Virus record (IMG/VR): IMGVR_UViG_3300029953_000103
Location: 1 to 33,786 of that record
DNA from: a virus
DNA length: 33,786 nt
Strand: one strand, 5' to 3'
Shown here: piece after piece, positions 1 through 33,786 of the stretch
Layout: each line of letters starts with the position of its first letter
Numbering within the stretch: the stretch's first letter is position 1
The notes under the pieces: generated by a model
Databases searched by the model: none
Seen by the model: the letters and a program-made list of their open reading frames with translations, nothing else
What the model was told of the DNA's origin: nothing
Position numbers and translations under genes: made by a program

Positions 1-1986
1 ATTGTATACGCCGGGCCCGATCAGTTCTTTGCGTTTGTGGACGCTGCCCAGAAAGTCAGTGGTATTAAAATAGTGGATACTCAAATCACCGCGGAACGTG
101 ACCTGGCAAGATAAGGTCATTGTCACCGTGTCATTGACGCCGGCGTATCCGAGCGTGTCACCGGCGGATTGCCGGGTAAGGATTGCCAGGTCAGTAGCAA
201 TACCAGTACCGTTGATGTTATGCCACTGCATGAACTGACCCCGGTTAGTTCCCTGAAGCGCATCCGGCTGCTGAAAACCCGAGCCATAGTACTGGCCCAA
301 AGTTCCGAAAGCCGTGGCAACCGCATTTTCAACCTGACTGAAATCAACGTTTAAAATGAAGGTCTTATTGTCGCTTTTATTATTGGTTGTGTTGGATGTA
401 CCCACAAGGAACCGAACGTATTCAGCCGCCCAGGGGGAGCCTATATAAGGGCATATTTTGCTGTACTTACTTGTAGACCCACGCATGACCGGACCGCGCA
501 TTTGTAAGGTCGTCATCCAATCGATGTTGCCCTGTTTTTCATCAAATTTCTGTTCCTCGTACCCAATCTCAATACCGTTACTGATCAGGTCCGTAGCGGG
601 CTTAATGTGCAGTTCGGACACTTCACCGAGTTCAAGGGTAATCACACTGGGGTCCATCACTGAACTAACCTTTTCAAAAGAAAGAATTTCCCCCGGATAA
701 TCGGGCACCCCCAGGCTTCCCATTGCGGCACAGAACAGGGCGTCATACGCCTGGAAAAATTCCCCGATCGACGTTTTAAGCGTGGCGTTTGGCTCGTTTC
801 TGAGTGCGGCGCCGGATGTCATTACAATGTGGGCATATTGCTGCAAAAGGTTGCTGGACACCGTGTACACCTTATTTTGCGGATACGGGAACGCCTTGTA
901 GCAGATCCCCTGTAAAATAAGAGTCAGGGCATCAAATGGCCTTATACCAATTGTGGTGGTGTCCTCAAACTGACTATTGAACGTGATATCGAAAGGCAGA
1001 GCATTAAAGAAAAAGTCAAACGTGCCGTCTGATGTGATCATGAACACAAAAGGAATTTCCCCGGCGGCCAGCAGCGGAATAGTGACATCCACATCATAGA
1101 TTTCACCGGCCACGATGGCACCCGTAGGGACACGGGTACCCGGATTGATTGTATTTACCAGTGGATATACGTTGTTCAAGCTGGTCCACACTACCAGACA
1201 GCCATTCACCAGATTCCCAGCAAATGTGATCGGGCCAGCAATATTTACGTTGGTCAGGGGGTTCTGGCTAATGAGCCCCGTATTTATGCTGTCAGCCAAA
1301 AGCTGGTTAAAAGTGCCCAGGTTGGTAGGGTCGAATTCCTGATAGGTCTGACTCCCTTTCTGAATACCCACATCATTGCCCTGGGAAGTCTGAAGCACAA
1401 AAGGAACGAAAACCCCTTTAGCCTTCATTTGAACTGGTATGATGCCATAGATGAACTGGGCCTGGAACATCAGCCCTTGCATATCGATGACCACATTTTC
1501 AGCTATTGATCCATCCAGGGGGATCTGAATAATGTCTTTTTCAAAAGACTTCAGGATCTTCAGCAGACCCCCTTCAATGATATTTACAGTCACGTCTGAC
1601 ACCGGGAAATCATCGGGTTGGCTTAGATCAATTTCGCCAAGCGCATAGTAGGTGTCATAGTACCCCAGGGCCGGGTCATACTTCATCCCAGTGAAAAAAG
1701 CCGGTGTTTCAATCCCCTGCTGTTGGTACATGAGGTACCGCAGGATAATGGCGCCATCATTTACGAATTTCAACGGGGCCGCATATGTCCTGTTAAAAGA
1801 CCAGTTTTCCTTTTTACGATCAAATTTAACCTGCTGCTGTAACCAGCCATCAGGGGCAGAGCGTAACCAGGCGCGAGGATCAACAACAGAACAGGTACTG
1901 ACGTTTCCGTGGGGATCGACATAGTAAGCCTGCCCCGATAGATTCGTGATGAAAAAAAGCCAATCTTCTGTTGTTATCAGTGCCAT
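1..1986 (-). CDS. Large tail-tip or distal tail structural protein, 3' truncated by window edge
   Basis: An open frame starts at ATG 1986 (MALITTEDWLFF...) and runs 662 codons to the left edge without a stop, so the C-terminus is missing. The ATG directly follows the stop of the tape measure gene (TAA then ATG, no spacer), which fixes the start. The protein is rich in beta-strand-like, Thr/Asn/Gly/Phe-heavy segments and has no signal peptide or obvious enzymatic motif. Tailed phages usually place distal tail or tail-tip proteins directly after the tape measure gene, so a tail-tip role is inferred from position. I do not recognise the family. The coding claim is strong because the frame is long and unbroken; the function is moderate. 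Confidence 0.8.
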   Translation of the reverse strand, partial: MALITTEDWLFFITNLSGQAYYVDPHGNVSTCSVVDPRAWLRSAPDGWLQQQVKFDRKKENWSFNRTYAAPLKFVNDGAIILRYLMYQQQGIETPAFFTGMKYDPALGYYDTYYALGEIDLSQPDDFPVSDVTVNIIEGGLLKILKSFEKDIIQIPLDGSIAENVVIDMQGLMFQAQFIYGIIPVQMKAKGVFVPFVLQTSQGNDVGIQKGSQTYQEFDPTNLGTFNQLLADSINTGLISQNPLTNVNIAGPITFAGNLVNGCLVVWTSLNNVYPLVNTINPGTRVPTGAIVAGEIYDVDVTIPLLAAGEIPFVFMITSDGTFDFFFNALPFDITFNSQFEDTTTIGIRPFDALTLILQGICYKAFPYPQNKVYTVSSNLLQQYAHIVMTSGAALRNEPNATLKTSIGEFFQAYDALFCAAMGSLGVPDYPGEILSFEKVSSVMDPSVITLELGEVSELHIKPATDLISNGIEIGYEEQKFDEKQGNIDWMTTLQMRGPVMRGSTSKYSKICPYIGSPWAAEYVRFLVGTSNTTNNKSDNKTFILNVDFSQVENAVATAFGTLGQYYGSGFQQPDALQGTNRGQFMQWHNINGTGIATDLAILTRQSAGDTLGYAGVNDTVTMTLSCQVTFRGDLSIHYFNTTDFLGSVHKRKELIGPGVYN

Positions 1987-4900
1987 TTATGTGTGCGTTT
2001 CTAAGTAATGGTTCCAAGCCGTTTTATCCTGAATAAATATCTGCGGGCGTACATTTATCTTTTTTATAGCTCGAACCGTTGCGTCAGTGTTGTGGTATAC
2101 TGCATGGGTGAGCGCTTCTATTTTTTCTGCTGTCTTATTATCAGCAGGCACAAGCATACCATGCATATCAACCATAAGCCCGCTACTCATGCTGCCGTTC
2201 AATTCTTTTGCTGATATGATCCTGGTTCCCTTTTTGACATTCATGATTGATTCTTTAGTCGGCGTAAGATAAGCCCGCCCACTCGGTTCAATGGCCAGTT
2301 CCTGGCCTTCCTCAGATACCCGTGACAAACCACCCACGGCAGACATAGTGCCGTCACGGTAAGCCGGTAGCGGTGCTGCGGCGACTTTGGCAAATTCAAG
2401 CGCGCCGGCCGCGATAATAAAGGCAGCAAAAATTTCCCCGGTCACCGGACCATATGATAATGCTTGAATTGCGGCCACTGCTGTGGATTCTGTAATCTTC
2501 ACCAGGGATGCAGCTTTGTCGAATTTAGCTTTTTCGATATCGAGCTGCTTTTGTTTATTGGCATTCTGCGTTTTCGTGGCCTGTACTTCAGCTTCTACCT
2601 GTATGGTCTGAGCGGCTTTAGCCTGTTCACTGGCTGATGAATCGCGTATGGCCTGTAGTTGTTTTGAGTAATTTAAATCCTGCTGTTCCTGCTGTTTTTG
2701 GAGCGCATTTTTCTGGCGCTCCACCCCATCATCCATTAAAGAGAAAATAAGATCCGAGGTTTTGCTGACAAGTTCTTCCGTGGCCTGGGCGTATTCCTTT
2801 TGCAATTCTTTGCGCTCTTCCAGACTTTTTTCCAGGGCTTTGGTCTTGTCATCTTCCATATGCAGTTCATTCTCTGCAATCTGCTTATCGATGGCCTGGG
2901 TGTCGAGTCCGTATTGCTCATATGCTGTACGGAGCATTTTTAATGCATCCGTCTGTTTCTCCAAAACCGCTGCTGCGGTATTGTCGGATAGCTTATCTTT
3001 CTCTTCGTTGTATTTTCTAAGCGTTATCGCGCCTTCGGCAAGTTCTTTATCCAGGGCTTTAAGTGCAACAAGCTGCCCCGTCATCGATTCTATATCATTA
3101 CCGGTTTCAGTTGATTTTTCACCCGTGTCAAGGGCGCTTTTTGCAATTTCTGGCGTTTTATAAGCTGCTGTGTTGTCAATGCCTTCGAGTTTGGATGATC
3201 GCTGCTGCTCCAGGGCTGCCCGCTGTTCTGTGGTCAGAAGTTTGGTTTTTGCAATTTCATTGTCGATTTGATCGTTTACCAGTTTCTTCTGGTCTTTCAC
3301 GTAATCGGAATACGCGGATAGCCTTGTGTTAAGGCTATTTTCAGTATCTTCTGATATTTTAAGCTGTGCATCCGCATCAGCTTCCACAATGGATCTATTC
3401 TGATTATAGATTGCTTCCAGACGACGGGCAGCAAAATCATCATCAATTTTTTGCTCCTGTTCCTTTTCTGCGACTTTCGCTGCTGCCACTGCACCGGCGG
3501 CATTTTTATCCATTACATCATGTCCATTTGGGTCTAAAGCCTTTTGTGCGCGGTTCTCAGATTCGATTAAATTAATGCGCGCAGCAGTAGCAACCCGCAA
3601 GGCTACTACTCGCTGTTCTTGCGTTGATTTGTCATTGTTTAAAATGTACTCATTGGCTTCAATGATCTTTTCAGCTCTCACTTTCGCTGTTGCTTCCGTA
3701 AGTTTTGTAAGGTCATCGGCACGCATTTTAGCTGCCTCAGCCGCGAGGATATCCTGTTCCTGTATAGCTGCATTTTTATCCTCGTTTGCTTTGACGCCTT
3801 TGTCATAATCACCTTGTATAGCTTCAGCCTGATCTTTATTGAGGTCGGCTACTTTTTTAAAATTCTCGGCTATCTTACTGTACATTTCATCGCCGGTATC
3901 AAAATACTTCTGATCGGCATCCCGTGCTAGGCCAAGGGCCGTTACACGTTGGCGTTCATATTTTTCAATGTCGTTTAAGCGTTGCAGCTGAACTGTGCGC
4001 GTTGCAGACAAGGCATCAATCTGACCCTGAGCTACCAGCTTTTCATGTGCTGCGATTTCCTGCTTAATAGCCAGTAGTTTATACTGGTCAGCGCCTTGCG
4101 CCTGATACAGCGCCAGTTGGCCTTTCAGATATTCGGTCATTTTACCCATTGACTTATCAATGGTGTCATCAAATTCCCCCTGAGCTTCGGCCACTTCTTT
4201 CTGCGCTTTCGCAATATCTTCAAGGCTTTTCACCACGTCAACATCAGCTTTTTTCCAGGCCGCCATAACGGCTACAATACCGATGATCAGAGCAATAACA
4301 GCCCCAATCCCTAAGCTAATAAGCACCAAGCGCAGGGCAACCCCCGCAGCGGCTGCCGTGTCTTCGCTGACTGCTAAAGCTTCGTTGGCGGCTGCCTGTA
4401 CTTCAGTAGCTGCGGTATTAGCTTCGAGTGCCGGTATGGCGGCTTCTACAGCCACTGTGTTTTCTAGTTGGGCCGTTGTCGTCCCTTTCAACACCCAGGT
4501 CTTGATGGCTAGCCAACCAATCAGGGCTTTTTCCTGGAGTCCGACCAAAGAAGTAAGAATGGCGCTGCGGAGTTTCCAGAAAGCGTTACTTTCTTCGAGC
4601 CCTTGCAGGATTGTCATCACTGCAATCAATTTCTGTAATTCCTTTTCTACTTTTTCGTTGCCGTCGGCAAAGAGTGCAGATACGCCGGCACCTACGGCAT
4701 ATGCCCCTGCCAGCCCCTTGGCCGCTGTTGTCACAGCAGTGAGGGCAGGGGCATCTGTTTCCAACATCTGCTGGGATTTGCGCATTTCGTTCAGATCCCT
4801 GTGGGCCTCCCGCACGGCCTGTGCCAGTTCTTCGTAGCCTTTTGTCCCTTCAAGTCCGGCTGCATAAAGTGTTTCCAGGGCTTTTTCATTGAAAGCCACT

Positions 4901-5664
4901 TCGCGAGACAGGGAGGCAAAACCCTTGGCCTGCTGGGCTAAAATGACATTGAGCTGTTGTGATTGATTATTTAGGACCTTATAGGCTTCAGTATTTTGCT
5001 GGCCTGTGGCTTCCAGACTTTTCATCTGCGAATTAACGTCTGCCAGTGATTTTTCCAAAATGGATATAGCCCCAATGTAATTACCAACATTGCGCCGGTT
5101 ATCGCCTACGGACGCATCTAATTTTTTCAAGTCTTCAGCCAGAGAAAGCGTCTTTTTACTGACAGTGTCAAACTCTGTTTGAAGTTTACGAACCTCGGCA
5201 CTGTTTTCACCAAATTTCTTTTTTGCTTCAAGCAATTCTGCCCCTAGGTTTTTGGTGGCCGTCTGGGCAATGAATACCTGTGCGCTTAATCGTTGGTAGG
5301 GGCTCACCAGTTCGGACGTGGCCGCGGCCAAAGCTTTGTTATCCGCTGTGGCCTGTCGTGTGAGTGCTTGCTGTTCTAAAAGACCACTGTTCAGGGCTTC
5401 CTGTGACCGTACACGTTTGCCCCCTTCGGCGGACAGGGCCTGGAGAGATGCAATAAGGGCTTTGTTCTGGCTTACCAGGGCGTCTGTGTCACTTTTGAAC
5501 TTAGCCGAGGTACTACCTCCACCAGCTGATGACATGGCGGCCATCGAAGCACCAACGGCCTTAATGCGTTCATCAGCCTTATCCACCAAGGCAATGAACG
5601 CATCGAGGTTGGCTTCAGCCTGTGCAAGATCAACTAATTTCGTTATGAGTTCTTCCCCTGGCAT
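1987..5664 (-). CDS. Tail tape measure protein
   Basis: A 1225-residue protein, the longest in the window. Residues about 60-300 and 480-1080 are Ala/Lys/Glu/Gln-rich and predicted coiled coil. A hydrophobic stretch lies at about 441-470 (VALRLVLISLGIGAVIALI), typical of tape measure proteins, which carry one or more membrane-active segments. The C-terminal part has the pattern YRDGT...GGLSRVSEEGQELAI, like the 'GT..GG.ALVGE.GPEL' block common in phage tape measure proteins. In this family the protein sets tail length and passes through the tube at DNA ejection. It follows small tail genes and is followed directly by the tail-tip gene. Because tape measures exist in long-tailed phages, this supports a siphovirus- or myovirus-like particle. 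Confidence 0.9.
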   Translation of the reverse strand: MPGEELITKLVDLAQAEANLDAFIALVDKADERIKAVGASMAAMSSAGGGSTSAKFKSDTDALVSQNKALIASLQALSAEGGKRVRSQEALNSGLLEQQALTRQATADNKALAAATSELVSPYQRLSAQVFIAQTATKNLGAELLEAKKKFGENSAEVRKLQTEFDTVSKKTLSLAEDLKKLDASVGDNRRNVGNYIGAISILEKSLADVNSQMKSLEATGQQNTEAYKVLNNQSQQLNVILAQQAKGFASLSREVAFNEKALETLYAAGLEGTKGYEELAQAVREAHRDLNEMRKSQQMLETDAPALTAVTTAAKGLAGAYAVGAGVSALFADGNEKVEKELQKLIAVMTILQGLEESNAFWKLRSAILTSLVGLQEKALIGWLAIKTWVLKGTTTAQLENTVAVEAAIPALEANTAATEVQAAANEALAVSEDTAAAAGVALRLVLISLGIGAVIALIIGIVAVMAAWKKADVDVVKSLEDIAKAQKEVAEAQGEFDDTIDKSMGKMTEYLKGQLALYQAQGADQYKLLAIKQEIAAHEKLVAQGQIDALSATRTVQLQRLNDIEKYERQRVTALGLARDADQKYFDTGDEMYSKIAENFKKVADLNKDQAEAIQGDYDKGVKANEDKNAAIQEQDILAAEAAKMRADDLTKLTEATAKVRAEKIIEANEYILNNDKSTQEQRVVALRVATAARINLIESENRAQKALDPNGHDVMDKNAAGAVAAAKVAEKEQEQKIDDDFAARRLEAIYNQNRSIVEADADAQLKISEDTENSLNTRLSAYSDYVKDQKKLVNDQIDNEIAKTKLLTTEQRAALEQQRSSKLEGIDNTAAYKTPEIAKSALDTGEKSTETGNDIESMTGQLVALKALDKELAEGAITLRKYNEEKDKLSDNTAAAVLEKQTDALKMLRTAYEQYGLDTQAIDKQIAENELHMEDDKTKALEKSLEERKELQKEYAQATEELVSKTSDLIFSLMDDGVERQKNALQKQQEQQDLNYSKQLQAIRDSSASEQAKAAQTIQVEAEVQATKTQNANKQKQLDIEKAKFDKAASLVKITESTAVAAIQALSYGPVTGEIFAAFIIAAGALEFAKVAAAPLPAYRDGTMSAVGGLSRVSEEGQELAIEPSGRAYLTPTKESIMNVKKGTRIISAKELNGSMSSGLMVDMHGMLVPADNKTAEKIEALTHAVYHNTDATVRAIKKINVRPQIFIQDKTAWNHYLETHT

Positions 5665-6309
5665 TTACTTTGCATTTTTAGTTGCATCCTTACGTTTCTG
5701 GCTCGAATAGTGATCCCTAAGATTAACCAGCATACCAACAAATTCTGCCATCGGCGTGTGATGCCGGTTAATCATAAAGCCCATATACTTTGCTACGTGG
5801 ATGATTAGTGATACAAATGCATCCCTGTCTGTTTTTGGGCCGCCCTCTTTGGCCGGTGTCACCCGGTCATATTCTGCGATTTTTGATGCCAGCTGACGGT
5901 CGAGTGTTTTGGCTAGAGTTTCTATACGCTTCAGACTTTTTTCCGGTTCTGCTTTGTTCCACCCCCCGGCCACGATGATATGCTTTTGCAGTTCGGCATA
6001 TATTTCCGGGGAAAAACCAGCATATTTAAAACGGGTAATGATCAACTTTACCACGTTAATCCGGGTCTGCATTACGTTTATTTCGGACGCCAGTTTCATC
6101 ACGTACCCCCGCTCATTGTCTTTCATCGAATCCAGGTAATCTTCGTATATCGACTCCCAGGCTCCCATGACCTCAGCATCTGTACATTCGCCCGACTGAA
6201 TCAGAACCCGGTAATTATGATCGCAAATACAGCAGATAAACTGCTCTATTGTAATCTCATGCAGGGACCGGGATAACTTCCCGGAAGTCGATGCCTTTGG
6301 CGTGGGCAC
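5665..6309 (-). CDS. Tail protein of unknown function upstream of tape measure (tail assembly position)
   Basis: The frame ends at 5665, immediately before the tape measure ATG. Its conserved-looking body begins at HEITIEQFICCICDHNYR (about 6261) and is helical and charged. The start is unresolved. The only ATG, at 6381, would overlap the 67-residue gene upstream by 125 nt. I place it at GTG 6309 (53-nt overlap); a CTG at 6264 or ATG 6168 are alternatives. Position between tail-completion genes and the tape measure is where tail assembly chaperones usually sit, so that role is possible, but I see no G/GT homology. Coding status is strong; start and function are weak. Confidence 0.7.
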   Translation of the reverse strand: MPTPKASTSGKLSRSLHEITIEQFICCICDHNYRVLIQSGECTDAEVMGAWESIYEDYLDSMKDNERGYVMKLASEINVMQTRINVVKLIITRFKYAGFSPEIYAELQKHIIVAGGWNKAEPEKSLKRIETLAKTLDRQLASKIAEYDRVTPAKEGGPKTDRDAFVSLIIHVAKYMGFMINRHHTPMAEFVGMLVNLRDHYSSQKRKDATKNAK

Positions 6310-6460
6310 TGTCGATATCGATGAATTTCCACGTAGGGCCTTCGTGATAAATGACCACACTGATATTATTATTTTTCGCATATTTCGTGGCTTCAGCTAC
6401 TACTTTCATTTTTTGTGCCCGGTAGGCTTCCCTGCGGGCAATGCAATCTGCACAACTCAT
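6257..6460 (-). CDS. Small CxxC protein of tail region
   Basis: A 67-residue protein, MSCADCIARREAYRAQ..., with a CxxC pair at residues 3-6 and a compact C-terminal half (VVIYHEGPTWKFIDIDSAHA). The start at 6460 overlaps the stop of the preceding gene by four bases (ATGA), which supports translation. I recall similar small 'CADC' proteins near tail genes of Bacteroidota phages, but no function. The 3' part overlaps the next gene in a different frame. Confidence 0.65.
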   Translation of the reverse strand: MSCADCIARREAYRAQKMKVVAEATKYAKNNNISVVIYHEGPTWKFIDIDSAHAKGIDFREVIPVPA

Positions 6461-6906
6461 GTTATTCCAGTTTGATCTGTCAAAGCTGTTTTCATAGCCG
6501 GTCGTAAATTTTCGACCACGTACTTTGCTCGGTTATCCGGGGTAAGCCCCCAAAGATGATTAGCCCCGTATCGTTCTTCATTATATTGGTTATACTCCAC
6601 ACTGGAGTTCAACACAATCTTTTCCACACCGTCAACAGTTACTGTCATTGCATCATTACGATCCCCTGATAAGGTCAGATCCGGAGTTCCCAACTGCGGG
6701 ATGCTATTTAACTGATTTTTCCTTTTCGCATAACTGTCGCTGGCATATTCCGGTAGTATCGCGTTGCCTGAACTATCCAGCCCATGTTTCAACTGATCCT
6801 TTTGGAGTACCAAGATGCTATCTTTGGTGTCCTCTAAAGCCGTTGTGATCAAGTCTGGGACACTGATCTTTTTCAAAAGTCTGGAAAATTCAGCTGGACT
6901 GCCCAT
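6457..6906 (-). CDS. Probable tail completion or virion morphogenesis protein
   Basis: A 149-residue soluble protein. It contains QLKHGLDSSGNAILPEY, then TPDLTLSGDRNDAMTVTVDG and YGANHLWGLTPDNRAKYV. This arrangement resembles small head-tail joining or virion morphogenesis proteins that precede the tail chaperone region in Bacteroidota phages; this is from memory and gene order, not a search. It begins 25 bases after the hairpin that follows the upstream gene and overlaps the next gene by ATGA. No membrane segment or signal peptide. Confidence 0.75.
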   Translation of the reverse strand: MGSPAEFSRLLKKISVPDLITTALEDTKDSILVLQKDQLKHGLDSSGNAILPEYASDSYAKRKNQLNSIPQLGTPDLTLSGDRNDAMTVTVDGVEKIVLNSSVEYNQYNEERYGANHLWGLTPDNRAKYVVENLRPAMKTALTDQTGIT

Positions 6907-6919
6907 GACATAAAGGTGA

Positions 6920-6945
6920 AAAGAGCCGGATTATTCCGGCTCTTT
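6920..6945 (-). terminator. Hairpin with U-rich tail after the 76-residue gene (terminator or attenuator)
   Basis: A perfect 10-bp inverted repeat (AAAGAGCCGG / CCGGCTCTTT) with the loop ATTATT. On the minus strand it is followed by TCTTTTC-like sequence. The stem includes the TAA stop of the upstream gene and ends a few bases before the next ATG. It looks like an intrinsic terminator or attenuator that could reduce read-through from the highly expressed tail-tube gene into later tail genes. Confidence 0.6.
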
Positions 6946-7161
6946 GTTTTCAATTTGGTCAGGCTCAACCTTTACAGGTGGCGCGGCGCTGATCCCGGTA
7001 ATAGCCGTGAAACAATCCCGTAGGGCTTTCTCTTTATCGGCTGCCGGGAGTTTTGGGAAGACGAAGGGATTGTCCAGAAGGGCTTTTACAAACCCTTCTG
7101 GCCCTATGGCGACCATCCAATCCGCGTTAAAACTTGTGCCTTCGTATGTGACCGATTTCAT
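6931..7161 (-). CDS. Small tail-region protein of unknown function
   Basis: A 76-residue acidic-tailed protein (MKSVTYEGTSFNADWM... ending QIENKEPE). It lies 9 bases after the probable tube protein gene and its stop codon is inside a terminator-like hairpin. Such a short protein directly after the tube gene could be a tail assembly chaperone equivalent, but nothing in the sequence proves it. No signal peptide or membrane segment. Confidence 0.65.
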   Translation of the reverse strand: MKSVTYEGTSFNADWMVAIGPEGFVKALLDNPFVFPKLPAADKEKALRDCFTAITGISAAPPVKVEPDQIENKEPE

Positions 7162-7170
7162 AAGGAAATT

Positions 7171-8163
7171 TTAGTTGTGTACGATCGACACGGGAATACC
7201 TTCGAGGCCCGGCGTTCCATTGGTAGTGAGTACCGAAGGCGAAGCGAAATTAATCGTCACCTTTTTACCCGCAACCGTTGGATAATTTGGATCCGCAGTG
7301 CTAAGCGCGATAACATACCCGCCGATGCCCGCACCACCTACAGCGGCGCCAGGCGTTACCGAAGTGATCGCAATAGGCAATCCGGCATCATTGGTGGCAA
7401 CCCAGGATGCGGCAACCAGTTCCGTGTCGAGCGTATCATACAGGTTAGTTTTGCTATCCTGAGTATACGGAACGATATTGTACGATCCGGCTGTTGCGTT
7501 CGCTGATGGACTGGTCAATATGATAGACTGAAGGCCCGTTAACAGAGTAGGCAGATTGTAAGATGCCCCGAAAGCTATGAACTGCACCAGGTCATTAATG
7601 AACTGGGGTTGGAAGACTATACGGACCGCATATTCTGCGATTTTGGTACCTTCATTGACCTTCCAGGGAATGCACCAGAAGAATCCGTTAGAGATAGAAA
7701 TAGCCTGGAGACAAGGGGAACCCGTTGCATCAGTGCCTGATGTGCCGATCAGATTGTTATCACTGTCGATCAGGAAAAAATCGTGACCCGTCCCATTGAA
7801 GCTACGGAGCTTTTTTGACAGACTCAGACCACCGTTGACGAACTGATAACCCCAATCGAGCATCCCTTCCCTTACAACGTGCTTGCCGCCGTAAGACATA
7901 GTCTGAACAACCAGCGCTTCAGAAGAGTCAGAGCCTGTTTCAAACCCGTTGACCGGGTAGATTCTGGCGGACTTGGACGTATTGTTTATGTCAGCTTGCA
8001 ACTGCGTCAACACACCAGCCAGACCGGTAGTGATGATTGCTGCAGCAACCTGATAATTACGAGGGGTCAAAATGATACCTACGATCCTTTTAGGATCAAG
8101 GAAACACGCATCTACCCCCGTATTTTGCGCGTTGTTAAGGCAGGAAATTTGTGATAGTTGCAT
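7171..8163 (-). CDS. Probable major tail tube or sheath-position structural protein
   Basis: A 330-residue protein with many Gly, Thr, Ser and hydrophobic beta-like segments and no enzymatic motif. Its C-terminal third (AITSVTPGAAVGGAGIGGY, VTINFASPSVLTTNG) looks like an added beta-sandwich domain. It sits between connector-position genes and the small genes before the tape measure, the usual site of the major tail protein, and is followed by a terminator-like hairpin, consistent with high expression. The call is by position and composition. Confidence 0.65.
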   Translation of the reverse strand: MQLSQISCLNNAQNTGVDACFLDPKRIVGIILTPRNYQVAAAIITTGLAGVLTQLQADINNTSKSARIYPVNGFETGSDSSEALVVQTMSYGGKHVVREGMLDWGYQFVNGGLSLSKKLRSFNGTGHDFFLIDSDNNLIGTSGTDATGSPCLQAISISNGFFWCIPWKVNEGTKIAEYAVRIVFQPQFINDLVQFIAFGASYNLPTLLTGLQSIILTSPSANATAGSYNIVPYTQDSKTNLYDTLDTELVAASWVATNDAGLPIAITSVTPGAAVGGAGIGGYVIALSTADPNYPTVAGKKVTINFASPSVLTTNGTPGLEGIPVSIVHN

Positions 8164-8173
8164 GGTTTAAAAA

Positions 8174-8782
8174 TTAAAAAGATTTAAGTAATGTGTTGCA
8201 ATCCCTTATGTTGTATGTAAGATCAAAGTTTATCCGAAAACAGTGGAATTTCTGCATGTCCCTATAGGGTAGGCCGTCTTTTTTCCTGAAGCCCGGATAC
8301 TCTTTGAACACATTATCAATTCCCGTTACCCAGCCTGTCATCATCATGCCCCACATGGGCGCCTGACAGGCCCGCTGCGCATCGTTTCGTATTTCTTCGT
8401 CTGCCCGGTATCCGATGATCAGTGGCTTTAAGCGTGTGACATCACAGGACATGACCCAGAAAACAGGGGTTGTTGCCGTCCCGGCCCCATGTGCGCCCCC
8501 GTAGGTGCTTGTTTCACCCACCCCAAAGAACGATACAGCGGCTTTTGTATCATCAAAAAACAGTTCCTGATACTCGCTATCAATGGTCGTATCACCAACA
8601 AAAGCTTCCGGAACATATCCCCCTGTGTTATCATTTTGGTTCCTGTAGGCTCTGCCGTAACAGTCCCAATCAGTTACCGGATCTAAGTTCCATTTCTTTA
8701 CCAGTGTGCTGTATAGCAATGTCTGGAAATTCTGGATCTTGATATCCACGCCCACCGGGTTTGGCTTAGTAAAAACGCTCAC
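8174..8782 (-). CDS. Head-tail connector or tail terminator-position protein
   Basis: About 202 residues when started at GTG 8782 (VSVFTKPNPVGVDIKIQNF...). A longer frame begins at ATG 8914 but would overlap the preceding gene by 149 bases, and its extra N-terminus reads as out-of-frame sequence of that gene. With GTG 8782 the overlap is 17 bases. The protein has aromatic-rich and Gly/Thr segments and a C-terminal FHCFRINFDLTYNIRD strand. No known family recognised; role inferred from position just before the tube gene. Confidence 0.65.
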   Translation of the reverse strand: MSVFTKPNPVGVDIKIQNFQTLLYSTLVKKWNLDPVTDWDCYGRAYRNQNDNTGGYVPEAFVGDTTIDSEYQELFFDDTKAAVSFFGVGETSTYGGAHGAGTATTPVFWVMSCDVTRLKPLIIGYRADEEIRNDAQRACQAPMWGMMMTGWVTGIDNVFKEYPGFRKKDGLPYRDMQKFHCFRINFDLTYNIRDCNTLLKSF

Positions 8783-10223
8783 GTGGAGGTAGGTTTTTGA
8801 TGTCAAACGTATCGTATGCAAATGCCTCCCTGTCGTAGTCCGCGCCAATACCAACTGAAGCGGGTTCCCGTGCAGGGAAAAAAGTTTTATAAAGTCGCTT
8901 GAATTCCCTTTCAAGCCTATAGTTCAGACCGGCTACATATGGCTGCTGCATTCCAGGGGCTGCCAGATTCACATCCATCTGAAGGTTTTTAGACACTTCA
9001 GCCGCAATGCGTTCCTGCGCATTTGTCCGTTGGGAGTATCGAATTTCTTCGATTACCATCACGGCCATCAGCAGCCCACGGGCTTCGTCGAACATTGACG
9101 CATTTTCGATGATCCGCTGGGTGAAATCATTGTATGTGCTGACTTCTACGCTCATTCCATAGCTGCGGAAAACCACAGATGGGTTGATGCGGTTGAAATC
9201 CAACTGGCCAGCCACACGGGGTGACTGGAATGGGTAGGCCCCGTACAGCTTTGAATCATCCCACATATTCAATTGTTCATCCAGGGCGTGAACATCCCCC
9301 AGATCATCCTGGAAATAGCCCAGGTAAAAAAGGCCCCCTTTGTTATCACTGATGTAATTGATCAGCAGTGACAAATCAACAACCGTCTGACTGTTGGCCA
9401 TCGTGGTAACGGGAATCGTCACCAGGGGTAACAGCGTCAGGTCATTGAAAAGGTAGAGGTTGAACGAGACCACGCCATCGAAGAAAAAGGCCACCTTATT
9501 TAAAAGACAGGCATAATCACCGTCTGATACCTTGATACGGTAGCCAGCAAAATTGCCGGTATTAGGTATTACTACCTGACGTATGTTCGATATCCGGGAG
9601 TAGATCAGGTCATGTTCCACCATCTGGGGTTCGCAAAAGACAGCATTCAGACACCGGGTGATGCAATCCTGCTCCATATACTGGAGCATCGAATTGAAAT
9701 CATCCGATGAAATGTTTGGGTCAGGTTGCGCGGCCAACAGTGGCGGGAGCCGACTCATGGCATGGAAACTTTCGTAGGTGCGATGGCTGGCGCTGGCCAA
9801 GTTGTCGGCAGATAACACCGGTTTAAACGTTGACAGTGTGGGTTGACGCCAGCCTAAACGATCAGTGAAGGCTGCGAACACCTTCAGCAGATTGAATCCA
9901 TTGCTAATGCCATCAATAGAACTGATAGGTACAGGAGCAACATTTTCCAGTTGATCGTCAAAATGGACGGTGATAATCTCGCCAGCAGTGAAGAAATCAC
10001 CAAATAGCAATAGATTAAAACCACCTGTTTCAAGAAAAGCTATTTCAGCCCCTTCAGGCTGTACAGCTTGATCAACGAGTGTGCCACCTGTGCTGCGCCG
10101 TTCAATCCAGGCATTCCATCCAACCCATGACGTATCAACATAGCCCATTGCGCCGACTGGAAAACCATCGGAAAAGCCCGCAATTAGGACTATGTTGGCA
10201 CGCGATATGGGTTTTATGGCCAT
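8766..10223 (-). CDS. Structural protein of unknown function, connector region
   Basis: A 485-residue protein beginning MAIKPISRANIVLIAGFSDG. ATG 10223 is preferred over ATG 10265 because it overlaps the previous stop by one base (TAATG), a coupling pattern seen elsewhere here. The N-terminal half is beta-rich with aromatic residues; the C-terminal part (about 370-485) is helical and charged (EEIRYSQRTNAQERIAAEV). No enzymatic motif. It lies between the capsid region and the tube gene, so a neck, adaptor or minor capsid role is likely; I do not recognise the family. Confidence 0.7.
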   Translation of the reverse strand: MAIKPISRANIVLIAGFSDGFPVGAMGYVDTSWVGWNAWIERRSTGGTLVDQAVQPEGAEIAFLETGGFNLLLFGDFFTAGEIITVHFDDQLENVAPVPISSIDGISNGFNLLKVFAAFTDRLGWRQPTLSTFKPVLSADNLASASHRTYESFHAMSRLPPLLAAQPDPNISSDDFNSMLQYMEQDCITRCLNAVFCEPQMVEHDLIYSRISNIRQVVIPNTGNFAGYRIKVSDGDYACLLNKVAFFFDGVVSFNLYLFNDLTLLPLVTIPVTTMANSQTVVDLSLLINYISDNKGGLFYLGYFQDDLGDVHALDEQLNMWDDSKLYGAYPFQSPRVAGQLDFNRINPSVVFRSYGMSVEVSTYNDFTQRIIENASMFDEARGLLMAVMVIEEIRYSQRTNAQERIAAEVSKNLQMDVNLAAPGMQQPYVAGLNYRLEREFKRLYKTFFPAREPASVGIGADYDREAFAYDTFDIKNLPPRERFY

Positions 10224-10642
10224 TAGTGGGTCTGGAAAAGTGCGTACCTGTAATAAATATTCCACTGGGCCGTCTCAGTACCGGCCCCGGTGAACACCAG
10301 TTTGTAGAAATTCGCGTGCGGGTAGGGTACATACCAGATAGGTGCCGGGCGCCATCCCATAATATTACGGGTGCTGTCAACTTGCTGTTGGTAATCTACG
10401 CCATCGGCTGACGCAAACAGCTGCATGGTGCCCGCCAGGGTGCCTGTGATGACAACCGTCTGAGGTTGGATCACCAGTCCGCTGTAGCCCCCGGTGACCG
10501 TGGACAGAATCTTAGTGATCACCGCGGTGTTAACAACGGTGTCACCAGCCGTAAGGGGCATCATTTTAGCCATCCCGTTTTGAGCCGATGCCGTGGCCAC
10601 GAAAAGGACCGAAGCAAAGGCGCATAAAATATACTTTTTCAT
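10223..10642 (-). CDS. Secreted small protein with signal peptide, inside the virion gene cluster
   Basis: A 139-residue protein with a clear signal peptide: MKKY, a hydrophobic core CAFASVLFVATA and a cleavage site near ASA-Q at residues 18-21. The mature part is beta-rich with Thr/Val/Gly and aromatic residues, ending NIYYRYALFQTH. It is placed between the capsid gene and the connector-region gene and its stop overlaps the next start (TAATG). A signal peptide on a protein in this position is unusual, since virion parts assemble in the cytoplasm. It may act in the envelope or on the cell surface. Function unknown. Confidence 0.75.
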   Translation of the reverse strand: MKKYILCAFASVLFVATASAQNGMAKMMPLTAGDTVVNTAVITKILSTVTGGYSGLVIQPQTVVITGTLAGTMQLFASADGVDYQQQVDSTRNIMGWRPAPIWYVPYPHANFYKLVFTGAGTETAQWNIYYRYALFQTH

Positions 10643-10689
10643 CTCTGAAGTGTTGGAATGTGGGAAATAGTGGGCAAAAACCCTGTCTT

Positions 10690-11742
10690 TTAGGTAGTCA
10701 GTGCGAATTCATGAACCACAGAATCACCTGTCAGTGACAACGGCGGAAGTGCATATGCCATTGTCAGGGTAAGTTCCCATTGGTCGATGATGTCCTGCGT
10801 AGACCCTGAAGTGGTAACACCGGAAGTATCACCCCTTTGTGTGTACATAGATAGATCCGCGATAGCCCCTGATCCGAACGGATCAGCCGCTGTAGACAGA
10901 ATACCAATGGAAGACGTATCCCCGCCGTCAACACCGCGCCTGTTCAGTGCTTCATTCCAGTTCAGACCGGCAAACATCCCCTGTGGCAGCGCGAAAAGCG
11001 CGCCCTGGGGGTAGGTCGTGTCAACAGGAACCTGTGTCTTGTTGATGCTGCATCCGTTAAATTGAAAGCCCAGATCCTGGTAGTTACCAGCGCCCTGGTT
11101 CATCTGAAATTCAAAATTAGCTGCCAGCTGAAGGTCGGTAACCAGATCCAGTTCACCAGCGTAAAACCGGCTGGACATCGTTGATTTGACACCCTGAATA
11201 AACAGGTTTTTCTGCTGTTGTCCAATTTCAAGGGCAAAGTTCGCGGCATTGTACGTGGCCGCATTTGCTGCTGCAATGCTGGGGTTCATGGTTGCAGCAG
11301 GGATCTGCGTACGGTTGGCGTAAAGGAAGGCCAAAGCTGCATTGTCCTGGCGGGTGCGAAGGTTTTTCCACTTCATTTCGTACAGGTTGTTGAACATGGC
11401 CTGGTACGTGATGATGTTGTTATCAGCGATTTTCCGGGGTAACCCGATCGTTTCAACAACGGAGATATAGACCAGCGTTACTTTTCCGGTATCGCCGTAT
11501 GTACCTGTGTGGTTATAGGCTTTCGCGGTTCCTGTGCCGGGTGCGACGTTGGTAAAGTAGTTGATTTCGACAGGACGCAAAGGGGATTTGCGTAGTTCGT
11601 TTGCATCGGGTATGGAATAGGACTGGTTCTTCAGTGCTAATCCCATGACGGTGGGCACCTGACGGCGTTGTTCTGCGGTATTATACTTGGCGGCGACAAC
11701 TGCCTGTCCTTTGGCCAACACCGCTGTAGCGTAATCGCTCAT
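10690..11742 (-). CDS. Probable major capsid protein
   Basis: A 350-residue protein (MSDYATAVLAKGQAVVAAKY...). It follows terminase, portal and a scaffold-like gene, has the usual size for a phage capsid protein, and is preceded by its own promoter-like site and leader hairpins, as expected for the most abundant virion protein. Features include a long helical segment around 125-185 (FNNLYEMKWKNLRTRQDNAA) and a C-terminal strand-rich part (QWELTLTMAYALPPLSL). An HK97-type fold is inferred from context, not from a visible motif. No signal peptide. Confidence 0.75.
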   Translation of the reverse strand: MSDYATAVLAKGQAVVAAKYNTAEQRRQVPTVMGLALKNQSYSIPDANELRKSPLRPVEINYFTNVAPGTGTAKAYNHTGTYGDTGKVTLVYISVVETIGLPRKIADNNIITYQAMFNNLYEMKWKNLRTRQDNAALAFLYANRTQIPAATMNPSIAAANAATYNAANFALEIGQQQKNLFIQGVKSTMSSRFYAGELDLVTDLQLAANFEFQMNQGAGNYQDLGFQFNGCSINKTQVPVDTTYPQGALFALPQGMFAGLNWNEALNRRGVDGGDTSSIGILSTAADPFGSGAIADLSMYTQRGDTSGVTTSGSTQDIIDQWELTLTMAYALPPLSLTGDSVVHEFALTT

Positions 11743-11787
11743 AGCTGTGATGTTTGAAGGAAATGAAAGAAGATTGTTTCAGATTGC

Positions 11788-11819
11788 CAGGCGCCGCCTG
11801 TAATGGGGTAACCTACCCC
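11788..11819 (-). promoter_or_regulatory. Two small hairpins in the capsid gene leader
   Basis: Between the promoter and the capsid start codon lie two adjacent inverted repeats: GGGGTA-GGT-TACCCC (11805-11819) and CAGGC-GGC-GCCTG (11788-11800). In the transcript they would form two short GC-rich stem-loops about 45 bases before the ATG. They could stabilise the messenger 5' end or bind a regulator. Confidence 0.45.
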
Positions 11820-11829
11820 GAATTGGGAA

Positions 11830-11859
11830 TAAAGATACACAGTTCTTCGAAACCACAAA
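11830..11859 (-). promoter_or_regulatory. Bacteroidota-type promoter for the capsid gene
   Basis: On the minus strand TTTG (11859-11856) is followed after 18 bases by TATCTTTA (11837-11830), matching the known Bacteroidota consensus TTTG-N17-21-TAnnTTTG in 11 of 12 defined or free positions. It sits just after the terminator of the upstream noncoding unit and about 90 bases before the capsid ATG. Confidence 0.55.
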
Positions 11860-11861
11860 AT

Positions 11862-11893
11862 AAAAAAGCCTGAACCTATTTAAAGTTCAGACT
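11862..11893 (-). terminator. Intrinsic terminator ending the noncoding unit
   Basis: On the minus strand the stem AGTCTGAAC / GTTCAGGCT (one U-G pair) with the loop TTTAAATAG is followed by TTTTTTATTTT. This is a textbook rho-independent terminator. It ends transcription before the capsid promoter and defines the 3' end of the putative RNA described next. Confidence 0.8.
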
Positions 11894-12145
11894 TAATGTC
11901 GTGTAACTACCACGTACAGCCGTCGGCCACGGTTTTTTAGACCACCCTAAAACCGGCAACCCCCTGTGATCTCTTTGCCAAAAATACTCATTTAGCAATT
12001 GTAGGCGTGGGGTTGAACGCCTCGTTATTCGGTTTTTCGTTCCAATCTACAAAAAACCTACATCACAGGTCCCCTTATTCCACGGCGCTGGGGTCTAACT
12101 CGGGAGCGACCCGCGCACTATCCATCAGTCAGCCGCGAATAAGAG
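11862..12145 (-). ncRNA. Putative structured noncoding RNA between capsid and decoration-position genes
   Basis: About 285 bases with no coding frame, lying between two strong minus-strand terminators. Reading the minus strand, many stems are visible: TTATTC+GCGGC (12142-12132) with GCCGT+GAATAA (12086-12075); CCTGTGAT (12069-12062) with ATCACAGG (11970-11963), closing a large domain; AGGCGT/ACGCCT; TTGC/GCAA; CGGTTTTAG with CTAAAA(AA)CCG; CGTG/CACG; then the terminator hairpin. A weak promoter lies just upstream. It matches no RNA class I can name (not tmRNA, RNase P or 6S by signature). It could be a free small RNA or a packaging-related RNA. The RNA nature is inferred from structure and flanking terminators. 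Confidence 0.55.
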
Positions 12146-12150
12146 ATATG

Positions 12151-12180
12151 CTAAAATAGTACTTTATTTCTAAAATGAAA
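12151..12180 (-). promoter_or_regulatory. Weak promoter candidate for the noncoding RNA
   Basis: TTTC (12180-12177), 18 bases, then TATTTTAG (12158-12151): each box has one mismatch to the Bacteroidota TTTG/TAnnTTTG consensus. It overlaps the T-run of the upstream terminator and would place transcription start near 12145. Confidence 0.35.
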
Positions 12181-12210
12181 AATCTCCTAATTATTAATAA
12201 TCAGGAGATT
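12173..12210 (-). terminator. Intrinsic terminator after the 130-residue structural gene
   Basis: A 30-base near-perfect inverted repeat, AATCTCCTGATTATT / AATAATTAGGAGATT on the minus strand with one G-T pair, followed by TTTTCATTTT. It starts 20 bases after the stop codon at 12230. Confidence 0.8.
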
Positions 12211-12229
12211 CTATCAAATACGCAAAAGC

Positions 12230-12622
12230 TTATGCAGCAGCCGCGGGCGCAATGGTTGCGCTCTTTGTAACGACGCTGATTTCAAGCTGCACATTGTCAG
12301 GGGTAGATGTAGCGGCAGGGCTTACAGTGACTTCGAGAACAGCAGTCAGTGTACCTGATTGGGCGCCAGCGCCGGCAGGATCAGTCCATTTTGTATCAGC
12401 CGTGATTGTCACGTCAGTTACGCCAGGGCCGACCAATGCAATATCCAGTTCAGTAGCATCAACCGGGTCAACGGTATCTGTGACGATCGTAGGGTCAGCA
12501 GAGACACCAGCTACATTTGCAAAGGTGGCACCCACGATAGGTACGTTAGGTGTGACCGTTGTGTCGATCAGTGAAAGGGATGCCAGGTCAATAGTCCCGA
12601 CTAAACCAGATGTTTTGTCCAT
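12230..12622 (-). CDS. Small structural protein, probable capsid decoration or accessory virion protein
   Basis: A 130-residue protein, start at ATG 12622 (MDKTSGLVGTIDLASLSLID). The frame is open further upstream to 12745 but that part is basic and Trp-rich, unlike the rest, and lies in an AT-rich leader. The protein is very low in Lys/Arg and rich in Val, Thr, Ala, Asp and Pro, with alternating beta-strand patterns (VDATELDIALVGPGVTDVTI; LEVTVSPAATSTPDNV), suggesting an Ig-like or decoration domain. Strong terminators on both sides imply a separate, possibly abundant transcript. Position between scaffold and capsid fits a capsid accessory protein. Function is inference. Confidence 0.65.
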   Translation of the reverse strand: MDKTSGLVGTIDLASLSLIDTTVTPNVPIVGATFANVAGVSADPTIVTDTVDPVDATELDIALVGPGVTDVTITADTKWTDPAGAGAQSGTLTAVLEVTVSPAATSTPDNVQLEISVVTKSATIAPAAAA

Positions 12623-12756
12623 AATTTTTGTTTTTTGAAGGTTAATATTTACGGTTAATTTGACCTTATGCGGTCGTCTGTGGAACCACAAGATATGCCA
12701 AAAAATGCACCACTTTCGCCACAGTCGCAATAAAAATTTATGCATAATGTAGATTT

Positions 12757-12784
12757 AAAAGAGGCCCAGGTAAAAACCCAGGCC
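12757..12784 (-). terminator. Intrinsic terminator after the scaffold-like gene
   Basis: On the minus strand GGCCTGGGT - TTTT - ACCTGGGCC is followed by TCTTTT. All nine pairs form in the minus-strand RNA, two of them G-U; on the plus strand these two become C-A mismatches. This asymmetry supports minus-strand use. Confidence 0.7.
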
Positions 12785-12817
12785 GTGATTTAATGTACCC
12801 TGAAAACCCGTGCTGGG

Positions 12818-13663
12818 TTAAGTATTGTAATCAAAATCAGTATTAGCAGCTGCGTGCTTGTTGACGGCATCCATAAATACATGTCCGTTTGGATTTTCAT
12901 TTGGGTTTTTCTCTGCCCAGTCCGCTTTGAACGCGCTGAATTTCTTCAGACCATTATTGCCACCGCCGTTTGCTTTGTCGTCATCACCCCCGCGTCCGCC
13001 TCCACCTTTACCGGTAGCAACATCCCATTTCCTTTCGGTGAAGTACTCTTTGATGACATCACCTACGGCTTTAGGTGCCCTGGTCTTATCATCGCTGACA
13101 ATGGTCCCATTACGCTTCACAATAACTTTGCCATCTACATTTTCAAACTGGAGTCCCATTTTAAGCAGTCCCAGACGTTCGCTATCGCTCAGATCCGCGC
13201 TGCGGCCAACGGGAAAATGGGCAATAAGTTCACTGTCGAACTGGGCTGCTGATGCCTTGGTGCGTTCTGCCGTGACCTCACCCGTCAGCTTTTCTTTGTC
13301 GGCTGTCAAGGCGTTCACCTGTTCCTGCAATGCCGCTGTTTTCGTATTCCCGTCAGCATTGATTGCCTTTTGAACTTCACCAATAAGATCACCGATTCGG
13401 GCTGTGTCCTTGACGGTAATATTCAGCTTGGATCCAATTTCCTTTATGATAATACCCCTGGTAAGTGTTTCGCCTTCCGTCTTACCTTCGGTTTTCATTT
13501 GCGCATCACGGGCATCCAACTGTGCCTGGGTCATTGGAACGATATCCGGTATTGCTGCGGGATCTAAATCTACCTCAGCCGCATCTTTGATAGCAATTTC
13601 CAGCCTATCGACATCCAGACCCAGGGCTTTTAATTTATCTTTTACCGCTTGTTTCAGTGCCAT
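12818..13663 (-). CDS. Probable capsid scaffold protein
   Basis: A 281-residue highly charged protein. The N-terminus is helical (VKDKLKALGLDVDRLEIAIK), residues about 115-140 form a coiled-coil stretch (LQEQVNALTADKEKLTGEV), and a Gly/Asp-rich linker follows at about 222-238. Such helical, acidic proteins just before the capsid gene are typically scaffolds that guide procapsid assembly and then leave. The C-terminal part (KFSAFKADWAEKNPNENPNG) may contact capsid protein. It starts 4 bases after the previous stop and ends at a terminator. Confidence 0.7.
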   Translation of the reverse strand: MALKQAVKDKLKALGLDVDRLEIAIKDAAEVDLDPAAIPDIVPMTQAQLDARDAQMKTEGKTEGETLTRGIIIKEIGSKLNITVKDTARIGDLIGEVQKAINADGNTKTAALQEQVNALTADKEKLTGEVTAERTKASAAQFDSELIAHFPVGRSADLSDSERLGLLKMGLQFENVDGKVIVKRNGTIVSDDKTRAPKAVGDVIKEYFTERKWDVATGKGGGGRGGDDDKANGGGNNGLKKFSAFKADWAEKNPNENPNGHVFMDAVNKHAAANTDFDYNT

Positions 13664-13667
13664 GTCC

Positions 13668-14354
13668 TTAGTCTTTTTTGAGTAGATAAATAATACCGTG
13701 CCCGTTGGTAGCCCAGTCGGTGTCCAGTTGGGCGTTCAGTTCGCGGGCCTGGAAAACCTTGATCTTGGTCGTGGAAACAGGCTTGTCTTTGTTAAACCGC
13801 ACCCCACGAAGAACTTTCGGACTGTCTTTCATGCCGGGGTATAGTTGCAGCCTGATAGACGTGACCGAATACTGCTCAAAGAAGTAGGCATCCTTATCGT
13901 TGAGGTACGGGGCTTCAAGGCAAATCATTTCATTTGCCTCTTCACTGGGTTCCCATATTCCGTTGAACGCTTCCATATACTTTTCAAACGCCTTTCCCCG
14001 AAATCCACCGGCTGCATGATAGTCCAGGCCATCCAGGAGTTCGCGCATTCCGGACGAACCAAAGTCATTCGCCGGATCAGAGGATATAACCGGTGTCGTT
14101 GCTTTAGGCTGCCGCACATTGGCTGTTGGCGCTGCCGCCGGGGGCGCAGCTTCGTGCTTTGCTTGTTTCTGTGTTCCCGTGCCAGATGCTTCAGGAGCCG
14201 GATCCATAATCTCAGCCATGATGACATCGGCGTCCGCTTCCGTCATCAAAACATCGTCCGTCAACAGTGCAGCCCGCAAAGCTGCGGGATCTTCTTTCAG
14301 ATGTCCGTGGACACGGATCATCTTTTTTCGTACTGTATGATGCAAAATTGCCAT
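13668..14354 (-). CDS. Unknown protein with Ala/Pro-rich linker
   Basis: A 228-residue protein: a short basic N-terminal helical part (MAILHHTVRKKMIRVHGHLK), an Ala/Pro/Gln-rich linker at about 52-90, then a folded C-terminal domain with ICLEAPYLNDKDAYFFEQYS and RGVRFNKDKPVSTTKIKVF. I do not recognise the family. The gene lies between portal and scaffold, 29 bases before the previous stop, so an accessory capsid-assembly role is possible. Confidence 0.65.
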   Translation of the reverse strand: MAILHHTVRKKMIRVHGHLKEDPAALRAALLTDDVLMTEADADVIMAEIMDPAPEASGTGTQKQAKHEAAPPAAAPTANVRQPKATTPVISSDPANDFGSSGMRELLDGLDYHAAGGFRGKAFEKYMEAFNGIWEPSEEANEMICLEAPYLNDKDAYFFEQYSVTSIRLQLYPGMKDSPKVLRGVRFNKDKPVSTTKIKVFQARELNAQLDTDWATNGHGIIYLLKKD

Positions 14355-14383
14355 AAAACTATATTGATTTTAGTAGATCCTTG

Positions 14384-14761
14384 TTAAGGCAGATCGTGCG
14401 TTTGTTCGGGTAAATGGCCCATAAGCTGAGTCATATTATCATCGAACACGCGAACGATGTCACCAACCGCGAAGCCTTTGAAAAGCTCGTTTTCCCCATC
14501 ACTGGATGTGATCGTATGCTCATGGAATGCTTTTTCAGGCTGTCCTGTAACACCGGTTTCAGCCTTCTGCTCGTTTTCAGCGGCAGGCGCAGTAGGAGCA
14601 ACATAAGGCTTATATGCAACACCTGTTGCTTCAAATTGATCATTGCGATCACTTGCATCATCTTCATCAAGTTCAACGGGCGCGCCGGAAAACTTTTCTA
14701 CCCACTCGTTTTCTGTGGTTTGTTCCAGGGCGTGATGCACCGGCACGTACTTTTTGATCAT
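14384..14761 (-). CDS. Small acidic protein of unknown function, portal downstream
   Basis: A 125-residue protein, MIKKYVPVHHALEQTTEN..., acidic and probably partly disordered in the middle (PVELDEDDASDRND; APTAPAAENEQKAE). The last part, GFAVGDIVRVFDDNMTQLM, looks like a small beta barrel edge. It starts 27 bases after the portal stop. No motif recognised. Confidence 0.6.
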   Translation of the reverse strand: MIKKYVPVHHALEQTTENEWVEKFSGAPVELDEDDASDRNDQFEATGVAYKPYVAPTAPAAENEQKAETGVTGQPEKAFHEHTITSSDGENELFKGFAVGDIVRVFDDNMTQLMGHLPEQTHDLP

Positions 14762-14788
14762 GGTTTTTATTTTTAATCGGTTAATAAA

Positions 14789-16687
14789 CTATGCTTGATC
14801 TACTGCCTCCTGAACCTCTCCTTTACCATGCTGCGCACCGGCTGCTGCTCCCTGGGCCTCAGCCTGTACCGGTGGCAACGGTTTACCATCAGGTCCCATT
14901 GTTTGCCCCGGTAATATTGGCGGTGGTATGGCCTTAGCCACAACAAACGCTTTTAACTGCGCCTGAAGGGCAGGGACTTCTGTCGATATAATTTCTGAAT
15001 CCGTTAAGGTAAGAACAAATTCCCGGAAATACAATTCTGAGTAAAAATCTTCTGGAACAGGTGACAGGGTCTTTATGTCATCCTTGGTCAGATGTGGAAA
15101 AGGTTCAACCGCTAGGAGTTTCATGTACTTAGCCAGTTCGTTAGGCTGATTCTGAAATGTGCACCGTAAATACCGGGCATACATTTCATCCAGCAGCACA
15201 TCGGACGCACCATTGTCACGGGCATCATAGTATGCATCAATCAGGTCCTGCGCAGTTTCTAAGATGTAATCCCGACCATATGCAATCTGTGAACCTTTGA
15301 ATTTTTCAGAAAACCAGAATACGCCTATAAAGTCAGCGATTGCTGTTTCAGTCTTTTCAGCCCAATCAGCCGTGGCGTTTAGCCTGGCATATTTGGGCTG
15401 AAGGTTTGCCAGGGTCTTGGTAGCCGTCTCTTCGAGATTTTGACCTTTGCTGGGCCCCTGGGCAGGCATATCACGCCTCGTACCCCAATATGTGTAGTAC
15501 ATCAGATCTTCCTGACTCATGACGCTTTCATCCTGCTTTGTCCAGGTGGCAATTTCAGGGGCCACATAGCCGAAAATTTTCCTGAAATCAAAACTTGTTT
15601 TTTCCAGTATTTCCAACGGAAATTTAGCTACATCACTAATTTTGGTTTTAAGCTTAAAACCGGTTCCTTTGTTCTGTCCAGCAGGCGTACAGTCCGGGCA
15701 GGCCGATCCTTTTGCCTGACCGGTGCCGTTACAGGACGGACACTTCAGCATGGGTTCAATAGCCTTGGCAAAGCCGTGGTATTTCTTCTGAAGATCCCGT
15801 ATTGACCGGTCATATAGGAATGTGTCGGCCAGTTCGACCAAGTAGTGGACAGGCGAGGCAAAACAGCCAGGGTGTTCAAAGTGGATCAAATCCGATGCAA
15901 GGAGGGCCGGAACTGTTTTCCAATTATGTGGCATGGGATTTTGCTGTTTCATCTTCGGCGCCAGAATCACGTTCATATCCACTTGCTTCAGTATGACGTC
16001 TTCAGCATCGTCAACAAATCGGTAGTACGGCGTTTCTTCACTCATGCTTGGCTGCTTGCCTACTTCGGGGAGCTGTACCCAGTCTTCATCCACTACACCG
16101 AACGTGGTCAGGTCTTTACGGGTAAGCCGGAAACACACATACTCCAAGCTACGTCCGTTCGGGTTGTAGTCGAATACGCCCTTCGATGATTTGTATGTGG
16201 GGTAGCACTTTGGCGTGGTCACCTGGTAATCGGAATCCGGATCTTGCGGATTTGTAGATGTGAACAGTTCGTCCGTTTCCATGAAAATAAGGCCCATTGG
16301 GTCGGCCCGGTATGCAGACAGCGCGAAGTTTTTCACCCAATCGCGCAAGGATATGCCATATCTGACGTTGGTCAGCAGGGCCAGCATTTTATTTTCATCC
16401 TTTTCCTGGAGCCCAAAATGCACTGATCCGCCGCGGGCACTGAATACCATTTCCTCCTGGTTCAGAATGCGGCTGAAAAGGTCTTTATTGCTGGTGGGTG
16501 CCTCAGTACGGGTTTTATAGATATCAGCATTTTCAAAGTAGTCCTCTCGTTTCATGGCATCTTTGAGATTCACGCCATGCAAATGCATCATTAATTTTAT
16601 TCTATCGGCCTGGGCTTTGGTGACCAGGTCTTTGTTCGGATTTTTAAGGATGACATTTTTCTTTTGATCGAAAGTAAGTGTTGCCAT
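14789..16687 (-). CDS. Portal protein with inserted zinc finger
   Basis: A 632-residue protein right after terminase, the usual place and size for a portal. The N-terminal part has the mixed alpha/beta look of portal wings; the C-terminus ends in a Pro/Gln/Ala-rich tail (PPPILPGQTMGPDGKPLPP). At residues 316-333 there is a four-cysteine insert, CPSCNGTGQAKGSACPDC, a CxxCxGxG zinc-binding pattern like that of DnaJ zinc fingers. The portal forms the dodecameric ring through which DNA is packaged. The assignment rests on gene order, length and general resemblance to Bacteroidota phage portals; no search was run. Confidence 0.75.
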   Translation of the reverse strand: MATLTFDQKKNVILKNPNKDLVTKAQADRIKLMMHLHGVNLKDAMKREDYFENADIYKTRTEAPTSNKDLFSRILNQEEMVFSARGGSVHFGLQEKDENKMLALLTNVRYGISLRDWVKNFALSAYRADPMGLIFMETDELFTSTNPQDPDSDYQVTTPKCYPTYKSSKGVFDYNPNGRSLEYVCFRLTRKDLTTFGVVDEDWVQLPEVGKQPSMSEETPYYRFVDDAEDVILKQVDMNVILAPKMKQQNPMPHNWKTVPALLASDLIHFEHPGCFASPVHYLVELADTFLYDRSIRDLQKKYHGFAKAIEPMLKCPSCNGTGQAKGSACPDCTPAGQNKGTGFKLKTKISDVAKFPLEILEKTSFDFRKIFGYVAPEIATWTKQDESVMSQEDLMYYTYWGTRRDMPAQGPSKGQNLEETATKTLANLQPKYARLNATADWAEKTETAIADFIGVFWFSEKFKGSQIAYGRDYILETAQDLIDAYYDARDNGASDVLLDEMYARYLRCTFQNQPNELAKYMKLLAVEPFPHLTKDDIKTLSPVPEDFYSELYFREFVLTLTDSEIISTEVPALQAQLKAFVVAKAIPPPILPGQTMGPDGKPLPPVQAEAQGAAAGAQHGKGEVQEAVDQA

Positions 16688-16696
16688 TGGTAAGGA

Positions 16697-16999
16697 TTAT
16701 TTAAAAAGGTAAAGACCCGATTTAGGGTCTAAAGGCATATTCGATATTGGAAAGGCAAAAACCATGTCCATCGACAGTTCATGATGTACTGCGCCTTCAC
16801 TGTCTTGTCTGGTCGTCAGGGCACCCGTAAAGCCATCAAATTCTACAGTGTTAGTATACGATGTCTCAGCGTACACATAGCCCTTATGATCACGCGCCCA
16901 CTGTTTGGTAAACCTATTGGACTGTTTTTTAATCAATTTTGCAGGCTTCAGAATATGCGACACTCTTTTCCGCGCAGCCCTATGAAACTGAGTAGCCAT
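16697..16999 (-). CDS. Small basic protein between terminase and portal
   Basis: A 100-residue protein with a strongly basic N-terminal half (HRAARKRVSHILKPAKLIKK) and a beta-like C-terminal half. Its start overlaps the end of the large terminase gene by 20 bases; 9 bases separate its stop from the portal start. Possibly an accessory packaging factor, but nothing specific is visible. Confidence 0.65.
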   Translation of the reverse strand: MATQFHRAARKRVSHILKPAKLIKKQSNRFTKQWARDHKGYVYAETSYTNTVEFDGFTGALTTRQDSEGAVHHELSMDMVFAFPISNMPLDPKSGLYLFK

Positions 17000-18467
17000 A
17001 TAATTTTGATCGTTTTTGTTTAAAATCGTGAAATTCGTTTTCCAGTACCTTCACTACAAAATATCGTTTGGCATCCGAAAAGTGACCGTTTATTTCGTAA
17101 GTATCACCACTAACCTCATCCTTAAATTTCGTCTTGATCATGCCGCCATTCTTATCCATCTTCACGCTGTTGTAGTCATCTATGCTCACCCTGCAATTAT
17201 CCCCGATCGTGATAGACCAGCCATCAAAACCGTTTTCGTATATCTCATTTACAAACTCGGCACTGATCCCTACCGGCGGGTTGCTCTTATCAACCCGGTC
17301 GATCGTCGGATATGTACGCCCCAGTTCTGCGAAGAACTTATCGAAAAATGATGCATTGTCATCATCAACCGTTGTTTTAGCCTTCGCAGACGCATCTCCG
17401 TACACCATGACTACATCGCTATAGTCATATCTGATCAGCCAATCAACGAACACGGCAGCGGCTTTCGTGGCGCTGTTATTGGGTTCCTTAACCGGAATTT
17501 CGTCTATCTGCTTCAGCTCTTTGTCAGCCTCGTCCACTTGCCAGATACTCAGTGTTACATACGGTTTCCGGTTGTTATCAACTGACACATGAACAACTGA
17601 TTTTTTATCGTATGCCAGGGGCTGCACATCTCTACTATCATCAAACTTTGACCAAAACTCACCACCTGTCCGCATGACACCCCGTTCCCCGTTGCCATAC
17701 ACCCGGTAAAAGTTGGATTTGTAAAGCCTATCCTGTTCAAAATCGTCCAGCGTGGCCTGGTCTACAAAACCACCCGTCCCGCTGGGGTGACCGACAATCC
17801 AAAAGTTATCTCTGTAGGTGACTTTGATCCATAGTGAATTACCTTTTTTATTGATTCGCTTAAATGCATATCCGGTATCCAGGGCGGAATACTTACTGGG
17901 GCATCCTGCACCAGCCGTAAGGGGTAGATCGATCCACTCATCTTTGTCAATTCGGTTTTCATATAGCCAAAGTTTCGCGCTTACCGGATTCCAATCACAT
18001 ATGAATTTTTGATTAGGGCGCCCGCGGAGACGTTTTCTTTCCTGATCAAACATGCCTTCTGTGAACTGATTCCACTCGTTGTTGTACACAACATCAAAAA
18101 GTTCAATGCCCTTTATGTTCTCTTCCGAGTCCAGGCCCTTGAATGACATCCTGGCCAGGGACACATTCGACTTCAATAAGTCTTCCTGTGCTGTCCACCA
18201 TCTGTTGATGCCCAGGGAGGCCAAGGCAGCTTTTCCACTTGAATATACGGTATCTTTTATATGCACGTGGAAACGTCGGAAAGCCAAGCTGGCGTATTCG
18301 TGCTGCCACTGGTCCCACAGAAGCCCCTGGCATATACTGAACGTTTTCGATGCAGATGACCCACCTTCCACATAAATAAACCTTATTCGTGGATCGCGCA
18401 GTGCCGGAAGTAAATGCCATACAAGTGGGCAGAACAGTTTTGGGTTTATCTGTACGTCGATGTCCAT
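16980..18467 (-). CDS. terL: Terminase large subunit
   Basis: A 495-residue packaging motor. The N-terminal ATPase has a Walker A-like P-loop GGSSASKT at residues 35-42 (a variant loop common in phage terminases), a coupling region with FKGLDSEENIKG and a Walker B-like segment IELFDVVYNNEWNQ at 121-134. The C-terminal nuclease part (RNase H-like) has SVDNNRKP, VMVYGDASAKAK and SDAKRY. The protein cuts concatemeric DNA and pumps it into the procapsid through the portal. The start overlaps the small-subunit stop by one base (TAATG). Closest to the Terminase_3/PBSX style by pattern. Confidence 0.92.
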   Translation of the reverse strand: MDIDVQINPKLFCPLVWHLLPALRDPRIRFIYVEGGSSASKTFSICQGLLWDQWQHEYASLAFRRFHVHIKDTVYSSGKAALASLGINRWWTAQEDLLKSNVSLARMSFKGLDSEENIKGIELFDVVYNNEWNQFTEGMFDQERKRLRGRPNQKFICDWNPVSAKLWLYENRIDKDEWIDLPLTAGAGCPSKYSALDTGYAFKRINKKGNSLWIKVTYRDNFWIVGHPSGTGGFVDQATLDDFEQDRLYKSNFYRVYGNGERGVMRTGGEFWSKFDDSRDVQPLAYDKKSVVHVSVDNNRKPYVTLSIWQVDEADKELKQIDEIPVKEPNNSATKAAAVFVDWLIRYDYSDVVMVYGDASAKAKTTVDDDNASFFDKFFAELGRTYPTIDRVDKSNPPVGISAEFVNEIYENGFDGWSITIGDNCRVSIDDYNSVKMDKNGGMIKTKFKDEVSGDTYEINGHFSDAKRYFVVKVLENEFHDFKQKRSKLYGYSVS

Positions 18468-18988
18468 TAGATTTCTTCCCCATAGCCGACAGTAATTTTA
18501 GCGGATTTTTGTTGATTGTCCTTATCAAACATCCCCCTGTTTTTCATCAGTTTTTCCAGTGCATCAGACTTGGACCATAGCTTGAATTTCTTGATGTAGA
18601 CGGGCACTAAATCATACTCTTCGTTCAATGTTATTTTAGTGGTATCATCCACTTCAATGCCGGATATCGCGGCTTTCAGACCATCAGGCCAGTCCTGATA
18701 AGGTTTGATTGCGCCATCCACCGTGAACATATCCGTAATACGGGAAAAGGCGAGCATAGCTACCTCAGCTAAAATCGCCTCTTCAGTGATCACCAGGTTA
18801 TTGAACGCTTTGTCCTTGTATGACTTGATTAGCGCCTGGATACGCGGATCTTTCAGTAGTCGACTACCGGATGATGCGGCTGAGGTCGGGTGATACCCGG
18901 CAGCCAAAGCAGCCTTTGTAACATTACCGGTTTTTTGGTACTCGGTTACAAAAAGATCGTGTTTTATATTCGTGGCTTCATTTCGCAT
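18467..18988 (-). CDS. terS: Terminase small subunit
   Basis: A 173-residue protein with the Terminase_2 N-terminal pattern: LFVTEYQKTGNVTKAALAAG followed by SGSRLLKDPRIQALI, an HTH that recognises the packaging site. The rest (EEAILAEVAMLAFSRI..., then KLWSKSDALEKLMKNRGMF) is typical of the oligomerisation part of this family. It is immediately followed by terL. A promoter-like site lies just upstream, leaving a very short leader. Confidence 0.9.
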   Translation of the reverse strand: MRNEATNIKHDLFVTEYQKTGNVTKAALAAGYHPTSAASSGSRLLKDPRIQALIKSYKDKAFNNLVITEEAILAEVAMLAFSRITDMFTVDGAIKPYQDWPDGLKAAISGIEVDDTTKITLNEEYDLVPVYIKKFKLWSKSDALEKLMKNRGMFDKDNQQKSAKITVGYGEEI

Positions 18989-19006
18989 TCAGACGTATAT
19001 GACCCC

Positions 19007-19038
19007 GAAAGATATAACAATGGTTTTAAATCACCAAA
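19007..19038 (-). promoter_or_regulatory. Bacteroidota-type promoter for the packaging and head genes
   Basis: TTTG (19038-19035), 20 bases, TATCTTTC (19014-19007) on the minus strand. This fits TTTG-N-TAnnTTTG with one mismatch. Start of transcription would be about 10-15 bases before the terS ATG, in the only gap near this point. Confidence 0.5.
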
Positions 19039-19041
19039 TTG

Positions 19042-19311
19042 TCATTTTTTGGGCCACAATTTATCGTATAGTGCTTGCTCATTGCTGGCCCGGCCCATGT
19101 AGAAAAGTGAACTGTCGATCCAGGCTTCGTAGTTTTTACCGCTGGGATTGGCGCCGGCACTATCCAAATAGGCTGCGGCTATATTCAGATTCATTTCCGC
19201 TGTTGCCGCCAGGGAATCAAGCATAATACGCCGCAGTGTGGCAGCTGAAGTAGCGTATTTGGGCCCCGAATGGCAGGCTGCCAGGATTAGGAGCAGTAAA
19301 ATATATTTCAT
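19042..19311 (-). CDS. Small lipoprotein
   Basis: An 89-residue protein with a lipoprotein signal: MKYILLLLILAAC, lipobox LAAC with Cys13, then a Ser/Gly-rich start of the mature chain and an Ala-rich helical body. It would be anchored in the membrane of an infected cell. It might be an outer spanin-like lysis protein or a superinfection-exclusion protein, but no lysis genes are nearby to support that. It sits between a 244-residue unknown gene (3-base gap) and the packaging promoter. Confidence 0.75.
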   Translation of the reverse strand: MKYILLLLILAACHSGPKYATSAATLRRIMLDSLAATAEMNLNIAAAYLDSAGANPSGKNYEAWIDSSLFYMGRASNEQALYDKLWPKK

Positions 19312-19314
19312 GGT

Positions 19315-20049
19315 TTAGGTTGTTTTCTTTGTCTCGTTAATTAAAACTGTCGCTTTAATTAAAAATTTAAGTCTATCAATTTCAGCCGTCAATGTCAAAT
19401 ACGCTGCCGAATTCTGATCTTTGTAATTAAGCCGATTATTTTCCATTCCCGCCAAATGCTTTTCCAAAATGGCTAAACTTTCTCGGTAATTACCATTCGG
19501 CCCATGAAATATGCCTGCATTTTTCTCGTACGTTTTCAACATTTTATCTTGTTGAACAATCCGCGCTTTCAAAAATTCAACCTCAGAATCAAAGGTTTTT
19601 TTCATCTTATCGCCTATCCACTCGCATAGCCCAACGGCTATATTAACCAGGGCTTCGCCCTCAGATACACTGGCCTCACCAATAGCCAGCAGAACTTTTT
19701 CAAAGGTATCCTGATCAACCTTAGCCGCTAGATCCATAATGCCCTGGTTAGCGGCCTGAGCGAATTCATCGGACACGATGATGCGCTTTGGCGGCTCAAA
19801 TGGATTATTGGTCAGCAGGCTAACCGGCGGCGGCGATCCTTTCATACACAACTGCATGAATAGTAATTCCCCTGCATTAAGGTCAGCCAGCTCCGCCGGC
19901 GTGGGCCTGAAGGCGTACAGAATGACCGGAATCGTAAAATCCTGGTACTGCATGGGGCCGACATAAGCCGGTATATCTTGTACCCAGGATCTGTCCTTTT
20001 CGGCTGCCTGCATAAGGGTATTTGCCTGTTTGAATCTTACAAAATTCAT
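19315..20049 (-). CDS. Unknown cytoplasmic protein
   Basis: A 244-residue protein (MNFVRFKQANTLMQAAEKDR). Middle part: NPFEPPKRIIVSDEFAQAANQG. The C-terminal 100 residues are coiled-coil-like (KARIVQQDKMLKTYEKN; LEKHLAGMENNRLNYK). No signal peptide or motif known to me. Its start overlaps the stop of the J-domain gene (ATGA), suggesting coupled translation. Confidence 0.7.
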   Translation of the reverse strand: MNFVRFKQANTLMQAAEKDRSWVQDIPAYVGPMQYQDFTIPVILYAFRPTPAELADLNAGELLFMQLCMKGSPPPVSLLTNNPFEPPKRIIVSDEFAQAANQGIMDLAAKVDQDTFEKVLLAIGEASVSEGEALVNIAVGLCEWIGDKMKKTFDSEVEFLKARIVQQDKMLKTYEKNAGIFHGPNGNYRESLAILEKHLAGMENNRLNYKDQNSAAYLTLTAEIDRLKFLIKATVLINETKKTT

Positions 20050-20645
20050 GGTCGTTCTCCTTTTTCTTTGGCTGCTAAAAAATATGCTTGCTGAATCCGT
20101 TTGAAAGCTGAACCATCATCGCGGGTCACATCGGGATGTGTTAAATTAGCATGGAAAATATATGCGGCCCGAATCACTTTCCACGGTGCTGAACGCTCAG
20201 TAGCTAACACATCCCACCAGTTCTCATCCTGCATAGGCGCCGGTAGCGCCGTGAGCCCAGAAAACGTCCGTTTCATGATGTCACTGACACCCCAACGCGC
20301 CAGGCCGCGCATGGCCTCTACAGTCTTTGTAATGGCGCGCATATTGTCTTCCCAGTTGTCATACTGATCACAGCACAGAACGCGCTGTTCCTTGTCCAGC
20401 TTGAAATAAATAGCCATACCGCGGTCAGGAATGTTCCGCCGTTCAAATCCGGCGTATGGCATACCGTCTTGGCGCAGCGGAACATTTGAACTGATCACGA
20501 TATTGGTTGCTTTCAGCCGGTCAAATTCGGCCAGCATTTCTTTCCGCATCTTATCAAACGATTCGAGCTTGAACGTTCGATGTCGAAACGGAAATCGTGT
20601 CCGGGGATAGCCTAAAGGCCATTGCAGGGGGTATGCTTCGATCAT
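20046..20645 (-). CDS. J-domain protein
   Basis: A 199-residue protein whose C-terminal domain (about 142-197) is a J domain: WWDVLATERSAPWKVIRAAY, then the diagnostic HPD at 170-172, then FKRIQQAYFLAA. The N-terminal part (MIEAYPLQWPLGYPRT...) is a separate domain with positively charged and beta segments. J domains stimulate Hsp70 (DnaK) ATPase, so this protein may recruit the host chaperone for replication or assembly. The HPD is intact, so activity is plausible. Start and stop overlap both neighbours by four bases. Confidence 0.85.
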   Translation of the reverse strand: MIEAYPLQWPLGYPRTRFPFRHRTFKLESFDKMRKEMLAEFDRLKATNIVISSNVPLRQDGMPYAGFERRNIPDRGMAIYFKLDKEQRVLCCDQYDNWEDNMRAITKTVEAMRGLARWGVSDIMKRTFSGLTALPAPMQDENWWDVLATERSAPWKVIRAAYIFHANLTHPDVTRDDGSAFKRIQQAYFLAAKEKGERP

Positions 20646-21742
20646 ACAGCACGTATTTTAGTCATCAGTTCTTCCAGCCGTTTCTGCATCGGCTCTATGT
20701 TGGTCAGCCAGTCGTATTCAGCTTGCGCCACCTTGTTCGCGGCCTGTCGATGCTGATTTACATATTGGTCCAGGTAACGCTGTATTTCGTACATATCAAC
20801 CAGCGGATAAACACTTTTGCGCTTATTGTAGGCCGACTGACAGGCTTTTAAAATGTCGTCCAATTGCGCAAGCTGCGAAGCCATCTGTTTAAAAGACTGC
20901 GGCTGTAGTTCTTTATCTGCCACCAGTTTTTTCCAGTGTTCGCGTGAAATCAATGGCAGTATAGCCTTGACAATGCTAAACGGCTTAACCGCACCGGGCA
21001 TATGTGATCCTTCTGTGATGAATTCCAAATGGTTCCATCCACAGGGCTCGCCTTTAGAATTAATGCCAATGAATGTCATTGGCGTGGCGTACTTAAACGA
21101 GTTACTTCTTTCCCACAGCCATTTGGCGATTTCGTTATTACCTTCGGCTACAACTGCCCATCCTTTGCTTATATCGGGGCCTATTTGGCCCGGTTGGAAC
21201 GTGTAATGAACGTACTGCCCGTCTATCATACCGTCCACAATAGACGGGCGGACACCGAAGGCCCAGGTATTCAGATTGTATAATTCTGTCTTTTCAGCCG
21301 CTTTTTTCAGATCAGCTTTCAGCTTTTCAGCTTTATATCTGTTTGCTTCAAAAACATCAACCCGGCGTAGGTACATCCAAGAATGCCCATCACTGGTTTT
21401 ATATATCGCACCTGATTTCCGTGGCGGGTTGGTCGAAGCATACTCGCGCACCAACCAATCGGCGTTTAAATGCTGGCGTACTTCTACTATCGTACCAGGT
21501 GTCAAAGGTGATTCCGTCAGTTCAACGAACTTTGTATATGTAATAAGCCCTTTTGAGATAACCGGATCAAGCTGACCATTGACCTGGAAAATCATGCCGC
21601 GGTGGCTACCTATGTAACATCTGCTTATGGGCAGCATAACCTGCGGCCCATTGGCCTGTAGCCAGGGCCTGAGATACTTCTGCTGCTCAGGTGTACACTC
21701 ATACAAAAATACCCATGTGATGGGCAGTCGATTTGTTTCCAT
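20642..21742 (-). CDS. Unknown 366-residue protein
   Basis: Starts at ATG 21742 (METNRLPITWVFLYECTPEQ). The frame is open further upstream to 22033, but that part reads through a small membrane-peptide gene in another frame and is not protein-like. The N-terminal half contains repeated aromatic-rich strands (TPGTIVEVRQHLNADWLVRE; DGHSWMYLRRVDVFE); the C-terminal third is helical and coiled coil (LAQLDDILKACQSAYNKRK; NIEPMQKRLEELMTKIR). No family recognised. It overlaps the J-domain gene by ATGA, so the two may act together. Confidence 0.7.
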   Translation of the reverse strand: METNRLPITWVFLYECTPEQQKYLRPWLQANGPQVMLPISRCYIGSHRGMIFQVNGQLDPVISKGLITYTKFVELTESPLTPGTIVEVRQHLNADWLVREYASTNPPRKSGAIYKTSDGHSWMYLRRVDVFEANRYKAEKLKADLKKAAEKTELYNLNTWAFGVRPSIVDGMIDGQYVHYTFQPGQIGPDISKGWAVVAEGNNEIAKWLWERSNSFKYATPMTFIGINSKGEPCGWNHLEFITEGSHMPGAVKPFSIVKAILPLISREHWKKLVADKELQPQSFKQMASQLAQLDDILKACQSAYNKRKSVYPLVDMYEIQRYLDQYVNQHRQAANKVAQAEYDWLTNIEPMQKRLEELMTKIRAV

Positions 21743-21861
21743 AAAATTTATTGATATGTGAAAATACTTCTTTTTTCGGTATTTCCTAATTTGCGCATCC
21801 CCGCAGCCTGCAAAGATTACTGCCAGGCACCAATACCAGAAATGTTGCCACGCATATTGTG

Positions 21862-21945
21862 TCACAGCGACCATGAAATTAAAGCCCAAAAGCCGATGAA
21901 CAAAGCGAATGTTATAATTGCAATAGCAATCTTGATTATTTTCAT
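21862..21945 (-). CDS. 27-residue membrane peptide
   Basis: ATG 21945 opens MKIIKIAIAIITFALFIGFW..., ending at TGA 21862: a two-lysine N-terminus and one transmembrane helix. ATG 21984 in the same frame would add 13 residues. Too short for routine gene calls. The reading is supported only by its membrane-protein composition and a start in the correct strand between two genes. A small holin-like or inhibitory peptide is possible. Confidence 0.4.
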   Translation of the reverse strand: MKIIKIAIAIITFALFIGFWALISWSL

Positions 21946-22109
21946 ACAAACGTTTTTTAAAAATAAACCAGTTCGGTAAGTCATGGTTGTACCCGCTTCG
22001 TGACCAACTTGTTATACCCCGCAGGAAAAACAACGTGCGGTATGCATTGCGACGATTCGTCTTTGTCGGCGAACGACGGGCACCAATTTAGCCCTTTCGA
22101 TCTTTTTTG

Positions 22110-22227
22110 TATCCCTGGCGAGAGTCGAACTCGCAAATGTAGTTGCATCAGGATTATATTCCAGCCTGGGTACTTGCATTCCATCGATTTTTAGTCGGTA
22201 GCGTATACCAAATTCCGCCACAGGGAC
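22110..22227 (-). tRNA. Leu-type tRNA-like gene with expanded variable region
   Basis: Minus strand: acceptor GTCCCTG pairs with CAGGGAT (one G-U pair); D arm GCGGAATTTGGTATACGC; anticodon arm ACCGA-CTAAAAA-TCGAT (one C-A mismatch); T arm GCGAG-TTCGACT-CTCGC. The D loop and overall frame resemble tRNA-Leu. Two oddities: the region between anticodon and T arm is 48 bases instead of 10-20, and the seven-base loop gives anticodon AAA rather than the UAA expected of this isotype. No CCA is encoded. It may be a functional unusual tRNA, a decoy, or a decaying copy. Confidence 0.6.
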
Positions 22228-22230
22228 CAC

Positions 22231-22245
22231 CCGGCGTTACGCCGG
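22231..22245 (-). other. Hairpin immediately upstream of the tRNA-like gene
   Basis: CCGGCG-TAA-CGCCGG, a perfect six-base stem with a three-base loop, lies three bases before the predicted tRNA 5' end. It could guide 5' processing or terminate the preceding transcript, though there is no T-run. Confidence 0.4.
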
Positions 22246-22276
22246 CGCTCAGTGTAAAAACCAACAGTACGGGCAT

Positions 22277-22471
22277 TTAAATAAGCAAATTGGTAGGAAA
22301 CTGGTCCACTTTATACCCTATGCTGTTTTTGTTCCCGCAACGGCTATAGTCGTTTCGATGGTACATTGTCATTCCACCCCGCTGACTGTTGATAAAACAC
22401 CCTACTACGCGAAGTCCGGTAATTAGCCTTGTTCTTGGTTCGGGGTTTTCAATGGCGCCCGGCTGATTCAT
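22277..22471 (-). CDS. Small protein of unknown function
   Basis: A 64-residue frame from ATG 22471 (MNQPGAIENPEPRTRLI), with a GTG one codon earlier. Contains GGMTMYHRNDYSRCGNK and a hydrophobic end. It is 28 bases after the 62-residue gene and 50 bases before the tRNA-like gene, on the coding strand. No family recognised; coding status is uncertain. Confidence 0.4.
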   Translation of the reverse strand: MNQPGAIENPEPRTRLITGLRVVGCFINSQRGGMTMYHRNDYSRCGNKNSIGYKVDQFPTNLLI

Positions 22472-22499
22472 CACTGACCATGCCGGACTATATGCGTAG

Positions 22500-22688
22500 T
22501 TAGCCCATGTACAAAATTAATGCGGCGTATTCAGTTTCCGATGATCCGTCTCTAGTCATATGCTCAACAGCGCTATACTGTACCATTGATTGGGGGCCAT
22601 ATTCTAATAACGCGGCATTTAAATCACGTAAGAAACGAATAGAATCGTACTGTGTGATATGTTGCGCTTGTATTTTTTCAGGGTGCAT
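22500..22688 (-). CDS. Small soluble protein of unknown function
   Basis: A 62-residue frame, MHPEKIQAQHITQYDSI..., with ordinary globular composition and a helical middle (FLRDLNAALLEYG). A promoter-like site ends about 17 bases upstream of the ATG. No motif recognised. Confidence 0.5.
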   Translation of the reverse strand: MHPEKIQAQHITQYDSIRFLRDLNAALLEYGPQSMVQYSAVEHMTRDGSSETEYAALILYMG

Positions 22689-22704
22689 CTTTAAAGGATC
22701 TATA

Positions 22705-22735
22705 CAAAGTAAAGACTTTATTTCTAAAGATCAAA
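22705..22735 (-). promoter_or_regulatory. Promoter candidate before the 62-residue gene
   Basis: TTTG (22735-22732), 19 bases, TTACTTTG (22712-22705): one mismatch to TTTG-N-TAnnTTTG. The first box overlaps the end of the HNH-like gene. It would give a short leader for the 62-residue gene and possibly the downstream small genes and tRNA-like sequence. Confidence 0.4.
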
Positions 22736-23135
22736 ATATATTATCGTCTTTATTTTCTGGCCTGTACCCATCGATCACCAGGGCCGATCTGGTTCGCCAA
22801 TCATATACCAAGATCTTATCTTTCTTGCGTCCGTTTTCTTGCAGTGACAAACGCTCTAAGTTACCCGGCACATATCCTAACTCAGCAATGATGCAATCAA
22901 CAGAATGGCTGTCTTTACGCCTACCGTTCCCTGGGATAAAATTCGTCTCGTATGCGAACTGCTTGAAGTACTCAAAAGTAATGGTGAAAATCTTATGCCT
23001 TCGCTTGGCATTTTGTTTCAAATTCTGGTATGATGCAGCCATTGGATTGGCAGCCCGGTATTTTTTAGACGCACACGTACAGCACATCCTGTGCCCTTTG
23101 CGTGGTTTTTTTTGGCAGCCTTCAGTAATGCACAT
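22731..23135 (-). CDS. HNH-like zinc protein with altered active-site motif
   Basis: A 134-residue protein. The N-terminus has Cys at 2, 7, 18, 19 and 21, a likely zinc knuckle. It is followed by YQNLKQNAKRRHKIFTITFE and then KDSHSVDCIIAELGYVPGN and LERLSLQENGRK. Phage homing-type HNH-like proteins that I recall have 'DSYSIDRIDN..GYTxxN' at this place; here DRID is replaced by DCII, so catalysis may be lost or altered. Start overlaps the HTH gene stop by one base (TGATG). Family assignment is from memory of the pattern. Confidence 0.65.
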   Translation of the reverse strand: MCITEGCQKKPRKGHRMCCTCASKKYRAANPMAASYQNLKQNAKRRHKIFTITFEYFKQFAYETNFIPGNGRRKDSHSVDCIIAELGYVPGNLERLSLQENGRKKDKILVYDWRTRSALVIDGYRPENKDDNIF

Positions 23136-23290
23136 CAGTCAATGAGTTTTTTGCGAAGGCAATATGCGACCAAAGCAGTTTTGTTTGTCACGTCGAACTG
23201 TTCAAGCATTTTAACGACGATACCGTCAACTGTCCGTTTTCCCAAATATACTTTTTTGCCTATTTGTTCGGATGTGAACCCGTCAGCCAT
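23135..23290 (-). CDS. Minimal LuxR-type helix-turn-helix protein, possibly frameshifted at the 5' end
   Basis: ATG 23290 gives 51 residues: MADGFTSEQIGKKVYLGKRT, then VDGIVVKMLEQFDVTNKTAL and VAYCLRKKLID. This matches the GerE/LuxR HTH (scaffold LMADG.S..EIA...ISxxTV..H...I..KL.V.N..ELVAYA). In frame upstream RKLTIVRL is present until a TAA, which would supply the first helix only partly. The missing beginning (LFITE) is readable in another frame just upstream, suggesting a +1 shift or use of a non-ATG start. It is followed by the HNH-like gene with a TGATG overlap. Confidence 0.55.
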   Translation of the reverse strand: MADGFTSEQIGKKVYLGKRTVDGIVVKMLEQFDVTNKTALVAYCLRKKLID

Positions 23291-23304
23291 CAAACGAACA
23301 ATTG

Positions 23305-23481
23305 TTAGTTTCCGTTATGAACAGATTTCCCTGCAAACTGAAGTCGGGTATGTTTAAAAACGGTTTCGACCATCTGGGCCAGGGAATCCAGTTCCTCCCG
23401 TGACAGGTGTTTGTGGCACCGGGTCATGTACCAGTAGTTTACCAGGTCTTCAGGTGTGTCGAATTGTTGCTTTTTATCCAT
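23305..23481 (-). CDS. Small unknown protein
   Basis: A 58-residue frame from ATG 23481: MDKKQQFDTPEDLVNYWYMT..., ending QFAGKSVHNGN. It is charged, with a helical middle (LSREELDSLAQMVETVFK). It starts 33 bases after the SNF2-type helicase stop and ends 14 bases before the HTH start. The upstream gap and its first codons hold three AAAGCAAC repeats. Confidence 0.55.
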   Translation of the reverse strand: MDKKQQFDTPEDLVNYWYMTRCHKHLSREELDSLAQMVETVFKHTRLQFAGKSVHNGN

Positions 23482-23516
23482 AAAATGTTGCTTTTATATT
23501 GTTTTTATGTTGCTTT
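23466..23516 (-). repeat. Three AAAGCAAC direct repeats at 21-22 base spacing
   Basis: On the minus strand AAAGCAAC occurs at 23516-23509, 23494-23487 and 23473-23466. Spacing is 22 and 21 bases, two helical turns, so all copies face the same side of DNA. They bridge the end of the helicase gene and the start of the 58-residue gene. This is the layout of an operator bound by a multimeric regulator, perhaps the small HTH protein next door. Confidence 0.5.
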
Positions 23517-24888
23517 AAGCAATATTTGGCCCAGTGGAATATTCCAGCCGCAGTGCTTTTGTGGCCTCTAAAAGCGCATCTTGATAATTTTTCTTCGATC
23601 CAAGTGAACTTTTCATCCTCTTTTCGATGCTCCAGGCACAGTACAAAACGTGCATAATGACAGCTTTTGTTATCTCACCACGTTCAAGCCTGGCAATAGC
23701 TTGTAGCCAAAGCTCCAGATCCCAAGTCAAACCGTACCACACAAGTATGTGGCCGCCGTCCTGCATGTTTAACCCATGACCCGCACTTTTGGGGTGCGCG
23801 ATCAACAAAGGGATCTTTCCTGCATTCCACAGGGGTAAAACGGTGCGAATATTGTCTGAATTAAGCAAAACCGCGCCGTATTTCTGCACAATTCTGTCAA
23901 GATCGTGTTGAAAAGCATAGAAAATAAGCACATTATTGCCCTGAGCGGTATCAATTATCTCTCCTAATGCCTCCAGCTTCAGGTCATGAACCGCATGGGT
24001 GTTGCCTTCTGCGTCATAAACAGCCCCATTAGCAAATTGTTGCAATTTTGTCGTGAGGGCCCCGGCGTTGAATGCCGTGATTTCAGCATCCATAATTTCC
24101 ATTACACACGTCTTTTCAAACGCTTTATACTTGGCTATCAGTTCGCTAGATGCCTTTACCTCAATATAATTATCAACTCTATCGGGAATATCCAGGTAAT
24201 CTTTGGCTTTCATGCTGATCACCAGGTCCGATATTTTCCGGTGGATGACGTCCGATGATGTGTCATGGGGAATATACGAAGTGTTGGTATCCGTGCGGAT
24301 CATGCTAAAATACCGATTGCGGAATCCCGTAATGTTCTTTCCCAGACGCTCCCCTTGATCCAGAAAATATATCTGATTCCATATGTCGATTAGGCCTTTG
24401 GGCGCGGGCGTGCCCGACAGCAGGACTACCCGGTCGCACCTGGCTGCCCACGGCTTCAAGATCTTGGATCTACCGGATGCCTGGTTCTTAAACTTACTGG
24501 ATTCGTCAATCACTAAGGCCTGATATGGCCACACACCCCCCAGCTCTGCTATAAGCCATGCTATATTGTCCACCCCGATCACGTAGATATCCGCCTTTGC
24601 CCTCAAAGCCCGGCGCCGGGCATTTGCATCCCCAACCATCAAAGACATCCGCAAATGGCCTAAATGGTCCCATTTTGCCAGTTCATCAATCCAGGTGGTC
24701 AGCGCCACTGCTTTGGGGGCTATTACCAGAGTTTTCACGACTTCGTAGGTGTCATATGTCCATAAGTCAATGGCCGTCAGCGTGGATACGGTCTTTCCCA
24801 GCCCCATTTCAAGGAATGCCGCGGCCCTTGGGACGGCCATCAAGTGCCCTACTGTCTGTGTCTGGTATGGTCGTGCTACCCATTTCAT
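23515..24888 (-). CDS. SNF2/DEAD-type superfamily 2 helicase
   Basis: A 457-residue ATPase. Motif I EMGLGKT (27-33), motif II VIDESSKF (126-133), motif III LSGTPAP (157-163), second RecA domain with AHPKSAGHGLNMQ and motif VI QAIARLERG. This is the single-stranded-region style of phage SNF2-like helicases. It likely acts in replication, recombination or DNA protection. Its start overlaps the VRR-NUC gene stop by four bases, a pairing common in phages and consistent with a nuclease-helicase unit. Confidence 0.88.
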   Translation of the reverse strand: MKWVARPYQTQTVGHLMAVPRAAAFLEMGLGKTVSTLTAIDLWTYDTYEVVKTLVIAPKAVALTTWIDELAKWDHLGHLRMSLMVGDANARRRALRAKADIYVIGVDNIAWLIAELGGVWPYQALVIDESSKFKNQASGRSKILKPWAARCDRVVLLSGTPAPKGLIDIWNQIYFLDQGERLGKNITGFRNRYFSMIRTDTNTSYIPHDTSSDVIHRKISDLVISMKAKDYLDIPDRVDNYIEVKASSELIAKYKAFEKTCVMEIMDAEITAFNAGALTTKLQQFANGAVYDAEGNTHAVHDLKLEALGEIIDTAQGNNVLIFYAFQHDLDRIVQKYGAVLLNSDNIRTVLPLWNAGKIPLLIAHPKSAGHGLNMQDGGHILVWYGLTWDLELWLQAIARLERGEITKAVIMHVLYCAWSIEKRMKSSLGSKKNYQDALLEATKALRLEYSTGPNIA

Positions 24889-25181
24889 GCTGTCTGATCA
24901 CGTTTTAGCTTACCCACAAAACTTTCCAGGACTTCTTCGCTGTTTATCAAATCCACTATGAACCCTAATTTGAACAGCATGCTTTTGACTATCCGCTGTA
25001 TTGGCCCGAATGTCAGACCACCGTCTTTCAGTTCACACAGATATAGCCGGCGCCCTGGCATGAATACTATCTGGTCAGGCACACCCCTGAAACCGGGTGA
25101 CACCCATTTCAAGCTAAGGCCCCCCAGTTCTTTCACCTGGGCTTTTAATTTTCGTTCTAGCTTTTTTTCTATTGATTTCAT
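24885..25181 (-). CDS. VRR-NUC domain nuclease
   Basis: A 98-residue stand-alone VRR-NUC. The PD-(D/E)xK core is visible as RGVPDQIVFMPGRRLYLCEL followed by KDG at about 32-55, with a preceding helix carrying Lys/Glu (EKKLERKLKAQV). These enzymes cut branched or single-ended DNA. It is followed by the SNF2-type helicase with an ATGA overlap. It is preceded by the repeat-rich noncoding block. Confidence 0.88.
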   Translation of the reverse strand: MKSIEKKLERKLKAQVKELGGLSLKWVSPGFRGVPDQIVFMPGRRLYLCELKDGGLTFGPIQRIVKSMLFKLGFIVDLINSEEVLESFVGKLKRDQTA

Positions 25182-25482
25182 TTTGTGGGCTTTTAAAGCA
25201 AACTACAATTAACTCCAAAACTCCGCGCACGTACGTATAGAGTTAAAAAAGCGGTTTAACCCCCTTATACTTATCTAGTGCAAAGTCATATATAACCATA
25301 AACACCTATTTTATTCTTATACCTATTTTATTGGCAGTATTAGTAGTTTATAGCTTATATATAGTACTGTATTGATTTTGATAACTGCTAATACCTGTTT
25401 TTCGTTGGCAGTAGGTTGGAAGTTTCCAGAAGTGCGCGGTCATATATAACACTGCCAAAACTTCCCGAAAACTGCCAATACT
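25182..25482. other. AT-rich repeat block, candidate replication origin or regulatory region
   Basis: No coding frame in 301 bases. Three repeat families are visible. TATTGGCAGT-like units occur at 25329-25338 and 25403-25412 in plus orientation, and at 25384-25393, 25451-25460 and 25471-25480 in minus orientation (some with one or two mismatches). GTCATATATAAC is perfect at 25285-25296 and 25439-25450, inside an 18-base repeat with three mismatches. ACCTATTTTATT is at 25304-25315 and 25321-25332. The block is AT-rich, next to the primase-helicase gene, and resembles an iteron-type origin. It may equally be an operator for the nuclease and helicase genes. Confidence 0.5.
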
Positions 25483-27948
25483 TTAGTGGTTTTTTAAGAC
25501 CCATTTTCGCTTATATGCGCGCTGTGTTCCATACAGTCTGAAATCGGTTTTGCTCTTAAAAGGCTTCCATCCGGACATCTTTAACATGATATCGTGCAGG
25601 TCCTTTGTGTTATATTTGGTCATGTTTTTCAAGGTATCCCCTAGGCACTCATTCCATATCTCCGCTACGCACACCCTGTCGCGTTTCACGACGCCTATCG
25701 GCTGAAGGCTGTCCGCGCTGTCTTCCCTGAGCCATACGCGCCTATCCATCAGGCCCATGTCAGCCCAGTTTTCGGGCAGCAGCTTGTTCAGGTAGGCTTC
25801 GATCATGCCAGCCCTGGGGTCCTCCTCACCGTGTTCAGCCTGGACGGTACAGGCCGCTGCCGTCAGTTCCGGGGTCAGATGGAGTTTTTCACCCCCTTTG
25901 AAAGCTTCCACGGCTTCAGCCCATATCTGCCCGATTTCGGCATTTGTCAGATCCCGGAAAACATCCCGGCTGGGTTCCGTGACATCAATGTCCACAGGCC
26001 AGAAACGCCTGTCTTCAATATCGCGAAGAAACTCATACCTGTTCGTGGTCGCAAAGAACACACACTGCCTGGGAAAGTTCATGGCCCGGTGACCGTAAGC
26101 CACCCTGAAACGATCACTTTGTTTTGATATGAAGCCTTTAATGTGTTCGATATCACCTTTATGTAATCCTGCAAGCTCACCTATTTCGATCAGCCACACA
26201 CCCTGAAGCTGTTCGAATGCCTCTTTGGACTTCAGTGACGCCAGGGTGAAACTGTCAGAAAACCAAGCACGCCCCAGCTTCCCCAGGATGGTACTTTTAC
26301 CCCGGCCCTGCCGCCCCACCAGCACCAGCACATTATCAACTTTCACCCCAGGTTGCATCACCCGGGCAACCGCGGCGATCAGCGATTTGCGAGTCACGGC
26401 CCTGGTGTATGCGTCATCGACAGCCCCCAGGTAATCGATGAACAGGGTGTCCAGTCGTTCAACCCGGTCCCAGGACTGCGCATTCAGATAATCCCGGACA
26501 GGATGATAGGTGTTCTGCTGGCTTACGATCTGAAGGGCTTCTTTGGTCTTGGACGTATTGTATATCCCGTGGGCTTTTTCCAGGTACCTTTTGATGTTGG
26601 CATCATCGTTATCAGTGATTTCACGGGTCTTAGGCGTCACCCGGCGCCAGTACGGCGACTTCAGCAGCACTTCCCGGTGTTCAAATTCATCGTAGGCCAG
26701 GAGACCCCGCAGCAGCGGGTCGTTCTTCAGGATGATGACCATGTTGTCTAAGGTACCGTATGGGTTTCCTTTGCGGTCACAGTCCAGGGTTGCCAGCCAG
26801 TCATCAGACATGCTGACATTGGGTTCCGACTGCGGCGCCGGGCGGGGTGTCTTAGCGGTGTCATTTGAATTGCCGGGCAGGACCGTATCGAATGCACCCT
26901 GAGCCCCGGCCATGCGGTCATGGCCTAGGGTTAGCTTAACGGCTTTGTCAGCCGTAGCCATGTCTAGCATGGCTAGGTAACTGGGCAGCTTAGTGGACGC
27001 GGTGCCCTGACGACTGTCAGTATCCTTGTCACCATACAGGTGCAGACGCACCAAGTCAAAGGCATTACACAGGATCTTTGACGTGGGGTCGGTGTCATGT
27101 TCAGAGTAGCTAAACTTATTGTCGTAGGTCCGGACACCGGCGTAACCCGACCCCCTGGCCCAGGTGTAGCGGTCACCGAAGTCCGCGGGCACGTACAGAT
27201 CGGACAGGAATGTGGCAATAGCTTCGGATATCGTATACGTTCTACAGAACGCCCCCACTACTCCCGTCTTAGTCAACGGGTCTTCCTGCTTGGTTAGGCT
27301 AGTGTTGATCACCTTAGCCACCCGTTCACTGACCGGCCACTGACTGATGTCACGCCAGTCGCGATAAGTGGCTAGTACCTGATCGGCTGATAGCCACGCG
27401 CCGGACTGCTGCTGGAACTCGAACACACCGTCTTTGGCTGTCGATGGCCAGTACATCAGCCGTTCAGGTTGGAATCCGGTGTTATCAAACATTTCAATAC
27501 CGATGTCGCCTGCCACGCGCCTAATGATAGCCTGATACTGCTCCCGATCGACGGGCCGGTCTAGTGGTATAATTAGCCGGTATCGGGGTGTGTCTGGCGT
27601 GTGCTTATGGGTTGAGTACAGACAGGCTTCACATCCATAGAACATCTGGAACAGGCCCCAAAAGTCCGGGACGGCAAAGTCAGCATCCAGGGTAAGCAGC
27701 TGTCGGTGGACGATAGAACCCAGCTTTCGGGAGCCACCATTGAGGTATCCGCCGACAAAACCGCCCACGTCCTTATAGGTGTCCTGCACGTCCTTTGACA
27801 TGGCAAGGTATTCTTTGAACGTCTCAGCCGTACGGTGGGTGACTGACAACTTTTGAACCAGGTCCGTATATCTCCAGGTCTTATTTTTCCACGTATCGGC
27901 TTTGCGGCTACCAGCGGTAGCCAGATCGAGTGCGCCAAGGTCTGTCAT
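25483..27948 (-). CDS. Primase-helicase: AEP-type primase domain plus VapE-type AAA+ domain
   Basis: An 821-residue replication protein. The N-terminal third looks like an archaeo-eukaryotic primase fold: TLDADF (86-91), THKHTPDTPRYRLIIPLDR (113-131, His motif) and GFQPERLMYWPS (158-169). The C-terminal half is the VapE/virulence-associated E helicase: Walker A GRQGRGKST (545-553), Walker B VWLIEIGELAG (584-594), sensor FFATTN (631-636), arginine finger region DRRFWP. It likely makes primers and unwinds at the phage origin. It starts 41 bases inside the preceding zinc-ribbon gene and ends before a repeat block. Confidence 0.88.
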   Translation of the reverse strand: MTDLGALDLATAGSRKADTWKNKTWRYTDLVQKLSVTHRTAETFKEYLAMSKDVQDTYKDVGGFVGGYLNGGSRKLGSIVHRQLLTLDADFAVPDFWGLFQMFYGCEACLYSTHKHTPDTPRYRLIIPLDRPVDREQYQAIIRRVAGDIGIEMFDNTGFQPERLMYWPSTAKDGVFEFQQQSGAWLSADQVLATYRDWRDISQWPVSERVAKVINTSLTKQEDPLTKTGVVGAFCRTYTISEAIATFLSDLYVPADFGDRYTWARGSGYAGVRTYDNKFSYSEHDTDPTSKILCNAFDLVRLHLYGDKDTDSRQGTASTKLPSYLAMLDMATADKAVKLTLGHDRMAGAQGAFDTVLPGNSNDTAKTPRPAPQSEPNVSMSDDWLATLDCDRKGNPYGTLDNMVIILKNDPLLRGLLAYDEFEHREVLLKSPYWRRVTPKTREITDNDDANIKRYLEKAHGIYNTSKTKEALQIVSQQNTYHPVRDYLNAQSWDRVERLDTLFIDYLGAVDDAYTRAVTRKSLIAAVARVMQPGVKVDNVLVLVGRQGRGKSTILGKLGRAWFSDSFTLASLKSKEAFEQLQGVWLIEIGELAGLHKGDIEHIKGFISKQSDRFRVAYGHRAMNFPRQCVFFATTNRYEFLRDIEDRRFWPVDIDVTEPSRDVFRDLTNAEIGQIWAEAVEAFKGGEKLHLTPELTAAACTVQAEHGEEDPRAGMIEAYLNKLLPENWADMGLMDRRVWLREDSADSLQPIGVVKRDRVCVAEIWNECLGDTLKNMTKYNTKDLHDIMLKMSGWKPFKSKTDFRLYGTQRAYKRKWVLKNH

Positions 27949-28450
27949 GAATAGAGAGTATTTGCTGTGGTGGTTGTTTGAGTCCGGGGAAAGTGGCTTT
28001 ACATATGGCGATCGCCTGACGGCATTGGTCGGCGTTGAACATACCTATGTGGGTTTCATGAAAGGGTAGCTGCATTTCCCGTGACAGCCAGATGTACAGT
28101 TGATTCCTGGCCACATGCTTTTCCGTTCTGTGCCTTCGTTCAAACTTCTGCCATTTTGGATCAAACCATGCATGTGCTTCATTTTTAAGGGATCTTAGTT
28201 CAGCATCGGCGAGACGGCCCAGGGCAACGGTTGATCCTTGATGACAACCTACCTGGGCATCACAGCGCAGATAGGTGGGGAAGGATTCACCCAGGGGGAA
28301 ACAAATATAATAGTTGCGCGGTGTATACCATCCGGCATCATCATATATTTGTTTCGATGATACAAAGCGTGTCGGACCCCCACAGTATGGGCACATCTGA
28401 CCTTTGAGGATCAGATCCCGATTATCTCCTGTTGTGGTTATCTCTGTCAT
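27908..28450 (-). CDS. Zinc-ribbon protein (DUF3268-like), partner of the primase
   Basis: About 180 residues from ATG 28450 (MTEITTTGDNRDL). CPYCGG at 20-25 pairs with a later LRC and VGCH, giving a split zinc ribbon. The following region GSTVALGRLADAELRSLKNE plus HAWFDPKW matches the DUF3268 pattern I recall. A longer frame begins at 28492 but would overlap the upstream gene more. It precedes the primase-helicase with a 41-base overlap, so it may load or aid primer synthesis. Function is inferred from linkage. Confidence 0.75.
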   Translation of the reverse strand: MTEITTTGDNRDLILKGQMCPYCGGPTRFVSSKQIYDDAGWYTPRNYYICFPLGESFPTYLRCDAQVGCHQGSTVALGRLADAELRSLKNEAHAWFDPKWQKFERRHRTEKHVARNQLYIWLSREMQLPFHETHIGMFNADQCRQAIAICKATFPGLKQPPQQILSIHDRPWRTRSGYRW

Positions 28451-28700
28451 GGGATTTAATGAGCGCGTGAAAGTCCTTTTGTATGCTGTCAAGGGATGCC
28501 TTGATTATAGGATTATCCCGTACCCCTTGGCAAACTACAAGAATGGTCTTCAGTACATTGACATCATCACGCCTTACAATATGGTCAAGGAATAGTGAAA
28601 GCTCCGTAAGGTTTTTGTCCCTTATGTAAAATATACACAGATAATGAAGTCCTTTCAGGGCATCGATAAAAAGATCGGGTGAACCATCTGCTTTGTTCAT
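28422..28700 (-). CDS. Small unknown protein in replication cluster
   Basis: A 92-residue protein (MNKADGSPDLFIDALKGLHY), mostly helical, with a conserved-looking LTELSLFLDHIVRRDDVNV. It overlaps both neighbours slightly (ATGA upstream, 29 bases downstream). No known motif. Confidence 0.6.
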   Translation of the reverse strand: MNKADGSPDLFIDALKGLHYLCIFYIRDKNLTELSLFLDHIVRRDDVNVLKTILVVCQGVRDNPIIKASLDSIQKDFHALIKSHDRDNHNRR

Positions 28701-29233
28701 GGTTTTGGTGTTTTAGCGGGTGCTACTGGCTGATGCGCTAGGCGATTTTTCAGGTTCGTGACATTCAGGGCTGGGGGCGGAAATGACACAGGGAGATATG
28801 GTATAGCTTCAGGGAATACCTCAGCGATCCGTTTGGTCGTGCCCAGGGTAAGCAGGGTATTCATAACATCTTTTTTCAGCGCCCTCCAGTCGGCCCAGGC
28901 TTTTTCATTTTCCGTTTTGGCTTTACGAAGCATATCAGCTGTGGCATTGTTGCTCATGTCCATTTTGGCGCGATTTCCATCATTACAAACAACATAATGA
29001 TCAACTGATGTATCGTGATAGCTAAAACCACTGCCACCTATTCGTATGTTGCCGGTAGTATATACCCATGACGGAAATTCTTTTTTAACTTCTTTTACTT
29101 TTTTTGGCGTTTGCTCTTCGTAGGTCCTCAGTATAAGACCTCTAAAAGATTCATCAGATGCCAGTGCGGCATCATAACTTAGTTTGCAAAGTGCCTCAGT
29201 TACATCGATTGCTTTTTCTTTTGATATTCGCAT
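28697..29233 (-). CDS. Unknown protein, possibly Nmad5-like
   Basis: A 178-residue protein. The start MRISKEKAIDVTEALCKLSY, a run YEEQTPKKVKEVKKEFP, and GGSGFSYHD recall small phage proteins of the Nmad5 group, which are linked to modified nucleotides. This is memory-based and weak. C-terminus is helical and then Pro-rich (LAHQPVAPAKTPKP). Its 3' end overlaps the next gene by ATGA. No catalytic motif that I can name. Confidence 0.5.
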   Translation of the reverse strand: MRISKEKAIDVTEALCKLSYDAALASDESFRGLILRTYEEQTPKKVKEVKKEFPSWVYTTGNIRIGGSGFSYHDTSVDHYVVCNDGNRAKMDMSNNATADMLRKAKTENEKAWADWRALKKDVMNTLLTLGTTKRIAEVFPEAIPYLPVSFPPPALNVTNLKNRLAHQPVAPAKTPKP

Positions 29234-29238
29234 ATAAT

Positions 29239-29499
29239 TTAAATTTTAGGTTTATCAGGTAAATACATCCAATGGGTGATATTGACAATACTGCTGATAG
29301 AAGTACTGCTTATTTCAGACCAGCCAGTACTGTCTAGTTTGGCTTTAATGATGCCTTTTTCAGGGTCATAGGCTAGCACAGTAACTTCGTAGTTTAGGGC
29401 TAACACGACACGTTCGTTAGCATCATTGTAGCCCATCCACGGTTCTGTCAGTTCGGGTAATCTGTCATTGACATCCACCCACATGAAATTCGGTATCAT
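29239..29499 (-). CDS. DUF551-like small protein
   Basis: An 86-residue protein: FMWVDVNDRLPELTEPWM near the N-terminus and ITHWMYLPDKP near the C-terminus. This matches the DUF551 pattern (WISVEDRLPE ... VTHWMPLPEPP) common in phages. Function is unknown. Start overlaps the preceding 59-residue gene by ATGA. Confidence 0.7.
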   Translation of the reverse strand: MIPNFMWVDVNDRLPELTEPWMGYNDANERVVLALNYEVTVLAYDPEKGIIKAKLDSTGWSEISSTSISSIVNITHWMYLPDKPKI

Positions 29500-29675
29500 A
29501 GTGTTTCTAGTTTTTTCATGAATTCAGGATATTTATCTTTCGGCAGTTCCTCTAAAATATTGATCTTATACCGCCTTTTAAGTTCTTCATATTTGTCCAG
29601 GGTTTCGAGCTTTTTACCACCTTTCCAAAGTTTGAACATATAGAGGATTCGGATATCATCTAGTTGGATGTTCAT
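29496..29675 (-). CDS. 59-residue helical protein
   Basis: ATG 29675 to TGA 29496: MNIQLDDIRILYMFKLWKGG..., highly charged (KKLETLDKYEELKRRYK). Both ends overlap neighbours by ATGA, strong evidence of translation. Shorter than usual gene-call limits. No family recognised. Confidence 0.65.
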   Translation of the reverse strand: MNIQLDDIRILYMFKLWKGGKKLETLDKYEELKRRYKINILEELPKDKYPEFMKKLETL

Positions 29676-30670
29676 AGATGTATACCGTGTTTTTTAAATA
29701 GATCGTTAATTGCAAAAGCTGCCTGTTGCTCTACCACCATATTACCAAGCCCACGTAAAAGATCCTCTCTAAAGTTATACCCATCAACTGTGCAACCCAG
29801 GCCGGGTTTAATTGTTCTAGGTTCTTCCCAACTGTACTGATATTGCCTGGGTCGTGCAACACTACCATTTCGTTCAAAGGTCTGCTGTTTTTCCGATGCT
29901 GTTTGCTGCTTCCGCTTCGCCAGTTCGCTGCCGTTGCTGTCGGCCATTGATTCACCTGGGCCGCCAACTGAAGGTTGTTCCGTAGCCCCTTTGACAACTG
30001 ATATTCCGTTGTCCCACTTATCCGACTGTCCTGCACCATTGGAGTGTGCCAGTTCTGCGGCTCCAGCACACACCCTGGCAATTTGTTTTTCCGTTTCCCA
30101 TGACTGTTGCTGTACTCCGCCCTGCTGGCTACAGGCGTCGGCCAAGATGGCAAGGATAAAGAGCCGTTTTCTGATGTGCGCTTGCCCGATTTCTTCCGCT
30201 GAGTATAATCCAGCTTCAACGACATAGCCCAGGTCTTGAAGGTCTCGGACCACAATGTCGAGTCCAAGTGATACGTGCCCTGGTACATTCTCAAAGACAC
30301 ATCCGAAGGGTTTGATATCAGCCACTGTTTTTTTTGTATACGGCCAAATGTGCCGCGGGTCATCGGCCCCGAGTCTGTTTCCGGCATTGCTGAAGGGCTG
30401 ACACGGATATCCGCCAATGATCCAGTGTACTTTGTTATGAAATCTTCGTGCTGGGAATCTCTTAACATCCGTGAATATAGGTACCGAATCCACATGACCC
30501 GTTTCCATTTCCGCTGCCAAATTTGCGATGCAAATGGCTTCGATTTCCACATAAGAGACTGTTCGCACTGGTCCGATAACTCTTTCAAATCCTCTATCGA
30601 GCCCTCGCAGCCCCGTACAAATTGATAATACAGTGGGTGAGTCGAAGGGAGTAGCCACATTACTTTTCAA
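29672..30670 (-). CDS. DNA cytosine-5 methyltransferase
   Basis: A 332-residue enzyme that transfers a methyl group from S-adenosylmethionine to C5 of cytosine. Motif I LSICTGLRGLDRGFE (15-29), catalytic motif IV GGYPCQPFS with Cys90, motif VI FENVPG (126-131), motif VIII QAHIRKRLFILA (163-174), and a motif X-like GLGNMVVEQQ near the C-terminus. The region 176-290 carries LADA, LAHSNGAG and MADSNGSE segments. The same DNA encodes another protein-like frame (see nested entry). It is an orphan methyltransferase; no restriction enzyme is adjacent. It probably protects phage DNA or modifies it. Overlaps the next gene by ATGA. Confidence 0.88.
   Translation of the reverse strand: MKSNVATPFDSPTVLSICTGLRGLDRGFERVIGPVRTVSYVEIEAICIANLAAEMETGHVDSVPIFTDVKRFPARRFHNKVHWIIGGYPCQPFSNAGNRLGADDPRHIWPYTKKTVADIKPFGCVFENVPGHVSLGLDIVVRDLQDLGYVVEAGLYSAEEIGQAHIRKRLFILAILADACSQQGGVQQQSWETEKQIARVCAGAAELAHSNGAGQSDKWDNGISVVKGATEQPSVGGPGESMADSNGSELAKRKQQTASEKQQTFERNGSVARPRQYQYSWEEPRTIKPGLGCTVDGYNFREDLLRGLGNMVVEQQAAFAINDLFKKHGIHL
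29731..30225 (-). CDS. Nested gene in +1 frame of the methyltransferase: WPTP / LNPAWV...LMG protein
   Basis: The +1 frame is open for 310 codons across the methyltransferase gene. From about 30144 it shows a repeat signature seen in phage proteins: SWPTPVAS, NWHTPMVQD, QWPTATAANWRSGS, then NEMVVLHDPG and EQLNPAWVAQLMGI. In phage databases I recall 'WPTPTA..D...LNPxWVEWLMGFP' as a stand-alone protein. WPTP is read from the same bases that give LADA in the methyltransferase (TTGGCCGACGCC). ATG 30225 is a likely start (164 residues, MSLKLDYTQRKKSG...). A frameshift-made fusion of the methyltransferase N-terminus with this tail is another reading. Confidence 0.5.
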   Translation of the reverse strand: MSLKLDYTQRKKSGKRTSENGSLSLPSWPTPVASRAEYSNSHGKRKNKLPGCVLEPQNWHTPMVQDSRISGTTEYQLSKGLRNNLQLAAQVNQWPTATAANWRSGSSKQHRKNSRPLNEMVVLHDPGNISTVGKNLEQLNPAWVAQLMGITLERIFYVGLVIWW

Positions 30671-30854
30671 AGGATTTTAATATTTCTTGTTTCCGATCGA
30701 TGTTGAATTTCTTCAGCCAATTGTCACCGGTTAGCTGAACTTGTAAGACGGCCATAATGGGTGTGCCTGTGACCGTTTTAGGGGTGTAGATCCGCATTGA
30801 CTTTTGCCCGGCTTCAAAGGCTTCCAGCATTTCTTTTGAGGTATAGTAGTTCAT
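30660..30854 (-). CDS. Small unknown protein between the two methyltransferases
   Basis: Starts at ATG 30854 (MNYYTSKEMLEAFEAGQKS). The frame is open upstream to 30938, but that would run inside the adenine methyltransferase gene. 64 residues, helical N-terminus and a beta-like middle (GTPIMAVLQVQLTGDN). Overlaps the cytosine methyltransferase start by 11 bases. Unknown function. Confidence 0.6.
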   Translation of the reverse strand: MNYYTSKEMLEAFEAGQKSMRIYTPKTVTGTPIMAVLQVQLTGDNWLKKFNIDRKQEILKSFEK

Positions 30855-30864
30855 TTTTGTTTGT

Positions 30865-31665
30865 TTAACCCAATTCGCAATTTGGTGATATATAAAGAAT
30901 CTCTGTTCTTTTTCTAGCCCCGTCAGCCAAGGCATCACGCTTGATTTTTAACCAGCCGTGTAATATGCTAGTATATATTTCGTTGTCATACCCGGATACA
31001 ATAACCATCCCTTTTAGTGAAATTAATACGCGCAAAAGTTCTACATGATCACTGTCTTGCATTTCAAAATTATATGCATTTTTTACTTTTTTCGTTTTGT
31101 CCCGCGTAATGTGAACATACGGAGGATCTACATAATGCAGAGTCGATATACTATCATGCTGCACCAACAAACTTCCAGCATCTTTGTTTTCTATCGTAAC
31201 TCCCCTTAGCCTTTCTATTAACGCGGGTATGCCCATCGGATAATTTCGCCAATCATGAGTGGGTGTTGTTGAGCTTCTATTTGAACAAGATCGGAAACCG
31301 GTTTTATAGCCAGATCCAGCCGCAGATCCAAAACCAGAAAATGACCGATATATAGTTCGTCTAGCTTGTTCAACATCATCATCTGAGGTCGAATAGCTTT
31401 CAATAAATTCATCTCTAGCAAAAGGCGTAAGTTCAATTAAACGCATTAGTTCTTCGCCCCTGTCCCGCATGACTCTAAATAAATTGACAACTTGCCCATC
31501 TAAATCATTGTATATCTCACCGTACGAACGCTCTTTTCGTAATAATACCGAACCCGCTCCCCCGAAAGCTTCAGTATATACATTATGTATCGGGAAATGT
31601 GATATTATATATGGTGCGAGTCGCCATTTCCCGCCGTGGTACCGCATTATGGGCCTTTTTATCAT
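30865..31665 (-). CDS. DNA adenine N6-methyltransferase (D12 class)
   Basis: A 266-residue enzyme from ATG 31665 (MIKRPIMRYHGGKWRLAPYI). The earlier ATG 31725 would overlap the polymerase gene. YHGGKWRLAPYI (9-20) and FGGAGSVLL (34-42) form the AdoMet site, EIYNDLDG (50-57) binds the cofactor, and YVDPPY is the catalytic DPPY. The class methylates adenine in short sites, often GATC. One base separates it from the polymerase stop. It likely protects phage DNA from host restriction, like its cytosine partner downstream. Confidence 0.88.
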   Translation of the reverse strand: MIKRPIMRYHGGKWRLAPYIISHFPIHNVYTEAFGGAGSVLLRKERSYGEIYNDLDGQVVNLFRVMRDRGEELMRLIELTPFARDEFIESYSTSDDDVEQARRTIYRSFSGFGSAAGSGYKTGFRSCSNRSSTTPTHDWRNYPMGIPALIERLRGVTIENKDAGSLLVQHDSISTLHYVDPPYVHITRDKTKKVKNAYNFEMQDSDHVELLRVLISLKGMVIVSGYDNEIYTSILHGWLKIKRDALADGARKRTEILYISPNCELG

Positions 31666-31666
31666 G

Positions 31667-33619
31667 TTATTCTTTTTTATAGTACATCGTTTCAAATCCT
31701 TCAGCATCCAGGGGTAGTCCGGCATACTGGGGGCCTACCCCCCGCATCATAAGTTGACAAAGTTCATCAACAGAGCCGACACCATCCGGCATTTCGCAAA
31801 CCAGTTCATCGTGAACGTGAACAACGATAGAATAATCTGCGTCATCGGCTTGTAGCATTGCATTCCCCAGTAGATCCCGCTGGGTTGCCTGGACAATATT
31901 TTCTACCAGCTTCCCGCCATACGTGTCCTGCATACCCCAGACCTTCTTATCGCTGATCCCCTCATACTGTATGGCCGGTCCGTATTTGCCTTCTACCAAA
32001 CGCGGACGTAGATATGCCAGTTTTCGTCCGGACGGCAATTTAATCCACAATATGTTTTTTTCAACGAAAAATTCCAAACCGTGATGCAGTTTTTGCGGGT
32101 AGCCTTGTACCGCTAATATGGCAGCTTTCTCTACGTCCCGCCAAAATTGAACGATTTCCGGATTCGCATTGCGCCACATTTTTACGATCATTGGGAGTTC
32201 TTCTTCTTTCACGCCCATTTTAAGTGCCTTGCCCCGAATGAGCGCTTTTGGTCCGCCCCCATACCCCAGCAATAATTCGGACACTTTACCTTTAGCCCTG
32301 AGCGGCGATTTTTTGGTTATCAGGTGAATGGGCACCTTAGACATTTTGGACGCGGACGCCTCATATATCTTACCGTGCGTCATGAACACATCCAGGCGCC
32401 ATTGGCAGCCAGCAAACCAGGCAAGTATACGGGCCTCAAATTGCGAGAAATCCGCCACAATGAATCTGTGTCCTGGCCTAGGTACTAAGGCAGTTCTAAT
32501 GAGCTGCGACAGCACATAACTGATATCGCTGAAAAATACCCGCATGTAATCCGAATCGCGTAATAGAAGCAGTTCACGCGCCATGTCAAGCATTTCCATT
32601 TCATTTTTTGGCAGATTGTGAAGCTGCGGCCCCCTGCCGGCCCAGCGACCAGTACGCCCGGCGCCGGCGAACTGAAACATGCCATGCACCCTGCCATCGG
32701 CGCACAAGTAATCCAGCATGGTGTAGTACTTGTTCACTGACGTTTTGCCCATGCCTTGCCGTATCTTCAGCATTTCACGGACAACAGGACTATCGTATTT
32801 TTCCAGCATGGCTTCTACAGTTTCAACTGTGAGCGACAGCACCAGATCCCCGGTATTTTCGTGCAGCCAGTTTTTTATTTGGTCTGGGCTATTTGGGTTG
32901 GACATTCCGGTTAGCTGTGTAGCCCTGGTGGATAGTTCCTTGGTTACGATTTCATCTATGTAAATGGCCGCCCTGCACAGCTCGGCGTCGAGCATGACAC
33001 CCCGAGCATTAATCCGCTGATCCAACAGCCACAGCCTACGTTCAAAGGCAGAAGGCTGGCTGAAGTATAATTTTTTTCTTACGTTACGTTCTACTCGAAC
33101 ATCTTGTTTGCAGTACTCAATAAACCTTTTCCATTTTTCGGGTGCGTGCCAGGGCATGTTGCGGGTGCGCATGCCGTTGACTTTGGTGGGCTTACACGGC
33201 CTGCAAAAGTATTCAATCAGGGCTTTGCCTTCTTTATCCTTACCGGCATCCAGTTTCAAGGCAACTGCAGCTTTAGCTAAATCTAATGGAAGTCCTGTCG
33301 ATGCGCACGTAACCATTGTACAGTGCCATTGGTCCCGTTTAAGCGGTCCGTATTCCCAGAAGAACGTTTCTATGTTGTTTAGCTCGAACGGGGCGCCGTG
33401 GGCATGCTTTTTAACATGTGCGTCATACATGGCGTTGATGACACGGTCCGGTATCTGTTCACCACTGGCTATATCGACGCAGCTTACAGGATCGTCATCG
33501 AACGCATACGCGAAAAGTAAAATCGCATGGTCTGGGTCCTGCACATATTTGTAGGTTCCACATGCAGTAAGATCAGTTCCGCTGTACGTTTCGATATCGA
33601 TGGATAGGTCACGCACCAC
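31667..33619 (-). CDS. DNA polymerase, family A with 3'-5' exonuclease
   Basis: A 650-residue replicative polymerase of phage style. Exonuclease domain: SIDIETYSG (6-14), AHGAPFE (73-79), YCKQDVRVE (169-177). Polymerase motif A ADFSQFEARILAW (389-401), motif B with R441, K445 and YG at 453-454, motif C HVHDELV near the C-terminus. The exonuclease HGAPFE lacks the Asn usually seen after the His. Starts at GTG 33619, overlapping a tiny upstream gene by 11 bases. Works with the primase-helicase downstream. Confidence 0.92.
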   Translation of the reverse strand: MVRDLSIDIETYSGTDLTACGTYKYVQDPDHAILLFAYAFDDDPVSCVDIASGEQIPDRVINAMYDAHVKKHAHGAPFELNNIETFFWEYGPLKRDQWHCTMVTCASTGLPLDLAKAAVALKLDAGKDKEGKALIEYFCRPCKPTKVNGMRTRNMPWHAPEKWKRFIEYCKQDVRVERNVRKKLYFSQPSAFERRLWLLDQRINARGVMLDAELCRAAIYIDEIVTKELSTRATQLTGMSNPNSPDQIKNWLHENTGDLVLSLTVETVEAMLEKYDSPVVREMLKIRQGMGKTSVNKYYTMLDYLCADGRVHGMFQFAGAGRTGRWAGRGPQLHNLPKNEMEMLDMARELLLLRDSDYMRVFFSDISYVLSQLIRTALVPRPGHRFIVADFSQFEARILAWFAGCQWRLDVFMTHGKIYEASASKMSKVPIHLITKKSPLRAKGKVSELLLGYGGGPKALIRGKALKMGVKEEELPMIVKMWRNANPEIVQFWRDVEKAAILAVQGYPQKLHHGLEFFVEKNILWIKLPSGRKLAYLRPRLVEGKYGPAIQYEGISDKKVWGMQDTYGGKLVENIVQATQRDLLGNAMLQADDADYSIVVHVHDELVCEMPDGVGSVDELCQLMMRGVGPQYAGLPLDAEGFETMYYKKE

Positions 33620-33707
33620 CTTTAACTATTTTGTATTTTTCAAAATCCAGCTGAAGTTGGATGGTGGCCTGCACCAAACACATGCATATAAAAAATTTAA
33701 GTATCAT
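33609..33707 (-). CDS. 32-residue peptide upstream of the polymerase
   Basis: ATG 33707 to TGA 33609, MILKFFICMCLVQATIQLQL... ending KYKIVKGGA. The ATG overlaps the stop of the previous gene (ATGA) and its end overlaps the polymerase start by 11 bases. The N-terminal half is hydrophobic. Translation is supported only by these overlaps; it may be a coupling leader for the polymerase. Confidence 0.4.
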   Translation of the reverse strand: MILKFFICMCLVQATIQLQLDFEKYKIVKGGA

Positions 33708-33786
33708 TTTTTATTTTTTAAAGGTGGCAAATTGCACTCCTTACGAAGGGCAGTTAAGTTATCCTCTATATAATCTTTCACGACAG
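33704..33786 (-). CDS. C-terminal end of an unknown gene, cut by the right window edge
   Basis: The last 26 codons of a frame that enters from the right: VVKDYIEDNLTALRKECNLP followed by PLKNKK and TGA at 33704. The stop overlaps the next ATG. Composition is ordinary coding. Nothing can be said about function. Confidence 0.5.
   Translation of the reverse strand, partial: VVKDYIEDNLTALRKECNLPPLKNKK

Follow-up and report, generated by a model that had tools for sequence, protein, structure and literature searches.

Does the cytosine-5 (C5) DNA methyltransferase gene of this virus encode one protein or two, and, if two, what does the second one contribute? The window, by which we mean the whole stretch of DNA analyzed, is a 33.8-kb IMG/VR virus record. 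Terminase, portal, tape-measure, helicase/primase and DNA polymerase genes are present in it, and the methyltransferase locus lies on its minus strand. An earlier note on this DNA had held that the methyltransferase frame (frame 0, here called alpha) shares its bases with a separate nested protein in the +1 frame (here called beta), with a programmed frameshift as the alternative. Judged from the sequence comparisons described below, the locus very probably encodes a two-subunit C5 DNA methyltransferase, with both subunits specified by a single gene in overlapping frames. The features are collected in Table 1. A gene for a D12-class adenine methyltransferase (PF02086, 2e-18; window 30865-31725, minus strand) is located just upstream with one small ORF between, and thus two DNA methyltransferase genes are closely placed in this phage.

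Table 1. Features of the alpha/beta locus (positions in the window)
Feature	Position	Strand	Basis or remark
Alpha, C5 DNA methyltransferase, motifs I-VIII and X	29672..30670	-	332 aa from TTG; PF00145 6.5e-28, phrog_363 5e-44
Alpha start	TTG 30670, or GTG 30658 (likelier by comparison)	-	GTG here in 58/71 relatives
Beta, +1-frame ORF wholly inside alpha, ATG start, 309 aa	29731..30660	-	phrog_1008 'DNA methyltransferase' 3e-20, residues 72-294
Beta second half: TRD-like units and motif IX			
TAATGTG: TAA of upstream 92-aa ORF, beta ATG and alpha GTG overlapping in 7 nt	30656..30662	-	sequence
Alpha motif I region (LSICTGLRGLDRGF)	30587..30628	-	M.HaeIII alignment; alignment A8
Alpha catalytic motif IV, PCQPFS	30389..30406	-	sequence; invariant in alignment A8
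Alpha motif VIII (GQAHIRKR)	30164..30187	-	
Beta TRD-like region, three WxT[PA] units starting at 30144, 30051 and 29946	29814..30144	-	
Beta motif IX, LNPAWVAQLMG	29779..29811	-	variant without FPxxW, common to L190 and L015
Alpha motif X helix (LLRGLGNMVVEQQAAFAINDLF)	29690..29761	-	AF2 pLDDT >90, residues 309-327; phrog_1008 positions 288-319

The +1 frame had been described as open for about 310 codons, and a 309-codon ORF was found. The span named for the overlap (29731-30225) takes in its C-terminal half, but the open frame reaches on to 30660. The motifs quoted from the two readings are all present, namely WPTPVAS (from 30144), NWHTPMVQD, QWPTATAANW and LNPAWVAQLMG in the +1 frame, and LADACS, LAHSNGAG, MADSNGSE and PGLGCTVDG in the main frame. 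When the synonymous codons of the window alpha were permuted, keeping the protein and the codon usage, the +1 frame contained 8.8 stops on average and was open in none of 20,000 shuffles, compared with no stop in 308 codons of the actual gene. The +2 frame of alpha contains 19 stops, and the longest open +1 run in the other main genes of the window is at most 123 codons.

A single-protein scan with alpha as the query gave no matches. IMG/VR was scanned using patterns of the methyltransferase frame only (PCQPF and DxRHLWP), and 80 relatives with G+C of 0.46-0.70 were obtained. The +1 frame was open across the gene in nearly all of them, and the end LNPxWVExLMG was found in most. In the first half of the gene, 6 stops were observed in the +1 frame of 88 loci against 198 ± 10 expected from synonymous shuffling, and in the second half 8 were observed in 80 loci against 184 ± 8, so that the stops of these alpha-selected loci, taken over both halves, were about 30-fold below expectation. 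The +2 frame, used as the negative control, was at expectation (565 versus 575 and 734 versus 749). The sample of 88 loci was picked by likeness to the alpha frame of the window and represents a clade, not all C5 enzymes.

Codon-position rates and a dN/dS-like omega were determined from 22 pairs of related loci; the window has no close relatives, so the values are not its own. In the first half, position 3 of the alpha codons was the most variable, which is the pattern of an ordinary gene, and omega was 0.20 for alpha and 0.62 for beta. In the second half, the most variable position was position 1 of alpha, which is position 3 of beta, and omega was 0.19 (CI 0.16-0.24) for beta and 0.34 for alpha. 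Past the beta stop, alpha position 3 was free again and constraint on the +1 frame was undetectable (omega 0.96, CI 0.47-1.96). This flip of the codon positions, together with the omega values, indicates that beta is dominant in the second half. The proposal that the DNA is dual-coding is thus supported both by the depletion of stops and by the low second-half omega of beta. As had been supposed, many phages conserve the pairing of LADA with WPTP, and likewise that of VDG with LMG, which follows from one set of bases being read in two frames. In alpha, the repeated LADxNG segments are probably the other-frame reading of WPTP; they look like a by-product, since alpha is predicted to be disordered there and its position 1 is the most variable.

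In C5 methyltransferases, the majority of the conserved motifs belong to the large domain, and the variable region and motif IX to the small domain (PMC3404938). Alpha is identified as a C5 DNA methyltransferase (PF00145) by motifs I, IV (PCQ), VI (ENV) and VIII and by its significant profile match, and its motifs are conserved in alignment A8. The AF2 model of alpha was confident at residues 10-176, containing motifs I-VIII, and at residues 309-327, containing motif X, and residues 213-308 were almost all disordered. In the Foldseek comparison, the model matched HaeIII and HhaI with a TM of ~0.43 over ~172 residues only. Alpha therefore lacks a small domain. Frame 0 of the window gene showed no motif IX, and alpha alone is not a complete enzyme, in the sense of a TRD and motif IX in the same chain.

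The view of the nested product as a separate, unrelated protein was not upheld, as beta carries the putative target-recognition region and the motif IX that are missing from the main-frame enzyme. The TRD region of beta starts ~20 nt downstream of alpha motif VIII, and the same junction was found in 51 loci. In the alpha frame, the bases of this region read as LADxxG segments, mostly predicted to be disordered. We infer that the W/LPTP repeats are TRD modules because they occupy the place of the TRD and vary in number, as the modules of multispecific phage enzymes do; the region was poorly predicted even in the model of a natural monomer (see below). The window beta ends with LNPAWVAQLMG and a short tail, where motif IX belongs. 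This motif IX is divergent (LMGITLERIF) and was seen in a small clade only. Within the clade, LMG[IT]TLxxIF (window 29731-29811, minus strand; L190, which is a Bacteroidales MAG; and L015) replaces LMGxPxGW and is conserved in relatives.

The two frames were searched separately and each gave significant family matches (Table 1). Family phrog_1008 was tiled by the two window products, with beta at positions 32-273 followed by the C-terminus of alpha at 288-319. The beta of phage Samy matched the DNA methyltransferase family phrog_116 at 409-499 (1e-13), downstream of the part covered by alpha (202-376). When a profile of motifs IX-X (A4), built from eight loci having IX and X in one frame, was compared with PDB, six of the seven matches were C5 methyltransferases at IX-X (plant DRM-type), each of them weak (E 0.06-0.7). 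A profile of full-length beta (A3) gave no matches in PDB, and IX-X fragments gave weak or stray matches only in Pfam and NCBIfam (PF00145 at 0.05 for one member).

The relatives present the same parts in three layouts. In Gordonia phage Jabberwocky gp4 and most of the IMG/VR loci L098-L108, motifs IV and VIII, two to six LPTP units and motifs IX and X are in one frame, and the model of such a natural monomer aligned along the length of M.HhaI with a TM to the target of ~0.6, compared with ~0.43 for alpha (rmsd ~10). In Samy, Vash, Clarenza and the loci L027, L038 and L070 the enzyme is split, with motifs I-VIII in one chain and TRD, IX and X in the next. The nested layout of the window is found in most of the IMG/VR sample, in BcepC6B, ESSI2, Klebsiella, Paenibacillus HB10c2 and Lacticaseibacillus R9.1, and also in bacterial genomes of several phyla. 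Counts of these architectures by regular expression are approximate owing to a loose motif X pattern; the 'split' class is probably inflated in the second subfamily (see below), and the class 'X not seen' takes in motif X variants. Two nested loci, L008 and L007, differ by one extra in-frame WPTP unit of ~44 residues in the former. Past motif VIII, the Jabberwocky monomer (L096) keeps a +1-frame LPTPRATDGTKGGPNQRGSSGDRMLPSAV unit that resembles an in-frame unit of another monomer (L102) and is a possible trace of evolutionary frame switching. In L028 (2478-4361), the beta ORF of 628 codons extends 685 nt past the alpha stop and is possibly fused to the gene that follows. Of the two frames, only alpha is annotated in those nested phage records that were checked (L001-L004, L006 and L093-L095). 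In PHROG, the beta-type family phrog_1008 bears the label DNA methyltransferase.

The starts of alpha and beta in the window are within 2 nt of each other (TAATGTG). In the clade of the window, the beta start overlaps an alpha-frame GTG (ATGTG) in 58 of the 71 loci, 34 of which are without another upstream alpha start. An SD-like motif precedes the shared start in 40 of the 71, compared with 11% of random sites; at the window's own start none was found. Among 60 loci, 9, including the window, have the stop of the upstream gene at an offset of -2, and 30 have it within -12..+7. A second, independent subfamily (73 loci of the BcepC6B type) has the beta start within alpha, at an internal ATG. The frame-0 sequence DERSIED there carries GGAG (58 of 72), and the ATG is formed by the Asp codon GAT, which is used in 72 of 73 loci at this site, compared with 40% elsewhere. 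The +1 stops numbered 101 against 101.6 expected before the internal ATG, and 5 against 78 and 1 against 115 after it. This depletion, limited to the region past the internal ATG, points to initiation at that codon.

Both start arrangements, the pair 2 nt apart and the internal ATG, speak against a programmed +1 frameshift after motif VIII, by which alpha I-VIII and the TRD-IX part would be joined in a single fusion and the two-frame layout would be a recoding site. Such a shift would yield a contiguous enzyme, as motif VIII is immediately followed by the +1 TRD in the loci studied, and natural fusions do exist among some of the relatives. However, the second frame would then be expected to open only past the shift site, and the openness of the first half, where stops are so strongly depleted (6 versus 198), would be unneeded. 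The +1 frame is instead open from its own start through the first half; that start, ATGTG, is conserved, and in the second subfamily the openness begins at an internal SD-ATG. The fusion would also lack motif X, which sits in frame 0 around and beyond the beta stop. We therefore regard the frameshift, which the earlier note had offered as its alternative, as improbable.

Slightly less credible still is that beta is a separate accessory protein, such as a regulator, an anti-restriction protein or a DNA-binding factor, overprinted on a complete methyltransferase. Although beta does have an N-terminal half of its own, which is weakly constrained (omega 0.62), the alpha it would be overprinted on has neither TRD nor motif IX, beta itself contains a motif IX-like sequence, the beta of relatives also contains motif X, and in the monomers these units are part of the methyltransferase frame. 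Sequence arithmetic could also suggest that codon or amino-acid bias in the methyltransferase frame gives rise to the +1 frame as an artefact, since LADA written CTGGCCGACGCC forces WPTP in the +1 frame. Yet synonymous shuffles with the same protein and codon usage yield many stops, the segment before the ATG in the second subfamily behaves as expected, and the second-half codon-position rates follow beta. There is virtually no chance that this explanation is right, and the shuffle and codon-position tests rule it out.

The two-subunit reading has precedent in known enzymes. In M.EcoHK31I, a two-polypeptide C5 methyltransferase (YGGCCR), the gene for the small subunit lies within that for the large subunit, in another frame. 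Its larger subunit has motifs I-VIII and X, its smaller subunit has motif IX, and both are required (PMC3404938). The window locus is similar in that motifs I-VIII and X are in one polypeptide and motif IX in another, and that the two are coded by different frames of the same gene. It differs in that the TRD, assigned by prediction to the larger subunit of M.EcoHK31I, corresponds to TRD-like units in beta, alpha being predicted to be disordered there. In addition, the window beta covers almost all of the alpha gene, its start lying 2 nt from that of alpha, and the system is phage-borne with a variable number of TRD-like units. The best reading is that the window locus would work like M.EcoHK31I, to which it is likened by motif layout, without being placed in the same family. 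M.AquI has motifs I-VIII in one chain, and its other chain contains motifs IX and X together with a portion of the variable region (PMC3404938). The split relatives listed above resemble M.AquI; the window locus differs from it by keeping motif X in alpha and by a beta that is completely nested instead of placed in tandem. Multispecific phage C5 methyltransferases of the SPbeta and phi3T type are single-frame monomers with several short tandem TRD modules between motifs VIII and IX. The window locus shares the several short tandem modules, but has them in the +1 frame of a second chain. The actinophage monomers (Jabberwocky gp4; L096, L098) have the same I-VIII, LPTP repeat, IX and X units in one frame without overlap. 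A literature search covering few subscription journals found no description of such an arrangement in phages. The two-polypeptide type thus has precedent, and the breadth, the fully nested layout, the shared start and the apparent TRD arrays are new variants.

In the two-subunit enzyme that we propose, the large domain for SAM binding and catalysis (motifs I-VIII) would come from alpha, as would motif X. Beta, begun 2 nt upstream at the overlapping ATGTG, would be translated to supply the W/LPTP target-recognition units and motif IX. The two would assemble into a complete enzyme, which may methylate the phage DNA, probably for evading host restriction. It also seems somewhat likelier than its converse that the locus belongs to a large class of C5 enzymes of phages and prophages, most of them unannotated, with alpha and beta interleaved over nearly the full gene from a shared start. 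In this class, beta could acquire or lose TRD units of 3n size and thereby alter the specificity, while alpha would only need to stay open, and the frames of the C-terminal motifs would have switched repeatedly among monomer, split and nested forms.

To our knowledge, there are few demonstrations in bacteria and phages of long gene pairs that overlap on the same strand with selection acting on both frames. Such a pair recurs here in well over a hundred loci examined and in several bacterial phyla, and the overlap would have a clear biochemical reason, namely that its products are two halves of one enzyme. Annotation usually records one half and misses beta. If the proposed arrangement is true, the methylation specificity of these phages would be readable from the beta frame, not from the disordered segment of alpha, and the locus would offer a natural system for overlapping start codons, subunit co-synthesis and evolutionary frame switching.
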